DNA from: an uncultured Erysipelotrichaceae bacterium
GTDB lineage: Bacteria > Bacillota_I > Bacilli_A > Erysipelotrichales > Erysipelotrichaceae
Assembly (NCBI GenBank): GCA_945877255.1
Contig: CAMCRE010000005.1
Location: 1-64,000, forward strand
DNA length: 64,000 nucleotides
Direction: 5' to 3'
Part shown: piece after piece, positions 1 through 64,000 of the stretch
How positions within the stretch are numbered: the first letter of the stretch is position 1
Layout of the letters: every line of letters begins with the position of its first letter
Translations under genes and position numbers: made by a program
Notes under the pieces: generated by a model
The model's database searches: none
Seen by the model: the letters and a program-made list of their open reading frames with translations, nothing else
What the model was told of the DNA's origin: nothing

Positions 1-27
1 AGTGAAGATAAGTCGTTGCCAGTTTTT

Positions 28-50
28 AGCTCCATTATGGAGCTTTTTTT
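28..50 (+). terminator. Rho-independent terminator of an upstream gene
   Basis: AGCTCC (28-33) and GGAGCT (39-44) form a 6-bp stem around ATTAT, followed by seven T. It ends a plus-strand gene lying before the window. Confidence 0.8.
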
Positions 51-116
51 ATTTTCAATATATATTTTTTACGAAAACATCAAATTTCGCTTTATAATTT
101 ATAGAGGTGTTATTGT

Positions 117-344
117 ATGAATATTAATTATATTTTTTATATTGCGATTATTGTTTTATTGTTATTAAATATATTGATGCAATTAATGTTGCTTAACTCA
201 AACAAAAAACATGCTTTTATCGTACAAGGATTTGAAAAACAACTAGATAAATCACAAAGACAATATCAAGTTAAAATTGATTTAATTGATGAAACAATTA
301 ACCAATTTATTAGCGAACTAGATGCACGAAAATATGAAAAATAA
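117..344 (+). CDS. small membrane-anchored protein, unknown function
   Basis: A 75-residue protein with one hydrophobic helix at about residues 4-27 and a polar, probably helical tail rich in K, Q, D and E. The start is supported by an AGAGG tract at 103-107 and by a TATAAT box at 93-98. It overlaps the next gene by up to 23 bases, so the two are probably translated together. I do not recognise a family; a one-helix protein with a cytoplasmic coiled tail is all that can be seen. Confidence 0.6.
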   Translation: MNINYIFYIAIIVLLLLNILMQLMLLNSNKKHAFIVQGFEKQLDKSQRQYQVKIDLIDETINQFISELDARKYEK

Positions 345-1038
345 GTTATTCGTTTTAGGGTATAGTATTTTATTTATTATATTTTTTGTTTTAGGTGGAT
401 ATTTCACTAAAATAATATTTTTGGAGAAAAGTGATAGTTTTTATTTTACAGTATTAAAAAATGAATTTTTAATTAATGAAAAAGTTGATTTAAGTAATCA
501 TATTAATACTAATGGTAAAATAGTCAATATTTCTGAAATAAAACCAAAAGTAGGTAACCAATTAATTAGCGTTATTGTTGAGTATGAGAATAATTTTATT
601 ACGCGAAATGAAGAAATTAAAATCAAGGATAATATCGATCCTAAGTTGATTATAAATAAAATAGATGTTTATGAAGATGATATCAATAGTATTACTACTT
701 GGATTAAAGTTGAAGATGATGATACGGCTTCATTTGATTATAAAGTGGCAGGTAATAAAATTATTGTAACTGCTCGTGATAAGAGTAATAATATAACTCG
801 AAAAGAAATAAATATAAAGAAAAAAGCACTAACGAAAAATAAGACTTTGGTTAAACGATTACCAAAATTCGATAAAATTAAACCATATAAAAAGATTTAC
901 TTATATTTTAAAGACGGTTTTAATTTCAATACTGCTTATGAAAAATGTAAGAGCTTAGTAAGAGAAAATCGGAGTGGAGAGTGTACACCAATTTTAAAAA
1001 ATGGTATTTATATTGGTTATCTTTTTACCACACACTAA
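322..1038 (+). CDS. membrane-anchored extracellular protein with Ig-like region and a GECTP C-terminal domain
   Basis: A 238-residue protein: N-terminal transmembrane anchor (about 9-33), an extracellular beta-rich region (about 45-165) resembling bacterial Ig-like or cell-surface repeat folds, a lysine-rich linker, and a C-terminal domain of about 45 residues. That last domain contains YEKC, SGECTP and GIYIGY. The same pattern (YQAC, SGECTP, YTGY) ends the ICE lipoprotein at 28620-29474, so the two share a domain. The start is uncertain: ATG at 322 or at 334, neither with a clear ribosome binding site, which suggests coupling to the upstream gene. Function unknown; surface location is inferred from the anchor. 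Confidence 0.65.
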   Translation: MHENMKNKLFVLGYSILFIIFFVLGGYFTKIIFLEKSDSFYFTVLKNEFLINEKVDLSNHINTNGKIVNISEIKPKVGNQLISVIVEYENNFITRNEEIKIKDNIDPKLIINKIDVYEDDINSITTWIKVEDDDTASFDYKVAGNKIIVTARDKSNNITRKEINIKKKALTKNKTLVKRLPKFDKIKPYKKIYLYFKDGFNFNTAYEKCKSLVRENRSGECTPILKNGIYIGYLFTTH

Positions 1039-1042
1039 TTAC

Positions 1043-1071
1043 TTGATTATTAGTATCAAACATGATATATT
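1043..1071 (+). promoter_or_regulatory. promoter of the PTS IIA gene
   Basis: TTGATT (1043-1048), a 17-bp spacer and TATATT (1066-1071), 18 bases before the ATG at 1089. Confidence 0.6.
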
Positions 1072-1088
1072 ATATGTGAGGTGGGACA

Positions 1089-1547
1089 ATGTTAAAAAAA
1101 ATTATTAGTAAAGGCTTAACAAGTTATCACGAAGGATTCTCTGATTGGAAGGAAGCTGTTAGAGTTTCATATCAAAAAATGCTTGAAAAAGGCATAGTAA
1201 ACGAAGCATATATTGATGAGGTTATTAGTTCTATTATAGAATTTGGGCCATATATTGTTATAGCGCCACATGTTGCAATGCCACACAGTACAACTGGTTC
1301 AAATAATGCATATGATACAGCGTTCTCATTTATGCGAGTTAAAAATCCAGTTGTATTTGATGAGAATGATTTATCTAAAAATGCAAAAGTATTTTTCTCA
1401 TTTGCGGCAGTTGAAGAAGATGCACACTTAAAAAATATTGTGAGTCTTGTTGAATTATTAGTAAATGAAGATTTTGTAGCTGAATTATTTGAAGTAGAAA
1501 ATGATGAACAATTATTAAATTTAATCCAAAAGTATGAAATTGAATAA
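1089..1547 (+). CDS. PTS sugar transporter IIA protein (mannitol/fructose/ascorbate type)
   Basis: A 152-residue phosphocarrier of the PTS_EIIA_2 fold. The motif APHVAMPHS places the phospho-accepting histidine at about residue 66. The run around it is closest to ascorbate-type IIA (UlaC-like) proteins, but the substrate cannot be fixed from sequence. In the family, HPr-P phosphorylates this histidine, which passes the phosphate to a IIB component. No IIB or IIC gene lies next to it, so it either serves a transporter elsewhere or has a regulatory role. It has its own promoter and a GAGGTGGG ribosome binding site. Confidence 0.85.
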   Translation: MLKKIISKGLTSYHEGFSDWKEAVRVSYQKMLEKGIVNEAYIDEVISSIIEFGPYIVIAPHVAMPHSTTGSNNAYDTAFSFMRVKNPVVFDENDLSKNAKVFFSFAAVEEDAHLKNIVSLVELLVNEDFVAELFEVENDEQLLNLIQKYEIE

Positions 1548-1627
1548 AATTTTATACTTTTTTATTTTAGTGGTAATTTAATTTTGTGATTTTTTTATTA
1601 TATTTTTATTAAAATGTTAATTTGATA

Positions 1628-1656
1628 TTGATTTTTATTAATAAAAGAAGTATAAT
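1628..1656 (+). promoter_or_regulatory. promoter of the glgCDA operon
   Basis: TTGATT (1628-1633), 17-bp spacer, TATAAT (1651-1656), 25 bases before the glgC start. The 130-bp gap before glgC holds nothing else I can identify. Confidence 0.7.
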
Positions 1657-1681
1657 TAAATTAGTGAATGGGAGGTAGATT

Positions 1682-2821
1682 ATGAAAAATAATATGATGG
1701 CAATGGTGCTAGCTGGTGGAAAAGGAACAAGACTCGAAGCACTAACAAAAAAAGTTGCCAAACCTGCAGTATATTATGGTGGAAAGTATCGTATAATTGA
1801 TTTTCCAATTAGTAATTGTGCAAATTCTGGTATTGATATTGTTGGGGTACTTACGCAATATGAATCAGTGTTATTAAATGCATATGCAGCTGGTGGACAA
1901 AAATGGGGATTAGACCGCAAAGATAGTGGTGTTTTTGTATTGCCACCACGTGAAAAAGAAGAAGTGGGGTTAAACATTTATCGCGGTACTGCAGATGCTA
2001 TTTCTCAAAACATTGATTTTGTGGATTCTGTCGATCCGGAATATTTATTGATTTTATCAGGAGACCACATTTATAAAATGAATTATGATAAAATGTTGCA
2101 AAGGCATAAAGAAAATGGTGCAGATGCAACGATTGCTGTTTTAAATGTTTCATTAGAAGAAGCGAGTCGTTTTGGTATTATGAATGCTACTAGTGATGGT
2201 AGAATTTACGAGTTTGAGGAAAAACCAAAACAACCTAAAAGTACGTTAGCTTCAATGGGTATTTATATATTTAACTGGAAACAATTAAGAAAAGAATTAA
2301 TTAATGATATGAATAATCCAGATTCATCGCATGATTTTGGGAAAGATATTATTCCTTCATATTTAAATCAAGGTAAAAAATTATATACATATGAGTTTAA
2401 TGGATATTGGAAAGATGTAGGAACGCTTGACAGTTTATGGGAAGCGAACATGGACTTACTAAATCCAGAAACGAGTTTGAATTTAGATGATCCAGATTGG
2501 AAAATTTATACTGAAGATTTAGCGATTTTACCACATTACGTTGGAAAACACGGTAGTGTAAAAAATTCTATTGTTAATCAAGACTGTGTGATTGATGGTG
2601 AAGTAGAAGATTCTGTTTTATTTGGTGAAGTAGTTGTGAGTGAGAGAGCTAAAGTAAAAGATGTAGTTTTAATGCCAGGCGTTGAAATCGGTGAAGGTGC
2701 AGTAGTAACAAAAGTTATTGTAGCACCGGGTGTGAAAATTGCGGCGAATTGTATCGTTGGTGATGCAAATGCAAAAAATATTGAATTAATTTCAAAAAAT
2801 GTTAAGGGGGATAACAAATGA
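1682..2821 (+). CDS. glgC: glucose-1-phosphate adenylyltransferase (GlgC)
   Basis: A 379-residue enzyme that makes ADP-glucose from glucose-1-phosphate and ATP, the first committed step of glycogen synthesis. The N-terminal nucleotidyltransferase domain shows LAGGKGTRL (about 11-19), the substrate-binding run YRIIDFPISNCANSG and LSGDHIYKM. The C-terminal part (about 290-375) is a left-handed beta-helix of hexapeptide repeats. The start has a GGGAGGT ribosome binding site. It overlaps glgD by 4 bases (ATGA), and glgD overlaps glgA in the same way, so the three form one tightly coupled operon. Confidence 0.96.
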   Translation: MKNNMMAMVLAGGKGTRLEALTKKVAKPAVYYGGKYRIIDFPISNCANSGIDIVGVLTQYESVLLNAYAAGGQKWGLDRKDSGVFVLPPREKEEVGLNIYRGTADAISQNIDFVDSVDPEYLLILSGDHIYKMNYDKMLQRHKENGADATIAVLNVSLEEASRFGIMNATSDGRIYEFEEKPKQPKSTLASMGIYIFNWKQLRKELINDMNNPDSSHDFGKDIIPSYLNQGKKLYTYEFNGYWKDVGTLDSLWEANMDLLNPETSLNLDDPDWKIYTEDLAILPHYVGKHGSVKNSIVNQDCVIDGEVEDSVLFGEVVVSERAKVKDVVLMPGVEIGEGAVVTKVIVAPGVKIAANCIVGDANAKNIELISKNVKGDNK

Positions 2822-3930
2822 GAAATGTATTAGGAATTGTTGCTTTTGCGAGTGATTCTACACAATTCGGTGTGATGGAAAAATATCGCACAGTGGGGTC
2901 TTTCTCATTTCTTGGAAGGTATAGAATTGTTGATTTTCCAATCTCGAATATGTCTAATTCAGGGTTATCTCGTATTCATGTACATGTTAGAAAAAATCCT
3001 CGCTCAATAATTAATCATTTAGGTGGAGGAAGACAATATAACATTAACGCTAAAAAAGGTGGTTTAAGTATTTTCTTTGGAGAAGGAAAAGTTTCTGACA
3101 TTTTTAATACAGATGTCGCATCTTACTACGATAATCTAAACAATATTATTGAAGATAAAAGTGAGTATGTTGTGATTTCTTTAGGCAGTGTTGTGTCGAA
3201 CATTAATTATCAAGAAGTAATAGATGAACATATTGCTAGTGGCAATGATATAACTATTGTATATAAATTTAGTGATGAAGCTAAAGAAAAGTTTATTAAT
3301 TGTTTAACACTATCATTAGGAAAAGAAAAAGATGTTACTAAGATAGATATTAATCATGGTATTTATAAAACTAGGAATATTTCACTGGAAACATATGTTT
3401 TAAGTAAGAAATTATTTGTGGAGTTAGTAAAACAGGCAAGAGAAAGAAGTACGTTATATTGGTTTAAAGATATCGTTAATGAGAATTTATATCGTTTAAA
3501 CGTTAAGGGGTTTGCATATCGTGGACCAGTATACATTATTAATAGTTTTAAAGCTTATTTTGATGCTAATCTAGAATTAATTCAAAGAGATAAAGCGAAA
3601 GAATTGTTTAGAAAAGATTGGCAAATCCACACAAAAACAAATGATTCTGTACCAGCAAAATACTCTAAGGATGCACGAGTTTCACATAGCTTAATTTCTA
3701 ACGGTGCAATAATTAATGGGACTGTAAAAAACAGTGTTATCGGAAGAGGTTGTATTATAGAGAAAGACGCTGTTGTAGAAAATTCAGTCGTTTTACCAGG
3801 TTCTTATGTTGGGAAAAATGTACATTTGAATTATGTTGTTGTGGATAAAAAAGCTGTTATTGAGAAAGTCAAAAATATAGAAGGCACTGATCAAGAGATT
3901 GTTTACATTGAAAGAGGAAGTAAAGTATGA
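2818..3930 (+). CDS. glgD: GlgD, regulatory subunit of ADP-glucose pyrophosphorylase
   Basis: A 370-residue paralogue of GlgC. It keeps the fold (GRYRIVDFPISNMSNSG near the N-terminus, hexapeptide repeats at the C-terminus), but the GGxGTRL nucleotide-binding signature is replaced by a degenerate run starting ASDSTQFG. This is typical of GlgD, which in Bacillota forms a heteromer with GlgC and raises its activity rather than being a good catalyst itself. It starts within the glgC stop (ATGA overlap) with GGGGGAT as ribosome binding site. Confidence 0.94.
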   Translation: MRNVLGIVAFASDSTQFGVMEKYRTVGSFSFLGRYRIVDFPISNMSNSGLSRIHVHVRKNPRSIINHLGGGRQYNINAKKGGLSIFFGEGKVSDIFNTDVASYYDNLNNIIEDKSEYVVISLGSVVSNINYQEVIDEHIASGNDITIVYKFSDEAKEKFINCLTLSLGKEKDVTKIDINHGIYKTRNISLETYVLSKKLFVELVKQARERSTLYWFKDIVNENLYRLNVKGFAYRGPVYIINSFKAYFDANLELIQRDKAKELFRKDWQIHTKTNDSVPAKYSKDARVSHSLISNGAIINGTVKNSVIGRGCIIEKDAVVENSVVLPGSYVGKNVHLNYVVVDKKAVIEKVKNIEGTDQEIVYIERGSKV

Positions 3931-5357
3931 AAAAAATCTTGATGTGTGCATCGGAAGGATTACCCTACATTAAAAGTGGGGGACTAGCTGATGTAATTGG
4001 TTCATTACCATATGCTTTGTCAAAATTAGGTTGTGATGTGAGAGTGGTATTGCCGCTTTATAAAAAAATAGCTGAGAAATTTCATCATCGCTTTGAATTT
4101 GTTGCGGAGTATAATGTTGATATTGCTTATCAAAGTAGAGTTGTTCGTGTTTTAAAAGAAGAAGTTGATAGTGTTGTATTTTATTTTATTGAACATCAAG
4201 GATACTTTGAAAGAGAAGGGTTATATGGTTATGCTGACGATGGAGAGAGATTTGCGTATTTCCAAAAAGCAATTATGGAATTATTAAACCAAATCGACTT
4301 TTTCCCTGATATTTTACATTCACATGACTGGCATACTGGAATGTTACCGGCGTTATGTAAAGAAGTACATAGTTATGATGAGCGTTATGCTAAAATCAAA
4401 CATGTATACACAATCCATAATTTAGCTTATCAAGGCAATTTTTCACGCGAAATGTTGTGGAGCTGTCTTGGATTAGGTGAGCATACTTTTGAAAATGGAA
4501 ATGTTCGTATGTATGATGGAATTAGTTTTATGAAGGCAGGAATTGTTTATGCTGATAAAGTAACAACGGTTTCACCAACATACGCTAATGAAATATTGAC
4601 ACCTCAGTATGGGGAACATTTAAATGAGGTATTACAAGTTCGTCGTAATGATTTAGTAGGTATTATTAACGGAATTGATGAGTCTTGGGATACGAAGAAG
4701 GATAGTAATATCGTAGAAAATTATCATAAAGTTAATGTGTTTAAAAATAAAAAAGTAAATAAATTAACATTACAAGAAGAAATGGGTCTTGAAAAAGATG
4801 AGAATGTTTTATTAGTAGGTATGGTTACACGTTTAACATGGCAAAAAGGCATTCATTTAGTTATTGATAATTTAACACATTTATTAAATAAAAAAATTCA
4901 AGTAGTGATTGTTGGGAATGGAGAAATAACATTAGAGCATCAATTAAAACAATTTGAGGCGAGTTATAAAGGGCAACTGGCGTTTTATTGTGGATATAAC
5001 GAGGGGCTAGCACATCGTGTATATGCGGCATCTGATTTATTCTTAATGCCTTCTTTATTTGAACCATGTGGTATTTCGCAATTAATCTCGATGCGATACG
5101 GAACTTTACCATTAGTAAGAGAAACAGGTGGGTTAAAGGACACTGTGCAAGCATATAACCAAATCACACAAGAAGGTACTGGGTTCTCATTTAAACATTA
5201 CAGTGCATCTGATTTGTTGTCTGTTTTTGATATTGCTTATTATACATATTATGAGAGAGAGTCTGATTGGAAAACACTTGTGCGAAATGCAATGAGAAAA
5301 GATGTTAGCTGGGATGTTTCAGCACAACAGTATTTAGAATTATACAATAATATATAA
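3927..5357 (+). CDS. glgA: glycogen synthase (GlgA)
   Basis: A 476-residue GT5 glycosyltransferase transferring glucose from ADP-glucose onto glycogen. Visible marks are KSGGLADV (about 17-24, ADP-glucose binding), HSHDWHTGM (about 131) and the C-terminal FEPCGISQL nucleotide-sugar site. Length is normal for GlgA. It is the last gene of the operon and is followed at once by a terminator. No branching enzyme (glgB) or phosphorylase (glgP) is in the window, so those steps must be encoded elsewhere or be absent. Confidence 0.96.
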   Translation: MKKILMCASEGLPYIKSGGLADVIGSLPYALSKLGCDVRVVLPLYKKIAEKFHHRFEFVAEYNVDIAYQSRVVRVLKEEVDSVVFYFIEHQGYFEREGLYGYADDGERFAYFQKAIMELLNQIDFFPDILHSHDWHTGMLPALCKEVHSYDERYAKIKHVYTIHNLAYQGNFSREMLWSCLGLGEHTFENGNVRMYDGISFMKAGIVYADKVTTVSPTYANEILTPQYGEHLNEVLQVRRNDLVGIINGIDESWDTKKDSNIVENYHKVNVFKNKKVNKLTLQEEMGLEKDENVLLVGMVTRLTWQKGIHLVIDNLTHLLNKKIQVVIVGNGEITLEHQLKQFEASYKGQLAFYCGYNEGLAHRVYAASDLFLMPSLFEPCGISQLISMRYGTLPLVRETGGLKDTVQAYNQITQEGTGFSFKHYSASDLLSVFDIAYYTYYERESDWKTLVRNAMRKDVSWDVSAQQYLELYNNI

Positions 5358-5360
5358 AGG

Positions 5361-5378
5361 GTCGCTTTGCGACTTTTT
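5361..5378 (+). terminator. terminator of the glg operon
   Basis: GTCGC, loop TTT, GCGAC (5361-5373), then a run of T, directly after the glgA stop. Confidence 0.8.
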
Positions 5379-5410
5379 ATATATAATGCGGCAAAAAATG
5401 ATAATAATTC

Positions 5411-5440
5411 TTGACAGGAGGTCTATAAGTGTGGTATTAT
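5411..5440 (+). promoter_or_regulatory. promoter of the tRNA-Ile/tRNA-Ala pair
   Basis: TTGACA (5411-5416), 18-bp spacer, TATTAT (5435-5440), 20 bases before tRNA-Ile. Confidence 0.6.
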
Positions 5441-5459
5441 AATTAGGCATTAGAAATAT

Positions 5460-5536
<77 letters not shown>

Positions 5537-5554
5537 TATATTTAATGCAGTGAT

Positions 5555-5630
5555 GGGGTTTTAGCTCAGCTGGGAGAGCGCCTGCCTTGCACGCAGGAGG
5601 TCAGCGGTTCGATCCCGCTAAGCTCCACCA
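5555..5630 (+). tRNA. tRNA-Ala (TGC)
   Basis: A 76-base cloverleaf: acceptor GGGGTTT with AAGCTCC, anticodon loop CTTGCAC (anticodon TGC), T-arm CGGTTCGATCCCG, encoded CCA. The Ile/Ala pair usually sits between 16S and 23S rRNA genes; here it stands alone. The ICE starts 17 bases after it. Confidence 0.97.
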
Positions 5631-5646
5631 TTTGTAGGAATCGAAC

Positions 5647-5684
5647 AGCAACTTTACATTTAAAAGTGTAAGGTTGCTTTTTTT
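5647..5684 (+). terminator. tRNA-Ala terminator hybrid carrying attL
   Basis: Left arm 5647-5659 (AGCAACTTTACAT) pairs with GTGTAAGGTTGCT at 5666-5678, allowing G-T pairs, followed by seven T. The 11 bases GCAACTTTACA (5648-5658) recur at 44050-44060, so the left arm is chromosomal and the right arm comes from the ICE. Confidence 0.7.
5648..5658. repeat. attL core, 11-bp direct repeat
   Basis: GCAACTTTACA, identical to 44050-44060. Flanking bases differ on both sides (A versus G before, T versus G after), so the identity is exactly 11 bp. Confidence 0.65.
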
Positions 5685-6130
5685 GCATTATCAAAGGAAA
5701 ATCTTTGATAAATAGATAGCATAAATTGATTCTTTATAAAAAGTACTGTAATACAGTAATATTATACATTAATTTAATGAAATCTCATAGCATAGTTTAT
5801 TATGTACCACTAAAAACGTTATATAACTATTAATATCAGTATATACTTGTATGGCGTTCATAATGATACTTCAGTAGGGATGGCTAGCACCAAAGACTAG
5901 CGAGTGAGCAACAATTTTAATTGGTTAAGTGCTGATACATTTAATGCAATACACTCATGGAAATGTTTAATACATTCGCATAATAAACAGCATCGAAAGT
6001 GAAAAAATTAAACGTGTAGGGCTTAATTTTTAAGTCCTACACATTACTTAAAAATTATTTCTAGAGTCTAGTGTTAAAAATTATTTAATATTAGAGTGTA
6101 CAAATAAATAACAATAAAGGAGGTGATAAC
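5685..6130 (+). other. non-coding left end of the ICE with several hairpins
   Basis: No convincing ORF in 446 bases. Hairpins seen: GCTAG/CTAGC around ACCAAAGA near 5885-5900; AACAATT with AATTGGTT near 5910-5926; and a strong stem GTGTAGGGCTTAA (6014-6026) with TTAAGTCCTACAC (6030-6042), loop TTT, one G-T pair. The last could be a terminator or attenuator before the first gene, although no T run follows. Good ribosome binding site AAGGAGGTG at 6117-6125 serves the next gene. Confidence 0.5.
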
Positions 6131-7171
6131 ATGAAGCAAGATATTATAGAAATTAGTCAAAATCAAGACGGGAAATCGATTTTATATGCACGATTTGAAA
6201 GATTGCATGAAGATGAATACCTATTACTGATGAAAGAGGTAAAGGAAAAGAAAATCATCTATAAAAACATCAAAAATGACATTGATATTAATGAATTTTT
6301 AGAAAAAGTATATTATTTTGAGAAAAACCACAACAAATTTCAAAATAAGATATTTGCATTAAGTTTTGAAATATTGCTGCCTGAAAAGATTAATACAACA
6401 GAAAAAAAACTGAATTTCATTAAGGCGTTCAAAAAACAACTATTAGCAGACATTTCGATTTATTTAAATTGTTTTGCAATGGAATATCAAAAAGGAAGAG
6501 GAACTTATTTAAAATTAATTGTCTTTGAAAGAGTATATATCGGTAAAACAGTAAATAAACGCTATAAAAAACCATGTTACACTTATCCAAAAATTAATGG
6601 TGAAACGGTGCAAATTATGACAAGAAAAGCTAATACAATTATGCGTGATAAACTCGGCAATAAGATTAAAGAATACGTTGTATTTGGCGACAAACTAAGG
6701 TTTTATAATTTCTCAAGCATCAACGAATATCGCATAAGATTAACGCAAATGATTGAAACTGCGATTACAAAAACATTTACAATCAAATATACTGGCTGCT
6801 TAAGATTCAAAAGAAAGACAGTATATGCAACAGCCAATCGTTTTAAACGTGCAGTTGCGATACTAATTAACCAAGTGAAGCAAGAAATAGAAACAGCATT
6901 AAATCAGCACTATTTACCATTACTACGGCAATTAGAAGCTGAAGATGAGAGATATTACATTAAATACTCACCAGAAGCGTATAAATTAGCTAAATTAAAG
7001 GCAATATTCAATGAAATAGAGGGTGTATTCAACCAAAACAAGCTCGTTTTAAATGGCAATGAATACCTAATTAATTATCGATATGTATTGTTGCCGGATT
7101 TAAAGATTAGCTTAGTAAAGCTAAAGCAGTTCTTTTATAAAAAAATCGAAAATTTTTTGAAAAATTTTTAA
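6131..7171 (+). CDS. ICE left-end protein, possible replication or relaxase-like protein
   Basis: A 346-residue basic protein starting at an ideal ribosome binding site (AAGGAGGTGATAAC). I do not recognise a named family with certainty. The N-terminal third has strand-helix character with a run YQKGRGTYLKLIVFER at about 119-134. The middle is rich in K, R and Y (nucleic-acid binding is likely) and the C-terminal part is helical. Position as first gene, directly ahead of parA and parB, is where plasmids and plasmid-like ICEs place a Rep protein; that is the only reason for suggesting replication. The canonical HUH histidine motif is not visible; the clear relaxase is at 36201. Confidence 0.6.
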   Translation: MKQDIIEISQNQDGKSILYARFERLHEDEYLLLMKEVKEKKIIYKNIKNDIDINEFLEKVYYFEKNHNKFQNKIFALSFEILLPEKINTTEKKLNFIKAFKKQLLADISIYLNCFAMEYQKGRGTYLKLIVFERVYIGKTVNKRYKKPCYTYPKINGETVQIMTRKANTIMRDKLGNKIKEYVVFGDKLRFYNFSSINEYRIRLTQMIETAITKTFTIKYTGCLRFKRKTVYATANRFKRAVAILINQVKQEIETALNQHYLPLLRQLEAEDERYYIKYSPEAYKLAKLKAIFNEIEGVFNQNKLVLNGNEYLINYRYVLLPDLKISLVKLKQFFYKKIENFLKNF

Positions 7172-7256
7172 AAAAAGAAAAAAAGAAAACGGCTTGGAAA
7201 TCCAATGGCGTGTATTTAATAAATCAAAAAATAAATATAAAGAAAGGGAAACGAGA

Positions 7257-7454
7257 ATGAAGGAAAGTTTTATCAAATTGAGAAAATTAGAAGACGGTAT
7301 GTTTTTTAGAAAAAAACTCGACAAAAAAGAATATGAAAATCTATTAAAAGGATTGTATCGCAGAGTTCATTATATTTTTATACCAAAATACAGTATTATT
7401 ATGAATGAATATAACGAAAAAGAGTTTTATTTTGTGAAGGAGGAGGCAATATAA
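7257..7454 (+). CDS. small basic protein, unknown function
   Basis: 65 residues from the ATG at 7257, preceded by GAAAGGGA. A longer reading from 7194 is possible but has no ribosome binding site. Rich in K, E, Y and F; no recognised domain. It ends at the start of the next micro-gene (7454). Confidence 0.5.
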   Translation: MKESFIKLRKLEDGMFFRKKLDKKEYENLLKGLYRRVHYIFIPKYSIIMNEYNEKEFYFVKEEAI

Positions 7455-7582
7455 TGTACCATGTATTAAAAAACAAATTACTTATCGCAGTTTTTTATGA
7501 AAAAGGTTATGCTTTAGATTTTATTGCATATCAAGCAACATTAGGAAAAGAATTTACGTTGGAGGAAAAATTACATGACTAA
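7454..7582 (+). CDS. micro-protein ahead of ParA
   Basis: A 42-residue ORF (MYHVLKNKLLIAVFYEK...) with a strong ribosome binding site GAAGGAGGAGG ending 8 bases before the ATG. It overlaps the previous gene by one base and parA by 8 bases in another frame, a typical operon arrangement. No recognised family. Confidence 0.6.
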   Translation: MYHVLKNKLLIAVFYEKGYALDFIAYQATLGKEFTLEEKLHD

Positions 7583-8147
7583 AACAATTACAATCGCCAA
7601 TTCTAAAGGAGGCGTTGGCAAAACAACAACAGCAGTATTTTTAGCAACATTATTAAGTCAATATGGAACTGTGTTATTAAAAGATGCTGATCAACAGGGT
7701 TCAGCAACTGAATGGTTAGAAGATTTAGAAGAATTACCATTCGACTATGAAATCGCCAATATTAGAAGTTTATCAAAAAGTAAAAATTATGATTACGTTA
7801 TTATTGATACACCACCACAAAATAGTGATATTATCGTTACGGCGATTGATGTTGCTGATTTTGTAATAATCCCAGCATCTCCAAGTGCATTGGAAATTAG
7901 TCGAGTTTTGCATACCGTTGAAGAAACTAAAAATAAAAAGGACTATAAGGTGTTATTAGTACAAGTCGATACACGCACAAATTCATATCATGCAGTTATG
8001 CAGCTACTTGAAAATGAAGGTGTTAATCAATTTAAGGTGTCTATCCCGAAACGAGAAGGAATTAAAAAATCTTATAAAACAATACCAGATAAAATTGTTT
8101 TAAAAGAGTATGAAAATGTTGTAAACGAAATGTTAGGTGGGCTATGA
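7575..8147 (+). CDS. ParA-family partition ATPase
   Basis: A 190-residue Walker-type ATPase of the MinD/ParA family. It shows the deviant Walker A box KGGVGKTTT (about 11-19), the Walker A' region DADQQGSA (about 39-46) and the Walker B-like run VIIDTPPQ (about 75-82). It is short for ParA (usually 250 or more), with no N-terminal DNA-binding domain, as in small plasmid ParA proteins. Together with the ParB-like protein at 9139 it probably keeps the excised, circular ICE from being lost. The ribosome binding site is TTGGAGGA. Confidence 0.9.
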   Translation: MTKTITIANSKGGVGKTTTAVFLATLLSQYGTVLLKDADQQGSATEWLEDLEELPFDYEIANIRSLSKSKNYDYVIIDTPPQNSDIIVTAIDVADFVIIPASPSALEISRVLHTVEETKNKKDYKVLLVQVDTRTNSYHAVMQLLENEGVNQFKVSIPKREGIKKSYKTIPDKIVLKEYENVVNEMLGGL

Positions 8148-8148
8148 T

Positions 8149-8442
8149 ATGAATTTAAAATATGAAATTATTTATTCGATATGGATTTTATTGATGATTG
8201 TTCAAGCGTGGGCAATCAAATTGGAATATAAAATAAATAAAAAAAAGAGCATTCCCTTTGGAATACTTGCAATTAGCTATCTTTTTTTAGGAATTGGAAC
8301 ATTTGGTGCTGTATTTAATATTTCAGCAATGAAATTTATTTTGATTTTAGGATTGGTTTTGGTAATCTTGTTTCATATTTTGTATTTGATTTATCTTTTT
8401 AGAAATATTTTTAATAAAAAATTCATAAATAAAGAAAAATAA
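8149..8442 (+). CDS. small membrane protein, unknown function
   Basis: 97 residues from the ATG at 8149, one base after the parA stop, with AGGTGGG as ribosome binding site. Three hydrophobic helices (about 5-23, 34-54, 60-85) and a lysine-rich C-terminal end. Its 3' end overlaps the convergent gene on the minus strand by about 95 bases. No family recognised. Confidence 0.6.
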   Translation: MNLKYEIIYSIWILLMIVQAWAIKLEYKINKKKSIPFGILAISYLFLGIGTFGAVFNISAMKFILILGLVLVILFHILYLIYLFRNIFNKKFINKEK

Positions 8443-9075
8443 AATAATTTGAGTATAGCCTTGAAAAATATCATTGCTAATTGAAGAAACTTCTTCAGGA
8501 TTAACGTTGGATATGAAAAAGTGTTTATCTTTTAAATACAATGTAGTAAAAAATCCTAGGATAATAAAAATATATAAAATAGCATTAATTGATTTTAAAA
8601 TAAAAAGTTTATTGTTATGGATTTTAAATATTAGTATAACATAACAACACATTGTATACACAATTATTGAAGTGATGAGATTAAACCAAAATGAAAAAAA
8701 GACTAATGAAATTCTAGGAGAGAATGAAAATAATTTCTCTATGAAATGATTAATTGAAACTGGGAAAAATGTAATAAGTAGCAATGCAAAAATAAAAAAT
8801 AGAAATCGATAAATTATAAAAGATTCAAAATAGTCTTCTATAAAATACTCTAATACACATTCAATCATAAATGTAGAAATTATAAGTAGACAATTTATCG
8901 TTATGAAGAAAAATGATTTAGACAAGAAAAAATATGCAATATTTATAAATAATGCAAAAATACTGAACAAGTTGATAGAAAGTAAGGTAATTTTTAAGTA
9001 TTTTAATTTTGCATGATTTTTAATATTTAAATAATTTGAAATAGACTGAATATAACCTTTAATGTATTTTTTCAT
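8347..9075 (-). CDS. multi-pass membrane protein, ICE cargo, unknown function
   Basis: 242 residues from the ATG at 9075, chosen over the ATG at 9081 because GGAGG lies six bases before it and none before the other. At least six hydrophobic helices and a very low content of charged residues except at the ends. It is one of four minus-strand genes set singly among the plus-strand ICE genes, which suggests cargo with its own promoter in the 9082-9138 gap. No family recognised. Confidence 0.6.
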   Translation of the reverse strand: MKKYIKGYIQSISNYLNIKNHAKLKYLKITLLSINLFSIFALFINIAYFFLSKSFFFITINCLLIISTFMIECVLEYFIEDYFESFIIYRFLFFIFALLLITFFPVSINHFIEKLFSFSPRISLVFFSFWFNLITSIIVYTMCCYVILIFKIHNNKLFILKSINAILYIFIILGFFTTLYLKDKHFFISNVNPEEVSSISNDIFQGYTQIILFFFIYEFFIKNISKKINQIQNMKQDYQNQS

Positions 9076-9138
9076 CTGCATCCTCCTAATGATATAAAAC
9101 TATTTTAACATAAATTACAAAGAAAGGAAAAATAAAGT

Positions 9139-9936
9139 ATGAGCAAAATTCACAATCCATTCGCTAGTTTTGCAGGGCGAGAAAATAAGCGGTTGAAAGA
9201 CTCGTTTTTAAGACACGATATACAGAAAGAAGAAACGAAATTACTAGATATTGAGCAGTTAGTTGATGAAACGAATAACCCTTATCCAATAACAGAGTTA
9301 GAAGACTTAATTGAAAGTATCAAAATGTACGGTTTGGAACAAAACCTTGTTGTTCGAAAAATAGATAAAAATTTATACACGATTATCTCAGGACATAGAC
9401 GTTTTGCAGCAATCAAGCATATTATCGAAAATGATATAAACAATGAATTTACACATTTAACAGAAATTTGGTGTAAGATTATTGATGATTTAGAAGATGA
9501 AATCGTTGTAAACTTACGTCTACATGAAACGAATTTCCAGCATCGTAATATTTTAAAGCTAAAAGATGACGAAAAGTTAAAAATCATAGAAGACTATTTA
9601 TATTGGCTTGAAAAAGCAAGAAAAGAAAATATTTTGATTAATGGTAAAGCAATAAAAGGGAAAACAAAGGATATTTTGGCTGAAAAATTTAATATAAGTT
9701 CAAGAACAGCGAGCAGACTAATAGCAAGCACCAAAGGGGTGCCAAATGGCACCCCCCCTGAAAAAGAAAAAACAACGGATGAAAAAGTGGTTGAAGTGGT
9801 TAATCAATTAGATAAAATTAATGATAAAATTGAAGCGATGGTTGAAGAACTAAATGAAACGCAAATTGATCAAATAAAGCGTAGTATGGATGCAATACAT
9901 AGGATATTAATGTTTAGGAAAATAAAGGAGGAATAA
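9139..9936 (+). CDS. ParB-like partition/nuclease-fold protein
   Basis: 265 residues. The N-terminal ParB/Srx domain (about 35-120) shows LEDLIESIKMYG and SGHRRFAAIKHI, the latter carrying the arginines of the CTP-binding box. A helix-turn-helix follows at about 175-195 (TKDILAEKFNISSRTASRL), then a coiled C-terminal tail. An 8-bp perfect inverted repeat GGGGTGCC/GGCACCCC lies within the coding sequence at 9736-9755. The last 23 codons recur in the gene at 11023, and another segment recurs at 12921-13000, so parB has been a source of copied fragments. Confidence 0.88.
   Translation: MSKIHNPFASFAGRENKRLKDSFLRHDIQKEETKLLDIEQLVDETNNPYPITELEDLIESIKMYGLEQNLVVRKIDKNLYTIISGHRRFAAIKHIIENDINNEFTHLTEIWCKIIDDLEDEIVVNLRLHETNFQHRNILKLKDDEKLKIIEDYLYWLEKARKENILINGKAIKGKTKDILAEKFNISSRTASRLIASTKGVPNGTPPEKEKTTDEKVVEVVNQLDKINDKIEAMVEELNETQIDQIKRSMDAIHRILMFRKIKEE
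9736..9755. repeat. perfect hairpin inside parB
   Basis: GGGGTGCC (9736-9743), loop AAAT, GGCACCCC (9748-9755). A related hairpin with one more pair occurs at 12941-12962. Confidence 0.7.
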
Positions 9937-9938
9937 CA

Positions 9939-10073
9939 ATGAAAAACATTATCGACAGTATGTTTTATAAAATATATGGACTTTTATATGGACTTTATTT
10001 TAAGCACTTTAAAGCAAAAGTAAAAAGAAAGGATTTCAAGACCTGCATAGGGAAACCTAAAGATCGTTTTTAA
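9939..10073 (+). CDS. micro-protein after ParB
   Basis: A 44-residue ORF two bases after the parB stop, with ribosome binding site AAGGAGGAA. An aromatic-rich first half (FYKIYGLLYGLYFKHF) and a basic second half suggest a peptide that lies on or in the membrane. It overlaps the 3' end of the convergent minus-strand gene by 17 bases. Confidence 0.55.
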   Translation: MKNIIDSMFYKIYGLLYGLYFKHFKAKVKRKDFKTCIGKPKDRF

Positions 10074-10758
10074 AAGAGAATCGTTTAGATTTCAAATAAG
10101 ATTTTGCAAGTAAACGTTTATCAGAATAAAATATTTTTTGTGTAAGTCTGTAGTTTAACATTTGCGTCAATTCATTGATGAATACATAAAGATAAAAATC
10201 AAATTCAGAAAGAAAATATTTTTTATCAATTAAATCTTTATTCGATAATATTGAAATTTGTATGATAGGGACATCAAATTTAAGAGCACGTGCGATTCGA
10301 TGATTTCCATCAACAATCAAATATTTTGATGTTGGTGCTAAGTAAAATGGGACTGCAACAATAGGATTAGTATTATTTATATTTTTGATGAAAGTTGACG
10401 GCTTATTCCAAAAGAAAGAACATGAATTTTCCAATTCTACTGAAAAATATTTTGATTCAAAATTTATCGGTGGATTTAATTGTGCTAGTGTTACTAAATT
10501 TGAAACGTTAAAATTGACTCTCAACAGAATAGAATCATAGTAAAAATAATATAAAAAACAGGTACTTGGTAAATTGTATACTAAATTATTGATGTTAGAT
10601 ATAGATAATTTGTCATATCTTTTCAATAAAGCTAGCCAATCAGATAAATATCCGCTTTGAATGTCTTTATTTTTAAATATATCAAATTTATTTAAAAATT
10701 TATAAAGCAATTCATAGTCAATTGTATAGATTGATTTTTTTTCAAAGTTAATAGGCAT
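10057..10758 (-). CDS. ParB/Srx-like fold protein, ICE cargo
   Basis: 233 residues. The run YLIVDGNHRIARAL at about 146-159 is the signature of the ParB/sulfiredoxin-like nuclease or kinase fold (DGNHR box). The rest is not recognised; the N-terminal half is helical and aromatic-rich. GGAGG lies about 8 bases before the start. The gene is divergent from a small XRE regulator at 10815, and the 56-bp gap has TTGT/ACAA palindromes. Free-standing ParB-fold proteins with one regulator are often accessory or defence genes; that is only a suggestion here. Confidence 0.6.
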   Translation of the reverse strand: MPINFEKKSIYTIDYELLYKFLNKFDIFKNKDIQSGYLSDWLALLKRYDKLSISNINNLVYNLPSTCFLYYFYYDSILLRVNFNVSNLVTLAQLNPPINFESKYFSVELENSCSFFWNKPSTFIKNINNTNPIVAVPFYLAPTSKYLIVDGNHRIARALKFDVPIIQISILSNKDLIDKKYFLSEFDFYLYVFINELTQMLNYRLTQKIFYSDKRLLAKSYLKSKRFSFKNDL

Positions 10759-10770
10759 CTTAAAACCTCC

Positions 10771-10797
10771 GTTGTTAAAAAATACAACATTATTGTA
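10771..10797. promoter_or_regulatory. operator-like palindromes between divergent genes
   Basis: GTTGT (10771-10775) faces ACAAC (10784-10788), and TACAA (10783-10787) faces TTGTA (10793-10797): three half-sites at regular spacing in the only gap between the cargo gene and the XRE regulator. A candidate site for that regulator. Confidence 0.45.
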
Positions 10798-10814
10798 CCA
10801 TAGAAAGGAAAAAA

Positions 10815-11021
10815 ATGAAAATAAAATTCAAATTGAAAAAAATAAGAGAAAGTAAAAAAATAAGCTATCGAAAGTTAGCACTACTTAGTAATGTGTCAAC
10901 AAGAACTATAGTGGATATTGAATTGAGTGCTGCACAACAAGTTCCGTTAATGACGCTTTTGAAATTAGCAAAAGCATTAGAGGTTAAATTAGAAGAATTA
11001 TATGAGATTAAGGAGGGATAA
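10815..11021 (+). CDS. small XRE-family transcription regulator
   Basis: 68 residues that are almost entirely a Cro/C1-type helix-turn-helix (ISYRKLALLSNVSTRTIVDIE), ending LEVKLEELYEI, the usual end of this small family. It resembles the regulator at 21673 in size, start (MKIKFK) and end. Preceded by AGAAAGGA. Divergent from the minus-strand cargo gene. Confidence 0.85.
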   Translation: MKIKFKLKKIRESKKISYRKLALLSNVSTRTIVDIELSAAQQVPLMTLLKLAKALEVKLEELYEIKEG

Positions 11022-11022
11022 A

Positions 11023-11307
11023 ATGAAAAACATAACAACAGATGAAATAATAGAACTAATAAAAAACTTAACAACAGAAAAGAAAATTGAGTTGATAGAA
11101 AAAAAGAAATATTTAGATGTTTTTATCATTGATGAAGAATGGCGATTTCGCTATGAAGTCGCAGAACAAGGCTACGGATTAGATAAATTAGTGCATGATG
11201 AAAATTGTGATGTTCGAGAACTTGCGAAAAAACTAAACGAAACACAAATTGATCAAATAAAGCGTAGTTTGGATACAGTACATAGGATATTGATGTTGGG
11301 GAAATAG
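11023..11307 (+). CDS. hypothetical protein with a ParB-derived tail
   Basis: 94 residues from the ATG at 11023, with AAGGAGGG as ribosome binding site. A longer reading from 11002 would run through the preceding stop region and lacks support. The last 24 residues (LNETQIDQIKRSLDTVHRIL...) nearly match the end of the ICE ParB protein, over about 70 bp of DNA. The first 70 residues contain an ITTDEIIELIKNLTTEKKIE helical run. No known function. Confidence 0.55.
   Translation: MKNITTDEIIELIKNLTTEKKIELIEKKKYLDVFIIDEEWRFRYEVAEQGYGLDKLVHDENCDVRELAKKLNETQIDQIKRSLDTVHRILMLGK
11231..11300 (+). repeat. copy of the parB 3' end
   Basis: About 70 bp matching 9848-9917 with only scattered changes, in the same reading phase. 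Confidence 0.75.
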
Positions 11308-11310
11308 AAA

Positions 11311-11382
11311 ATGAAAACATTAGCAATTTGTAGATGTGGTAATGGGGTTGTAAATTTACCGTTACATAAATTGAAGCATTGA
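11311..11382 (+). CDS. 23-residue ORF duplicating the end of the 11475-12107 gene
   Basis: MKTLAICRCGNGVVNLPLHK and three more residues. 48 bp (11325-11372) match 12047-12094 with one change. No good ribosome binding site, so it may be a broken remnant rather than an expressed peptide. The CxC pair is conserved between the two copies. Confidence 0.35.
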   Translation: MKTLAICRCGNGVVNLPLHKLKH

Positions 11383-11408
11383 AATAATAACGAAAGGAAG
11401 GGAAATTC

Positions 11409-12107
11409 ATGAACACAGTAAAGGAAATTATCAAGAAGAAACAGCCATAAAAATTAAAAAATGCAGACACAATCATGCAATCTGAACTTGTAGAAAACGT
11501 AGACTATAAATTAAAATATGAAAATTTAGTAGCTAAAATTACCAAAATCCAAAACAAAAAACTAAATTTAGATATTTATAAAAAATATGTTTTGAAAATG
11601 AATAATCAGTATATAAAAGACTATGATTTTTATACAAAAAAAGTAGTGCTAGCCAAAAATCCGGAACAGTTACAATTGTTTGATTCTGTAGAAGTCTATT
11701 TGTTTTGTGAAAGAAATTTACTAGATGAAGTCGAAATTATCGAATATCCGAAATATAAGTACTCAAAAATTGAAACACCATCGAAAATTTCACAGGAGAT
11801 AACATTGGAAGTAGACGAATTACAATGTGGTATTATAACGTTTTATATAGATATTGATTATTATGATCAATCCAAACAGAAAAAGATTATATTATACAAT
11901 GAGGAATATAGTTTTGAATTAACAGAATATATTCCGGAAATTGAAGAAATGGTAGATGATTTAGGTAATATTGTATGTATTTGCGATTGTGGTAAAAATA
12001 AAATAATCTATCAAAAAATTATAGATGTCATTTTAGAGAAAAAAGTAATTTGTAGATGTAGTAATGGGGTTGTAAATTTACCGTTACATAAATTAAAAAA
12101 GAAATAG
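11409..12107 (+). pseudogene. hypothetical gene split by an in-frame TAA
   Basis: An ATG at 11409 with ribosome binding site GAAAGGAAGGG opens 13 codons, hits TAA (11448-11450), and the same frame then stays open from 11451 to 12107. The downstream part alone (ATG at 11475, 210 residues) has no ribosome binding site. The simplest reading is one 232-codon gene with a nonsense mutation, though re-initiation at 11475 is possible. The protein is charged and rich in K, E and Y, with C-terminal cysteines in CICDCG and VICRCSNG. No family recognised. Confidence 0.55.
12047..12094 (+). repeat. second copy of the 48-bp CxC module
   Basis: Matches 11325-11372 with one change in 48 bp; forms the 3' end of the 11475 reading frame. 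Confidence 0.75.
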
Positions 12108-12132
12108 TAAAAATAAGAAAGGAGAAATAAGT

Positions 12133-12426
12133 ATGGCAGCTATTGGAGGAATATTAGTTTTGAGTATCTTAGTGATTTTTGTAGGAGGTATTGTTTATAT
12201 TGAATTTAGAGAAAACTTCCCAATCGTTTTAGGTATATTAATCGGTTGGTTTGCGACAATATATATACTATTCTTTAATCCTTCTATCATAAGAGAGCCG
12301 CTTAACTATGAATTAAACAAATATCATTATATTACATTTGCAAAAATATGGGGTCTTATAATTGGGGGACTCATCTGGTATAAAATAGGAATGTATGTAA
12401 TTAAAAAATTAGAAAGAGAGAATTAA
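12133..12426 (+). CDS. small membrane protein, unknown function
   Basis: 97 residues with three hydrophobic helices (about 4-23, 28-47, 75-90) and ribosome binding site AGAAAGGAG. No family recognised; it lies in the accessory zone between two hypothetical genes. Confidence 0.6.
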   Translation: MAAIGGILVLSILVIFVGGIVYIEFRENFPIVLGILIGWFATIYILFFNPSIIREPLNYELNKYHYITFAKIWGLIIGGLIWYKIGMYVIKKLEREN

Positions 12427-12445
12427 AAGAAATGGAGATTAAACA

Positions 12446-12907
12446 GTGAAAGAAAAAATAAAAAAATTGATGAGCGATTTTTGTATGAGTAATTTAAAAG
12501 AGGAAATTGACAGACTACTCATAGAAAACAATGAAGATTGGGAAAGTATAGAAACAATTACCTTTGAAAAAGAGGAAAATTTAGATAAGCCGTTTTATCT
12601 CAAAAGTCTTTCGGTTGCAGATAAGCAGTATTATTTTGATTTTTACTATTTCAATCAATATAGCGGTGAATTTGATACATTTTTTATGATTAATACAGCA
12701 AACCATACTTTTCTGCACTATGGATATGATGGAATGGGATTATGGCGTGTATTTCCTAAAGTAAACAGTGGTGTACTAGACAGAGATGATATGTACGATT
12801 GGCTAATGAAAAATATGTTGCTAGAAAAAGTCTATCGACCATCACAACATTATAACGGAAAATTCATTGAAAAATTAAATGAATTATTAGAAGAAGAGAA
12901 TATATGA
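12446..12907 (+). CDS. acidic hypothetical protein, possibly immunity-like
   Basis: 153 residues from a GTG start with GGAG eight bases before it. Acidic, rich in aromatics (YYFDFYYFNQYSGEFD, WRVF), with a DWESIE run near residue 31. Small, acidic, single-domain proteins with this character are common as immunity or SMI1-like proteins, but I see no diagnostic motif and no matching toxin beside it. Confidence 0.5.
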   Translation: MKEKIKKLMSDFCMSNLKEEIDRLLIENNEDWESIETITFEKEENLDKPFYLKSLSVADKQYYFDFYYFNQYSGEFDTFFMINTANHTFLHYGYDGMGLWRVFPKVNSGVLDRDDMYDWLMKNMLLEKVYRPSQHYNGKFIEKLNELLEEENI

Positions 12908-12920
12908 AAGACTACTAAGG

Positions 12921-13000
12921 ATTTAATAGCAAGCACCAAAGGGGTGCCGATTTCGGCACCCCCCTTGAAAAGAAAAAACAACGAATGAAAAAGTTATAAG
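12921..13000 (+). pseudogene. remnant of a parB middle segment
   Basis: Starts with TTTAATAGCAAGCACCAAAG and matches parB 9717-9795 with small changes, then loses the frame. It includes a hairpin GGGGTGCCG (12941-12949), loop ATTT, CGGCACCCC (12954-12962): one base pair longer than the parB copy. Confidence 0.6.
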
Positions 13001-13054
13001 CATTTTGGTCGCCTTTCCACAGAATTATATGAAGAAATAGAGGAGTGATAGAAT

Positions 13055-13333
13055 GTGATTATCGATGTGAATAAGAATCCCAGAGAGAGTATCTTTTATT
13101 TAGCAGCTTATATTTTAAAATATGCTGAAAAAATGAAGTGGTATACAATTGAAGAATTGTATGCAGTTGTTTACATGCAAGAAAAATTAAAATTTAAGAT
13201 ATTTATATATTGCTTAGATTTTCTTTATTTGTGTGGTGTAGTTGAGTATAGCATAGAGAAACAAAGACCTGTATATAGAATTATTAATCCAAATGTTAAA
13301 AAGAAAGGAAAACAAAATGAAAAAGCGAATTAG
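13055..13333 (+). CDS. small protein resembling ABC-3C middle components
   Basis: 92 residues from a GTG start, with GAGGAG upstream. The pattern NPRESIFYLAAYILKYAE, TIEELYAVVY and IYCLDFLYLCGVVEY, ending in a short beta pair, resembles the small winged-helix middle components of ABC-three-component conflict systems. No matching ABC ATPase or effector gene lies next to it, so if the resemblance is real it is an isolated part. It overlaps the next gene by 17 bases. Confidence 0.5.
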   Translation: MIIDVNKNPRESIFYLAAYILKYAEKMKWYTIEELYAVVYMQEKLKFKIFIYCLDFLYLCGVVEYSIEKQRPVYRIINPNVKKKGKQNEKAN

Positions 13334-13556
13334 TAAAAAAATATTAAAAGAATGTATTGCATGTATTCAATCAGCAAGAAAGTATAATGTTTCTATTTTT
13401 TGTAGTGGAATATCACCAGAAATGATGCAAAGAAGGTCTAAAGTAAAAATGAATTTTATTTGCAAAGAAGAATTTATATCAAAGATAAATCAGTTAAAAA
13501 CAAAAGCATTGAAAATAGGAATTGATATTCAGTTAGGTAGTGAGAAAACGTGGTAG
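13317..13556 (+). CDS. small basic protein, unknown function
   Basis: 79 residues from the ATG at 13317 (ribosome binding site GAAAGGAA). A longer reading from 13293 lacks one. Contains IACIQSARKYNVSIFCSG; no family recognised. Confidence 0.5.
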   Translation: MKKRISKKILKECIACIQSARKYNVSIFCSGISPEMMQRRSKVKMNFICKEEFISKINQLKTKALKIGIDIQLGSEKTW

Positions 13557-13637
13557 AGTTATTAGAAATAAAGGAAGAGTAAATATGGATGATTTTAATT
13601 ATATTTTATATTCAGCTGTAATTTATCCACTTTATTG

Positions 13638-13646
13638 TGTTATAAT
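13638..13646 (+). promoter_or_regulatory. extended -10 promoter
   Basis: TGTTATAAT: a TGn extension plus a perfect TATAAT (13641-13646), 29 bases before the ATG at 13675. It supports that start over upstream ones. Confidence 0.55.
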
Positions 13647-13674
13647 ATTAATAACAAATGAGGGGAGTATAGCA

Positions 13675-14202
13675 ATGGAAAAAGCAATTATCACAGGATT
13701 GTTTGGTTTGATAACGGGGTTAGTTTTATCTGCAGTCAGTACTAAAAAAGTAGGTAAAGAAACTTCTGGTTTAAAAGAGAGAACAGAACATATTTATAGA
13801 GAAACATCTGGATTAAAAGAACGTACAGTAAAAATAAGTGATGAAACAACAGGATTAAAAGATAGAAATCTTGAAATAAAGCAGGATTTGAAGGAAACAT
13901 TAAGTAAAGTATCTTCACTGTTTGAAGAAACAAAACGAAATCAAGCACTACAGGAATATGTAACGATACCGAATTATGAAAAAATGATTATTGAATTAAA
14001 AAAGGTATTTGAGCAAAATGCAATATTAAATCAACAACTTATAAATCAAAAATTAGACATTGTAAAATTAAAAGAACTTTTACAACAAGAAAAGATGGAG
14101 AAGCAAAAATTAGAAATAAAATACGAAGAACTTGAAATAAAGTATAAGGAATTAAAAAAAGAGAAATCAAATCATAATCATGAAATAACTATGAGTATGT
14201 AA
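13675..14202 (+). CDS. membrane-anchored coiled-coil protein with GLKERT repeats
   Basis: 175 residues from the ATG at 13675, chosen for its ribosome binding site (GAGGGGAG) and the extended -10 promoter; longer readings from 13585 or 13540 are possible. An N-terminal transmembrane helix (about 4-22) is followed by three tandem repeats of about 17 residues (TSGLKERT, TSGLKERT, TTGLKDRN) and then a long coiled coil to the end (about 60-165). The shape suggests a membrane-tethered rod, cytoplasmic or external. Function unknown. Confidence 0.6.
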   Translation: MEKAIITGLFGLITGLVLSAVSTKKVGKETSGLKERTEHIYRETSGLKERTVKISDETTGLKDRNLEIKQDLKETLSKVSSLFEETKRNQALQEYVTIPNYEKMIIELKKVFEQNAILNQQLINQKLDIVKLKELLQQEKMEKQKLEIKYEELEIKYKELKKEKSNHNHEITMSM

Positions 14203-14229
14203 TGGAAAAACAGAAAGGAAAAAAAGAAA

Positions 14230-14994
14230 ATGAAAAAATTAATCGTATTATTAGCAGCAGTATTATTAGTAAGTGCTTGTGGTGGCAACAAAACAGCACA
14301 ACAAACAACAACAGAAAAAAAAGAGGAAGTTAAAACAGAAGTTGCAGGTGCAAATACAGAAGCAAACGCACAAACAACACAAAAAGAAACAGTGAATACT
14401 GGAACACAGTCAAGTGAACAAAAACAACAAACAACGCAAGAAAATAAAGAAACAACACCAACAACTACACAACAGACAACAGCTCCAGTTGTCACAAAAA
14501 CAGAAGTCAAAAATGGTGCAACGATCACAACTAAAACAGAAACAATACCCTACAAAACAATAGACAGATACGCTTCCACAAACGCAAAATCAAGAGTATT
14601 CCAGCAAGGTGTAAATGGAACAAAAATAATTACATATACGAATGGTACAAAAACGAGTGAAAAAATTACAGCACAACCAAAAGACCACATAATAGAGCGT
14701 TATATAGAAGTTTCACCAAGAAAAGTTACAAAACAAAGAGTGGAAGATAAAACAAGACCGATTTACAGAACTATAAGTGTTAGAAGATGGTTCGTCAGCA
14801 CAAGTTCCGGAGAGCTTCTTTTGTTTTATTCTGAGAAAGAAGCATATAATAAATATTCAGATTTAAGTGATTCTGGCGTTGGTGCCAGATGGGGAACATA
14901 CTCTAGAGAACAACGAAAAACAGATGTTGTAATTGGGTATGAGGAAATAGAAAAAGAAATCGTGCAAGAAGCAAAATATGAATGGAGACATTAA
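14230..14994 (+). CDS. lipoprotein with G5-like domain
   Basis: 254 residues with a lipoprotein signal ending VSACGG (cysteine at 17). A low-complexity linker of T, Q, K and E follows (about 20-95), then a G5-like segment (about 95-155, IPYKTIDRY ... QQGVNGTKIITYTNG). The C-terminal domain holds RRWFVSTSSGE. G5 domains bind cell-wall or carbohydrate partners in several surface proteins. It is probably exposed on the outer face of the membrane and may take part in cell contact during transfer, which is inference. Ribosome binding site AGAAAGGA. Confidence 0.75.
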   Translation: MKKLIVLLAAVLLVSACGGNKTAQQTTTEKKEEVKTEVAGANTEANAQTTQKETVNTGTQSSEQKQQTTQENKETTPTTTQQTTAPVVTKTEVKNGATITTKTETIPYKTIDRYASTNAKSRVFQQGVNGTKIITYTNGTKTSEKITAQPKDHIIERYIEVSPRKVTKQRVEDKTRPIYRTISVRRWFVSTSSGELLLFYSEKEAYNKYSDLSDSGVGARWGTYSREQRKTDVVIGYEEIEKEIVQEAKYEWRH

Positions 14995-15026
14995 AAAAAC
15001 ACAATGCAATATTGTGTTTTTTTTTA
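14993..15026. terminator. bidirectional terminator
   Basis: ACACAAT (14999-15005), loop GCAAT, ATTGTGT (15011-15017), flanked by A runs on the left and T runs on the right. It serves the lipoprotein gene (plus) and the convergent 15024-15839 gene (minus). Confidence 0.8.
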
Positions 15027-15839
15027 CGATTCGTTTGAAATTTTCTCTATATTAAGTGATACCAAACGCACGTTTTTTACAGTATACTCTAAGTCAATTA
15101 ATTCTGATGTATTACAGCCAGATTTAAAACCAATCGTTTCTTCAAATGTAGAAGTATACTTAAAAACATTAAATTCATCTGTGTATTGAATAGTGATAAT
15201 AATATTAAAAGAAAAATCATCATTCTGCATTCGTTGTAATACACTTAGGTTAGGTATATTTAAAATTCTAGAAAACTCTTGTTTTATGATGTAGCTTTTT
15301 TGTGAAATTAAAATAGGTATGTTATGGTGCGTATCAAGTGGCTCAAAAAGTTTCCATTTGGTATCGTCAACTGTAAAACTTTCACATGTGATTTTAACAA
15401 TAGGATTCATTGCATTTCCGTTACCAATATTTTTAATACATAGTGGGATCATATCATAAGATTTTTTAGATTTATCATTGACATATTTGTCTACTCTATC
15501 GATATCTTCTGGTTTTGTAGGTTGGTATGTAGGTATTTTAACAGAAATTGCATTATTGAATTTTGAAAAACGCAATGTGTCTTCTTTTTCATTAAAAGAA
15601 TTGACATATTCAAATTCAAGTAATGGTCGGTATTGCAATGCTTTATCTTGTAGTTTTTGCTCGGTATCTTCAATTCGATGAATAATAATAAGCACAAATG
15701 TTGCAGTAGAAGTAATAGGGATAACAAATTCATTAAGGAATTTAATGATAGTGGGAAATAATGTATAGATAACAAAAAATGAAATGAGTGCAATAATAAT
15801 TGATAATATAATTTTTTGGTGTTTGTGTGATAATTTCAT
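15024..15839 (-). CDS. membrane protein with large soluble domain, ICE cargo
   Basis: 271 residues from the ATG at 15839, which has GGAG about 8 bases before it. Two hydrophobic helices near the N-terminus (about 9-30, 38-58) are followed by a soluble region of about 210 residues with beta-rich character (PLCIKNIGNGNAMNPIVKI). It stands alone on the minus strand, with a possible TATAAT for its own promoter just upstream. This topology (two helices, then a soluble domain) occurs in many unrelated accessory and defence proteins; no family is recognised. Confidence 0.65.
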   Translation of the reverse strand: MKLSHKHQKIILSIIIALISFFVIYTLFPTIIKFLNEFVIPITSTATFVLIIIHRIEDTEQKLQDKALQYRPLLEFEYVNSFNEKEDTLRFSKFNNAISVKIPTYQPTKPEDIDRVDKYVNDKSKKSYDMIPLCIKNIGNGNAMNPIVKITCESFTVDDTKWKLFEPLDTHHNIPILISQKSYIIKQEFSRILNIPNLSVLQRMQNDDFSFNIIITIQYTDEFNVFKYTSTFEETIGFKSGCNTSELIDLEYTVKNVRLVSLNIEKISNES

Positions 15840-15898
15840 AGTACAATCTCCTTTTATAAAATTATAACACATAAATGTTCGAAAATACAGGAGGAAAT

Positions 15899-16084
15899 AT
15901 GGAAAAAATAAATATTAAGGGTGCTTTTTTTGAATGGTTAATATATTTTGTATATATTATGATTTATTTGAAATTAGCGTTTTTGTGGAAAGATGCGAAA
16001 ATTTCAGATAATCATTTTGTTGCGATTACGATAGTTTATCTGTTTGGATTACTGCAATTAAATAGAATTATTAGAAGGAGGTAG
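15899..16084 (+). CDS. small membrane protein
   Basis: 61 residues from the ATG at 15899 with AGGAGG (15889-15894) just before it. Two hydrophobic helices with a central KDAK turn and a basic end (RIIRRR). Divergent from the minus-strand gene; the 59-bp gap must hold both promoters. Confidence 0.5.
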   Translation: MEKINIKGAFFEWLIYFVYIMIYLKLAFLWKDAKISDNHFVAITIVYLFGLLQLNRIIRRR

Positions 16085-16112
16085 TCATGAAAAAAAGGAG
16101 AAATAAATTATA

Positions 16113-16182
16113 AGTGCCGTTAGGCACGGATAAAAAAGATTTGGGTATATTTTATAAGACAACGAAAAGGTTGTCTTTTTTA
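16113..16182 (+). terminator. hairpin pair and terminator before the adhesin gene
   Basis: GTGCC (16113-16117), loop GTTA, GGCAC, then a terminator AAGACAAC (16156-16163)/GTTGTCTT (16170-16177) followed by T. An 8-codon ORF (MKKRRNKL, 16087) with AGGAGG precedes it. The arrangement could be a leader controlling the adhesin gene, or simply the end of the upstream unit. Confidence 0.6.
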
Positions 16183-16209
16183 TTGCAATAAAAAGAAAGG
16201 AATTAAAAC

Positions 16210-19200
16210 ATGTTTAAAAAATTAAAGAAATTAGTGGTGGCGAGTGTATTGTTACTCTCGTCATTTTTAGTAACTAAGCCACAATCAGTACAAGCGAATT
16301 GGACTAATAACGGGACGATTACATTAACGAATGCTGCTGATTTGAGTATAGATATAATCAGACAATCTTATTATTCAGCATCAAATGGCTGGAATTTAAC
16401 TTGTGGTAACGATGGTGTACCAGAACCGGCCGGAATAAAAAAGAAGGGTGATAGTACGACGATTAACTTTTCAGACTTACAACTTGTAACAGATGAAAAT
16501 GTGAAGAAATTTCTATATTACGGTTGGAATGGACCAGGATTTTCTCAGGTAAAAGACCGTATGGAAACTGCGTGGGCAAGAGCGAAAGAAAATCCACAAA
16601 ATAGAGCAGATATGTCATCTGTTCCAAATGTTGCGTCATATTTAGGAACACACCACATGTTGAGTTGGTATTGGAATGGTGTTTCAGGTAAAAAGCCAGG
16701 AAGAAGTTTCGCTGCAGGAGATAATAAACCGATGAGAGGTACTGACAGAGAAAACTTATATCGTCATATTTTAAGTTTACCAAACGCACCAGCAAGTTTT
16801 AAAGCGTATGTATGGAAGCATGGTAATCATGCACAAGATATGTTTTTATGGCGTAGTCAGTATAATGCTGATTTAAAACTAAAAAAACAATCAGCGAATA
16901 AAACGTTATCAGATTTAAGTACAGCTGGTTATTCACTGCAAAATGCTCAGTACGGTGTTTATGGTAGTGAAGTTCATGCACAACGTGATATATCAAGACT
17001 AGGAACACTGACAACAGACGCAGAAGGCAATACAAATACATTATCGTTACCAATGGGTAAAACGTACTATGTAAAAGAACTAGTAGCACCAAAAGGTTTT
17101 GAATTAGATGATATAGTTCATCCTGTATACCTAGACGCTAATAAAACGCTTAATGTAACGGACGAACCAAAAACTGACCCGTTCAATCTATTTTTAGAAA
17201 AAAATGACGGAAAAGGCACGAAATTACCAGGTGCAGAATTTGAGGTGAAGTATTATGCAGGGTTATTTAATACAGCAGAAGAACTGGCGAACCAAACACC
17301 ACTCAGAACATGGGTATTTAGAACAGACAACAATGGAGTTGTTAAATTCGCAGACACTCATAAAATAAGAGGAGACGAATTATTTAAATCTGAGTCTGGA
17401 ACAACTGTAGGATTAATTGGAACTTACACATATCAAGAAATTAAAGCACCAGAGGGGTATTTATTAGATAACACAATTTTTGTATCGCAACTTAAAGAAG
17501 ATGATACAACTACTGGTAGAAATGTAGTTTACAACGCTCCACGTATTTCAAACCAAGTGAAGCAAGGAAAAATCGCTATCACCAAGCAAATGGACAAAAA
17601 CATTAATGGTAAACAACAAGACGGTTTAAAGGTAGCCGGTGCAAATATTGCGTTTGATATTGTATCAAATAAGACAAATCAAGTTGTCGCCACAATTACC
17701 ACAGATGAAAACGGTTATGCAGAAACACCATTATTAGACTATGGAAGTTATACAGTAAAAGAAAAAGCATCAGCAGAAAATGAAGGTTATCACTTAGTAC
17801 AAGACTTTACAGTCAATATTCAAGAACACGGTAAAGTATATCACTATGCACTAGAAAATTTCATTAGACAAAGCAAATTAAAAATCGTAAAAATTGATGC
17901 AGACACAAAACAAACAGTACCATTAGCAGGATTTGCGTTTAAATTGCAAGATGATAAAGGTAATTTCATCTCACAGACTATTCCATATCCAAGAGAAAAA
18001 GTAGTCGACACATTTATCACAGATGAAACCGGAACAGTCCAATTACCAGAAAATTTATTATATGGTAACTATAAAATCGTAGAAATGAATACACCACAAA
18101 ATAGTGGGTATGTATTAAATACAACAGCATTACCCGTTACAATTACAGGTAATGAAACAGTATTAACAGTAGAATTTGAAAATCAAAAGCAAAAATTAAT
18201 TGTGGAATTAGATAAACTAGCAGAACAAGTAAATGGTATCCAAGAAAACACAAAAACATACACAATTAATAACGAAACAAAAACGTTTACCACAAAATCA
18301 TTCACATTTAGTGAACAACACTTAGCTGGTGTAACGTTTGAATTAAGAAAAAAAGACGGTACAGTATTACAACGTAAAACAACCACAAATGAAAAATTAG
18401 TGTTTGATCCAGTAGATTTAGGAACGTATGACTTAGTAGAAGTCGCAACCGCAACAGGTTATGTATTAAACAGTCAACCAGTTGAAGTGGTAGGTACACC
18501 ACAAGCACAAACAATCCGCTATGATATTCAAAGTGCAACAATCATAAACCAGCGACAAATCATTCAATTAGAAGTTAATAAAATCATGGAAGCACCACAA
18601 TATCAAAACGTTGATAATCCATTAAAAGATGTTGTATTTGGTTTATACACAAAACAACCTATCACAAAAAATAACTTTACGTTAGAAAAAGATACATTAG
18701 TAGCAACAAGTGGTATTGAAAACGGCAAAGCAACATTCAATGTCGATATTGCAGGAGAATATTATGTTAAAGAACTCACAACAAATACTGTATATGTATT
18801 AAGTCCAGAAGTCATTGACTATACAATTACACATGATGAAAATGCCACATCTACTATCAAAAAAATCACACCAACAACAGTAGAAAACACATTAAAACGT
18901 GTTTCAGTGAAATTAGTAAAAGTAGATGCTAATCAAACAGATAAAACATTAGCAGGTGCAGAATTTAAATTAGTGGCGATTAAAGATGATGAAACAATCG
19001 AAATCGGCAACTATGTTACAGATGACAATGGAGAAATTCATGTGTCAAATTTAGAAGTTAACGCTAAATACAAGTTCGTAGAAACAAAAGCACCAAGTGG
19101 CTATATTGATTTAGGTACTGAATTAGTATTTGATGTGCCAGCAGAAACACCACATCAAGAAACATTGACGTATACGCTAAATAACGAAAAAATACCGGAA

Positions 19201-19950
19201 ATCAAAACACAAGCACACGGAAAAGACCAACAAGTACAAGAAGAAGTTGTACCACAAGAGAAAACACCAATTATTGAAACAGCAATTATCAAAGATTTAG
19301 TGATTGGAAGACGCTATAAAACCACAATTTCATTAGTGGATTTAGCCACAAAAACAATTATAGAAAAACGTGATATTGAATTTATCGCTGAAGGAACAAC
19401 ACATACAATTACAGAAACGTTTGAAGTAGACGGCTTTAAACACAACGATGGTGTTGTGTTTGCAGAAGATTTATATCGTGAAAAAGACGGTCAATATATT
19501 TTAATTGCTGAACACAATAAAGATTATGATGACAAAGAACAAACAGTGCCTTTCAAAAAGCATGGAAAAGTAACTGTATTTAAAATCGATTCTACAACAA
19601 AAGAAAAAATTAAACGATATGTGAAATTTGGTTTATATCTAAACGGGGAATTAGTAGCAGAAAAAACTAGTGATACGGGTATTATCGTATTTGATAGATT
19701 AATTGAAGGATACGAGTATGAAGTAAAAGAATTAGATGCTCCTTTAGGGTACGTGAAGTCAGACGAAGTGTTAAGAGTTGTAATTACAAAAGAAAATACG
19801 GATTTAAGTTTTGAGTATGAAAACCACTTGCCACCAACAATTAAAATACCCGTCCCAACAAACGACACTACTGAAACAGTGCTGTTCATCGCTACATTAG
19901 TTGCTGCAATAATTGGACTAGTTGTGTTAAGGGATAAACAAAATAGGTAA
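16210..19950 (+). CDS. large wall-anchored adhesin with CnaB-type and VaFE repeats
   Basis: 1246 residues. Signal peptide at about 1-31. An N-terminal domain (about 35-215) has a TCGNDG cysteine and GTHHMLSWYW, resembling a thioester adhesin domain with altered motif. About eight CnaB/SpaA-type isopeptide modules follow (for example KLPGAEFEV, KTLAGAEFKL, each with a later E near KELVAPKGF-like runs). A VaFE-type repeat sits at about 1022-1115 (IKDLVIGRRYKT, VVFAEDLY, AEHNKDYDDKEQTV), then a last CnaB module. The C-terminus is a sorting region with IPVPTND, a hydrophobic helix and RDKQNR, lacking a textbook LPxTG. Adhesins of this kind on ICEs are thought to help donor-recipient contact. Confidence 0.88.
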   Translation: MFKKLKKLVVASVLLLSSFLVTKPQSVQANWTNNGTITLTNAADLSIDIIRQSYYSASNGWNLTCGNDGVPEPAGIKKKGDSTTINFSDLQLVTDENVKKFLYYGWNGPGFSQVKDRMETAWARAKENPQNRADMSSVPNVASYLGTHHMLSWYWNGVSGKKPGRSFAAGDNKPMRGTDRENLYRHILSLPNAPASFKAYVWKHGNHAQDMFLWRSQYNADLKLKKQSANKTLSDLSTAGYSLQNAQYGVYGSEVHAQRDISRLGTLTTDAEGNTNTLSLPMGKTYYVKELVAPKGFELDDIVHPVYLDANKTLNVTDEPKTDPFNLFLEKNDGKGTKLPGAEFEVKYYAGLFNTAEELANQTPLRTWVFRTDNNGVVKFADTHKIRGDELFKSESGTTVGLIGTYTYQEIKAPEGYLLDNTIFVSQLKEDDTTTGRNVVYNAPRISNQVKQGKIAITKQMDKNINGKQQDGLKVAGANIAFDIVSNKTNQVVATITTDENGYAETPLLDYGSYTVKEKASAENEGYHLVQDFTVNIQEHGKVYHYALENFIRQSKLKIVKIDADTKQTVPLAGFAFKLQDDKGNFISQTIPYPREKVVDTFITDETGTVQLPENLLYGNYKIVEMNTPQNSGYVLNTTALPVTITGNETVLTVEFENQKQKLIVELDKLAEQVNGIQENTKTYTINNETKTFTTKSFTFSEQHLAGVTFELRKKDGTVLQRKTTTNEKLVFDPVDLGTYDLVEVATATGYVLNSQPVEVVGTPQAQTIRYDIQSATIINQRQIIQLEVNKIMEAPQYQNVDNPLKDVVFGLYTKQPITKNNFTLEKDTLVATSGIENGKATFNVDIAGEYYVKELTTNTVYVLSPEVIDYTITHDENATSTIKKITPTTVENTLKRVSVKLVKVDANQTDKTLAGAEFKLVAIKDDETIEIGNYVTDDNGEIHVSNLEVNAKYKFVETKAPSGYIDLGTELVFDVPAETPHQETLTYTLNNEKIPEIKTQAHGKDQQVQEEVVPQEKTPIIETAIIKDLVIGRRYKTTISLVDLATKTIIEKRDIEFIAEGTTHTITETFEVDGFKHNDGVVFAEDLYREKDGQYILIAEHNKDYDDKEQTVPFKKHGKVTVFKIDSTTKEKIKRYVKFGLYLNGELVAEKTSDTGIIVFDRLIEGYEYEVKELDAPLGYVKSDEVLRVVITKENTDLSFEYENHLPPTIKIPVPTNDTTETVLFIATLVAAIIGLVVLRDKQNR

Positions 19951-19973
19951 TTAGTTTTTAGGTTGAAAAAAGG

Positions 19974-20027
19974 GGGTGCAATTTTGCACCCTTTAAAATA
20001 AATAAAAAAGGTGGCAAATTTGCCACC
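19974..20027. terminator. two consecutive perfect palindromic hairpins
   Basis: GGGTGCAA/TTGCACCC (19974-19991, loop TT) and GGTGGCAAATTTGCCACC (20010-20027). On the plus strand T runs after them are weak; on the minus strand each is followed by a run of T, so they would stop minus-strand transcripts best. Probably the end of the adhesin unit plus a block against antisense transcripts from 20334. Confidence 0.6.
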
Positions 20028-20053
20028 TAAAAAAACAGAAAGGAAAAAAGAAA

Positions 20054-20320
20054 ATGATACAAGAGTTTATATCAACAATCATTTATGAACAACCAGATAT
20101 AACGTTTTGGGTATATTTTTTATGTTTAATAATTTTCTTATTTGGAGCTTTGTTTTATATAAAAACATATGATTATAGAGAATCTGGTGGAAATAAAGCA
20201 TGGTGCATTGTCCTTTGTGTATTTTTTCTATTAATATTGTTATTCACTATAATATACCTTAATACACCAATAAAACGAAACTATGTGAAAATAACAAAAG
20301 AATTAATGTTTTTAAAATAA
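20054..20320 (+). CDS. small membrane protein
   Basis: 88 residues with two hydrophobic helices (about 15-36, 51-71) and ribosome binding site AGAAAGGA. No family recognised. Confidence 0.55.
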   Translation: MIQEFISTIIYEQPDITFWVYFLCLIIFLFGALFYIKTYDYRESGGNKAWCIVLCVFFLLILLFTIIYLNTPIKRNYVKITKELMFLK

Positions 20321-20333
20321 TTCAACTAGATAT

Positions 20334-21620
20334 TTAATCACTAATTGTTATGTCTTTATAATTGATGATTATTGTTTTGATGCGATAAACATTTGGAAGT
20401 GTCGCAGAAACTACCATATGATTTTTAGAAATTGTGAGTGTCCCGTTTTCTTTGTTTACAGAAAGTATTTCTTTTAAAATTAACATGTTATTTGTAGTAT
20501 AAACTGATAAAAACTGTTTATTTTCAAATTTTATAATTTCATAGGAATACGCAGGTATGTTTCTAACTTGAATGATACCTACAGCGTATAATATAACACC
20601 AGCAATAAACGAAGCAATAGTTAAGGTAGAAAGTGAGGATGAGTTTCTTTTACTATTAAAATTGATGCCGATACGAACTATTTTTGACATTTTAATATTA
20701 AACTTATAAACACCTTGAATTTTCATCCTCACAGAATTAGAGTTGCTGTTAAAGAAGTAGCGATTATTTTCTATTACACATTTTTTAATCGTCAAAATAT
20801 CTGTTAAATTAACAAAAACATATTTTTTCACAAAATTATATAAATTTTTCTTTGATATAAAAAATTTGTTGCTCGATAAATTTAGTGTTTTATTTCGGCG
20901 TGTAAAGATGTAAAAAACATAATCTAGCATAACAAAAAATACAAAGAAACTAAAAATTAGATATAAGATATTTGAGTCTGTTGCTGTTTTATATTCGTTT
21001 TTCTGAAAAAGAATAGGTATAAATAGTAAAACTAATACAAAAAATATTATATTAAAAAATATTATGACAAAAGTATGTTTAATAAAATGCAAACTTAAGA
21101 ATCGAATATACTTCAATTTGTTAGTGATATCATTTTTTCCAAGATATACAAATACAAAAATAAAAAATACAAAAACGTATATAAAAGGAAGAAACCAATA
21201 TCGTGTAATAAAAGAAAAAATTCCATTGTTTAAATTATTTTTAAATATTAACAGAAATGATAGAAAAATGGGAAATGTAATGAAAATAGAAAAACAATAA
21301 TAAAGTAGAGTGTTTGTCATTTTTAAACATTCATCGGTTATTGCTTCAAATATTTTGAATTTTAAAAAAAGAATAGCCAGAACTATTATAACTGTAATAA
21401 TTACGAAAAAATAAAAATGAATATCGAATACTGTACGAGTTTCTATGTATGAAGTAGAAACATTGAAAAAATCAAAGTGATTATTAAGAAAGATTACTTT
21501 TAAGTTAGTCATAACAAACGTTATAAAATAACTGAAAATTGTAGTGATTGACACACATACAGATGTATGCTGTTTAATAAAATTTATAAGGGTAGTTAGT
21601 AGTTTTTCAAATTTTTCCAT
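20334..21620 (-). CDS. multi-pass membrane protein, ICE cargo, unknown function
   Basis: 428 residues. Six or more hydrophobic helices in the first 245 residues, then a soluble segment, one more helix (about 320-340) and a short beta-rich end. GGAGG lies about 8 bases before the start. It is divergent from the XRE regulator at 21673, and the 52-bp gap contains a perfect palindrome GTATTA-N4-TAATAC and a TATAAT on the minus strand. The layout matches the 10057/10815 pair: single minus-strand cargo gene plus small XRE regulator. Confidence 0.65.
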   Translation of the reverse strand: MEKFEKLLTTLINFIKQHTSVCVSITTIFSYFITFVMTNLKVIFLNNHFDFFNVSTSYIETRTVFDIHFYFFVIITVIIVLAILFLKFKIFEAITDECLKMTNTLLYYCFSIFITFPIFLSFLLIFKNNLNNGIFSFITRYWFLPFIYVFVFFIFVFVYLGKNDITNKLKYIRFLSLHFIKHTFVIIFFNIIFFVLVLLFIPILFQKNEYKTATDSNILYLIFSFFVFFVMLDYVFYIFTRRNKTLNLSSNKFFISKKNLYNFVKKYVFVNLTDILTIKKCVIENNRYFFNSNSNSVRMKIQGVYKFNIKMSKIVRIGINFNSKRNSSSLSTLTIASFIAGVILYAVGIIQVRNIPAYSYEIIKFENKQFLSVYTTNNMLILKEILSVNKENGTLTISKNHMVVSATLPNVYRIKTIIINYKDITISD

Positions 21621-21632
21621 TAATAAACCTCC

Positions 21633-21648
21633 GTATTAAAACTAATAC
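21633..21648. promoter_or_regulatory. palindromic operator candidate
   Basis: GTATTA (21633-21638), AAAC, TAATAC (21643-21648) in the divergent gap between the cargo gene and the XRE regulator, next to a minus-strand TATAAT. Confidence 0.5.
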
Positions 21649-21672
21649 AATTATAACATATAAAGGAGAAAC

Positions 21673-21879
21673 ATGAAAATAAAATTTAAAATCAAACAAA
21701 TATGTCAAGAAAGACATATTGGCATACGAGAATTATCAAAAATATCGGGTGTAAGTATTGGTTCAATACAAGTAATATTCAAAAATGAGATAGCAGGAAA
21801 TACAAGTTTTGTGAGTGTATTAAAACTTGCAAAAGCATTAGAAATAAATGTCGCTGAATTATACGAAATAGAGGAGTAG
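21673..21879 (+). CDS. small XRE-family transcription regulator
   Basis: 68 residues, Cro/C1-type helix-turn-helix (IGIRELSKISGVSIGSIQVIF) ending LEINVAELYEIEE. Same size, start and end as the regulator at 10815. Ribosome binding site AAAGGAG. It is first of the long plus-strand run that leads into the transfer genes, so it may control cargo, transfer or both. Confidence 0.85.
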   Translation: MKIKFKIKQICQERHIGIRELSKISGVSIGSIQVIFKNEIAGNTSFVSVLKLAKALEINVAELYEIEE

Positions 21880-21882
21880 GAT

Positions 21883-22059
21883 ATGCAAGAAACAATGACA
21901 ATACACCAATTATTCACAAAATTGCATGGGCAAATAGGTGACGCAAAAGAATGGTTTATTCTGGTTTGTAAAGATAACATATTATTAACAGTTGATGATG
22001 AAAAAAAATTATACAACTTTATTGAACAATATCTTTCAACTGATAAAAAAACAGATTGA
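21883..22059 (+). CDS. 58-residue hypothetical protein
   Basis: An ORF three bases after the XRE stop, with GAGGAG upstream. MQETMTIHQLFTKLHGQIGD, then a strand-rich middle (WFILVCKDNILLTVDDE) and a helical end. Looks like a small folded protein; no family recognised. Confidence 0.55.
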   Translation: MQETMTIHQLFTKLHGQIGDAKEWFILVCKDNILLTVDDEKKLYNFIEQYLSTDKKTD

Positions 22060-22126
22060 GAGTATAGAGTAGAATGGCACTTTTATGAGGAATTATGAAA
22101 ATAAAAATATAAAAGGAGGGATAAAT

Positions 22127-22219
22127 ATGAATAAAAGTTTAAAAGAAATACTGAATACTTTAGAAGACGGAAAAATTGTAGAAATAAGTTTTGAGGAATA
22201 TAATAAAGATGAGCAATAA
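22127..22219 (+). CDS. 30-residue micro-protein
   Basis: MNKSLKEILNTLEDGKIVEI and ten more residues, with a strong ribosome binding site AAAAGGAGGG. It overlaps the start of the giant helicase gene by 11 bases and may couple its translation. Confidence 0.45.
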   Translation: MNKSLKEILNTLEDGKIVEISFEEYNKDEQ

Positions 22220-25200
22220 ATTAGACTTAGTACGTATTAAACTACAGGTAGATAAGCAACTATTATCAGAAAAATCTATCGAAAAACCAAAGCATGCAAT
22301 AGAATTACTCAAAAATGAGATTTTTGACCTTGACAGAGAAGTATTAGTGATGCTGAACTTAAATATTAAAAATCAAGTTATCAACGCATCTTGTATTAGT
22401 GTCGGTACAATCAATGCTTCAATAGCTAGTCCAAAAGAAATATTTAAAACAGCGTTACTATCCAATGCAACTAGCATTATCATAATGCACAATCACCCTT
22501 CAGGAGATTTAACCCCTTCAGATGCTGACTTTAAACTAACTAAAGAAATTGCAAAACTTGGCAACATGATGGGTATTAAATTATTAGATCATATTATCGT
22601 GTCTTCAAAAGGAAATTCAAAAAGTCTCAGAGAAGAACGTCCAGGATTATTTTATTCAGAAACTGTTTTAGACGATGATAGAACACGAATAAACAGTCAA
22701 AACCGTGTATTTGAAGACGACAGTGATTATACGGTAAAAGAGCAACAAGTCTATATAAATAGCGAAAATATAAATCAGGAGGAACAAGATGAATTTAACA
22801 GCAACATACGAAACAGTGGAACAACTGACAGAGGAAATATTAACAACATTAGAAACGAACAGCCAAAATCCAACATACTTTTGGGCAGAGAAGAAAGTAA
22901 AATTTTGGCTGGAAGCAGAGAAAATAGACAATCCAACATTTTATTATCAACAAGTGATAGAATTATACAAGAACAACGAACTAACACAGTATCTATATTA
23001 TCTGGAAAAAACGATGCAGACGATATACAAAACAGAACTATCGAAAACAATCAAACACAATCCGACTTACAGCAAGACAGAAATCAGCAAATTTCTGACG
23101 AGTCAATTACTGGAACAATACATTTACCAGGACAATCTCATGAGGGAGATTTTAGAAAAACCAGCACAAAAAGAACAACTAATGCGAATATTCAACAATC
23201 CGGAGTTAGCGGAAAATTGGGACACATTGACACCTCAACAACAATCGGAGATAATTCGTTTGAAGAAGATAGAAGTATTAAAAAATCATCAAGAAAAAGA
23301 AAGATACACGAAAACCAATTAAACCTATTTGAATTAGACTGGTTTGATGCTATTTCAACAGATACGCCTACACAATTTCAACCACAAATAACACTAAATG
23401 ATTTTGAAGAAATGGAATTTACATTTACAGAAAGTTTTTATGAAGATGCAAGAAAAAATGGCTACATTGTAATCGACGAACCTTTATCAATTAGTAATGA
23501 AAATAAATCAGATACTGACGTGATAAAAGATATACCAATTGCAAAAAATTATATTCAAACGGAAGAAGTTGATTATGAAAAGATTTTACCAAGCGAAAGA
23601 CTTAAAAACAATATAAACGCTATTAAGATTTTAAAAGAAAATCAAAATAGACCACTTACTTTAGAACAGCAAAAAATAGTTGCAAAATATGTTGGTTGGG
23701 GAGGACTAGCTGATGTATTCGATGAGTCAAAATATGGACAATGGCTTACAGCAAGAACAGAATTAAAACATTTACTCACAAAACAAGAATACCAACAAGC
23801 TAGAGAAAGTACTTTAACAGCGTTTTATACCCCGCAATTCATTAGTCAAGAAATTGTTAAGTTTTTAAAAGAACGAGGGGTTAAAAATTGTAATATTTTA
23901 GAACCAAGTTGTGCTGTCGGTTCATTTATTCAAGAAACAACAACGCAATTAAAAAACGTAAAAGTATATGGTGTAGAACTAGATAGTATTACAGGACACA
24001 TTGCATCTAAACTTTATCCAGAGGAAAATATCCAAATTAAAGGGTTTGAGCAAACGCAATTTTCTAACAACTTTTTTGATATAGCAATCGGAAACGTTCC
24101 TTTTGGGAATTATAGTGTACACGATCCTATCTACAATAAGCATAAGTTTTTAATACATGATTATTTTTTCGCAAAAACAATTGATAAAGTGCGTGAAAAT
24201 GGATTAATTGCATTTATCACAAGTTCAGGTACATTAGATAAAAAAGATAGTAAAATAAGACGTTACATAGGAGAAAGATGTGAATTTTTAGGTGCAATAC
24301 GTTTACCTAATAATACATTTAAAGGTTCGGCTGGAACAGAGGTCACAAGTGATGTGATCTTCTTAAAGAAAAAATCAGAAATTAGTATCGGAGATAAGCA
24401 AGAATTTTATGAATTAGGAATGATTGATTATTATGATAAAGATGAAAAAATATCATCATTAGAGATTAATCGATACTACAAAAATAACCCACATATGATG
24501 TTAGGGACTATGGAAGTTGAAAGCTCGCAATTCGGAATAAAAAATGTGTTAAAACCAGCGAAAAATTTTAGTTACGAACAATTGCAGCAAGATTTTAAAA
24601 ATGCTTTAAAAAATATACACTACACATATCAAGAAAATATTGCTGAAAGCGAAGAAGAAATAATCGATACTATTCCAGCACAAAACCACGTTAAAAATTA
24701 TTCATTCGCTGTGATTGACGATAAAATTTATTATCGTGAAAATGCAATTATGATTCATCAAAATTTTGATGAAAAGAAAAAAGAATTAGTTCGTGATTAT
24801 TTACAAATAGAACAACAATTAAAAACGCTACTTGAAACACAACTCCACGATGATGACGATTTAAAAATTGCAAAACTGCAGCAACAATTAGAAAGTCAAT
24901 ACGACAATTTCGTTAAGAAACATGGTCGTTTAAACGCACGCAATGTTGTAAAAATCATTAGAGAAGACAGTAACTATCCATTAGTATCAACGTTAGAAGT
25001 ATTAGATGATGATAAAAAGTTTTTACGAAAAAGCGATATATTTACTAAGCGAACAATTAAAAAAGCAGAAATTGTTACAAACGTGGATAATGCACAAGAT
25101 GCGTTAATTTTATCACTGAATGAATATGGTAACGTTAATTTAGAATTTATGTCTAAAATTAGTGGTTTGTCTAAAATAGATTTACTAACGCAATTAGAAA

Positions 25201-28200
25201 ACGAGTTATATATTAATGTTCCTTTAAAATTTAGCACCAATGAAGTAGCAGAATATGTATCCAATTTTTATGATAATCAAGTTGAATTTATTACAGCTGA
25301 CCAATTTTTAAGTGGTGATGTACGTGAAAAACACGTACAATATCAAGCGTGGACAAAAACTTTAAATAAAAGTCAATTTTCAAACTTGAGTGAAGCAGAT
25401 CAAAACTTTTTTATAGAAAAAATACAAAAACAAACCACAGCACTTGAAAATGTATTACCACCATGGTTAAGTGCTGAAGAAATTAATGTAGGAATAGGAG
25501 CAACATGGATACCTATAGAATACTACAATCAATTTTTATGGGAAACGTTTGATGGTTCATGGTCGGCACGCCGAAATTATACTGTTCAATATTCAAAACT
25601 CACAAATGAATATTATGTAGACAATAAAAATTTTAGTACATATTCTAGCGTGCATGATGAGTATGGTGTGCGTGAATTGCGAGGTTCAATCTTACGTGCT
25701 TCAGCATATTTAGTATATCAAGACCTTTTAAACCTCAAACAAACAAAAATTTATGACAAAGGGTATAATGAAGAAGGCAAAGAAGTGCGAATACTGAACA
25801 AAGAATTAACACGAATTGCCGAGAACCGTCAAGAACAAATTAAAGAAAAATTTAAGAACTGGATATTTAAAGATTATGAGCGACGTACACGTTTAGAAAA
25901 AATTTATAATCATCAATTTAATTGTATTGTAAATCGTGAATTTAATGGTAAACAATTAGCATTTCATGGTAAAAATCCACAAATTCAATTACGTCCGCAT
26001 CAAGAAAATGCAGTTGCACGTATTTTATATGGCGGAAATACATTACTTGCTCATGTTGTAGGTGCAGGGAAAACATACACAATGGTTTCATCAATAAAAG
26101 AAGGGAAACGTTTAGGCTTATTTAATAAAGCAATGATGGTCGTACCAAACCATTTAACAGAACAAATGGGGCATGAATTTTTAGCGTTGTATCCTTTTTC
26201 TAATATTCTTGTTGCTAAAAAATCAGATTTTACACCTGAAAATCGTAAACGATTTGTGTCAAAAATTGCAACTGGAGATTATGATGCGATTATTATCGGT
26301 CATACGCAATTTGAAAAAATACAAATGAGTCCGGAATATGTTCAAAACTTTATAAAAAACGAAATGGAAATAGTCCGTGCATATATCTCAGAAAATAACA
26401 ATAGCTGGAATAAAAGTTATTCAGTAAAACAAGCAGAGCTGAAGTTAAAAAAATTGGAACAAAGACTAGAAAAAGTGTTAGATGCTTCACGAAAAGATGA
26501 CGCTATTTATTTTGAGTCATTGGGTGTAGATAAATTGTATGTAGATGAAGCACATTATTTTAAAAACTTGTTTATCCACACAAAAATGACTAACGTAGCA
26601 GGAATAGGTAAAACGGACTCTTTACGTGCGAATGATATGTATATGAAAACGAGGTATTTAAACACACTAACAAACTCAAGTGGTATTGTGTTTGCGACTG
26701 GAACACCAGTTAGTAATTCAATGAGTGAATTATATACTATGCAACGCTATTTACAGTATGATTTACTAGAAAAATATGGTTGGACAGATTTTGATAGCTG
26801 GGCAACAACATTCGGTACAACGACAACAGATTTAGAAATAGCACCCGAAGGCACAAAATTTCAACTTAAAACACGATTTGCGAAGTTTTATAATTTACCG
26901 GAATTAATGACTGTGTTTAAAGAGTGTGCGGATATTAAAACAGCAGATGTTTTAAAACTACCAACACCTGAAGCGAAGTATGAAGTAATTAAAACACAAG
27001 CCAGCGACATTCAACGTGAATTTTTAAAGGCGTTTGTGGAACGAGCGGATAAGGTTAGAAATCGCAAAGTAGAACCTGCTGAAGATAATATGTTGAAAAT
27101 AACGACAGACGGTAAAAAATTAGCGTTAGACCAACGTCTAATCAATCCAATATTAGAAGATGATCCAGATAGTAAAATCAATAAATGCGTCGAAAATATT
27201 GTGCGTATTTATCATGAAACGACACAACAAAAATCAGCACAGCTTGTTTTTTGTGATATGTCGACACCACTCCCACAACAATTCAATGTTTATGATGATA
27301 TTAAAACAAAATTAATAAAAAATGGTGTAGCTGAAAACGAAATTGCGTTTATTCATGATGCAAATACAGATAGCGAAAAAGATATTCTTTTCGCAAAAGT
27401 ACGAAATGGAACAATTCGTGTTTTATTAGGTTCAACGCAAAAAATGGGAGCAGGAACGAACGTACAAGAGCGTTTAATTGCATTACACGATTTAGATGTA
27501 CCATGGCGACCTTCTGATTTAGAACAACGTGCCGGAAGAATTGTTAGACAGGGAAATATGAATGAAACGGTATATATTTATCGTTATGTTACGGAAAATA
27601 CATTTGATAGCTACTTGTGGCAGACAATAGAAAACAAGCAAAAATTTGTATCACAAATTATGACTTCTAAACTCATACCACGTGAAATTGATGATTGTGA
27701 TGAAACAGTATTAAGTTTTGCGGAAATTAAAGCAATTGCAACAGGTAATCCATTATTTAAGGAAAAAATGGACTTAGAAAACCAAATTTCAAAATTAAAA
27801 ATATTAGAAGCCGCACATAATTCAAGTAAATATAAACTTGAAAAAAACTATCATGTGCATATTCCGAATAAAATACAATATATCAAAGAGCTTCAGGAAA
27901 AAGTGGCAGCAGATATTAATAGTACAGATTTTAAAAACGAAGGTTTTGCAGGTATGACAATCAAAGGTATCTATTATCATGATAAGAAAAAATCTGCTGA
28001 AGCATTAATGCACGTATTATCAAATTTATCTATCAACACAAAAGTTAAAATAGGAGAATATCGTGGTTTTGATATTCAAGCGTATTTAAACTTTGAGAAA
28101 AAAACAGTAGAATATGATTTATGTAAAAATCATTTTTATGCCGGGGAATTTGGAGAAAGTGGAGATGGAAATATTACACGTTTAGACAATTCAATTAATA

Positions 28201-28403
28201 CGATATTAAAATATAATACGAATTTAGAAAAAAAATTACATGAATACGAAAATGAGTTATCAAAAATAGAAACGTTGATAAATAAACCATTTGAAAAATT
28301 GGACGAATTAAAAGAAAAAATAGTACGATTAAATGTAGTTAATAATGAAATAGCAATGCTCGAAAATCAGAATACGGAGATAAAACAACAAGTGAGAATG
28401 TAG
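22209..28403 (+). CDS. giant RadC/JAB - N6-methylase - SNF2-type helicase fusion
   Basis: 2064 residues from the ATG at 22209 (GAGGA upstream). A RadC-like JAB metal-binding domain comes first (HNHPSGDLTPSDAD at about 95-108). A disordered N/S/Q/D-rich linker (about 180-375) follows. The region with YVGWGGLADVF (about 495) leads into an N6-adenine methylase fold whose motif IV is NVPFGNY (about 628). The helicase shows HVVGAGKTYTM (about 1282), the box VDEAHYF (about 1443) and QRAGRIVRQG (about 1772). Related methylase-helicase giants are common on ICEs and large plasmids, probably guarding incoming DNA from restriction. The linker overlaps a second gene in another frame at 22789-23322. Confidence 0.88.
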   Translation: MSNKLDLVRIKLQVDKQLLSEKSIEKPKHAIELLKNEIFDLDREVLVMLNLNIKNQVINASCISVGTINASIASPKEIFKTALLSNATSIIIMHNHPSGDLTPSDADFKLTKEIAKLGNMMGIKLLDHIIVSSKGNSKSLREERPGLFYSETVLDDDRTRINSQNRVFEDDSDYTVKEQQVYINSENINQEEQDEFNSNIRNSGTTDRGNINNIRNEQPKSNILLGREESKILAGSRENRQSNILLSTSDRIIQEQRTNTVSILSGKNDADDIQNRTIENNQTQSDLQQDRNQQISDESITGTIHLPGQSHEGDFRKTSTKRTTNANIQQSGVSGKLGHIDTSTTIGDNSFEEDRSIKKSSRKRKIHENQLNLFELDWFDAISTDTPTQFQPQITLNDFEEMEFTFTESFYEDARKNGYIVIDEPLSISNENKSDTDVIKDIPIAKNYIQTEEVDYEKILPSERLKNNINAIKILKENQNRPLTLEQQKIVAKYVGWGGLADVFDESKYGQWLTARTELKHLLTKQEYQQARESTLTAFYTPQFISQEIVKFLKERGVKNCNILEPSCAVGSFIQETTTQLKNVKVYGVELDSITGHIASKLYPEENIQIKGFEQTQFSNNFFDIAIGNVPFGNYSVHDPIYNKHKFLIHDYFFAKTIDKVRENGLIAFITSSGTLDKKDSKIRRYIGERCEFLGAIRLPNNTFKGSAGTEVTSDVIFLKKKSEISIGDKQEFYELGMIDYYDKDEKISSLEINRYYKNNPHMMLGTMEVESSQFGIKNVLKPAKNFSYEQLQQDFKNALKNIHYTYQENIAESEEEIIDTIPAQNHVKNYSFAVIDDKIYYRENAIMIHQNFDEKKKELVRDYLQIEQQLKTLLETQLHDDDDLKIAKLQQQLESQYDNFVKKHGRLNARNVVKIIREDSNYPLVSTLEVLDDDKKFLRKSDIFTKRTIKKAEIVTNVDNAQDALILSLNEYGNVNLEFMSKISGLSKIDLLTQLENELYINVPLKFSTNEVAEYVSNFYDNQVEFITADQFLSGDVREKHVQYQAWTKTLNKSQFSNLSEADQNFFIEKIQKQTTALENVLPPWLSAEEINVGIGATWIPIEYYNQFLWETFDGSWSARRNYTVQYSKLTNEYYVDNKNFSTYSSVHDEYGVRELRGSILRASAYLVYQDLLNLKQTKIYDKGYNEEGKEVRILNKELTRIAENRQEQIKEKFKNWIFKDYERRTRLEKIYNHQFNCIVNREFNGKQLAFHGKNPQIQLRPHQENAVARILYGGNTLLAHVVGAGKTYTMVSSIKEGKRLGLFNKAMMVVPNHLTEQMGHEFLALYPFSNILVAKKSDFTPENRKRFVSKIATGDYDAIIIGHTQFEKIQMSPEYVQNFIKNEMEIVRAYISENNNSWNKSYSVKQAELKLKKLEQRLEKVLDASRKDDAIYFESLGVDKLYVDEAHYFKNLFIHTKMTNVAGIGKTDSLRANDMYMKTRYLNTLTNSSGIVFATGTPVSNSMSELYTMQRYLQYDLLEKYGWTDFDSWATTFGTTTTDLEIAPEGTKFQLKTRFAKFYNLPELMTVFKECADIKTADVLKLPTPEAKYEVIKTQASDIQREFLKAFVERADKVRNRKVEPAEDNMLKITTDGKKLALDQRLINPILEDDPDSKINKCVENIVRIYHETTQQKSAQLVFCDMSTPLPQQFNVYDDIKTKLIKNGVAENEIAFIHDANTDSEKDILFAKVRNGTIRVLLGSTQKMGAGTNVQERLIALHDLDVPWRPSDLEQRAGRIVRQGNMNETVYIYRYVTENTFDSYLWQTIENKQKFVSQIMTSKLIPREIDDCDETVLSFAEIKAIATGNPLFKEKMDLENQISKLKILEAAHNSSKYKLEKNYHVHIPNKIQYIKELQEKVAADINSTDFKNEGFAGMTIKGIYYHDKKKSAEALMHVLSNLSINTKVKIGEYRGFDIQAYLNFEKKTVEYDLCKNHFYAGEFGESGDGNITRLDNSINTILKYNTNLEKKLHEYENELSKIETLINKPFEKLDELKEKIVRLNVVNNEIAMLENQNTEIKQQVRM
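22789..23322 (+). CDS. 177-residue protein encoded inside another frame of the giant gene
   Basis: An uninterrupted ORF in the +1 frame of the giant gene. AGGAGG (22777-22782) lies six bases before its ATG, a perfect ribosome binding site with no role for the outer frame. Its product looks like a folded helical protein with many aromatics (TYFWAEKKVKFWLEAEKI, FYYQQVIELYKNNE, YLYYLEK), whereas the outer frame here is low-complexity. It probably began as a separate gene between a RadC gene and a helicase gene that have since been joined by read-through of the other frame. No family recognised. Confidence 0.6.
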   Translation: MNLTATYETVEQLTEEILTTLETNSQNPTYFWAEKKVKFWLEAEKIDNPTFYYQQVIELYKNNELTQYLYYLEKTMQTIYKTELSKTIKHNPTYSKTEISKFLTSQLLEQYIYQDNLMREILEKPAQKEQLMRIFNNPELAENWDTLTPQQQSEIIRLKKIEVLKNHQEKERYTKTN

Positions 28404-28411
28404 GTGATAAG

Positions 28412-28636
28412 ATGAAATATAAAAATAATTTAATGTATTTTAAAGAAAAAACGGGTTTGTCGTTTAATAAAATCGGTAAAGCCGTTGGAATTTCGCAAAA
28501 TTATGTGCAGACTTATTGTAAAAACGATTCAAATAAATCACTCATCATCGTGTTACGGTTAGCAAAATTATTTAATTGTCGAGTAGAAGATTTATTTGAA
28601 CTAATTGAGGACGAAGAAAATGAAAATGAAAATTAG
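28412..28636 (+). CDS. XRE-like helix-turn-helix protein
   Basis: 74 residues with a Cro/C1-type helix-turn-helix (LSFNKIGKAVGISQNYVQTY) and the usual LFNCRVEDLFEL end, then an acidic tail. It overlaps the next gene's start. A third small regulator of the ICE, placed at the head of the secretion genes. Confidence 0.8.
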   Translation: MKYKNNLMYFKEKTGLSFNKIGKAVGISQNYVQTYCKNDSNKSLIIVLRLAKLFNCRVEDLFELIEDEENENEN

Positions 28637-29474
28637 CATAAAACAAACGCAGAAAATATATGGCGTATTGATTTTTATGCTTTTTATTTTGTGGGGGTGT
28701 AAACAGTCAATAGATATAAAAGTAGTGGCAGAAAATAATTTTTCTATCACAACAGAAGCTAAAACATCGTGTATGTTTATTGAGACGATTAATAACCAAG
28801 CCGTTACACCTAATACAAATTTTGAGCAGTATGGAATAAAGTGTATGCCTTTAGATTTTTCTAAACCACAATATAATGCAACAGCCAATATCGAAGTAAA
28901 TGGAAAAATCATTACAAAAACATTTAATATTTTGGATCTAGCTAGTCCAAAAATAACAGCTCAGGACAAATATGAAATTAAGAAAAACACGTTTATCAAC
29001 ATTAAAGATTTATATTCGATTGACGATAACTATGATAAAAATCCAGAAGTAAATGTTGAAGGATTTTATAATAGTCAGGTTGTAGGGGAGTATTTAATAA
29101 AAATTACTGCAAAAGATGCTTCAAACAACACAGCAAATAAAGAAATTGTTATTAATGTTGTTGAATTTACGCAACAAGAATTATTAGCAAAAAAGGAAGC
29201 TGAAGCTAAGCAATCTGCTGAAAAACCACAACAAGCACCACAAACAAGTAATCGAATAGTTAATCGGAATAGCACAACTACCCCTACAAAAAAACAGATT
29301 GTACCCGTACAACCTGTTAAAAAAGGTGTTTATAAAACGTTTTTATTTACAGATGGTTATACGATGAAAAACGTATATCAAGCATGCTATAATCATCTCA
29401 TTTCTATAGGTAGTGGGGAGTGTACGCCACTCAAAAAAGGAGACACATATACAGGATATGAATATAAACCATAA
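28620..29474 (+). CDS. conjugation lipoprotein with Ig-like region and GECTP domain
   Basis: 284 residues from the ATG at 28620 (TGAGGA upstream). A hydrophobic signal ends ILWGC, a lipobox with an unusual tryptophan. A beta-rich region (about 85-185, with LASPKITAQDKYEIKK and GEYLIKITAKDASNN) resembles surface Ig-like repeats. A P/Q/T linker follows, then the C-terminal domain with YQAC, SGECTP and YTGYEY. The same C-terminal domain ends the chromosomal protein at 322-1038. Position before the pilin and VirB6 genes suggests a surface part of the transfer apparatus or an entry-exclusion factor; this is inference. Confidence 0.7.
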   Translation: MKMKISIKQTQKIYGVLIFMLFILWGCKQSIDIKVVAENNFSITTEAKTSCMFIETINNQAVTPNTNFEQYGIKCMPLDFSKPQYNATANIEVNGKIITKTFNILDLASPKITAQDKYEIKKNTFINIKDLYSIDDNYDKNPEVNVEGFYNSQVVGEYLIKITAKDASNNTANKEIVINVVEFTQQELLAKKEAEAKQSAEKPQQAPQTSNRIVNRNSTTTPTKKQIVPVQPVKKGVYKTFLFTDGYTMKNVYQACYNHLISIGSGECTPLKKGDTYTGYEYKP

Positions 29475-29491
29475 AATAGGAGGAAAAAGAA

Positions 29492-29740
29492 ATGAACAAT
29501 ATTCAAAATGCTACAGATATTACAAAAATACCAGCTTTAAGTAATCTTGAAGCTGCCATTACATCAATACTGCAATGGGCAGGCGGTCTTTGGTTGCTTA
29601 TTGAATTAGTATTTTTATTTGTCGGGATAGGAGCACAAAATCAAGATTCAAATAGTCGTTACTATCAAGTACTACGAATTATTGCGGCAACAGCCATTTT
29701 ATCTATCGGAACGATTTATAAAATTATAAGAGGCAGTTAA
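29492..29740 (+). CDS. small two-helix membrane protein, VirB2/TrbC pilin-like
   Basis: 82 residues with two hydrophobic helices (about 28-48, 60-78) separated by a short polar loop (GAQNQDSNSRYY). Size, topology and position before the VirB6-like gene match the pilin-like subunits of Gram-positive type IV secretion systems. Ribosome binding site TAGGAGGA. Confidence 0.65.
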   Translation: MNNIQNATDITKIPALSNLEAAITSILQWAGGLWLLIELVFLFVGIGAQNQDSNSRYYQVLRIIAATAILSIGTIYKIIRGS

Positions 29741-29742
29741 CT

Positions 29743-30645
29743 ATGATGACGCTATTAGCAGGATTAGCGATTGGAATAGGGGCAGTTGTTATTGGTTCGA
29801 TTGTTAAAATCAATAATCCAGCTTTACCACTACTATCTGCCTCTGTATCGTTTTATGAAAAAACGATACAGTTTATGATTAGTGATTTTGTATTAATAGA
29901 TTTTGATAACGGTGTATTAGAAACGATTTGGCGTGTAATCTCAGCAACGAAACCAATCATAATTGGTGTAGCATCATCGTTAGCAGTGATATTTTTTATG
30001 CTAAATTTGTTTAGTGAAGTGCAAGATTTACATCGAGATATCACACCAAAAACACTATTCAAAGTTTTAATTTCGATTGGAGTTACTGAAATACTGATTA
30101 TAAGTGCATATGATATTGTATCGTCAATATCCAAAATACTGATTACGCTAGCTACAATGCTGGATAATGGTATTAGAAAAGCACTAGCGATACAAAACAT
30201 TCAATCCGGAACATTAAATGAGCAAACACTTGAGTTTTTAAATAAGAAAGGGTCAGCTTTAGAAATGGGTTTTTTAGCAGTTGTGACATTAATTATTGTC
30301 GTCGTGATTGTCATATCAGCGATTAGTGTAATACGTTATTTTATCGAAAGAGCAATACATCTTGTTATTTTGTCGCTACTCGCACCAATATTTATAGCGT
30401 TTTTTATTAATAAACATACTATTTCAATGGCTGTTAATTATTTAAAAGAAATCGCATTTAAATATGCTGAAGGTGTTGCTACAGTTTTGGCAATTATTTT
30501 AGTCGGGTTGTTAGTAAGATTAATTGGTATGCAAATATTCGATTTTACAGAACAATATCAAGTGATTTTTTCAGTAATGTTTACGGTATCGGCAACAACA
30601 ACGGTTGTGATGAACGTGCATAGAATTTTTGACAGAATAAGATAG
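29743..30645 (+). CDS. VirB6/TrbL-like polytopic membrane protein
   Basis: 300 residues with about seven hydrophobic segments and the run FIERAIHLVILSLLAPIFIAF, typical of the TrbL/VirB6 channel proteins of Gram-positive conjugation systems. These form the inner part of the translocation channel. It begins two bases after the pilin-like gene. Confidence 0.75.
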   Translation: MMTLLAGLAIGIGAVVIGSIVKINNPALPLLSASVSFYEKTIQFMISDFVLIDFDNGVLETIWRVISATKPIIIGVASSLAVIFFMLNLFSEVQDLHRDITPKTLFKVLISIGVTEILIISAYDIVSSISKILITLATMLDNGIRKALAIQNIQSGTLNEQTLEFLNKKGSALEMGFLAVVTLIIVVVIVISAISVIRYFIERAIHLVILSLLAPIFIAFFINKHTISMAVNYLKEIAFKYAEGVATVLAIILVGLLVRLIGMQIFDFTEQYQVIFSVMFTVSATTTVVMNVHRIFDRIR

Positions 30646-30654
30646 GAGAAAAAG

Positions 30655-31038
30655 ATGAGAATTAATGTGTTTAAAGATATTAGTAAAGTGAAATTAGATG
30701 CTTGGAAAGGTCTTTCTGTACGTGAGATAGGTTGGGGTGTTTTATTTTCACTGATTATTATACCTAGTGCCATTGCATCAATGCTCTATTTTAATACGAT
30801 TAACATCGGAATGTTATTTAGTTTATTAATTGTATTACCCTTAGCGTTTGTGCAGTTTTTTAATGCGTATAATATGAATTTTAAAGAATTTATTCGAAAG
30901 TTTATCCAATTACGCAAAGGCAATGCAATAATTTATTACATGCCTAACGAGGCAGATTTAATCATGGAAGAAAAACAGAAAGGAGAAAAAGATGAAAAAG
31001 CCAAAATTAAATATTTCAGATTTTTTAGAAAAAGATAA
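30655..31038 (+). CDS. PrgI-family conjugation membrane protein
   Basis: 127 residues: short N-terminal cytoplasmic part (INVFKDISKVKLDAWKGLSVRE), two transmembrane helices (about 26-65) and a cytoplasmic tail. This matches the PrgI family (VirB3-like), found next to VirB4 in Gram-positive systems. Its 3' end overlaps virB4 by 47 bases. Confidence 0.82.
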   Translation: MRINVFKDISKVKLDAWKGLSVREIGWGVLFSLIIIPSAIASMLYFNTINIGMLFSLLIVLPLAFVQFFNAYNMNFKEFIRKFIQLRKGNAIIYYMPNEADLIMEEKQKGEKDEKAKIKYFRFFRKR

Positions 31039-33337
31039 GCGAATTTTTAAACCATCTAAAAAAATTCAACATCATTTTCCAGTACAAAAAATAACAGCCG
31101 ACGGTATATTTTTGTTACAAGATGGTTATTCTAAAAGTTATCGTTTTGGAGATTTGAATTATTTTATTTCTAGTGATGAAGAACAAAAATCAATATTAGA
31201 GATTTTTTGCAAAATATTAAATGGTACAAGTAATCGAATGACATTTACATATATCAATAAGAAAATAGATAAAGAAGCATTAAATAAAAGATTGATCCAT
31301 AAAGAAGATAACCATTATCAACAAGCCAGAAATAAAGTCGTGATTGATAAAGTATTACATAATTTACAAGAAATTGAAACCACAAAATATTTAACAATCA
31401 CGAACAAAACAACAGATACACTAGAAAAAGCTAGAACACGTTTTATTAGTGAAGAGGAAAACTTAAAAGGACGATTTTCTGAATTAGACTCAACAATCGA
31501 ACCATTAACAACAGCAGAAAGACTAAAAGTATTACAGGAATTAATGAACCCTAATCACCGCTTTGATTTTGATTATGAAGCATATCAAAATCGTGCGAAA
31601 GATTTTACAACTTGTTTTTCTGCGTATTCATTAAAGGAAGATATAAATGGTTATATTACACAAGTTTCAAAGCAAAAAACAGAATATATTAAAGCATTGT
31701 ATATTAAAGATTTTTCAAGTGCGATTGATGATAAGTTTATAAAAGATTTAATGAACTTACCGTATGAAATGATTGTAAGCTATACAATCGAGTCGATACC
31801 AAAAAATTTAAGTGTACGTGCAATTAATAAAATTTATGAAAATATTCAGGACAGAAAAACGAAAAAAATTATGCAGCGTAAAGCAAAAGGTGATGAAATG
31901 ATACCATTGCCGTACGCACTACACCAAGAAGAGAATAATATCGTTAAAATTCGAGAAGCTATTTCTGAAAATAATGAGAGTTTATTTTTGATTGGTGTAT
32001 CAATCTGTATTAAGGCAGAATCGCTTGAACAACTACAAAAAATTCAAGATGAAATTGAAATACATTGTGATATGTATTCTTATACTGTTGCAGTCGACCA
32101 ATTTTCACAATTAGAAAATTACTTATCCACTTTACCATTTGGTGCAAGATATATTAAGCATATGCGAACGATGCTAACAACGGAGGTAGCGTTGCAGCAT
32201 CCGTTTAATGCACAAGAAATACAGGAAGAAACAGGTTTATTTTATGGTATAAACGACAATACAAAAAAATATATTATTGGTAATCGTAAAAAACTAGCGA
32301 ATGCAAACGGTATGATTTACGGTATTTCAGGTAGTGGTAAATCAATGATTGCAAAATGGGAGATCCAAGAAGTATTACACAATACAGCTGGAGATGTTAT
32401 TATTGTTGATCCACAACATGAATTTGAACGTTTAGCTAAAAATTTCAATGGTGAATTTTTTGAAATTTCGCCAAAGTCAAGTACATTTTTCAATCCGTTC
32501 GATTATAATTTGCCAGGAGTACAAGTATTAGCTGAAGAAAGAAAAGCGTTGATGATTGAAAAATCACAGTTAATTATGGCAATTGTAGAGAACTCTATAA
32601 AACGTGAATTAAGTACAATCGAGATGAATATTATTGACGTCGCAGTAAAAAATCTTTATTTAAAGCATTTTGAAAACATTGATAAAGGGGTAAATTATTA
32701 TCCAATATTATCTGATTTTCTAAATGAGCTGGAGAAGAGTCAATCTGAAGAAGCAATAGAATTATCAAAAGCATTTGATATTTTCGTAAATGGAAGTTTA
32801 AATTTATTTAACAACCACACAAATATCGATATTAAAAATAGGTTGTTGGTGTATGGAATTAGAGATTTAGGGCAGTACTTATCCGGTATTGGAATTTTAG
32901 TGTTATTACAAAACATTGAAGATAGAATTATGGAAAATTGGCGAAAAGGTATTAATACGCATGTTTATTTTGATGAAATTGCGATTTTATTTAAGTATAG
33001 TGGTACAAGTAGTTATCTTTCAATCTGGTGGAAAAAAGTGCGTAAATTTGGTGCATTGTGTACTGGAATGACCCAAGACGTGAGTGATATTGACACTGAA
33101 GAAGCACTAGCAATGATTTCAAATAGTGAATTTGTAATTTATTTAAAACAAAGTCCTAAGCATCACGACAGATTACTTGAATTAGGATTAAATGAAACGG
33201 AATTAAAATATTTATACAAAGCACCAACAGGACACGGTATTATTAAATATGGTAATAAAAAAGTTTATTTTGATATGGAAATTCCAAAAAACAATTTGAT
33301 TTTCGATTTATTGCAAACAGATGCTTATAATAATTAG
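30992..33337 (+). CDS. VirB4-family conjugation ATPase
   Basis: 781 residues. Walker A box GISGSGKS at about 446-453, and a Walker B region in VYFDEIAILF (about 657). The N-terminal half is the usual VirB4/TrsE accessory domain. It powers substrate transfer and pilus-like assembly at the membrane. The start at 30992, inside the PrgI gene, is set by GAAAGGAG. The length is typical. Confidence 0.92.
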   Translation: MKKPKLNISDFLEKDKRIFKPSKKIQHHFPVQKITADGIFLLQDGYSKSYRFGDLNYFISSDEEQKSILEIFCKILNGTSNRMTFTYINKKIDKEALNKRLIHKEDNHYQQARNKVVIDKVLHNLQEIETTKYLTITNKTTDTLEKARTRFISEEENLKGRFSELDSTIEPLTTAERLKVLQELMNPNHRFDFDYEAYQNRAKDFTTCFSAYSLKEDINGYITQVSKQKTEYIKALYIKDFSSAIDDKFIKDLMNLPYEMIVSYTIESIPKNLSVRAINKIYENIQDRKTKKIMQRKAKGDEMIPLPYALHQEENNIVKIREAISENNESLFLIGVSICIKAESLEQLQKIQDEIEIHCDMYSYTVAVDQFSQLENYLSTLPFGARYIKHMRTMLTTEVALQHPFNAQEIQEETGLFYGINDNTKKYIIGNRKKLANANGMIYGISGSGKSMIAKWEIQEVLHNTAGDVIIVDPQHEFERLAKNFNGEFFEISPKSSTFFNPFDYNLPGVQVLAEERKALMIEKSQLIMAIVENSIKRELSTIEMNIIDVAVKNLYLKHFENIDKGVNYYPILSDFLNELEKSQSEEAIELSKAFDIFVNGSLNLFNNHTNIDIKNRLLVYGIRDLGQYLSGIGILVLLQNIEDRIMENWRKGINTHVYFDEIAILFKYSGTSSYLSIWWKKVRKFGALCTGMTQDVSDIDTEEALAMISNSEFVIYLKQSPKHHDRLLELGLNETELKYLYKAPTGHGIIKYGNKKVYFDMEIPKNNLIFDLLQTDAYNN

Positions 33338-33345
33338 GAATAAAT

Positions 33346-34464
33346 ATGTCAAGATATTATAATGAAGAAACGCTCACAAAGAAAAATATTAAAGGTATTC
33401 ATCAAGAGACAACACTTATAAAAGATACACTAGAAACAAAAATAACAAATAGTGAAAATGTGCTATCTGATGAAAAATTAAAAACAACGTACTATCAAAA
33501 TAAAAATACATCAAACGGATATGAAATTGGAAATAGCACAATTCAAATAGGTTATAAACAAAAACCTACCATAAATATAAAGAAAGCGAGTAAAAAAATA
33601 TTAAAAAACCGTTCAAAAGTGATAAATGGTATACATTCAACTTTTCAAAACGGTAAACAACTATATTATACAATAAAAAGTTTTACAGACCGTTTAGATG
33701 AAAATAGACAGCCGATATCACGAGAATTGAATCAAGTGCTAAATACGGTAGATCAAGTAAAAAAAATAAAACGTGTATCAAAATATGCTGGCAAAAAATC
33801 GTATAGTTTTTTCACAACAGCAAAAAAACTCAACACTTATTTTATTCATTTTATTAAAAATATTGTTTCAAGTATGAGTAAAATAAAAATAGCATTGTTG
33901 CCGATTATAATGATTTGTTTTATTCCGGTTGTCTTGTTTTTGATGATACCTTCATTTGCACAAGGAGAGCGAACGGATTATAATGTGCCAGAAGCTTCTG
34001 TACTAAATGAAGAAAACTACACATTTCCACTGCCAAAGGAATTTAGACATGTGTCAGCACATTATGGTTATTATCGACCATTTGGGGTAGTTATGCGACA
34101 TTATGGAACAGATTTTCCAGCACCAATAGGTACGCCGGTTATGGCAATTGCAGACGGCGTAGTGGTTGAAGCAAACGAATATGTAAATGATGATGGTGTT
34201 AAAATCGTGGGAATACTACATGAAAAAAATTTAGTGAGTCGTTATGTACATTTGGATAAATATTTTGTAAGTGTAGGGGAAGAAATTAAACGTGGTGAGG
34301 TGCTGGGTTTAGTAGGAAATACTGGACGCTCTACAGGACCACATTTACATTTACAAGTGGAAAGTGATTATACAAAAGGACTAGGAAAAACACCATTTGA
34401 TGCCAGACATCTTTTTCCTAGTTTGCTAGGTGAACCGCCAACTGAATTGGAATATACACCTTAA
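33346..34464 (+). CDS. membrane-anchored M23 (LytM) peptidoglycan hydrolase
   Basis: 372 residues: long polar N-terminal cytoplasmic part, a transmembrane helix (about 183-205), then an external M23 metallopeptidase domain (about 235-365) with RHYGTDFPAPIG (first zinc ligands) and GPHLHLQVE (last ligand). It probably opens the cell wall locally so the secretion channel can pass. Most Gram-positive transfer hydrolases also carry an NlpC/P60 or lysozyme domain; only the M23 part is seen here. Confidence 0.88.
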   Translation: MSRYYNEETLTKKNIKGIHQETTLIKDTLETKITNSENVLSDEKLKTTYYQNKNTSNGYEIGNSTIQIGYKQKPTINIKKASKKILKNRSKVINGIHSTFQNGKQLYYTIKSFTDRLDENRQPISRELNQVLNTVDQVKKIKRVSKYAGKKSYSFFTTAKKLNTYFIHFIKNIVSSMSKIKIALLPIIMICFIPVVLFLMIPSFAQGERTDYNVPEASVLNEENYTFPLPKEFRHVSAHYGYYRPFGVVMRHYGTDFPAPIGTPVMAIADGVVVEANEYVNDDGVKIVGILHEKNLVSRYVHLDKYFVSVGEEIKRGEVLGLVGNTGRSTGPHLHLQVESDYTKGLGKTPFDARHLFPSLLGEPPTELEYTP

Positions 34465-34483
34465 ATAGTATAAGGAGGAAAAA

Positions 34484-34840
34484 ATGTTTATTTCAAAAAA
34501 CGAGTTATTACGAAAAAAAGAAATTGAAAAAATCATGTTGTTGTGTAATTTACATCAAGAAGTTCCTCACAAAGTCATACTTAGAGAAGTTTATGAAATA
34601 TTGTATGATATTCCAAAAAAATTATTATTCAATTACAAAAGAGATACCATACTTTATTTTGACAATTTTTTGCATTTGAAAATCGCATTAAAAGAAAATA
34701 GAACAAAATACATGATAAAAGTGATTGAAGAACTAGCGTATCAAAAAGATATTTTTGATTGTGGTGTATACATTAATTTGCTAGAATTATTATCAGAATA
34801 TTTAGCAAAGGAGAAAATGGAATATGTGGAAACAGCTTAA
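34484..34840 (+). CDS. hypothetical protein of the transfer operon
   Basis: 118 residues, mainly helical and rich in K, L, I and E, with ribosome binding site AAGGAGGA. Overlaps the next gene by 17 bases. No family recognised. Confidence 0.6.
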   Translation: MFISKNELLRKKEIEKIMLLCNLHQEVPHKVILREVYEILYDIPKKLLFNYKRDTILYFDNFLHLKIALKENRTKYMIKVIEELAYQKDIFDCGVYINLLELLSEYLAKEKMEYVETA

Positions 34841-35486
34841 CAACGATGAAAGTTATTATGCAATCAATCGTATTTTAAGTGAAAAAATAAAATGTGAAAA
34901 AGATATTGAAGATAAAATAGAAATGATTGACTATTTTATAACAATGATAAAAAAGGAATTATCAATTGTTAGTCGTAACAAAGTTTTATATAAACCATTT
35001 TTGACAACGCCAAATGTTTTTAATTTATTTCCTTCTACAAAAAAACTCAAGTTAGATTATTTTGATAAAATAGGAATAGGAACATTTCATGCTACTAATG
35101 AAACAATCGTTTTTCCATGGTCATTCATTCGTTTATGTGATAATTTTTTAAATTTAAAAAATAAAATGTTTGAAATTAAAAAATCAGATTCGCAAGGTTG
35201 TTATATTCAAGAGTTAGATTTATTATTCATCACAAAAGGAAATCATTCCTTTACAACATTCATAAATTTAGAACAAGCAAATCTCATTTTAAAAAATGTA
35301 GACTGCTATTCTATAAAAAAATTATTTGATATAGTTGAAACAAATAGTGAATATTGGATTAACGTTGACACAAAAAAGAAAATTCAAAAAGTGAAAGATG
35401 CAAGAATAGCGTTATTATTTTTCTTGGCAAAAAAAAGAATAACGCTATTCCAACAAATTGAAAGTAATAGAAAGATACAAAAATAA
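34824..35486 (+). CDS. hypothetical protein, last gene of the secretion operon
   Basis: 220 residues, soluble, mixed alpha/beta, with FPWSFIRLCDNFLNLKNK near residue 95. No family recognised. The last 30 codons contain a 13-bp perfect inverted repeat (35404-35416/35438-35450), and the stop codon lies in the loop of the following terminator. Confidence 0.6.
   Translation: MWKQLNNDESYYAINRILSEKIKCEKDIEDKIEMIDYFITMIKKELSIVSRNKVLYKPFLTTPNVFNLFPSTKKLKLDYFDKIGIGTFHATNETIVFPWSFIRLCDNFLNLKNKMFEIKKSDSQGCYIQELDLLFITKGNHSFTTFINLEQANLILKNVDCYSIKKLFDIVETNSEYWINVDTKKKIQKVKDARIALLFFLAKKRITLFQQIESNRKIQK
35404..35450. repeat. 13-bp inverted repeat at the 3' end of a gene
   Basis: GAATAGCGTTATT (35404-35416) and AATAACGCTATTC (35438-35450), with a 21-base spacer that can also pair partly (T-rich left, A-rich right). 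Confidence 0.75.
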
Positions 35487-35505
35487 AATGTATCTTTTTT
35501 ATTTT
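35471..35505 (+). terminator. terminator between secretion and mobilisation operons
   Basis: AAAGATACA (35471-35479) and TGTATCTTT (35489-35497), then a T-rich run. The stop codon of the upstream gene lies in the loop. Confidence 0.8.
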
Positions 35506-35521
35506 TAAGAAAGAGGAAAGT

Positions 35522-35752
35522 ATGCAAAAACCAAAAATTACAAAAATTGAAAAATACAAAAATCATTTAAAAAAATTAAATGAAGAAAAATTAAAAATAG
35601 AAAATACGATTAAAGAATTAAAAGAAAAAATTGAAAAAGAAGAAAATAAATTGTTGGTTGATTTTATGAAAAATAACAAAATGGATTTAAGCGAAGTGTT
35701 AGAAATTATTAAAAATCATAAAACGGAAATTTTAGAAAATGACGAAAAATAA
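35522..35752 (+). CDS. small coiled-coil protein of the mobilisation operon
   Basis: 76 residues, nearly all one charged coiled coil (IENTIKELKEKIEKEENK) with a short C-terminal helix. GAGGAAAG upstream. It overlaps the RHH gene by 14 bases. Likely a relaxosome accessory protein by position only. Confidence 0.6.
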   Translation: MQKPKITKIEKYKNHLKKLNEEKLKIENTIKELKEKIEKEENKLLVDFMKNNKMDLSEVLEIIKNHKTEILENDEK

Positions 35753-36086
35753 AAAAAGAAGAAATAGAATTGAATTTAGAAGTACTGATTATATCAATGA
35801 AATTGTTTTATCAAAAATAAAGGAAAATAAATATGCGAATGTTAGCGAATATATTCGAACGTTGATTTTAAAAGACAATGCTGTTTTTGAAAAAATACAG
35901 CAACAAAAAGCAGAAAAAAAAGAAATCAGTTTATTGCGATTTGAAGTAAAAAAAATTGGAGTGAACTTAAATCAAATTACTGCAAAAATCAATTCTGGTC
36001 ATTTTATATCTTCTTTTGAGTTAAATAAAAGTTTAAAAGAAATTAAAGAAAAATTAGAAGAAATTTCCGTTAAATTGGGGTCTTAG
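35739..36086 (+). CDS. MobC-like RHH relaxosome accessory protein
   Basis: 115 residues. The N-terminal half is a ribbon-helix-helix (RIEFRSTDYINEIVLSKI, YANVSEYIRTLIL). The C-terminal half has the MobC-type run LRFEVKKIGVNLNQITAKIN. Such proteins bind oriT beside the relaxase and help open the nick site. A candidate oriT follows immediately. Confidence 0.8.
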   Translation: MTKNKKRRNRIEFRSTDYINEIVLSKIKENKYANVSEYIRTLILKDNAVFEKIQQQKAEKKEISLLRFEVKKIGVNLNQITAKINSGHFISSFELNKSLKEIKEKLEEISVKLGS

Positions 36087-36165
36087 GGGGAACACCCTAA
36101 CAAGCTGCATTTTGGTCTAGTCCGGACAAAATGCGTGTCTTGCGAACGCCAAAAGGACGTTCTTC
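36083..36165 (+). other. candidate origin of transfer (oriT)
   Basis: Three hairpins lie in the gap between the RHH gene and the relaxase: TTAGGG/CCCTAA (36083-36100), GCATTTTG/CAAAATGC (36107-36134, extended by two pairs past a bulged G), and GAACGCC-AAAA-GG-A-CGTTC (36144-36162). The single-stranded tract GTGTCTTGC lies between the second and third, where a nick site is usually found. The exact nick cannot be assigned. Confidence 0.6.
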
Positions 36166-36200
36166 CTAACAAAAAAACAGTGGAAAAAGGGGGTGTTTTA

Positions 36201-37400
36201 ATGGCCATTATGAAGATGCTAAATGTTACGACGAATAAGCACTTAGCGTCATCAATAAACTACATTTTAAATAAGTCCGTTCTAACGTCATCTTACAATT
36301 TTGTAACTGAAAATTATTATGAAGAAATGCAAGAAACGAAACAAATATTTGGTAAAGAAAAAGACAAAACAGATAAAAGAGGGAAAGCCAGACAAGGCTA
36401 TCATTTCTTATTTAGCTTTAGTCATGATGAATCAAAAACCCTCACAAAAGATAAAATCAATGAACTAACATTTGAAATACTTGAACAGTTAGGAATTAGT
36501 GAACATTATGAAACTTTAACAGCAATACATATGGATAAAGAACATGCACATATTCATATTTTGTTTAATTCAGTCAGTTTCAAAAATGGCAAAAAATATT
36601 ATTACAAAAATAAAGATTTTAAAAATTTGATGCAAGAAAAAATTAATCATGTTTTAACAGAAAATAATTTATCAGTTATTCCACTTGAGTCAAGTTTAGA
36701 TGCAATGGTTTATAAAGAATGGAAAGAAAATAAAAAAGAAGATACAATCACAATTAGAAAATTAATTAAATTTGATATTGCACAAATAGTTGATGAAGTA
36801 CATTCCTTAGATGAATTATTGAAAAAATTAAAAATTGAATACGGATATGATGTTAAATATAATCGAAAATATGCGACAATTAAACACCCAATAGCTAATC
36901 GTTATATTCGACTTAATTCACTAAAAGGAAAATTTACAGAAGAAAAATTAACAGAATATTTTGATTATAAACGATTAGGTATTGTAATTGATAAAATTCA
37001 ATTTACGTTACCAAAAGCAAAAATAGATTATTCAATCTTAACAAAAGAAAATTTAACAGATTTTCAAAAACAACAGAAAACACAATTAATCGAACATTTA
37101 AAAATTAAAAATGGTTTACAATATCAAAATAGAACATATGTAGAAAAACAAGCAATATTAAATTTCCAACAATACGCAGAAATTTTATATTTAAAAATAA
37201 GATACAATCTAGATTCAGTCGAAAAAATAAAAGATACAGTAGCACAGTTAGAACAAAAAATTGTGTTAGAAAAAAACGAAGCTATTAAAAAGGAATTATT
37301 CATTGACTATAAAAAAATAAAAGAATTAGAAAAAACAGAAATGAAAGGAGTTGAGAACGAAGATGAAATTAGAGGAATACGAAATACAATTAAGCGATAA
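36201..37400 (+). CDS. MobP-type relaxase
   Basis: 399 residues from the ATG at 36201 (AAAGGGGGTG upstream); a longer reading from 36135 would run through the oriT region. The relaxase domain covers about 1-200: NKHLASSINYILN holds the likely catalytic tyrosine region, and HMDKEHAHIHI is the three-histidine metal motif (about 112-120). It would nick oriT and lead the strand into the recipient. A helical, charged tail follows. Confidence 0.9.
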   Translation: MAIMKMLNVTTNKHLASSINYILNKSVLTSSYNFVTENYYEEMQETKQIFGKEKDKTDKRGKARQGYHFLFSFSHDESKTLTKDKINELTFEILEQLGISEHYETLTAIHMDKEHAHIHILFNSVSFKNGKKYYYKNKDFKNLMQEKINHVLTENNLSVIPLESSLDAMVYKEWKENKKEDTITIRKLIKFDIAQIVDEVHSLDELLKKLKIEYGYDVKYNRKYATIKHPIANRYIRLNSLKGKFTEEKLTEYFDYKRLGIVIDKIQFTLPKAKIDYSILTKENLTDFQKQQKTQLIEHLKIKNGLQYQNRTYVEKQAILNFQQYAEILYLKIRYNLDSVEKIKDTVAQLEQKIVLEKNEAIKKELFIDYKKIKELEKTEMKGVENEDEIRGIRNTIKR

Positions 37401-38181
37401 TGAAAAAAATTACGTGTCAGAAAATTTAAAAATACAAGTTTTTGAAGAAATCGACAGAATTAGTAATATGGAGGAATTTCTTTTAGCCGTCCAAAATAAA
37501 CAATTTTCTGAAAATGCACAAATGTATATTGCAGATGCTTATAATGTGCTAGGTGATGAGGTATTTAAACATTTATTTATAACAATGAACGATGAAACAG
37601 TTATAGCATATATTAAAATGTTGTCATCAACTTTTGAAAAAGAACAAGCTATTAAAGAGCAAGAACTACATCAAGAAGCTCAGAAAAAAGAACGTGAAAA
37701 AGAACAAGTTATTAAAGAGCAGGAAAGACTAGCTTTACAAAACGAACTACAAATCAAATATTTGAAAATTGAGATTAACGCATTTATAAATGAACATCTA
37801 AATTTAATTTCTAAGTATAACCAAACAACATATTTTAATGGCTTATTACAAATGGCAAGTGAGACGGATAATTTACAAGTGTTAGAAGATATTAGTCTTA
37901 AAATTTCATCAAAATACGAAGTAATTAAAGAAAAAGAAAAATCTTTTTCAGAGAAATTACATCATTTTTTAAAAACAAGCACCACAAAAAAGAAATTATT
38001 TTTTAAAAAGGATAGTAAGCAATTTATGAATGTGTTTATTAATCATGAGCAACAGTTTACAAAACAAGAATTAGCACTACTTTTTGAAATATTCAAAACA
38101 TATAATGTTGCAGCAGAAGAATTACATCAATTTTATTTAAACTATGAAAAGGAGGAAAATACATTATGCAAAACGAAGTAA
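37363..38181 (+). CDS. coiled-coil hypothetical protein of the mobilisation operon
   Basis: 272 residues from the ATG at 37363, overlapping the relaxase end. The middle is a charged coiled coil with a repeated run (KEQAIKEQE, KEQVIKEQE; about 95-125). No family recognised. Ribosome binding site AAAGGAG lies 12 bases upstream, which is far. Confidence 0.6.
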   Translation: MKLEEYEIQLSDNEKNYVSENLKIQVFEEIDRISNMEEFLLAVQNKQFSENAQMYIADAYNVLGDEVFKHLFITMNDETVIAYIKMLSSTFEKEQAIKEQELHQEAQKKEREKEQVIKEQERLALQNELQIKYLKIEINAFINEHLNLISKYNQTTYFNGLLQMASETDNLQVLEDISLKISSKYEVIKEKEKSFSEKLHHFLKTSTTKKKLFFKKDSKQFMNVFINHEQQFTKQELALLFEIFKTYNVAAEELHQFYLNYEKEENTLCKTK

Positions 38182-39290
38182 CAGCGGCTATTCAAATTTT
38201 ATCACAATCATTAATGATGATTAACAATGTATCTAAAGGAATGGTTCGATTTTTGATATTATCAGACAGGTATTTAAAACCACATTTAGAGCGTGCTTTA
38301 AATACTGGAAATGCACGTACACATGGTCAAGTGTCATTAAAAGAGCTTGAAAAATTAAGAGGGAAAAATCTTGCCATTATTCCAATGAGTAAAACAATGC
38401 AAGAAGAATTGCGAAAAGAATGTAAAAATTTAAATGTTGTATTTCATAGCAGAAAAGAAAATAATACAACATTACAACAACAAATTAAAGAAAAAGAAAA
38501 TGAATTGATACAAGCGTTAGAGCATGGACAACAAGAACAATCTGAAGCAACTAAATTAGAATTAGAAAAATTAAAGCAAGAAGAAAAATGGATTGTGTTT
38601 ATAGATGCGAGCGACACAAATAAAATCAAACATTTTTTAAGTAAATACGAAATTGAAATAAAAGACGTTAAACCTATCGAAGAAGTATTAAGTGAAGAAG
38701 AAATAGCGTTGTATGAAAAATTAGACGTTAAAAAAGAAGAAATAGAATTACTGAGAAAACAACCAATTTCTCCAGCACAAGAATACGTATTAAAAAATGA
38801 ACCGAGTGCGTTATCAAGTGGACATCATCGAATAGTTGAGCGACAAAATATTTTTATTCCGAAAAATAAATTGGAAGCAACAGAAGTAATTGGTTATTTA
38901 TACGGCAGAATTGATGTTGTGCCTAATGTAGAAAGAACGGTTGCACCTGAAATACAGCCTACAGAGATTCTAATGGTTGATTCAGACGGTGATGGATACA
39001 CAGATAGAGAAGAACTCGCAGTAGGGAGTGATCCACACGATTATCACTCTACCCCAAACAATTTTAATCAAACAGTAATCATTGATGAAGTACATGAAAA
39101 AATCGAAAAATTAGAAAAAATGAAAGACGGAAATTTAATGTATGGTAAGCAATTAGAAATTACAGCGACAATTAAAGAAGCTAAAGAACTACTACAAAAT
39201 AACAATATAGAACATTTAACAAAAATGAATAAAACATTAGACACCTTAATACATAAAATTTCTGAATCGTTGCCAAAAATGAAAGTATAA
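38166..39290 (+). CDS. PcfB-like (DUF3801) protein with a TSP3-type calcium repeat
   Basis: 374 residues. The first 170 match the PcfB/DUF3801 outline: helical start (ILSQSLMMINNVSKGMV), a conserved strand (LAIIPMSKTMQEELRKECKN), a charged insert, then WIVFIDASDTNKIKHFL. PcfB helps the relaxase dock onto the coupling protein in enterococcal systems. The C-terminal part contains DSDGDGYTDREELAVGSDPH (about 277-296), a thrombospondin type 3 or dockerin-like calcium loop, which is unusual in a protein without a signal peptide. Confidence 0.7.
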   Translation: MQNEVTAAIQILSQSLMMINNVSKGMVRFLILSDRYLKPHLERALNTGNARTHGQVSLKELEKLRGKNLAIIPMSKTMQEELRKECKNLNVVFHSRKENNTTLQQQIKEKENELIQALEHGQQEQSEATKLELEKLKQEEKWIVFIDASDTNKIKHFLSKYEIEIKDVKPIEEVLSEEEIALYEKLDVKKEEIELLRKQPISPAQEYVLKNEPSALSSGHHRIVERQNIFIPKNKLEATEVIGYLYGRIDVVPNVERTVAPEIQPTEILMVDSDGDGYTDREELAVGSDPHDYHSTPNNFNQTVIIDEVHEKIEKLEKMKDGNLMYGKQLEITATIKEAKELLQNNNIEHLTKMNKTLDTLIHKISESLPKMKV

Positions 39291-39309
39291 TGTATAGAAA
39301 GGAGTCATA

Positions 39310-40284
39310 ATGGATACACCAATCGTTCCAACAAAAGAAGAATTAAAAAATATTAGAATAGAATCAGTTGGTGAAATGTTTTATGGAATGAAAGTTATTA
39401 AAACAGGTAAAACAAATAGCTTCGCTGAGATGGATTCATTAAAAATTTATCCCGACAATACGTTTTATCGTTTTTCAACTGGAGAAAAAGGAGACGTATT
39501 TGATTTTGTGCAAATGGTTAGTGATTGCAATTTTAAAATTGCAGCAAACATGTTATTTGAATATTATACTAATCATCGTATCAATATTCAAAATTACACA
39601 AAAGATACGTTACAACATTTTCAACACAGTGCGACTAATTCAATACTAGAATTACCACAAAAAAACGAGCATAATAAAAACGTTTTTGCTTACTTGACAA
39701 AAACAAGAGGTATTAAACCTAAAATCGTTAATCACTATATTAAATACCATACACTCTATCAAGACACAAAAAATAATTGTGTTTTTGTAGGGTATGTTGA
39801 CGGTGTAGCGACATGTGCATCAATTAGGAGTACGTATTCCAATTTCAAGGGAGAAGTTAGTAATTCGTTTTCTGAAGTAGGAATATATTCTAATTTTCCC
39901 GAAAACAAAAATACAACACTAGTCATTTGTGAAGGTATGATAGATGTGATGAGCTATCAATCATTATTAGATGATGATTATAAAAATATGGACTATTTAT
40001 CAACTCAAGGTGTTTCAAAAGGAAGAAACGCTATTTTTTATCGAATGAAAAAAGAAGAAGCATTTAAGCAATATAAAAAAATGATAATTTGTTATGACAA
40101 TGATCCAGTTAATCCTACATTAGGGTATTCAGTAGGTAGAAAACACGCTGAAGAACTAAAAGAATGGATAACGCAAGAATTTCCTGGTATAGAAGTAACA
40201 ACACAATTTCCACAATTTAAAGATTATAATGAAGATTTATTACATAAAATCAATCAAAATTATCATAAAAAGGTAGATTTATAG
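39310..40284 (+). CDS. Toprim-domain DNA primase-like protein
   Basis: 324 residues. The N-terminal half resembles the zinc-binding primase region in layout (FYRFSTGEKGDVFDFVQ), though no cysteine/histidine zinc site is clear. The C-terminal Toprim fold has VICEGMIDVMS (about 206-216) and IICYDNDP (about 260-267). It would prime the complementary strand after transfer. Ribosome binding site AAAGGAG. Confidence 0.8.
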   Translation: MDTPIVPTKEELKNIRIESVGEMFYGMKVIKTGKTNSFAEMDSLKIYPDNTFYRFSTGEKGDVFDFVQMVSDCNFKIAANMLFEYYTNHRINIQNYTKDTLQHFQHSATNSILELPQKNEHNKNVFAYLTKTRGIKPKIVNHYIKYHTLYQDTKNNCVFVGYVDGVATCASIRSTYSNFKGEVSNSFSEVGIYSNFPENKNTTLVICEGMIDVMSYQSLLDDDYKNMDYLSTQGVSKGRNAIFYRMKKEEAFKQYKKMIICYDNDPVNPTLGYSVGRKHAEELKEWITQEFPGIEVTTQFPQFKDYNEDLLHKINQNYHKKVDL

Positions 40285-40285
40285 T

Positions 40286-42115
40286 ATGAAAAAATGGAAT
40301 TTGAAAAGAAAAATATGTTTTTTCTTAATTGTGTTTTGCATATTTGAGTATTTTGGATTAGCAATAATAACTGCAATCACCACTAAACAAATTAATAAAT
40401 TTGAGTATTTTGTTACGCATCCTCTATCAATACAGTATAAATTAGCGTATATTGGCGGTGTTGCGTTATTTGGAGGTATAATAACACTATTAATTATTGC
40501 ACATATGCTTAGTCTAGGAAAAAGGAGAATAGGGGAAGAGTATGGTAGTGCGAAAGTTGAGTCCGCTGACTATCTTAAGCATATGAAGGATAATGAGAGG
40601 AATTTATTATTAACACAAAACGTACACGTATCACTTAATTCATATAAAACAAAACAAAATAATAACGTATTAGTAGTCGGGTCGTCTGGTGCTGGAAAAA
40701 ACAAAAGTTTTATAGAACCAAATCTACTCGAAGCTAATCAAAATTATTTAGTTATTGACCCTAAGGGTTCCTCATACGAATTAACTAAAGAATATTTAGA
40801 AAAAGAGGGGTATGACGTACGATGTTTAAATTTTGTTAATCCTGAATTATCATGCGGATATAATCCATTAAATTATATTCAAAAAGAAACAGATATTGCG
40901 TTTATTGCAAAACGCCTTGCTGAAATTCATGAAGACAAGAAAAATGCACAAAATCCGTTCTGGGACAACACTTCTAGATTATTAATTGAAGCCATCATCA
41001 CGTATGTGTTTTATTATGACACCAAAAAAAATATTAATAGAGTGTTTGAAATGTTTAATGACTATAAAGTAAATCGGGAGAATAGTGAATTAATGCAGGT
41101 GATGGACATTTTAAAAAACAGTAGTGAAATACGTGCTAAGCAAATGGTCAATGATTTTTTTGGTATTAATAAAATTACAGAGGAAACACTGACAACATCA
41201 TTAGGAGATACTAGTGGTCGTTTGCAGAATTTTAGATATGCAGAAGTGCAAAGAATACTGGAGACAGACGATTTAGATTTCATAGCCTTAGGTACAAAGC
41301 CAAAACAAGCTATATTTATCATTATTTCAGATTCTGGAGACACAACGTACAATTTTTTAATCGAGATATTATATCAGCAATTTTTTCATATTATGTATAA
41401 AGAAGCGAATAAATATCAAGACAAAAGATTACCTTACGAATGTGCGATTATCATGGACGAGTTTAAAAATATTAAGTTGCCAGAAAATTTTAACTCGGTA
41501 CTATCTACTGTACGTTCACGTGGTATTGCGATTTGGATCATTATTCAAGGTTTATCCCAGTTAAAAGAGTTATTTAAAGAATCGTGGGAGCAAGTAATGT
41601 CTAATTGCAGTTATTTTTTATATTTAGGAACAACAGAACAGTTTAGTCATGAATATATTAGTAAATCAATAGGAACGGAAACGATTGTGAAACATTCATA
41701 TTCAGGTGGAGATTTCCTTACTCGAGGAAGAGCAAGTGTTGATGTGATAGGGCGTGAAATCTATAAACCTAATGAAGTAAGAGAGTTAGATAATGTGTAT
41801 TGTTTTTTATTTGTGAATGGTAAAAGACCAGTTTATGATAAAAAAATTACGATTTTTGAAGGAGGAAAAATCGTATACGACAAGTTTAAAATCGCAAAAA
41901 TGTTATCTAATAAAAATTACGATGAAGAAATCAAAAAAATATTAATGAGAATAGAAGTTGATGCTAAAAATTACAAAAAATATATAACAGAATATGCTTA
42001 TTGTTTTTCAAGCAACGAGATTAATATGCTGAAGAAATTTAGTGTAGAAGACGTTGTTTCCTTTTTACAAAAAAAAATTAACTTAAGTTGCGAACCAGGT
42101 AAAAAAAGTTTATAA
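40286..42115 (+). CDS. VirD4/TraG-type coupling protein
   Basis: 609 residues: two N-terminal transmembrane helices (about 8-30, 52-74), Walker A GSSGAGKNKS (about 132-141), the conserved LVIDPKGSSYE, and Walker B IIMDEFKNI (about 388-396). It links the relaxase-DNA complex to the secretion channel. The last 30 bases carry a good promoter for the downstream toxin-like transcript. Confidence 0.93.
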   Translation: MKKWNLKRKICFFLIVFCIFEYFGLAIITAITTKQINKFEYFVTHPLSIQYKLAYIGGVALFGGIITLLIIAHMLSLGKRRIGEEYGSAKVESADYLKHMKDNERNLLLTQNVHVSLNSYKTKQNNNVLVVGSSGAGKNKSFIEPNLLEANQNYLVIDPKGSSYELTKEYLEKEGYDVRCLNFVNPELSCGYNPLNYIQKETDIAFIAKRLAEIHEDKKNAQNPFWDNTSRLLIEAIITYVFYYDTKKNINRVFEMFNDYKVNRENSELMQVMDILKNSSEIRAKQMVNDFFGINKITEETLTTSLGDTSGRLQNFRYAEVQRILETDDLDFIALGTKPKQAIFIIISDSGDTTYNFLIEILYQQFFHIMYKEANKYQDKRLPYECAIIMDEFKNIKLPENFNSVLSTVRSRGIAIWIIIQGLSQLKELFKESWEQVMSNCSYFLYLGTTEQFSHEYISKSIGTETIVKHSYSGGDFLTRGRASVDVIGREIYKPNEVRELDNVYCFLFVNGKRPVYDKKITIFEGGKIVYDKFKIAKMLSNKNYDEEIKKILMRIEVDAKNYKKYITEYAYCFSSNEINMLKKFSVEDVVSFLQKKINLSCEPGKKSL

Positions 42116-42116
42116 T
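42088..42116 (+). promoter_or_regulatory. promoter of the candidate toxin mRNA
   Basis: TTGCGA (42088-42093), exact 17-bp spacer, TATAAT (42111-42116), inside the 3' end of virD4. Expected start near 42123. Confidence 0.65.
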
Positions 42117-42189
42117 AAAATTGTTATTTGGAATAGGAGGTAAACCAAATATGAGCGGAGGTAAAAAAACCGGTCATTAGGAGGTTCGT

Positions 42190-42267
42190 ATTAAAAAGGA
42201 CATTGTGACAATGCTTTACGTTGTTGCGGTCATTTTAGGTTTTTTAGTTTTACTATTTAAAGCCTAA
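42190..42267 (+). CDS. small hydrophobic peptide, candidate type I toxin
   Basis: The frame gives KKDIVTMLYVVAVILGFLVL and a short FKA end: one membrane-spanning segment with lysines at both ends, as in type I toxins. No ATG begins the full frame. TAGGAGG (42178-42184) lies five bases before ATT (42190), giving 25 residues; GTG at 42205 (20 residues) or ATG at 42211 (17 residues) are alternatives. A 9-codon ORF MSGGKKTGH (42151-42180) with its own AGGAGG precedes it. Confidence 0.5.
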   Translation: MKKDIVTMLYVVAVILGFLVLLFKA

Positions 42268-42283
42268 TATTCAATCAAACCTC
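42268..42283. repeat. 16-bp direct repeat, copy 1
   Basis: TATTCAATCAAACCTC directly after the peptide stop; identical to 42337-42352. Confidence 0.85.
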
Positions 42284-42302
42284 CTAATGAAAAATAACAC
42301 AA

Positions 42303-42333
42303 AAAAGAGTGGATTGCAGTCCACTCTTTTTCT
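42303..42333. terminator. bidirectional terminator of the toxin/antisense pair
   Basis: AAAAGAGTGGA (42303-42313), loop TTGCAG, TCCACTCTTTT (42320-42330). A run of A precedes and T follows, so it works in both directions. Confidence 0.85.
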
Positions 42334-42336
42334 TTT

Positions 42337-42352
42337 TATTCAATCAAACCTC
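42337..42352. repeat. 16-bp direct repeat, copy 2
   Basis: TATTCAATCAAACCTC, identical to 42268-42283; forms the 5' end of the predicted antisense RNA. Confidence 0.85.
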
Positions 42353-42358
42353 AGTTAT

Positions 42359-42387
42359 ATTGTATGGTATTGTTGCAGAAAAATCAA
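42359..42387 (-). promoter_or_regulatory. promoter of the antisense RNA
   Basis: On the minus strand: TTGATT (42387-42382), exact 17-bp spacer, TACAAT (42364-42359). Confidence 0.6.
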
Positions 42388-42408
42388 GTAAGATGTTCTT
42401 ATGTTATT

Positions 42409-42417
42409 TGATATAAT
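42409..42417 (+). promoter_or_regulatory. extended -10 promoter of the recombinase gene
   Basis: TGATATAAT: TGn plus perfect TATAAT (42412-42417), 33 bases before the recombinase start. Confidence 0.5.
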
Positions 42418-42449
42418 TTATTAGTCAAAAAAGGACTAGGAGGATACAG

Positions 42450-43757
42450 ATGAAAAAACATACTGTTAATGTAGCGATTTATATGCGAGTCAGCACTAAA
42501 AAACAAGCTGATAGTAAGTTGGGGTTAGAGGCTCAGGAAAGAAATATCCATGAATGGTTGAAATACAATTATCCTTATCAAGACTATGAAATTGATATAA
42601 CATATTTTGTAGATGAGGCAATAAGTGGTGCTAAATTTGAAAGAATACAGTTACAGAATATGTTAAAACTTATTCAAGAAAATTATTTTGATTTATGTGT
42701 GATTTATAAAATAGACCGTTTAGCTAGAGATATTGAAATATCAGCACATATTAGAAAAGTTGTAATTAATTCTAAATGTGTCTTATGTTCAACTACCGAA
42801 AATTTCGATTTGACAACGATTGAAGGGACATTTGTGTATAATATTAATTCTGTATTTGGTGAATATGAACGTGCTGTCATCAAAAAACGTACAGAAGATT
42901 CACAAATAAGTCGCCTGACAAGAAAAGAATATCCGTTTAGAGCGAGCTATGGCTATATTAGAGATGATAATAAAGTCATGCAAATTAACGAAGATGAGGC
43001 AAAAATAATTCGCTTTATTTTTAATGAATATATGGCGTGTCATTCCTATGAAATAGTTAGACAAAATCTTATAAGCACATATAATATCAAAGTCAGTGAA
43101 GATTTTATTTCGAGGGCGTTATCGAAAACACAATACAAAGGTTGTTTTGTCAAAAATGGTGTAACATATTATGATGTACTACCAGTAATAATTGCTGAAG
43201 ATGTATTTGATACCGTACAAAAAATAAAAAAAGAAAGTTATAAAGCGAAGAGAAGCGAACAGTATTTATACAGTGATTTAATATTTTGTGTCAAATGCAG
43301 GCAAAGAAGCATTAAAAAATTAGTAAAGAAACCAAGAAAACGATACTATTATTACCATTGTGAAACATGTAATAAATACATTAATATTGAAAAAAAGGAA
43401 TATGAAATTAGTTCTACAGTGTGCTACCATGTTTTGGAAAATAAATATACTGAAGATAATACGCAGTATATTAATAGAATTAATTATCTTGAGAAAAGAA
43501 AACAAACTATTATTCATGATTATGCAGTAGGAGCAATAGCATTAATATACTATCATGAAGTAATCGACGCTATAAATGATGAAATCTCAAAATTAAAATA
43601 CAAAATCGCAATTAAAGAAAATTCAATCAACTATAGTCAAATGAATGCAATTCAAAAAACGTTGTTTTATCAAACGCACGTATCAAAAATATATATCAAT
43701 TTTGATAATAAAATTGTCGAAAACATTGTGTTTAAAGAAAATAAAAAGAAAAAGTAG
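42450..43757 (+). CDS. large serine recombinase (ICE integrase)
   Basis: 435 residues. The resolvase catalytic domain starts VAIYMRVSTKKQ, with the nucleophile serine at about residue 15; YKIDRLARDIE and EYERAVIKKRT are conserved helices. The Recombinase domain (about 165-270) is followed by a zinc ribbon with CVKC and CETC (about 285-310) and a coiled coil. It would integrate and excise the element by recombining the 11-bp att cores. It lies at the right end, as usual for such elements. Ribosome binding site TAGGAGGA. Confidence 0.95.
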   Translation: MKKHTVNVAIYMRVSTKKQADSKLGLEAQERNIHEWLKYNYPYQDYEIDITYFVDEAISGAKFERIQLQNMLKLIQENYFDLCVIYKIDRLARDIEISAHIRKVVINSKCVLCSTTENFDLTTIEGTFVYNINSVFGEYERAVIKKRTEDSQISRLTRKEYPFRASYGYIRDDNKVMQINEDEAKIIRFIFNEYMACHSYEIVRQNLISTYNIKVSEDFISRALSKTQYKGCFVKNGVTYYDVLPVIIAEDVFDTVQKIKKESYKAKRSEQYLYSDLIFCVKCRQRSIKKLVKKPRKRYYYYHCETCNKYINIEKKEYEISSTVCYHVLENKYTEDNTQYINRINYLEKRKQTIIHDYAVGAIALIYYHEVIDAINDEISKLKYKIAIKENSINYSQMNAIQKTLFYQTHVSKIYINFDNKIVENIVFKENKKKK

Positions 43758-43780
43758 TTTTTTGCTACTTTTTCTTTTAT
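43748..43780 (+). terminator. terminator of the recombinase gene
   Basis: GAAAAAGTAG (43748-43757), loop TTTTTTG, CTACTTTTTC (43765-43774), then T-rich; the stop codon is in the left arm. Confidence 0.8.
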
Positions 43781-43785
43781 TTTAA

Positions 43786-43814
43786 TTGACATATACACTA
43801 AAATAGTGTATAAT
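43786..43814 (+). promoter_or_regulatory. consensus promoter overlaid by a palindromic operator
   Basis: TTGACA (43786-43791), exact 17-bp spacer, TATAAT (43809-43814): both boxes perfect. TATACACTA (43792-43800), AAA, TAGTGTATA (43804-43812) is a perfect 9-bp inverted repeat covering the spacer and most of the -10 box, so a dimeric repressor bound there would shut the promoter. Confidence 0.8.
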
Positions 43815-44048
43815 AAAGGCAGATAATCAAATAGCTACCAACTATTTGAAACCCTAGATAATATGTATCATCAACATACACATTCATCATTAATTCAATT
43901 ATATATTAAATTAAGATTAAATGCAAGTGTTATACTAATTATCTAGTTCAATAGAAATGGTAAGACACTTTTTATTATGTAAAATATATGTCTTCCGCAG
44001 ATAAGTGGTTTGTGATAGTAATCATAGTGCCACCATATTAAAATTAAT

Positions 44049-44080
44049 GGCAACTTTACAGTAAGTTGCTCTTTTTTTTT
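44049..44080 (+). terminator. attR terminator
   Basis: GGCAACTT (44049-44056) pairs with AAGTTGCT (44063-44070), followed by C and nine T. The left part holds the att core, the right arm is chromosomal. Confidence 0.75.
44050..44060. repeat. attR core, 11-bp direct repeat
   Basis: GCAACTTTACA, identical to 5648-5658. Confidence 0.65.
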
Positions 44081-44083
44081 ATG

Positions 44084-44170
44084 TCAAGAAAAATTTTTGT
44101 GAGATAGGAAATTGATTTTTTTAAATCGTATCAATGTTAAAAATAGGATTGAAAAAATGACCTTTTTCAT
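44084..44170 (-). CDS. 28-residue hydrophobic peptide
   Basis: MKKVIFSILFLTLIRFKKIN plus eight residues (FLSHKNFS), with ribosome binding site AAGGAGG on the minus strand about nine bases before the ATG. A short hydrophobic, positively charged peptide: a candidate signal peptide, toxin or bacteriocin-like product. It is divergent from the ORF at 44283 and faces away from the shared inverted boxes at 44191-44258. Confidence 0.5.
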   Translation of the reverse strand: MKKVIFSILFLTLIRFKKINFLSHKNFS

Positions 44171-44190
44171 TGTTGTATACCTCCTTGTTA

Positions 44191-44258
44191 ATGTTACAAT
44201 AAAAGTACTCAAAAAAGGTAAAATAAAAATATCCACTTGAGCACTTTTGTTGTAAAAT
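44191..44258. repeat. pair of 22-bp inverted boxes between divergent micro-ORFs
   Basis: 44237-44258 (plus) and 44212-44191 (minus) share 19 of 22 bases, pattern TTGAGnACTTTTnTTGTAA followed by nAT, pointing outward, 24 bp apart. Each ends a few bases before a ribosome binding site. Likely a shared operator or a duplicated promoter. Confidence 0.7.
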
Positions 44259-44282
44259 AGTAGTATTGAAAAGGAGAATAAC

Positions 44283-44396
44283 ATAATACATACAACTACT
44301 ATTATACAAGACTTAAAAGTAACCAATTTACTTGATTTAAAAAAATTGAAAGATATTGAAAAAAAACAAAACATATGTTATTATATGAGTGTATAA
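44283..44396 (+). CDS. 37-codon ORF without ATG, candidate peptide
   Basis: AAGGAG (44271-44276) lies six bases before ATA (44283), exactly where a start codon should be. The frame encodes IIHTTTIIQDLKVTNLLDLK and then a KDIEKK run ending NICYYMSV. The end with a lone cysteine among aromatics is reminiscent of processed signal or bacteriocin peptides. It may be read from ATA, or have lost its ATG. Expression unproven. Confidence 0.35.
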   Translation: MIHTTTIIQDLKVTNLLDLKKLKDIEKKQNICYYMSV

Positions 44397-44435
44397 AGTA
44401 GAGCATTAAATCAACGATAAAAAGGAGGGTTAAAT

Positions 44436-44756
44436 ATAAAAAAAATTAATCAAATATTGGTAACTTTAATATTATCTACTATCAGTGCAATTGTTGCTAT
44501 ACTAATAAGAATAAATTCAAATAATGAAGGTTATGTAAATACTGTAGCTATTGCGATAACATTTTTATTGTATTTGTGGATTTACAGAAAAGACAGTTAT
44601 TATATATTTTTAATTTATTCCGCACATTTTCTATTATTTTATTTATTTACTACAGTTTCTTATTTATTGGTGATTGCAACTTACTCAGACATAACATCAT
44701 TTATTGGGTGTTTTGCAATCTGGTTAATACTATATAAAGAAAAACATAAAAGGTGA
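44436..44756 (+). CDS. membrane protein lacking a standard start codon
   Basis: AAAGGAGGG (44421-44429) lies six bases before ATA (44436); the frame then reads IKKINQILVTLILSTISAIV and so on, 106 codons, with three to four hydrophobic helices. TTG at 44457 would remove the charged N-terminal end. ATA looks like a former ATG, so either ATA is used or the gene is silenced. It follows the micro-ORF at 44283 and could be its transporter or immunity partner. Confidence 0.45.
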   Translation: MKKINQILVTLILSTISAIVAILIRINSNNEGYVNTVAIAITFLLYLWIYRKDSYYIFLIYSAHFLLFYLFTTVSYLLVIATYSDITSFIGCFAIWLILYKEKHKR

Positions 44757-44823
44757 AATAATATATTTATTAAGTAATTACACCAGAATAAACCACATAA
44801 TGAAGTATAAATAATCTAAATAT

Positions 44824-44852
44824 TTGCTATTTATCTTTATTTTTTGTATAAT
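44824..44852 (+). promoter_or_regulatory. promoter of rpmE2
   Basis: TTGCTA (44824-44829), 17-bp spacer, TATAAT (44847-44852). Confidence 0.65.
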
Positions 44853-44916
44853 ATTATAGTCTTAAGGAAAAACTTACTTTAGATTGATAAGATATCTAAG
44901 GCGGAAGGAGAAAAAT

Positions 44917-45162
44917 ATGAAAAAAGGAATTCACCCAGAATACAGAAAAGTTGTTTTTATGGATGTAACCAGTGAATATAAATTTTTATCTGGTTCAACT
45001 AAACCAACAAATGACACGATTGTATGGGAAGACGGCAACGAATATCCGTTAATCAAAGTAGAAATTAGCTGTGATACACACCCTTTCTACACAGGTAAAC
45101 AAAGATTTGCTGCTGCTCAAGGAAGAATTGAGAAATTCAACCGTAAATATGGTACAAAGTAA
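44917..45162 (+). CDS. rpmE2: 50S ribosomal protein L31, type B
   Basis: 81 residues from the ATG at 44917 (GGAAGGAGA upstream). The type B form is recognised by [34 protein letters not shown] and by the lack of the zinc-binding cysteines of type A. Followed by a terminator, then tdk, prfA and prmC, the usual Bacilli order. Confidence 0.95.
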
Positions 45163-45191
45163 AATAAGGACGGTTAAGTCCTTATTTTTTT
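45161..45191 (+). terminator. terminator of rpmE2
   Basis: AAAATAAGGAC (45161-45171), loop GGTTAA, GTCCTTATTTT (45178-45188), then T. Confidence 0.85.
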
Positions 45192-45212
45192 ATGAAATAA
45201 GAGGTTATAAAA

Positions 45213-45827
45213 ATGTATAAAAAATATGAAGAAGGATTAATCGAAGTCATCGCAGGTTGTATGTTTGCAGGAAAAACAGAAGAATTAATACGTCGTATAA
45301 AAGTTTTTGAATTCGCAAAGAAAAAGGTTGTTGTATTTAAACCAAAAATAGATAATCGCTATAGCGAAGACAAAGTTGTTTCGCATGCAGGAAGTGCAGT
45401 TCAAAGTTATGCGATCGAAAAATCTGTAGAAATTTTAAATATTGTTGATGATAGTGTTGATGTTGTTGCGATAGATGAAGTACAATTTTTTGATGATGAT
45501 ATTATTTTTATTTGTGAGTTTTTAGCTCAAAAAGGAAAACGAGTAATGTGTGCAGGACTAGATATGGATTTTAGAGGAATACCATTTCCAGTTATGGCCC
45601 ATTTAATCACGATTGCAGAATTTGTAACTAAATTAACGGCTGTATGTGTAAAATGTGGCGCACCCGCAACACGAAGTCAACGGTTAATCGATGGCACACC
45701 GGCTGATTATAATGATCCAATTATTTTGGTAGGAGCTCAAGAAAGTTACGAAGCAAGATGCAGGCACGATCATATCGTAGTGAATCACCCATTTATGGAA
45801 AAAATTAAAAATTTAAAGGAACAATAA
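45213..45827 (+). CDS. tdk: thymidine kinase, type II
   Basis: 204 residues. P-loop GCMFAGKT (about 11-18), a DEVQFF box (about 90-95) and zinc-binding cysteines (CVKCGAP near 150, C late in the chain). It phosphorylates thymidine in nucleotide salvage. Three bases from prfA, so probably cotranscribed. Confidence 0.95.
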
Positions 45828-45829
45828 TT

Positions 45830-46900
45830 ATGAACATCGTATTTGAAAGATTAGAAGAAATGGAAAAAAGGTATCAAGAAATCAATGATTTAATGATGCA
45901 ACCACATATTGTTAGTGATAATCGTCAAATGGCTAAATTAGGAAAAGAACAAGCATCACTGACACAAACAGTAGAAGTTTACACACAATACAAAGAAATA
46001 ATGTCGCAAATTTCTGATGCTAAAGAAATGCTGCAAGAAAATGATAAAGAAATTAGAGAAATGGCCAAAGCTGAATTAGAATCTTTAGAATTACAAAAAG
46101 ACGAAGTTTTAGCGAAGTTAGAAATATTATTAATTGAAAAAGATCCAAATGAAGAATGTAATGCTATTGTGGAGATAAGAGGTGCTGCCGGTGGAGATGA
46201 AGGAAACATTTTTGCGGGTGACCTATATCGAATGTATGCACGATATGCTGAATCTGTAGGGTGGAAGTTAGAGCTATTAGAAATGCAGGAAGCAGAAGCT
46301 GGAGGGTTCTCATTAGTGAGCTTTATTGTAAAAGGTGATCGAGCATATGGAAGACTACAATTTGAATCAGGGTCACATCGTGTGCAACGTGTTCCAAAAA
46401 CAGAATCACAAGGTAGGATTCATACTTCAACAGCAACTGTATTAGTTACCCCTGAATTAGAAGATATTGAAATTGAAATTAATCCTAATGATTTAGAAAT
46501 TGACACACTTCGTGCGTCTGGTGCTGGAGGACAACACGTTAATAAAACAGATTCAGCGGTAAGAATTACGCATTTACCTACTGGAATTACAGTTAAATGT
46601 CAAGATGGAAGAAGTCAACACGATAATCGTGATAAAGCAATGAAGCTAATTAAACAACGTGTACATGAAGTACATATGGAAAAAATAGAAAAAGAACAAG
46701 GTATTGAAAGAAAAAATAAAATTGGAACGGGTGATAGAAGTGAAAAAATTAGAACTTATAATTATCCGCAAAATAGAGTGAGTGACCATCGAATAGGGTT
46801 AACGTTACAACAACTTGATAGAATTATGGAAGGTAAATTGCAAGATGTGCTAGATGCATTAGAATCTGCTAATCAAGCAGCTAAAATAGCAGGAAAATGA
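45830..46900 (+). CDS. prfA: peptide chain release factor 1
   Basis: 356 residues. The catalytic GGQ is at about 233 ([15 protein letters not shown]), and the family's [13 protein letters not shown]-type run appears as [14 protein letters not shown]1 ends translation at UAA and UAG. The last four bases overlap prmC, whose product methylates this GGQ glutamine. Confidence 0.97.
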
Positions 46901-47739
46901 CATATCGTGAATTAGTGAATAACGCATCAGAAAGATTAGAAAAAAATGGTAATAATCCACAAGACGCGATATTTTTACTGTTGGAATTATCAAATAAAGA
47001 GTCGTATGATTTATATCTTAACTATGATGAAGAAGTTAATGAAGATATTAGAAACTTATTTGAAGAGTTATTAAACAGATTATTGTTGCATGAACCATTA
47101 CAATATATTTTAGGTTATGAAAACTTTTATGGCTATCGCTTTATTGTGAATGAGAATGTATTAATACCACGTGATGAAACACAAGAATTAGTTAGTAATG
47201 TTTTAGCTGATATTGATAGTTATTTCAGTAGTCCGACGGTTATTGATGTTGGGTGTGGGAGTGGTATAATTGGTTTAACTCTAAAAAAAGAAGAGCCAAG
47301 TATTAATGTAATATTAAGTGATATTAGCTCAGATGCTATAAATGTCGCAAAACAAAATGCAGAAAATCTAAATGTTGAAGCAGATTTTTTAATAGGTGAT
47401 ATGCTTGAACCGTTTATTGAAAAAAATATAAAAGCGGATATTATAGTAAGTAATCCACCATATATTAAACAATCAGAAGTTTTAGAAAAAAGTGTTGTGA
47501 ATTATGAGCCCAATATTGCGTTATTTGGCGGAGAAGATGGACTAATGTTTTATCGTCAAATATTTGATAAAGCGCATCTAATATTAAATGAAAAATTTAT
47601 GATGGCATTTGAAATAGGGTATGACCAAAAAACCGCGTTAATGAATTTATCAAAACAATATTTTCCAAATTGTGAAATTGAAGTACTGAAAGATATTAAT
47701 AATAAAGATCGAATGTTATTTATATATAAATTAAATTAA
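46897..47739 (+). CDS. prmC: release factor glutamine methyltransferase
   Basis: 280 residues. SAM-binding [11 protein letters not shown] (about 114) and catalytic [10 protein letters not shown] (about 186). It methylates the GGQ glutamine of RF1 and RF2. Overlaps prfA by four bases. Confidence 0.95.
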
Positions 47740-47777
47740 AAGAAGCGTTAAGCAAAGATATACTTAACGCTTCTTTT
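47738..47777. terminator. bidirectional terminator between prmC and the MscS gene
   Basis: AAAAGAAGCGTTAAG (47738-47752) and CTTAACGCTTCTTTT (47763-47777): a perfect 15-bp stem with A and T runs that works both ways. Confidence 0.9.
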
Positions 47778-48558
47778 AATTTTTCACAATAGTTTTTGCA
47801 AGAATAATTTCATTTTCTTTAAATAGTTTTAAAATCTCAATTCGCAATTCGCTTAGTGTAGTGTTGCTTGCTGCTGCGTTCTCGCAAAAAACCATAGATT
47901 TAATTTCAACGCCATAAAGTGTGGTATTAGTAACTAACACATCTGTGTAACGCAATACACGTTGATGCGTATCTAAAGTTTGTTCAATAATCGAAAGAGC
48001 TTTAGCATGGTCGGTGTCAAATTCCAACACAAATACTAATGGTAGACCTTTTGACGCTTTAAAATCACTAATATTTTCTATTATAAATGCGTTTAATCTT
48101 GTGTTTGAAATAACTTGTTTTGTGTTTTCAAAACTTCTAATAATAGTATGTCTAAGTGTAATATCCTCAACAACACCGCTAATTAATCCGTTTTCAACTT
48201 TGATTGTATCACCAATTACAAAAGGTTTAAATAAAATAATAAACAACCCGCTAATTAAATTAGAAATGGAGTCTTGTGAAGCGAATCCTATAACAAGAGC
48301 AATAACACCTCCAGAAGCTAGTAATGAGAGCGTAAAGTTTCTTAGTGGATTAAACTGCAACAATAGTAAGTATATCCAAACACTATAAAAAGTGATGCGA
48401 ACGATTTTAGTTACTAAATTAGCGTTTTTAAATGCACGTTTATGGAGGATAAAAACGGTATATTTAGATAATAAAAAAGTAATTATAAAACTTATTACAA
48501 AAAAAATAATAAAAAATAGGAATCCATTTTGAAAAAATACATCAATATATGACAACAT
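47776..48558 (-). CDS. small mechanosensitive channel, MscS family
   Basis: 260 residues. Three transmembrane helices, the third with the pore-lining pattern LLASGGVIALVIGFASQDSI, then the beta domain (FVIGDTIKVENGLISGVVED) and a C-terminal alpha/beta domain. Such channels release solutes upon hypo-osmotic stress. Last of a two-gene minus-strand unit with the nucleotidyltransferase. Confidence 0.9.
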   Translation of the reverse strand: MLSYIDVFFQNGFLFFIIFFVISFIITFLLSKYTVFILHKRAFKNANLVTKIVRITFYSVWIYLLLLQFNPLRNFTLSLLASGGVIALVIGFASQDSISNLISGLFIILFKPFVIGDTIKVENGLISGVVEDITLRHTIIRSFENTKQVISNTRLNAFIIENISDFKASKGLPLVFVLEFDTDHAKALSIIEQTLDTHQRVLRYTDVLVTNTTLYGVEIKSMVFCENAAASNTTLSELRIEILKLFKENEIILAKTIVKN

Positions 48559-48584
48559 ATTTGATACCTAAAAAAGAAAACAGC

Positions 48585-49484
48585 TTAAGCTGCTTTCCAA
48601 AGTGGATTTGGATATGCTCCAGAATCCATTAATTGTTTGATTCCTTCTTTTACTTTTGGTTTATCTTCTTGATAAGTTACTCCGTACCATCTTGCGTTTG
48701 ATACAATTGCCTCAACGAAAATGTTTTTGGCAAGCATTAACTCATTAACAGCGTATGGAATATAGTATTCGCTTTTTATATCAGAAACATCTAATTTAGA
48801 TAAAAATGAATTAAATCCTTCTTCAAACAAGTAATCAATAAATGACTTAGGTAATCCCCACATATTCATCGAAACTGGTGAATTTTCGTCTAAATGGTGC
48901 CAAGTCTCATCTTCAAAATATGCTACACCAGAATCGATTTTTTCGATACGTGTACGCTCATGTACTGCAACTAATTGTCCGTTATTTACTTCGCACACCC
49001 CTCTGGCTACACTACCGAAATCTGTTAAGGTGTTTTTTAACACATAATTAATGATTGCGTAATCATTTTTTGATGTAGTCAGGAAATTATATAATTTTTC
49101 AAATGATTCGTATCCGTAAAAATCATCTGCATTAATTACACCGAATGGTGCATCAATTACATCTTTACAGCAAAGTAAAGCGTGTGCTGTCCCCCAAGGT
49201 TTTGTGCGTTCAAACTTATATTCTCCCACAAATTTATCAACGCTTTGGAATACGTATTGAATTTCAATATCTTTTGGTAATTTTGATACTAAAGCTGTTT
49301 TAAAATCATCTTCGATTTCTTTTTTTATAATAAACACAAAACGTTTAAATCCGGCTTTAATAGCATCAAAAATTGATAATTCTAAAATAATTTCACCATT
49401 TGGACCGATAGGATCGATTTGTTTTAATCCACCGTATCTACTACCCATCCCTGCTGCAAGCACTACTAAAATTGGTTGTTTCAT
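48585..49484 (-). CDS. sugar-phosphate nucleotidyltransferase family protein
   Basis: 299 residues, NTP_transferase fold. LAAGMGSRYGGLKQIDPIG (about 9-27) is the nucleotide-binding start and INADDFYG (about 118) the metal site. Differs from GalU and GlgC; the sugar is not clear. Ribosome binding site AGGAGG on the minus strand. It lies 26 bp before the MscS gene. Confidence 0.85.
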   Translation of the reverse strand: MKQPILVVLAAGMGSRYGGLKQIDPIGPNGEIILELSIFDAIKAGFKRFVFIIKKEIEDDFKTALVSKLPKDIEIQYVFQSVDKFVGEYKFERTKPWGTAHALLCCKDVIDAPFGVINADDFYGYESFEKLYNFLTTSKNDYAIINYVLKNTLTDFGSVARGVCEVNNGQLVAVHERTRIEKIDSGVAYFEDETWHHLDENSPVSMNMWGLPKSFIDYLFEEGFNSFLSKLDVSDIKSEYYIPYAVNELMLAKNIFVEAIVSNARWYGVTYQEDKPKVKEGIKQLMDSGAYPNPLWKAA

Positions 49485-49501
49485 AAATACCTCCTGTTAA
49501 T

Positions 49502-49530
49502 ATTTTATCATTTTATTTTAATATAAACAA
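49502..49530 (-). promoter_or_regulatory. promoter of the nucleotidyltransferase-mscS unit
   Basis: Minus strand: TTGTTT (49530-49525), 17-bp spacer, TAAAAT (49507-49502). Confidence 0.5.
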
Positions 49531-49548
49531 GTCTATTATTAAGAGTAG

Positions 49549-49577
49549 TTGAGGAAAATTATAACTTAGTGTATAAT
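49549..49577 (+). promoter_or_regulatory. promoter of the 49598 gene
   Basis: TTGAGG (49549-49554), 17-bp spacer, TATAAT (49572-49577). Confidence 0.55.
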
Positions 49578-49597
49578 GTAAGTATGGAGGATTTCAT

Positions 49598-50497
49598 ATG
49601 AAAAAAAATTTATGGATGATTGCCCCAATTATTGCGGTTGTTATAATGATAATTGCAACACTTTTTGCACTTCCTAAAAGTAAAGTAACAGGAGGGTATG
49701 ATGATGTGTTGACTATCAACAATATTGAAGTTAAAATTATTTCAACACAATTAGTGCAAGAAGAAGGTGTTATTTTTGTTGAGATGTTAACGAGCATTAC
49801 GAATAGAAGTGGTAACGAACTAAAGATCACTAACGATAATTTTGATTTTAGTTCAGAAAAACCAACCCAAACAATAAATTTATCGATTCCAAAAAATCAA
49901 AAAGTGAATGTACGACAGTTGTATTCTTATAGTGGTATAATTAGTCACTATAAAGTGAATGTGTTAGGAAAAGTTTTAAGTTTTGATTTTACAATAAAAA
50001 ATAATGAATTAGCACGTAAAAATATTGAACTCAAATCTCAGTTAAAAGAAAATTTTGATGAAAGTTTAAAAAAACAACAAGAAGCCGCAACAACAGTTCG
50101 TGTCCAAGAAGAAGAAAAAACTACTAAAGAAAATCAGGAAGTAGTCAAAACAGCAGAGACACATAAAGTTGCATATGATAAGGAAACTCAAGAAGATAAA
50201 GAAATAAAAACGATTATGGGAACATATTTTTCACAATCAATTCAAGACACATCTTCTATTCTAATTAATGGCGATTATACTGCTAAAGTAATGGTGGATT
50301 GTGAAAAAGAAAAAGGCGAATTAGTTATAGATAAATTACATAAAACTTTTAGTAATAATAAAACAGTGTTTACAGGAGAATATCAGTCTGAAAAATTAGG
50401 ATCTGGAACAATTGTATTTAGTTATATCAACGATCATATATTAGTTTTAGGTTCGCCGATACAATGTTTAATAGGAATCTCATATGCTAAACAATAA
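49598..50497 (+). CDS. membrane-anchored extracellular hypothetical protein
   Basis: 299 residues: N-terminal transmembrane anchor (about 6-26), a beta-rich external domain (about 35-140, similar in outline to DUF4352-like folds), a charged coiled linker rich in Q, E, K and T (about 145-205), and a C-terminal domain. No family assigned. Own promoter, ribosome binding site TGGAGGA, convergent with asnB. Confidence 0.6.
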   Translation: MKKNLWMIAPIIAVVIMIIATLFALPKSKVTGGYDDVLTINNIEVKIISTQLVQEEGVIFVEMLTSITNRSGNELKITNDNFDFSSEKPTQTINLSIPKNQKVNVRQLYSYSGIISHYKVNVLGKVLSFDFTIKNNELARKNIELKSQLKENFDESLKKQQEAATTVRVQEEEKTTKENQEVVKTAETHKVAYDKETQEDKEIKTIMGTYFSQSIQDTSSILINGDYTAKVMVDCEKEKGELVIDKLHKTFSNNKTVFTGEYQSEKLGSGTIVFSYINDHILVLGSPIQCLIGISYAKQ

Positions 50498-50557
50498 AAA
50501 AGAACATGTCCTAAAAACTAAACACAAATGTGTTTGGTTGAAGGAATGTTCTTTTTT
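50496..50557. terminator. convergent terminator between 49598 gene and asnB
   Basis: AAAAAAGAACAT (50496-50507) and ATGTTCTTTTTT (50546-50557), with inner stems TCCT/AGGA and AAACAC/GTGTTT. Bidirectional. Confidence 0.85.
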
Positions 50558-50558
50558 A

Positions 50559-52388
50559 TTAATTATTTATAAAAAATTGCTCGTACCATTTTAAGAAAGT
50601 ATAAATTGTGTAGATTTTACGACCATTGTTTTTCTTTAATGAATAATGTTCTTCAAGTAAGTTGTTGATTTTATCCACATCAAAAAATATCTCCACGAAT
50701 TTTTGATTGAAAGTTTCTTTAACGATATTATAGTACTTATCTTCTTTTATCCAGTGAATAAAAGGAACGAGGAATCCTGCTTTTCGACGTTTTGACCACT
50801 CAAACGGAATTTTTCTTTGAGCGGCAGTTCTGAACGCAAATTTCGTGATTTTACCTTTAACTTTATGTTTAACTGGAATTGTTTTAGCGAGTTCCCACAT
50901 TTCTTTATCTAATAAAGGCACACGTAGTTCTATAGAATTTGCCATTGACATCTTATCTGCTTTAAGTAAAATATCATCAACAATCCACATATTCATATCA
51001 AGATATATTTTTTTAGATACATCATCCATGTCTTTCACTTGATCGTAATAAACTTTAGTGAGTTCACGTGACGTTAAATTAGATTGATAATCGGTAGTTA
51101 ATAAGTGATTAGCCTCTTCGTCTGTCATAATTTCAGCTTGTCCGATAAAATATTCTTCAACTGTTTTACCGTATTTTGTTATGATAGTTTTACCTCTGAA
51201 ATGTGGTTTGTTTTTAACTACGTTATATAAATAGCGACGCAATTTAAACGGCAACAATTTATATAATCTTTGTGGTAGTGCTTCTTCATAATCGTTGTAA
51301 CCTGCAAATAATTCATCTGCACCTTCCCCAGAAAGTACAACTTTCACGTGTTGAGAAGCTAGTTGTGATAAAAAGTGAAGCGGAACGGCAGATAAATTGG
51401 CATGTGGTTCATCGGAATGATATTGAACAAGTGGGATTCTATCAAAAAATTCATCAGGTGCAATCATTTTTGAATAATTGTGAATTTTCAGTATATCAGA
51501 CAACTCTTTGGCGTATTGTGTTTCGTCGAATCCGTGGTTATCAAATCCAACTGAAAAAGTTTTATTCGGTTTAGAAACAGCAACAACATAACTAGAATCC
51601 ACTCCACCGGATAAAAATGCCCCAACTTCTACATCGCTTATTTTGTGGTAACGGATAGAACTTTCTACTGCATTTTCAATTTTGTGAACTGCTTGTTCAA
51701 AATTCATTTCTTTGTAATCTAAACTGATAGTAAAATATTTCTTTTTAGTCATGACACCATTTTCAAAAATAAAGTATTGTCCAGGACGTAATTTTTTAAC
51801 ACCTTTGAAAAAAGATTCTTCTAAAGGATTGTATTGAAAAATCAAATATTGTTTTAATGCCTCTTTATTAATTTCTTTTTTAAATTTAGGATATTTGAGA
51901 AATGCTTTAATTTCACTACCGAAAAGTAAATCACCATCATTTTCATAATAGTAATATGGTTTTATTCCGAAATGATCTCGAGCCCCAAACAGACGTTTCT
52001 TTTTGCTATCCCAAATCGCAAATGCAAACATTCCACGTAATCTTTGAAGTATACCTTCCTCACCATATGCTAGATAACCGTTTAAAATAACTTCTGTATC
52101 TGTTGAAGTTTTAAATTTAAATCCTTTTTCTAATAAATCAGCTCTAATTTCTTGATAGTTATAAATTTCACCATTGAAAACAATGGCGACATCTTCTGAT
52201 TGGTTCAGTAAAGGTTGTGTACCGTGTTCTAAGTCAATAATGCTTAAACGTCTAAATCCGAATGATATTTCATTATCAAAATAATAACCTTCGCTATCTG
52301 GACCACGGTGTCTAATCGTGTCGCTCATTTCTTTAATAATGTTTTTATCTATTAAATTTTTACTATATATCCCCACAAATCCGCACAT
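50559..52388 (-). CDS. asnB: asparagine synthase (glutamine-hydrolysing)
   Basis: 609 residues from the ATG at 52388, chosen because the N-terminal MCGFVGIYS makes Cys2 the glutaminase nucleophile; a reading from 52514 would bury it. The class II amidotransferase domain has RHRGPDSEGYY and FNGEIYNYQE. The synthetase domain has SGGVDSSYV (PP-loop) and SGEGADELFAGY. It makes asparagine from aspartate, glutamine and ATP. GGAG lies seven bases upstream. Confidence 0.95.
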   Translation of the reverse strand: MCGFVGIYSKNLIDKNIIKEMSDTIRHRGPDSEGYYFDNEISFGFRRLSIIDLEHGTQPLLNQSEDVAIVFNGEIYNYQEIRADLLEKGFKFKTSTDTEVILNGYLAYGEEGILQRLRGMFAFAIWDSKKKRLFGARDHFGIKPYYYYENDGDLLFGSEIKAFLKYPKFKKEINKEALKQYLIFQYNPLEESFFKGVKKLRPGQYFIFENGVMTKKKYFTISLDYKEMNFEQAVHKIENAVESSIRYHKISDVEVGAFLSGGVDSSYVVAVSKPNKTFSVGFDNHGFDETQYAKELSDILKIHNYSKMIAPDEFFDRIPLVQYHSDEPHANLSAVPLHFLSQLASQHVKVVLSGEGADELFAGYNDYEEALPQRLYKLLPFKLRRYLYNVVKNKPHFRGKTIITKYGKTVEEYFIGQAEIMTDEEANHLLTTDYQSNLTSRELTKVYYDQVKDMDDVSKKIYLDMNMWIVDDILLKADKMSMANSIELRVPLLDKEMWELAKTIPVKHKVKGKITKFAFRTAAQRKIPFEWSKRRKAGFLVPFIHWIKEDKYYNIVKETFNQKFVEIFFDVDKINNLLEEHYSLKKNNGRKIYTIYTFLKWYEQFFINN

Positions 52389-52412
52389 AAAACATCTCCT
52401 TAAATATATATT

Positions 52413-52441
52413 ATTATATATAGTGCCAGATGTATAGTCAA
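52413..52441 (-). promoter_or_regulatory. promoter of asnB
   Basis: Minus strand: TTGACT (52441-52436), exact 17-bp spacer, TATAAT (52418-52413). Confidence 0.7.
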
Positions 52442-52463
52442 ATTTGGTGCTAAAAAATCTAAA

Positions 52464-52490
52464 ATAGCACATAACTGTTGACAGTGCTAA
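52464..52490. promoter_or_regulatory. CIRCE-like operator 1 (degenerate)
   Basis: ATAGCACAT, nine bases, CAGTGCTAA: four departures from TTAGCACTC-N9-GAGTGCTAA but the spacing is right. It overlaps the -35 box of the hrcA promoter. Confidence 0.55.
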
Positions 52491-52506
52491 AAAAGAGGTG
52501 TATAAT
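52478..52506 (+). promoter_or_regulatory. promoter of the hrcA operon
   Basis: TTGACA (52478-52483), exact 17-bp spacer, TATAAT (52501-52506): both boxes perfect. Confidence 0.85.
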
Positions 52507-52507
52507 A

Positions 52508-52534
52508 TTAGCATACAGAGGTATCGAGTGCTAA
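52508..52534. promoter_or_regulatory. CIRCE operator 2
   Basis: TTAGCATAC, nine bases, GAGTGCTAA; only two departures from consensus, both in the left half. HrcA binds CIRCE and represses the operon until heat or misfolded protein frees it. Confidence 0.85.
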
Positions 52535-52546
52535 AGGAGGGGTAAT

Positions 52547-53562
52547 ATGCTGACGAGGCGTCAAAAAATGGTGTTAAAAGCTATTGTAGATGAATTTACA
52601 AAAACAGCTGAGCCTATCGGATCGAAATCACTAATGTTATTATTAGAAGAAAAATATTCTAGTGCAACATTAAGAAATGAAATGGCTATTCTAGAAGAAT
52701 TAGAGTTATTAGAAAAAACACATACGTCATCTGGTAGAATGCCTTCTAATAAAGGTTATCGATACTATGTAGAAAACTTAATGGTCAGAGAATTAGATGA
52801 AAACATTATTACAATGTTAAATGAAATATTTTATTCTCGTCAATTAAGTAATGAAGAAATTATGCAGGAAAGTTGCAGAATTTTAAGTGAAATGACATCA
52901 TTGACATCAATAATTCTTGGGAGTGATGCAAAATACGCGCGACTAGCACACATTCAAGTTATTCCAATTGATTCAAAAAATGCAATAGCAGTTTTTGTAG
53001 CTGATGATGGTCATACAGAACATAAGAAGTTTGTGTTTGATGATACAATAGCTTTAGATGATATACAAAATTGTTGTAAAGTGTTAAATGATCATTTAAA
53101 AGGAACATTATTAACTGAATTGAAACAAAAACTAGAAGAATTAAAACCAATATTGAAGCATACAAGTAATCGATATGAAATTTTATTTCAAGCTATGATG
53201 AGTGCATTTATAAAATTTCATCAAAATGATACAATGTATACTTCAGGGCAAACAAAAATGTTATATCAACCAGAGTTTGATGATGCAGTTAAAATGCGTA
53301 AATTTATGGAATTGATGGAAAATAGTAACGTCTGGCGTGAATTAAGCAATTATAACGAATCGTTGAATGTACAAATTGGGACGATGAGCCATCAGTTAGA
53401 TTTAAAAGACATTAGCGTTATATCTAGTTCATTTGCGATGAACAGTGAAGAAAAAGGAAAGTTAATGATTGTAGGACCGACACGTATGCCATATAATAAA
53501 GTGATTTCATTGTTGGAATACGTGGCGAAACAACTAGAGCTATTATATAGTGGAGGTAAAGG

Positions 53563-53566
<4 letters not shown>
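52547..53566 (+). CDS. hrcA: heat-inducible transcription repressor HrcA
   Basis: 339 residues. N-terminal winged helix (LTRRQKMVLKAIVDEF, SSATLRNEMA, SSGRMPSNKGYRYY) and a GAF-like C-terminal domain. It represses its own operon through CIRCE, with GroE as co-factor in the known systems. Ribosome binding site AAAGGAGGGG. Overlaps grpE by four bases. Confidence 0.96.
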
Positions 53567-55869
<2,303 letters not shown>

Positions 55870-55871
<2 letters not shown>

Positions 55872-55893
55872 GAAAGACGATAACGTCTTTCTT
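55870..55893 (+). terminator. hairpin between dnaK and dnaJ
   Basis: AAGAAAGACG (55870-55879), ATAA, CGTCTTTCTT (55884-55893), without a long T run. Probably partial termination or a stop for nuclease decay, lowering dnaJ relative to dnaK. Confidence 0.6.
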
Positions 55894-55912
55894 ATTTAGG
55901 AAGGAAAAATAA

Positions 55913-57007
55913 ATGTCAAAAAGAGATTATTATGATGTGTTAGGTGTTAGTAAAAACGCAACTGACGCAGAATTAAAAAAAGCATATCGTAAACTCGCTA
56001 AGCAATACCATCCTGATGTAAATAAGGACGCAAATGCGGAGGAAAAATTCAAAGAAATAAATGAAGCGTATGAAACGTTGTCTGATTCACAAAAAAGAGC
56101 GAATTATGACCAATTTGGACACGCTGGAGCAAATGGAAATTTCTCTGGTTTCGAAGGATTTCAAGGTGGATTTGGCGGCTTTGAAGATATTTTCTCTAAT
56201 ATGTTTGGTGGAGGATTTTCTTCTAGTTCAAGAAGACACACAGGTCCAATGCAAGGCGAAAACCGCTATATGTATATGGATATATCATTTATGGATTCTG
56301 TTAACGGGCGTGAAGAAGATATTACGTTGCGTGTAGATGAAGAATGTAAACATTGTCATGGAACAGGTGCAGATAGCAAAAGTGATTTAACACATTGTTC
56401 GCGTTGTAATGGACGAGGTGTTATTCAGGAACAGCAACGCAGTATGTTTGGTATTATAATGAATGAGCGAGTTTGTCCAGATTGTAACGGAAAAGGAAAA
56501 CAAATAAAAACAAAATGTCGCGAATGTCATGGAGATGGTTACACAAATAAAAAGGTAACGATTAATTTAAAAATACCGGCAGGTATTCAACATGGTCAAG
56601 CGTTGCGTGTTCCAAAAAGAGGCCATAAAGGAATTAATGGTGGACCTAATGGTGATTTGATTATCGAGATTCGTGTATCACAACATCAACACTTTAAACG
56701 TGACGGAAACGATATTTATTTAGAAGTGCCGATTAGTGCAATTGATGCAATGTTAGGGACTAAAGTAGATGTACCGACAGTCTATGGGGAAGTTACAATT
56801 ACTATTCCTGAGGGAACACAGCATGGTAGTAAACTACGCTTAGCTGAAAAAGGAATTAAAACTGAAAGAAACGTGGGAGATCAGTATGTTATTATTAGAA
56901 TTGAAGTTCCTAAGAACTTACCTAATAACATGAAGAAACAGCTTGAAAAAGCACGTCAAGAAATGAATGATAATCCATTCAATAAATTTAAAAAATTATT
57001 TAAGTAG
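55913..57007 (+). CDS. dnaJ: chaperone DnaJ (Hsp40)
   Basis: 364 residues. J domain with YHPDVNKD (HPD at about 33-35), a G/F-rich region (about 70-110), four zinc repeats ([32 protein letters not shown]) and the C-terminal substrate domains. It stimulates DnaK ATPase. Ribosome binding site AGGAAGGA. Confidence 0.97.
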
Positions 57008-57023
57008 GTGACTACTTAAATAT

Positions 57024-57110
57024 GCATCTATGGTGGAATTGGTAGACACGCCATCTTGAGGGGGTGGTGAACATATGTTCGTGCAAGTTCGAGTCTTGTT
57101 AGATGCACCA
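57024..57110 (+). tRNA. tRNA-Leu (GAG)
   Basis: 87 bases with a long variable arm. Acceptor GCATCTA pairs with TAGATGC, anticodon stem CCATC/GGTGG with loop TTGAGGG (anticodon GAG), encoded CCA. Confidence 0.95.
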
Positions 57111-57126
57111 TTAAAATAATTAATAA

Positions 57127-57170
57127 ATTTGCCATGCAATCTTCATGATGAATTGGCAAATATTTATTTT
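57127..57170 (+). terminator. terminator after tRNA-Leu
   Basis: ATTTGCCA (57127-57134) and TGGCAAAT (57154-57161), followed by a T-rich run. Confidence 0.7.
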
Positions 57171-57271
57171 GAGAGTAATTTATCGTTTAAGTGCTATAAA
57201 TTTTCGTTTAAGTAAAAAATATCACATCCCAACAAATAATTTGTCTTAAAATTTTCTAGAGGTGATTATAA

Positions 57272-57913
57272 ATGAAAATTGTAATAACATCTGGAAAAGT
57301 CATGGATTGGATTTGTGAAATTATTTCTAATCGCAATAGCACAGAAATTAGGCAATTTATTCGTAGTAATCAGTTAATGCGATTTGAATCGTTTAAAACT
57401 TTTACGTCTCATCACCAACAATTAAAAAATATGTTGATAGTTGTGCATAAAGATGAAGTTAATCTTAAGTTATTAAACAATTGGTATTTGAAATATGATG
57501 ATGCAAAATTTATTATCGTAGGAGGTAAGATGAAAGTTTTTCCAACTAATGTAGCAGGTTTTGTGGAAAATAAAGAAGATTTAAAACAATCATTTCAAAA
57601 TTATATTGATTTAATAAAAATGTCTAAAATGATACGTATTAGTGAAACACAAAAAATACTAATTAATGATATTCTTTATTGTGAATTAAAAGACAGAAGG
57701 TTACATATATTTACGGAATATGCCGATTTTGATATCGGATATCGTATTTTATCAGAATTTGTGGGTGAATATCGTGATATTTTACTTCAAATTAATCGTA
57801 ATCAAGCCATTAATAAACAATTACTTTCAAAATCAAAGCGAATGAAGGAAATAAAAGTAAAAGATCGTATTTTACGTTTTAGTCAAATTCGCTACAATAA
57901 ACTAAAGTTTTAA
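57272..57913 (+). CDS. LytTR-domain DNA-binding protein
   Basis: 213 residues. The C-terminal part (about 125-213, ILINDILYCELKDRRLHIF ... DILLQINRNQAINKQLL) matches the LytTR DNA-binding fold. The N-terminal part lacks a clear phospho-acceptor aspartate, so it is not a typical response regulator. LytTR proteins often control peptide, competence or adhesin genes; no partner kinase is nearby. Ribosome binding site AGAGGTG. Confidence 0.75.
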   Translation: MKIVITSGKVMDWICEIISNRNSTEIRQFIRSNQLMRFESFKTFTSHHQQLKNMLIVVHKDEVNLKLLNNWYLKYDDAKFIIVGGKMKVFPTNVAGFVENKEDLKQSFQNYIDLIKMSKMIRISETQKILINDILYCELKDRRLHIFTEYADFDIGYRILSEFVGEYRDILLQINRNQAINKQLLSKSKRMKEIKVKDRILRFSQIRYNKLKF

Positions 57914-57923
57914 AGGAGAATAA

Positions 57924-58529
57924 ATGAAAATATATCGTATTTTAATTGCGTTATGTGGTATTGTCGGGATATCCATGCAAATTTATCAAGATGGTTTTGG
58001 AATGTTGCTGTATTATACAGTGATATCTAATTTAATCGTTGTTAGTTTTTTACTTTACATTATTAAATGTGGTGATATCCAACAAAACAACAAAATATTA
58101 CGTTTTAAAGGTGCGGTTACGATGATCATTGCGATCACATTTATCGTTTACCATTTTTTATTAGCACCAAAAGCAAAACCAATAGATTATTGGAATGTTA
58201 GAAACTTCTTGGTACATTATATTGCACCAATTGGTTTTATTTTAGATACAATTATATTCGATCCAAAAAAACAATATCGATTAACTGATCCGTTATTTTG
58301 GACAACAGTTCCTGTTTTATACTGTATTTTGGCGATTGTGAATGGATTAGTCATAAAGTTAAACGTTCCAAATAGTCCAGATTCTCCATTCCCTTATTTT
58401 TTCATCAATATTAATAAATTTGGAATAGAGAAAGTAATATTAAATATAGTAAGTATTGCAATTGGGTATATTATTGTAGGATACGTACTTTATGTATTAA
58501 AACGCTTTATCGGAAAAGTAAATAAGTAG
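57924..58529 (+). CDS. Pr6Pr-family membrane protein
   Basis: 201 residues with six hydrophobic helices and the family pattern FLVHYIAPIGFILDTIIF. Function of the family is unknown. Ten bases after the LytTR gene, so a LytTR plus membrane-protein pair; in such pairs the membrane protein often inhibits the regulator, which is an inference here. Confidence 0.75.
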   Translation: MKIYRILIALCGIVGISMQIYQDGFGMLLYYTVISNLIVVSFLLYIIKCGDIQQNNKILRFKGAVTMIIAITFIVYHFLLAPKAKPIDYWNVRNFLVHYIAPIGFILDTIIFDPKKQYRLTDPLFWTTVPVLYCILAIVNGLVIKLNVPNSPDSPFPYFFININKFGIEKVILNIVSIAIGYIIVGYVLYVLKRFIGKVNK

Positions 58530-58616
58530 ACACAAAGTTATAGATGTGGTAAAATAATCATGTTATTCCGATGTCTACTAGATATGAATAAACATGTAAA
58601 GAAAGGAGAAATGACT

Positions 58617-58967
58617 ATGAACATGCGTTTAGTTGATGAAATAACAAAATCACAATTAAAGAAAGATTTACCAGAATTAAGACCTGGATATACTGTTAAA
58701 GTTCATGTGAAGATTAAAGAAGGTGATAAATCACGTATTCAGGTGTTTGAAGGATTGATTATTGCTAAACAAGGTGGAGGAATTAACGAATCAATTATCG
58801 TTCGTAAAATTTCTAACCAAGTTGGAGTTGAAAGAACTTTCCCAATTCACTCACCAGTAATTGAAAAATTTGAAGTTGTACGTGTTGGTAAAGTACGTCG
58901 CAACAAATTATTCTACTTACGTGGATTATCTGGAAAAGCTTCAAGAATTAAAGAAATCAAAAAATAA
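58617..58967 (+). CDS. rplS: 50S ribosomal protein L19
   Basis: 116 residues from the ATG at 58617; GGAG lies eight bases upstream, whereas the ATG at 58611 would be too close. [15 protein letters not shown] and [19 protein letters not shown] are family marks. Its usual partner trmD is not adjacent. Confidence 0.95.
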
Positions 58968-58990
58968 GCAACTAAAGGTTGCTTTTTTTA
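58966..58990 (+). terminator. terminator of rplS
   Basis: AAGCAAC (58966-58972) and GTTGCTT (58978-58984), then T. Confidence 0.85.
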
Positions 58991-59002
58991 GTTAAAAAGC
59001 AC

Positions 59003-59031
59003 TTGCTTTAAATTATTCAAAATGGTATAAT
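59003..59031 (+). promoter_or_regulatory. promoter of comN-secDF
   Basis: TTGCTT (59003-59008), 17-bp spacer, TATAAT (59026-59031). Confidence 0.6.
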
Positions 59032-59051
59032 GGTTTAGAAACGGAGGAGCT

Positions 59052-59342
59052 ATGTGTAACAAGATAAATATTAAAGATGTTGCTTTTGCACTAGCTTTAA
59101 AGAGTTCGCAATTGCAACGTGAAAATGGTGCGAATGTTGAGAAAGAGCAAATTTTAGAGGTGTTATTTTTATCAAAATGGAAAAAAGAAGTACCTAAAGA
59201 TATTAATAAAGTATTGAATGATATTTTCACATTAGAAATTTCTGAAATTGTTGCGACGATTTCTGTGAAAATTGCAACAACAAAACCGACAGTGCAATTA
59301 GATGAACTACATGATTTAATAGTAAATAGGAGGACAACATGA
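59052..59342 (+). CDS. ComN-like post-transcriptional regulator
   Basis: 96 residues, helical, with a coiled middle and EISEIVATISVKIATTKP. Size and position directly before secDF match ComN of Bacilli, a cytoplasmic protein that affects competence gene expression after transcription. Overlaps secDF by four bases (ATGA). The function in this organism is inferred from family and place. Confidence 0.7.
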   Translation: MCNKINIKDVAFALALKSSQLQRENGANVEKEQILEVLFLSKWKKEVPKDINKVLNDIFTLEISEIVATISVKIATTKPTVQLDELHDLIVNRRTT

Positions 59343-61630
59343 AAAAAATCAATCAAAAAAGAATAATGATATTTTTCACAACAATAGCGATTGTCTTATT
59401 AACAGCAGTTGTGTTTGGTAAAGGGATAATTGATAACATGAAATTAGGGTTAGATTTACGAGGTGGATTTGCAATCGTTTATGAAGTGGAACCACTTGTA
59501 AAAGATCAACCTTTACCAGAACTATCTACAGTTGCTGCGGCAGTTAGAAAAAGAGTGGATGTTTTAGGTGTGAATGAGCCAGTTATTACAATTGAAGGAG
59601 AAAACCGTGTACGCATTGAATTAGCTGGTGTGCAAAATCAAGAACAAGCTCGTAAAATTATTTCTTCAACAGCAAATCTAACATTTAGAGATGTTAACGA
59701 TAACGTATTACTTGATGCAAGTAGTATTGCAGATGGAGGAGCTAGTTTAGTTTATAATTTAGGAAACCCTCAAGTAAGTTTAAAAATAAAAGATAAAGAA
59801 AAGTTTGCGGCTGCAACAAGAGCTGTGGCAGCACGTGCTTCTAGTAACGAAAACTACATTGTAGCATGGTTAGATTTTGAAGAAGGTAAAGATTCATATG
59901 CGGTAGAGCGAACTAAAGCAACACCTAAATTTATTTCAGCAGCAACAGTAAGTGAAGAAATCAACGGGGACGCTGTAATTAGTGGTAATTTCACTTCAGA
60001 ATCAGCAAAAGAATTAGCTAGCTTGATTAATGCAGGAAGTTTACCTGTTAAAATGAATCAAATTCAAACTAATGTAGTTAGTGCACAATTTGGAGAATTA
60101 GCCTACAAACAAACAATGTTTGCAGGAGCGTTAGGTGTTGTAGCAGTAATGGTGTTTATGGTTTTAACATATAAAATTATGGGAGTTATTTCAGCTATAA
60201 CATTACTTGCGTATGCGTTATTTGTACTATTTTCATTTAACTTAATGGGTGGAACATTCACATTAAGTGGAATAGCTGCATTTGTGCTAGGAATTGGGAT
60301 GACAGTTGATGCTAGTGTAATTACGTTTGAAAGAATTAAAGACAGTTTATATGCAGGTAGAAATGTAAAATCTGCAGTAGCAGAAGGTAATAAAAAATCA
60401 TTTAGTACTATTATAGATTCACAAATAACAACGTTTATTGCAGCAGTGATTTTATTCATTTTAGGAGAAGGAACGATTAAAGGATTTGCTACAATGTTAA
60501 TGATGACGGTAGTAGGAACGTTCTTAATTAATGTATTACTAGTTAAATTATTATTGAATTTAATTGTGAAATCTAATTATTTAGATGATAAAAAAACATG
60601 GTTTGGTGTAAAATTACAACATATTCCAGATGTATCTAAAGGCGAATCTAAAAAATATTTTGGAATATTCCCAAATTTTGATTTTGTGAAACATGCTAAA
60701 AAAGCAATTATTGTTTCTGTTGCAGTGTTAGCTTTAGGGTTATTGTCTGCGGTATATCATGGTGCTACGACAGGAAAACCATTGAATTTAGGAATTGATT
60801 TTGCGAGTGGAAGTAAAATAACAGTTCAAAGTCAAACAGCGATTGTAACAGATGAATTAGCACAAATATTTATTAATAATGGTTATACAGCAAGTAATAT
60901 CCGATTAGAAGGTGATTCCAAAAACATTGCAACAGCAACATTTACGGATGCTATAGAACAAACGAAATTAGAAAAAATTAAAGCAGATATTAAAGCTAAA
61001 TACAATACTGATGCAAATGATAGTGTAGTATCACCAAAAATTGGTCGTGAGATAGCACGTAGTGCAATCATTATTTCTGCAATTGCATGGGTTGCAATTA
61101 TGATTTATATTTCAGTACGCTTTAAATGGGACTATGCAGTTAGTGGATTATTCGCATTAGTTCATGACGTGTTATTTTTAATTGCGGTATTTGCGATTGT
61201 TCGTTTTGAAATTAACATTGAATTTATTGCTGTTATACTTTCTATTATAGGGTATTCAATTGATGATACAATTGTTGTATTTGATAGAATACGAGAAAAT
61301 GTTGATAGCACAAAAAACCAAATTAAACCAAGTGAATATAGACGTGTTGTAAATGAAGCTTTACAACAAGTATTAGGTCGCTCTTTAATTAATACTTTTA
61401 CAACGATTTTACCTTTATTCTTCTTATTAGGATTAGGATCAGGTTCAGTGTTTGTGTTTAACTTTGCAATGTTGATTGGATTAATTGCTGGAGCATATTC
61501 TTCTGTATTTATTGCAGCACAATTATGGTTATTCATTAGAACGAAATACACACCAAAAGTACCACACAAAAAAACAAGAAAAAACATTGATTCTATAAGT
61601 GAAGTAATTATTCCAGGAATTAATGATTAG
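59339..61630 (+). CDS. secDF: protein translocase SecDF (fused)
   Basis: 763 residues fusing SecD and SecF, each with six transmembrane helices and an external P1 domain. Motifs: LGLDLRGGFAIVYEV (SecD), IGMTVDASVITFERIKD, then LGIDFASGSKITVQ (SecF) and SIDDTIVVFDRIREN. It uses the proton gradient to aid the late step of Sec export. The fusion is typical of Bacilli. Confidence 0.96.
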   Translation: MKKINQKRIMIFFTTIAIVLLTAVVFGKGIIDNMKLGLDLRGGFAIVYEVEPLVKDQPLPELSTVAAAVRKRVDVLGVNEPVITIEGENRVRIELAGVQNQEQARKIISSTANLTFRDVNDNVLLDASSIADGGASLVYNLGNPQVSLKIKDKEKFAAATRAVAARASSNENYIVAWLDFEEGKDSYAVERTKATPKFISAATVSEEINGDAVISGNFTSESAKELASLINAGSLPVKMNQIQTNVVSAQFGELAYKQTMFAGALGVVAVMVFMVLTYKIMGVISAITLLAYALFVLFSFNLMGGTFTLSGIAAFVLGIGMTVDASVITFERIKDSLYAGRNVKSAVAEGNKKSFSTIIDSQITTFIAAVILFILGEGTIKGFATMLMMTVVGTFLINVLLVKLLLNLIVKSNYLDDKKTWFGVKLQHIPDVSKGESKKYFGIFPNFDFVKHAKKAIIVSVAVLALGLLSAVYHGATTGKPLNLGIDFASGSKITVQSQTAIVTDELAQIFINNGYTASNIRLEGDSKNIATATFTDAIEQTKLEKIKADIKAKYNTDANDSVVSPKIGREIARSAIIISAIAWVAIMIYISVRFKWDYAVSGLFALVHDVLFLIAVFAIVRFEINIEFIAVILSIIGYSIDDTIVVFDRIRENVDSTKNQIKPSEYRRVVNEALQQVLGRSLINTFTTILPLFFLLGLGSGSVFVFNFAMLIGLIAGAYSSVFIAAQLWLFIRTKYTPKVPHKKTRKNIDSISEVIIPGIND

Positions 61631-61656
61631 TGCGTATCATAAGATACGCATTTTTT
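61631..61656 (+). terminator. terminator of comN-secDF
   Basis: TGCGTATC (61631-61638), ATAA, GATACGCA (61643-61650), six T. Confidence 0.9.
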
Positions 61657-61684
61657 ATGGTATAATGTAACGGTAGGAGATTTT

Positions 61685-63199
61685 ATGAATATATTAATAG
61701 AAAATATTTTAAACCATAATAAAATTACACCTGAAAAATATCGCCAAATTATGAATAAACAACCATTACCAGATTTTAATGATGTGACAGGGATTGATGT
61801 ATTTGTTTCAAGAATATTAAACGCAAAGCAAAACAATGAAAAAATATTTGTGGGTGGAGATTATGATGCTGATGGAATTTGTGCCACGGCAATATTGACT
61901 GACACACTTAACACACTAGGAATTGAAAACGGGTACTATATTCCGCATCGTATTATTGAAGGGTATGGTTTGCACGAAAAAACAGTTGAAAAAGTGCATG
62001 AAAAAAAATACAATTTAATTATAACTGTCGATAATGGTGTAAAAGCACATGCAGCAATAAAAAAATGTCATGAATTAGGAATAGATATTTTAGTTTCTGA
62101 CCATCATACATTTGAAGAAAGACCAAACTGTCCGTTGCTTCATTCATTTGAAATGGGAGAAAACTATCGTTATTTATCAGGAGCAGGTATTGCCTTAGCG
62201 ATTGCATTTAGCTTAGGCGTACAAAAAAAAGAACATGTTATTTTAGCAGGTATTGCACTACTTGGAGATATGATGTCGGTATGGGAAAGTAATCGAACTA
62301 TTATTCAACATGCTATTCAGTATTTAAAAGAAGGATATTGTTTACCTGTCCAAAAATTTAAATCACCGCATGAATCTTGGAATGAAACAGTAATTTCATA
62401 TTCTGTTGTGCCAAAGTTAAATGCTGTTGGTAGAATGCCAGAAATATTAGATACGAATAAAATGATTCCTTTTTTATTAAGTAATGATGTACTAGAAATT
62501 AATTCATTTTATGATAAAATAAATTTAGTCAATGATATTAGAAAAGAAAAAAGTAAACAGATGGTGAATGTTGCAGAACAGATGATTAAAGATTACGCGT
62601 TTCCGATTATTCATAGCGAACATTTTCATGAAGGAATTGTGGGGATAATAGCAGGAAAAATTGTGAATGAGCGAAAATTACCAGTAGCAGTATTTAGTAA
62701 AAAAGGCAATATTTTAAAAGGGAGTTTTCGTTCAATTCCGGAACTTAATTTAGTTGAATTTTTTGAAGATTTCAAAACTAACTTTATTCAATTTGGTGGG
62801 CATCATGGTGCTGCAGGTGCGATGTTAAGCGAAGAAAAATTACCGTTATTATACGAATACGTCAACAGCAAAAAAATTCCTATCGTTAATTTACCGCAAC
62901 CAATTATAGTAGATGTAGCGTGTTTAACGGTAAAAAATGTAAAAGAATTAGAAATATTAAGACCGTTTGGAGTAGATTTCGAATTTCCGATTTTTAGAGT
63001 TGAAAATGTTTTTGTGAAACAAGTTATCAATCTAGGTGGAAAATCACATTATAAATTACTTTTAGAGAATGATATCGAAATTTTAATGTTTAATCAAAAA
63101 AATTTCGTCAAAACGAATTTAATTTCAATTAATTTTAATCAAATTACAGTTAAAAAAAATCGTGGAACAGAAATTGTGTCAATAATAGCGACTAATTAG
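61685..63199 (+). CDS. recJ: RecJ-like single-strand exonuclease, short form
   Basis: 504 residues. DHH catalytic motifs: GGDYDADGICATA (about 57-69), ITVDNGV (about 115), VSDHHT (about 138-143); DHHA1 region with GGHHGAAGAM (about 369). Acts in recombination and mismatch repair. It is shorter than usual RecJ (commonly 560 to 780 residues), lacking the C-terminal extension of Bacilli forms. TATAAT at 61661-61666 may be its promoter. Confidence 0.88.
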   Translation: MNILIENILNHNKITPEKYRQIMNKQPLPDFNDVTGIDVFVSRILNAKQNNEKIFVGGDYDADGICATAILTDTLNTLGIENGYYIPHRIIEGYGLHEKTVEKVHEKKYNLIITVDNGVKAHAAIKKCHELGIDILVSDHHTFEERPNCPLLHSFEMGENYRYLSGAGIALAIAFSLGVQKKEHVILAGIALLGDMMSVWESNRTIIQHAIQYLKEGYCLPVQKFKSPHESWNETVISYSVVPKLNAVGRMPEILDTNKMIPFLLSNDVLEINSFYDKINLVNDIRKEKSKQMVNVAEQMIKDYAFPIIHSEHFHEGIVGIIAGKIVNERKLPVAVFSKKGNILKGSFRSIPELNLVEFFEDFKTNFIQFGGHHGAAGAMLSEEKLPLLYEYVNSKKIPIVNLPQPIIVDVACLTVKNVKELEILRPFGVDFEFPIFRVENVFVKQVINLGGKSHYKLLLENDIEILMFNQKNFVKTNLISINFNQITVKKNRGTEIVSIIATN

Positions 63200-63260
63200 T
63201 ATTAAAATGTTATTATGTTTAAAATTGTGTTAAAATATAAGTAAATTAGGAGGAGTTTTT

Positions 63261-63773
63261 GTGGATTTTAAAAAACATATTGCAACGATTCAAGATTTTC
63301 CAAAAAAAGGAATTTTATTTAGAGATATTACACCTTTGATGGCGAATGGTGAAGTGTTTAAAGTTGCTTGTAAAGAAATGGCGGATTTTGCAAAAGAAGT
63401 TCAGGCTGAAGTAGTAGTAGGACCAGAATCAAGAGGATTTATTTTTGGTTGTCCAGTAGCATATGAATTAGGAATTGGATTTGTTCCAGTTAGAAAACCA
63501 GGTAAATTACCACGTGAGACGGTATCAATTCAATACGATTTAGAATATGGTTCAAATGAATTACATATGCACGAAGACGGTATTACCCCAAAACAAAAAG
63601 TTTTAATAGTTGATGACTTACTAGCGACAGGAGGAACTGTTGAAGCAACAATTAAAATGGTTGAAAAAATGGGTGGAGAAGTTGTAGGATGTGTATTCTT
63701 AATTGAATTAGAAGATTTAAAAGGACGAGAATTGATTAAAAATTACAACGTAAAAACATTAATTAAGTATTAA
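63261..63773 (+). CDS. apt: adenine phosphoribosyltransferase
   Basis: 170 residues from a GTG start (TAGGAGGAG upstream). PRPP-binding motif [16 protein letters not shown] (about 114-129). Salvages adenine to AMP. The recJ-apt-relA order is conserved in Bacilli. Confidence 0.96.
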
Positions 63774-63791
63774 AAGGGGTACCCCCTTTTT
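63772..63791 (+). terminator. terminator between apt and relA
   Basis: AAAAGGGGTACCCCCTTTTT: arms AAAAGGGG and CCCC-C-TTTT meeting at TA. Short; probably partial. Confidence 0.65.
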
Positions 63792-63816
63792 GTCGTATTA
63801 ATAGAAAGGAGGATAT

Positions 63817-64000
63817 ATGGAAATAAGAAAAATTGATAGTTTTGATGAATTATTACAAGAAGTTAAAACATATATCGTAAAAGAAGAAAACATTAAAATA
63901 ATTCGTGATGCATTTGAATTTGCGGATAAAATGCATAAAAATCAATTTAGAAAAAGTGGAGAACCGTATATCGTCCATATTTTACAAGTGGGTTTTATTT
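63817..64000 (+). CDS. relA: RelA/SpoT (p)ppGpp synthetase-hydrolase, N-terminal part
   Basis: The first 61 codons are in the window; the rest lies beyond it. The HD-domain start DAFEFADKMHKNQFRKSGEP YIVH is typical of long bifunctional Rel proteins. Ribosome binding site AAAGGAGG. Confidence 0.9.
   Translation, partial: MEIRKIDSFDELLQEVKTYIVKEENIKIIRDAFEFADKMHKNQFRKSGEPYIVHILQVGFI

Follow-up and report, generated by a model that had tools for sequence, protein, structure and literature searches.

A probable TnpV-like gene nested on the same strand within the giant helicase gene of Bacillota conjugative elements

In the 64,000-nucleotide stretch of an uncultured Erysipelotrichaceae genome analysed here (contig CAMCRE010000005.1, positions 1–64,000; hereafter, the window), the giant helicase gene of a conjugative element contains a second long open frame on the same strand. 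Is this inner frame a gene in its own right and, if so, what does it encode, on which of the two frames does selection act, and how did the arrangement arise? To our knowledge, long same-strand nested genes are few in bacteria, and most of them are doubtful.

A second open frame within a giant helicase gene

The outer gene (22209–28403, plus strand) encodes a protein of 2064 amino acids when read from the ATG at 22209, with a TTG at 22191 as alternative start. Along the plus strand, it comprises a RadC (JAB) domain (22278–22637; PF04002, E = 9e-39), a low-complexity linker (22641–23331) that its composition predicts to be disordered, a methylase-like region, an SNF2-related domain (26037–27122; PF00176, E = 6e-08), and a helicase C-terminal domain (27201–27554; PF00271, E = 1e-07). 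These regions, and a similarity to relatives extending over the whole methylase-helicase part (identity of up to 52% across 1600 residues), identify it as one of the giant helicases of Bacillota ICEs and plasmids, with which it shares the methylase-helicase order and which probably correspond to what is called ‘snf2’ in Streptococcus suis ICEs. It differs from them in its N-terminus, which is RadC where most relatives have an ArdC-N-like domain. The surrounding conjugative element encodes a VirD4-like protein, a relaxase, and a serine recombinase. Its left end is adjoined by tRNA-Ile and tRNA-Ala (5460–5630); the flanks of the ICE had no common word longer than 11 bases, and we claim no attachment site. 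Just before the giant gene, a leader ORF of 30 amino acids (22127–22219, plus strand) has its own AGGAGG, and its last codons overlap the ATG at 22209, which suggests translational coupling between them.

The inner ORF (22789–23322, plus strand) starts with ATG, encodes 177 amino acids, and sits wholly within the giant ORF (22191/22209–28403) in its +1 frame. As the initial annotation had described, both frames are open over these positions and an AGGAGG, its putative ribosome-binding site (22777–22782, plus strand), precedes the inner ATG with a spacing of six bases. The stop-free run of the +1 frame reaches 182 codons, a length never attained in 5000 codon permutations or in 5000 synonymous shuffles of the region alone, and attained in only 2 of 5000 synonymous shuffles of the whole giant gene; the +2 frame has 20 stops over the same region. 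Codon-usage scores trained on the other genes of the window gave a log-odds of +0.15 for the inner frame, against a null of -0.25 ± 0.10 (null maximum -0.004, 760 windows). They preferred the outer frame throughout the giant gene except over the nested ORF, where alone its score fell to 0.23 from about 0.5 elsewhere. The composition of the two products also differs. Over the nested ORF, 77% of the outer residues are N, S, Q, T, D, E, G, R, K, or P and 20% are hydrophobic, whereas the nested protein, already described as rich in aromatic residues, is 37% hydrophobic and 12% aromatic. Both the shuffles and the codon usage thus confirmed that the 177-codon ORF of the window is real, longer than expected by chance and coding-like.

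Occurrence and selection in relatives

Scanning 84,980 species, we recovered 80 helicase loci, mostly with about 51% identity or less in the methylase-helicase part, 12 of which were fragmentary or cut short. Among the 68 informative relatives, 64 possessed a TnpV-like nested ORF in the +1 frame, at the junction between the N-terminal domain and the helicase part. Three loci with an intact giant gene and a short linker (L064, L074, and L083) lack a TnpV-like nested ORF and, with L118, make four relatives with an intact helicase but no such gene; the helicase therefore does not need it. In a Parvimonas locus (L077, 4778–5542), a nested +1 ORF of 254 amino acids occupies a comparable place under a DUF3991/Toprim-type N-terminus. 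Its length was not reached in any of 1000 synonymous shuffles and it was recognised by no TnpV profile tried. It may be another gene occupying the same nested slot.

The nested ORF was also present in all 15 copies from a sample of Erysipelotrichaceae that had the linker region on the contig (one of them, L164, begins inside the nested ORF); these genomes were fetched irrespective of the linker, and some also belong to the 80-locus set. It occurs in both low- and high-GC hosts and on six plasmids, from Anaerococcus, Streptococcus suis, Enterococcus faecalis, E. hirae, Listeria seeligeri, and Virgibacillus, where it is unannotated in the PLSDB gene table, itself incomplete. The helicase of a Vallitalea plasmid, devoid of the N-terminal domain and the linker, has no nested ORF. 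The nested ORFs of two contigs labelled Necropsobacter and Haemophilus (L065 and L105) are almost like that of a Streptococcus locus (L045), reflecting contamination or recent transfer, and were left out of the evidence for breadth.

In 80 nested copies, neither the inner nor the outer frame contained a single stop, against a mean of 19 in the third frame. An inner frame broken under an intact outer one, which the initial annotation had named as the observation that would speak against a nested gene, was consequently found in none of the 80. Ribosome sites of at least five bases preceded the first nested ATG in 57% of the relatives’ copies, and in 86% when a later early ATG was allowed, as compared with 2–7% of control ATGs. 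In a Streptococcus halichoeri locus (L079, 2809–11167), the giant gene is frameshifted, and in L144 (1287–1892), the parts flanking the nested ORF have been lost; the nested TnpV ORF remains intact in both, which fits an independent function.

The window copy has no close relatives among 273 genomes of the family, phages, viral contigs, or plasmids, so that the figures for selection come from the relatives and not from the window copy itself. We estimated dN/dS in relatives, divided into three groups of 17, 12, and 9 sequences, by scoring each change by its effect in both frames. With outer change held, the inner frame gave 0.16, 0.13, and 0.23, all with confidence intervals below 0.3; with inner change held, the outer linker gave 0.80, 0.87, and 1.25. 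The same counting applied to the helicase domain as a control gave 0.01–0.03 for the outer frame and about 0.6–0.7 for the +1 frame. The comparison of rates that had been proposed as a check of the nested gene therefore yielded a clear pattern: in the relatives, strong purifying selection acts on the inner frame and the outer linker is near neutral, the helicase domain being the mirror image. We set aside a second control, on the N-terminal domain, because its ungapped blocks are probably misaligned. Across 231 diverse pairs, identity was 32% in the inner frame, 20% in the outer, and 21% in the unused one, in an alignment that was built on the inner protein and favours it. Since the selected, foldable frame is the inner one, it is the outer linker that represents the overprint. 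This part of the initial annotation, a resident gene under an overprinted low-complexity frame, agrees with the codon usage, the composition, the ribosome sites, and the selection seen in relatives.

A probable divergent relative of TnpV

TnpV (PF14198) is a transposon-encoded protein of Tn4451/Tn4453/Tn6104-type elements, whose gene has been described so far only standing alone, within mobilisable elements; here it lies wholly inside a helicase gene, including on plasmids. Five nested ORFs of relatives (L071, L051, L053, L052, and L048) scored 135.7, 73.3, 56.5, 55.3, and 31.3 bits against PF14198, above its curated cut-off of 27 bits, with E values among the relatives of 7.8e-40, 2e-20, 3.2e-15, 7.7e-15, and 2.1e-7; that of L036, with 18 bits, is below the cut-off on its own. 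These proteins also resemble TnpV in their similar size and all-helical nature.

The window protein had no match to PF14198 at E ≤ 1 and we therefore name it TnpV-like and do not file it as a family member. Against a profile of diverse nested relatives, it scored 14.7–15.2 bits, above all shuffles of itself. Less diverse searches were less discriminating: profiles from near-identical relatives gave weak, shuffle-level matches, and in searches of this type, including phmmer, 2 of 1000 shuffles outscored the real sequence. Alignment of the window copy with the nested TnpVs by hhalign had P = 0.0015 and a probability of 17%. The profile match covers a TnpV-like core (residues 3–105; 22795–23103, plus strand; 14.7 bits), which shares its alignment pattern with TnpV, and is followed by a C-terminal extension of about 60 amino acids (23140–23319, plus strand) missing from the relatives. 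AlphaFold2 predicted a nested TnpV of a relative with a pLDDT of 89 and the window protein with a pLDDT of 70 (moderate confidence), both as five helices with the same order and lengths, although the window model was built with the relatives’ alignment and is not independent of it. A fold search of the PDB with both models found no match, including none to a lambda Xis-type excisionase. Overall, the window protein resembles its nested counterparts in position, frame, ribosome site, and predicted order of helices, and tentatively in its profile score; it is TnpV-like without being a formal member of the family.

Several other readings of these observations have to be weighed. The inner frame might owe its openness to composition alone: in a purine-rich linker of low complexity, the +1 frame could stay free of stops by chance without encoding any protein. 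The linker is indeed of low complexity and the whole-gene shuffles twice produced such a run, but those of the region never did, relatives conserve the inner and not the outer frame, hosts of both low and high GC carry the ORF, it matches a Pfam family, and ribosome sites are enriched before it; a compositional artefact is largely refuted and has, in our opinion, a very small probability. The strong, conserved internal ribosome sites, together with the location of both ORFs on the same mRNA, might also mean that the act of translation matters more than its product, with internally initiating ribosomes tuning how many others reach the helicase part. The conservation of the inner amino acids (dN/dS 0.13–0.23) and the existence of stand-alone TnpV genes elsewhere indicate instead that the product itself is under selection, making this explanation quite improbable.

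A mobilisable element carrying tnpV could have left this gene in the linker, where it would have been functionless since. Mobilisable elements do carry stand-alone tnpV genes, and elements of this kind insert themselves into snf2 of Streptococcus suis ICEs (PMC9815147; PMC3158075). Yet all copies, over a deep helicase tree, have a single frame and position, and purifying selection and the lack of decay in 80 copies do not correspond to a remnant, which is disfavoured and which we deem very improbable. Finally, the ORF of the window might be an unrelated gene that took the nested slot of TnpV, as may hold for the 254-amino-acid Parvimonas ORF that TnpV profiles failed to recognise. That the window protein is below the Pfam cut-off, has no close homologues, and carries a 60-amino-acid extension would be compatible with such a replacement; its profile match above all its own shuffles, and the alignment pattern and helix order in common with the nested TnpVs, argue against it and make it unlikely, if less easily dismissed.

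Our preferred reading is that the nested ORF is, with high probability, a functional small gene, a divergent TnpV relative that would be translated from its own ribosome site on the mRNA of the giant helicase. To a ribosome translating the outer gene, this stretch would be a disordered spacer that connects the N-terminal domain, RadC in this case, with the methylase-helicase; one initiating internally on the same mRNA would make a compact helical protein. Translation of the window’s own copy is probable, and co-translation might tie the amount of the nested protein to that of the helicase. This protein probably works in the DNA processing of the element, during transfer or establishment. For stand-alone TnpV, a role in excision has been postulated from its likeness to lambda Xis (PMC3158075). 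Excision cannot be the whole role of the nested protein since copies exist also on Enterococcus, Listeria, and Virgibacillus plasmids, provided that they work there.

History and significance of the arrangement

The initial annotation attributed the overlap to the fusion of RadC with the methylase-helicase. This is not supported, since a nested +1 ORF occupies this position also in relatives with ArdC-N-like or primase/Toprim N-termini and, in the helicase tree, the window lies within the nested clade, beside relatives with an ArdC-N-like N-terminus (the tree has long branches and a midpoint root). Nor did any locus turn up in which RadC, the inner gene, and the helicase are each encoded separately. 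From the position of the window inside the nested clade, RadC is a later N-terminal replacement; the nested arrangement predates it, RadC having replaced an ArdC-N-like domain in the window. Copies lacking the nested gene occur at scattered positions in the helicase tree and, therefore, are best read as losses. The original event would have been either a read-through over a resident gene or the insertion of the small gene into the linker, and the TnpV tree is compatible with either stand-alone or nested copies having come first.

More generally, we consider it likely that a same-strand nested gene has been fixed in the giant helicase of conjugative elements across Bacillota, reaching Fusobacteriota, that selection acts on the protein of its hidden frame, the overlying host frame being an almost unconstrained linker, and that N-terminal modules (ArdC-like, RadC, primase) have been exchanged upstream while the nested gene stayed. 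The overlapping genes of E. coli O157:H7 (pop, ano, asa, and laoB) are likewise long, non-trivial overlaps overlooked by annotation, but they are antisense and known in one species; the nested TnpV-like gene is on the same strand, extends across Bacillota and Leptotrichia, and has a hidden frame under purifying selection. No published report of a nested tnpV was found in the literature searched, which took in few subscription journals, and absence there is no proof. With its many copies, its link to a curated family, its ribosome sites, and selection that is reversed between the two frames, this gene makes cellular overprinting directly testable; it also accounts for the peculiar low-complexity stretches found in these common helicases. 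The plasmid records examined do not annotate the gene under the linker of the giant helicases. An entire class of tnpV genes on ICEs and plasmids may be hidden by annotation, and the nested copies offer a handle on a TnpV-type protein travelling with conjugation genes.

RadC (PF04002) and ArdC_N (PF08401) can stand in for each other as N-terminal modules of the outer protein and are distinct from the nested gene: the relative L064 passes the ArdC_N profile, other relatives have N-termini that resemble it, and the window has RadC in its place. ORFs with a RadC-like motif were also observed just downstream of the giant gene, and not within it, in Vagococcus (L052, 11687–13561) and Clostridium liquoris (L057, 11794–13644). 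Both modules also co-occur: in a further locus (L022, 1–2064, minus strand), a gene adjoining a topoisomerase encodes one protein that fuses RadC directly to ArdC_N, followed by metallopeptidase-like and YodL domains.

Follow-up and report, generated by a model that had tools for sequence, protein, structure and literature searches.

A promoter beneath an operator-like palindrome and a putative structured RNA at the inferred right end of an integrative and conjugative element in an uncultured Erysipelotrichaceae bacterium

Here we report a promoter-to-terminator unit at the inferred right end of an element that, judged by its genes, is an integrative and conjugative element (ICE) with a serine integrase. 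The element lies in a 64,000-nucleotide stretch of contig CAMCRE010000005.1 from an uncultured Erysipelotrichaceae bacterium (the window, whose numbering is used throughout). The unit is apparently non-coding and structured, carries an operator-like palindrome and points outward from the element (Table 1). We tentatively favour the reading, held at somewhat less than even confidence, that it comprises an outward, operator-controlled promoter and a structured leader, active at the circle stage, which would set transcription past the terminator at the left end of the element.

Table 1. Features of the right-end unit, the element ends and the left-end leader.
Feature	Position	Strand	Evidence
attL core CCACCAT, tRNA-Ala 3' end	5625-5631		same junction at C2 tRNA-Ala and C8 tRNA-Leu (CACCAT)
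Left-end terminator, element-borne	5647-5678	+	14 pairs and T-run; copies at two further tRNAs
Left-end leader with AUAAUGAUACUUC, sub-threshold pemK (canT) and dinG match	5860-5942	+	covariance models
First left-end operon ORF, unknown protein; ParA, ParB next	6131-7171	+	ORF calling, domain search
Large serine recombinase, 435 aa, presumed element integrase	42450-43757	+	Pfam Resolvase 2.9e-25, Recombinase 2.9e-5
Bidirectional terminator of recombinase gene, insulates RNA unit	43744-43778		
Sigma-70-type promoter TTGACA-17-TATAAT	43786-43814	+	exact match
Operator-like perfect palindrome TATACACTA-AAA-TAGTGTATA	43792-43812		unique in genome
Putative structured non-coding RNA, element-encoded part	43818-44035	+	folding; without relatives
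Stem	43827-43834/43842-43849	+	pair probability about 0.7
Long-range domain closed by CTAGATAAT/ATTATCTAG	43854-43946	+	pair probabilities 0.86-0.98
Long-range 9-bp stem	43854-43862/43938-43946	+	pair probability 0.86-0.98
Stem	43962-43967/43989-43994	+	pair probability 0.5-0.75
Stem	44005-44016/44021-44033	+	pair probability 0.6-0.99
Inferred attR core CCACCAT, element right end	44030-44036		7-bp repeat of 5625-5631
Terminator stem of RNA	44049-44070	+	predicted fold
RNA terminator in integrated state, inferred outside element	44049-44080	+	hairpin; inferred att core

The promoter is exact on the + strand, with TTGACA at 43786-43791 and TATAAT at 43809-43814 separated by 17 nt, and such perfect sites number two in the 64-kb window against 0.23 expected. 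A perfect palindrome, noted in the initial annotation, overlaps the spacer and most of the -10 element; it has a single exact copy in the 1.26-Mb genome, the whole of which yielded no second copy at up to two mismatches. Only one of the 55 promoter-like sites in the window (consensus score of at least 10/12), the one at 43786, holds a perfect inverted repeat with an arm of at least 8. The unit is bounded upstream by the terminator of the recombinase gene and downstream by that at 44049-44080. NrdR boxes have the form ACACWATATATWGTGT, and the palindrome was rejected as such a box on account of a spacing that is off by one base and the lack of a tandem box. Three small XRE proteins (10815, 21673 and 28412) had been put forward as its binders; the palindrome is absent ahead of their genes, where the upstream sequences differ, and because it is also single-copy nothing links these proteins to it.

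Downstream of the promoter lie about 260 non-coding bases, roughly 215 nt of which would belong to the element. Inside the RNA region there is no ORF of at least 10 aa with a Shine-Dalgarno sequence, which bears out the earlier statement that this stretch lacks a supported ORF, and the longest internal frame is 27 aa, from an ATG at 43863. With its terminator included (43818-44082) the region folds at -55.7 kcal/mol (z -3.97, none of 200 shuffles as good); without it z is -3.5 (43818-44045) or -3.0 (43818-44031), and whole-region values against shuffles range from -3 to -4.6. As background, five of 213 tiled windows match or beat the folding of 43818-44035. Folding is no proof of a + strand RNA, since the opposite strand does about as well. 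Four matched stems had been noted, one of them long-range and 9 bp in length: the stems are indeed predicted, but a perfect 9-bp stem also turns up when the stretch is dinucleotide-shuffled (15 of 60 shuffles), so that the length of the long-range stem is at chance level and the stem alone is no evidence. The last two stems straddle or fall outside the inferred element end, the inferred attR core lying within the last hairpin of the RNA.

Searches for relatives of the RNA found none. DNA similarity searches covering 60 relatives, 392 phylum genomes, plasmids and phages gave short, chance-level matches only; a single-sequence covariance model recovered only the RNA itself among 315 genomes of the order (314 others) and had no match in the ICE neighbourhoods examined from the host family. 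Rfam 15 gave no family at gathering score, and a known RNA family was discarded as an explanation. The right-end RNA is best described as a real candidate, though an orphan, whose function position alone suggests. The earlier view of it as a repressible regulatory RNA is partly supported: the sequence shows a discrete promoter-terminator unit with an operator-like palindrome, apparently non-coding and structured, but relatives add nothing.

The element carries an ICE gene set that would supply integrase, relaxase, coupling protein and T4SS ATPase (matches: Resolvase/Recombinase, Relaxase, VirD4 of the CD1115 family, VirB4-like protein and M23 peptidase). Its recombinase has weak NCBIfam matches to CcrB/XisF, and searches of 392 phylum genomes and 272 family genomes gave it a single weak relative, at 25% identity. 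The genome_contigs set held no relatives of the recombinase or VirD4 and the viral_contigs set none of the recombinase or the ORF 6131 protein, while VirD4 proteins within the host family reach at most 36% identity. In a survey of streptococcal ICEs, the integrases found in tRNA genes were all of the tyrosine type (PMC4701971).

The left end can be read from repeated copies of the same junction. After tRNA-Ala the window reads CACCA-TTTGTAGGAATCGAACA-GCAACTTTACA[T/G]TTAAAAGTGTAAGGTTGC-TTTTTT (5626-5683). The same sequence recurs behind a second tRNA-Ala, on contig C2 (100% identical over 286 bp, tRNA included, up to window position 5836), and behind a tRNA-Leu on contig C8 (98% over 58 bp). 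Both contigs also hold a piece of the right region, similar to 42190-42420 in C2 (92%) and to 42332-42403 in C8 (78-79%), and C2 has a further 41 bp resembling the recombinase gene; we take the sequences on both contigs to be remnants of an element of this type. Because the 17 bp of TTTGTAGGAATCGAACA also follow the tRNA-Leu of C8 and the tRNA-Ala of C2, the element must begin at CACCA, and on this comparison its left end is at the tRNA CACCA and it carries its own terminator, 5647-5678. The same sharing of TTTGTAGGAATCGAACA rules out an att core formed by the 11-bp repeat GCAACTTTACA (5648/44050), which would have made the terminators half host and half element. The relics (C2:4648-5113 and C8:599-827) are internally deleted and lie at the second tRNA-Ala and at tRNA-Leu respectively. 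In the C2 relic the recombinase-like fragment comes before the segment similar to 42190, an order that would fit descent from a tandem or rearranged copy.

For the right end the likeliest site is CCACCAT at 44030-44036, which contains the one occurrence of CACCAT between the recombinase and L31 genes. The support for this boundary is one 7-bp repeat; both relics are without a right end and no empty site was seen. The L31-tdk gene order in relatives, used as an empty-site test, was uninformative, since no tRNA-Ile/Ala lies nearby. Once the flanks are joined, tRNA-Ala would be followed, after a short spacer, by the terminator 44049-44080, which makes sense as a native tRNA operon; the predicted circle junction is ...AATCATAGTGCCACCATTTGTAGGAATCG... 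and the predicted empty site ...AAGCTCCACCATATTAAAATTAATGG....

Several other features near the two ends deserve mention. At the left junction (5607-5646), the tRNA T-loop GTTCGATCCC and the element-side GGAATCGAAC form an inverted repeat about CCACC that agrees in 9 of 10 outer bases, and the same arrangement recurs at the tRNA-Leu of C8 (C8:770-907); it is possibly an integrase recognition half-site that would let different tRNA genes serve as targets. Around the right end, small ORFs at 42190, 44297 and 44438 have strong Shine-Dalgarno sequences and ATT/ATA in place of ATG. Their products would be a 26-aa membrane peptide, a 37-aa peptide and a membrane protein, and the ATT start is retained in the C2 relic; these are either non-canonical starts or decayed genes. 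Upstream of the ORF for the 26-aa membrane peptide, and after the VirD4 gene, there is also a 9-codon ORF, MSGGKKTGH (42151-42180), with a strong Shine-Dalgarno sequence.

On the reading that we favour, a repressor would occupy the palindrome in the integrated element and any transcript would stop at the terminator just beyond it. Excision would join the ends, making promoter and RNA directly face the left-end terminator, beyond which lie the leader of the left-end operon, ORF 6131 and then ParA and ParB; as a regulatory leader, the RNA would govern how much transcription gets past 5647-5678. Given the inferred right boundary, the right-end RNA lies in sense orientation between the circle-stage promoter and this terminator. 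The initial annotation had the promoter of the circular form reading through attP towards the left end, but the 14-pair terminator follows the RNA directly, and polymerase would thus get through only by antitermination or if the terminator leaks. The hairpins at 44049-44080 and 5647-5678 both fold as terminators, and the latter still forms in the predicted circular transcript (in the modelled circle the junction falls three bases short of the core, a difference without effect on the hairpin). In the integrated state it faces an active-looking tRNA promoter, TTGACA-18-TATTAT, and would end transcription of the tRNA operon.

In favour of a circle-stage leader are the perfect promoter beneath a unique palindrome, its insulation upstream by the recombinase terminator, a non-coding stretch that folds better than shuffles, a direction of transcription that crosses the inferred attR core, a left end that two relics elsewhere in the genome, at other tRNAs, pin down, and a left-end terminator set opposite the tRNA promoter. 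The layout also has a precedent in Tn916 (PMC11658703), and between the left-end terminator and ORF 6131 there is no + strand promoter-like site scoring at least 9/12, an absence that would suit expression driven from beyond attP but, over about 450 bp, is weak evidence. Against it stand an RNA that has no relatives, hence no visible conservation or covariation, and is unrelated to canT, the persistence of terminator 5647-5678 in the predicted circular transcript, a right boundary marked by a 7-bp repeat only, and a palindrome at 5744-5758 that may mark a local promoter of the left operon. This last is a perfect, operator-like palindrome in the left-end leader, TACTGTA-A-TACAGTA, followed by TATTAT, and could flag a regulated promoter for the left operon. 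A more specific proposal, which we regard as unlikely, casts the right-end RNA as an antiterminator, or as a sensor of the excision state, with no sequence relation to canT, in an element whose serine integrase is directed to tRNA 3' ends and where excision alone rewires the pairing of promoters with terminators; integration would then pair the RNA with the outside terminator and the tRNA operon with that of the element.

The promoter and RNA also admit other explanations. A somewhat unlikely one is that the RNA is an independent small RNA that acts in trans, kept repressed by a regulator of the element or of the host, and pairs with element or host mRNAs. The terminators flanking the attachment site would keep its length about equal in both states, so that it would form a discrete promoter-terminator unit whether integrated or circular, and it exposes unpaired loops, among them CUACCAA of hairpin 1. 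However, pairing with the translation starts of the element, among which an antisense target was sought, was no better than for shuffles (best -38.7 kcal/mol, 9 of 60 as good), the longest exact complement in the rest of the window is 12 nt, and such an RNA too would be without relatives.

At the other extreme, the promoter may be real and the RNA non-functional, 43818-44035 being an AT-rich spacer beside the attachment site with a fold that is partly chance. The 9-bp stem seen in a quarter of shuffles (15/60), the equally good folding of the minus strand and the lack of conservation all point this way, but the whole-region z-scores and the small number of background windows that fold as well (five of 213) do not, and a perfect promoter covered by an operator would be an unlikely accident; we consider this unlikely. 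A function residing in transcription over the attachment site, whereby firing would hinder and repression permit access of the recombinase to attR/attP, would suit a transcript that crosses the inferred attR core from a seemingly operator-controlled promoter, but would leave some 215 nt of structured sequence superfluous, and seems to us quite improbable. Hardly credible is a small peptide product: the 27-aa frame at 43863 covers most of the long-range domain, but its Shine-Dalgarno duplex is worth about 0 kcal/mol where neighbouring genes have clear AAGGAGG-like sites, and its ATG is placed at the foot of the long-range stem.

The circle-stage leader that we favour has its closest parallel in Tn916. 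The Tn916 excisionase sequence led, through a 100% match, to a Tn916-bearing plasmid, pCTN1046 (L099), and canT on that plasmid (L099:2323-2423) served as reference. In Tn916 the integrated element is shielded by terminator T1, and in the circle canT RNA made from Porf7 lets polymerase past T1, a link of conjugation-gene expression to excision through a terminator and an antiterminator RNA that was shown in 2024 (PMC11658703). The likeness lies in a right-end promoter and structured RNA directed towards attP, a left-end terminator set against a host promoter, and the first operon beyond. In contrast to Tn916, with its tyrosine integrase, the present element has a serine integrase and a tRNA target; its RNA follows the recombinase gene beside the attachment site, whereas canT precedes xis, and antitermination is here a proposal. 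The right-end RNA differs, moreover, in sequence and structure from canT. No similarity was seen by BLAST or with the RNA's own model against canT; the canT-family model R2, run on the right-end RNA with filters off, reached 5.6 bits (E 0.1, chance level); an Rfam scan of the RNA to E 10 gave no pemK match; and the signature AUAAUGAUACU is absent from it. BLAST and covariance models in both directions thus reject it as a canT/pemK RNA (RF02913).

The sole exact copy of that signature in the window, at 5860, falls in the left-end leader, where ATAATGATACT at 5860-5870 is an exact canT 11-mer; the S3 mutation, which inactivates canT, falls on the first three bases of this 11-mer (a position computed from the coordinates in PMC11658703 and the canT sequence). 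The leader has the pemK 5' signature AUAAUGAUACUU, yet it scores 17.1 bits for pemK against a curated cut-off of 34.8; it gives 14.4 bits in a full-length, sub-threshold alignment to dinG RNA (RF03082), and is the best match in the window to model R2, at 8.9 bits with E 2 for the whole 64 kb. As most of each score comes from the 11-mer that they share, the matches are not independent, and membership of 5860-5942 in the pemK/canT family is about an even call. Even a real member would lie after the left-end terminator and so would not rescue it. The leader at 5836-6010, upstream of ORF 6131, folds well (z -4.6 for 5880-6135), and the left-end leader is possibly a diverged antiterminator.

The Pcirc promoter of ICEclc reads over the joined ends of the circle and drives the integrase gene. 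The right-end promoter here would likewise read over a circle junction, Pcirc also being placed at the right end (PMC2892462), but differs in that the recombinase gene lies upstream of the promoter and a terminator intervenes. The antiterminator RNAs conAn2, EAR and put are structured RNAs that directly follow a controlled promoter (PMC8955417, PMC11658703), as the RNA of the right-end unit would; the right-end RNA matches no Rfam family.

The canT of Tn916 itself matches the Rfam family RF02913, 'pemK RNA', at 55 bits (cut-off 34.8). Pattern scans yielded diverged canT homologues (L110, L121, L145 and L171), which Rfam identifies as pemK RNA; 70 viral contigs that matched a loose canT pattern were mostly chance, and only those aligned over the full core were retained. 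Within the host family, pemK RNA occurs in two ICE neighbourhoods (L175 and L182) and marginally in a third (L178). As canT belongs to the family and diverged members sit in other elements, pemK RNA is likely to be a family of ICE antiterminators. The membership of canT suggests a function for the family, and a standard search could find antiterminators in many ICEs. A second, unrelated type of ICE with a layout like that of Tn916, if true, would suggest convergent design.
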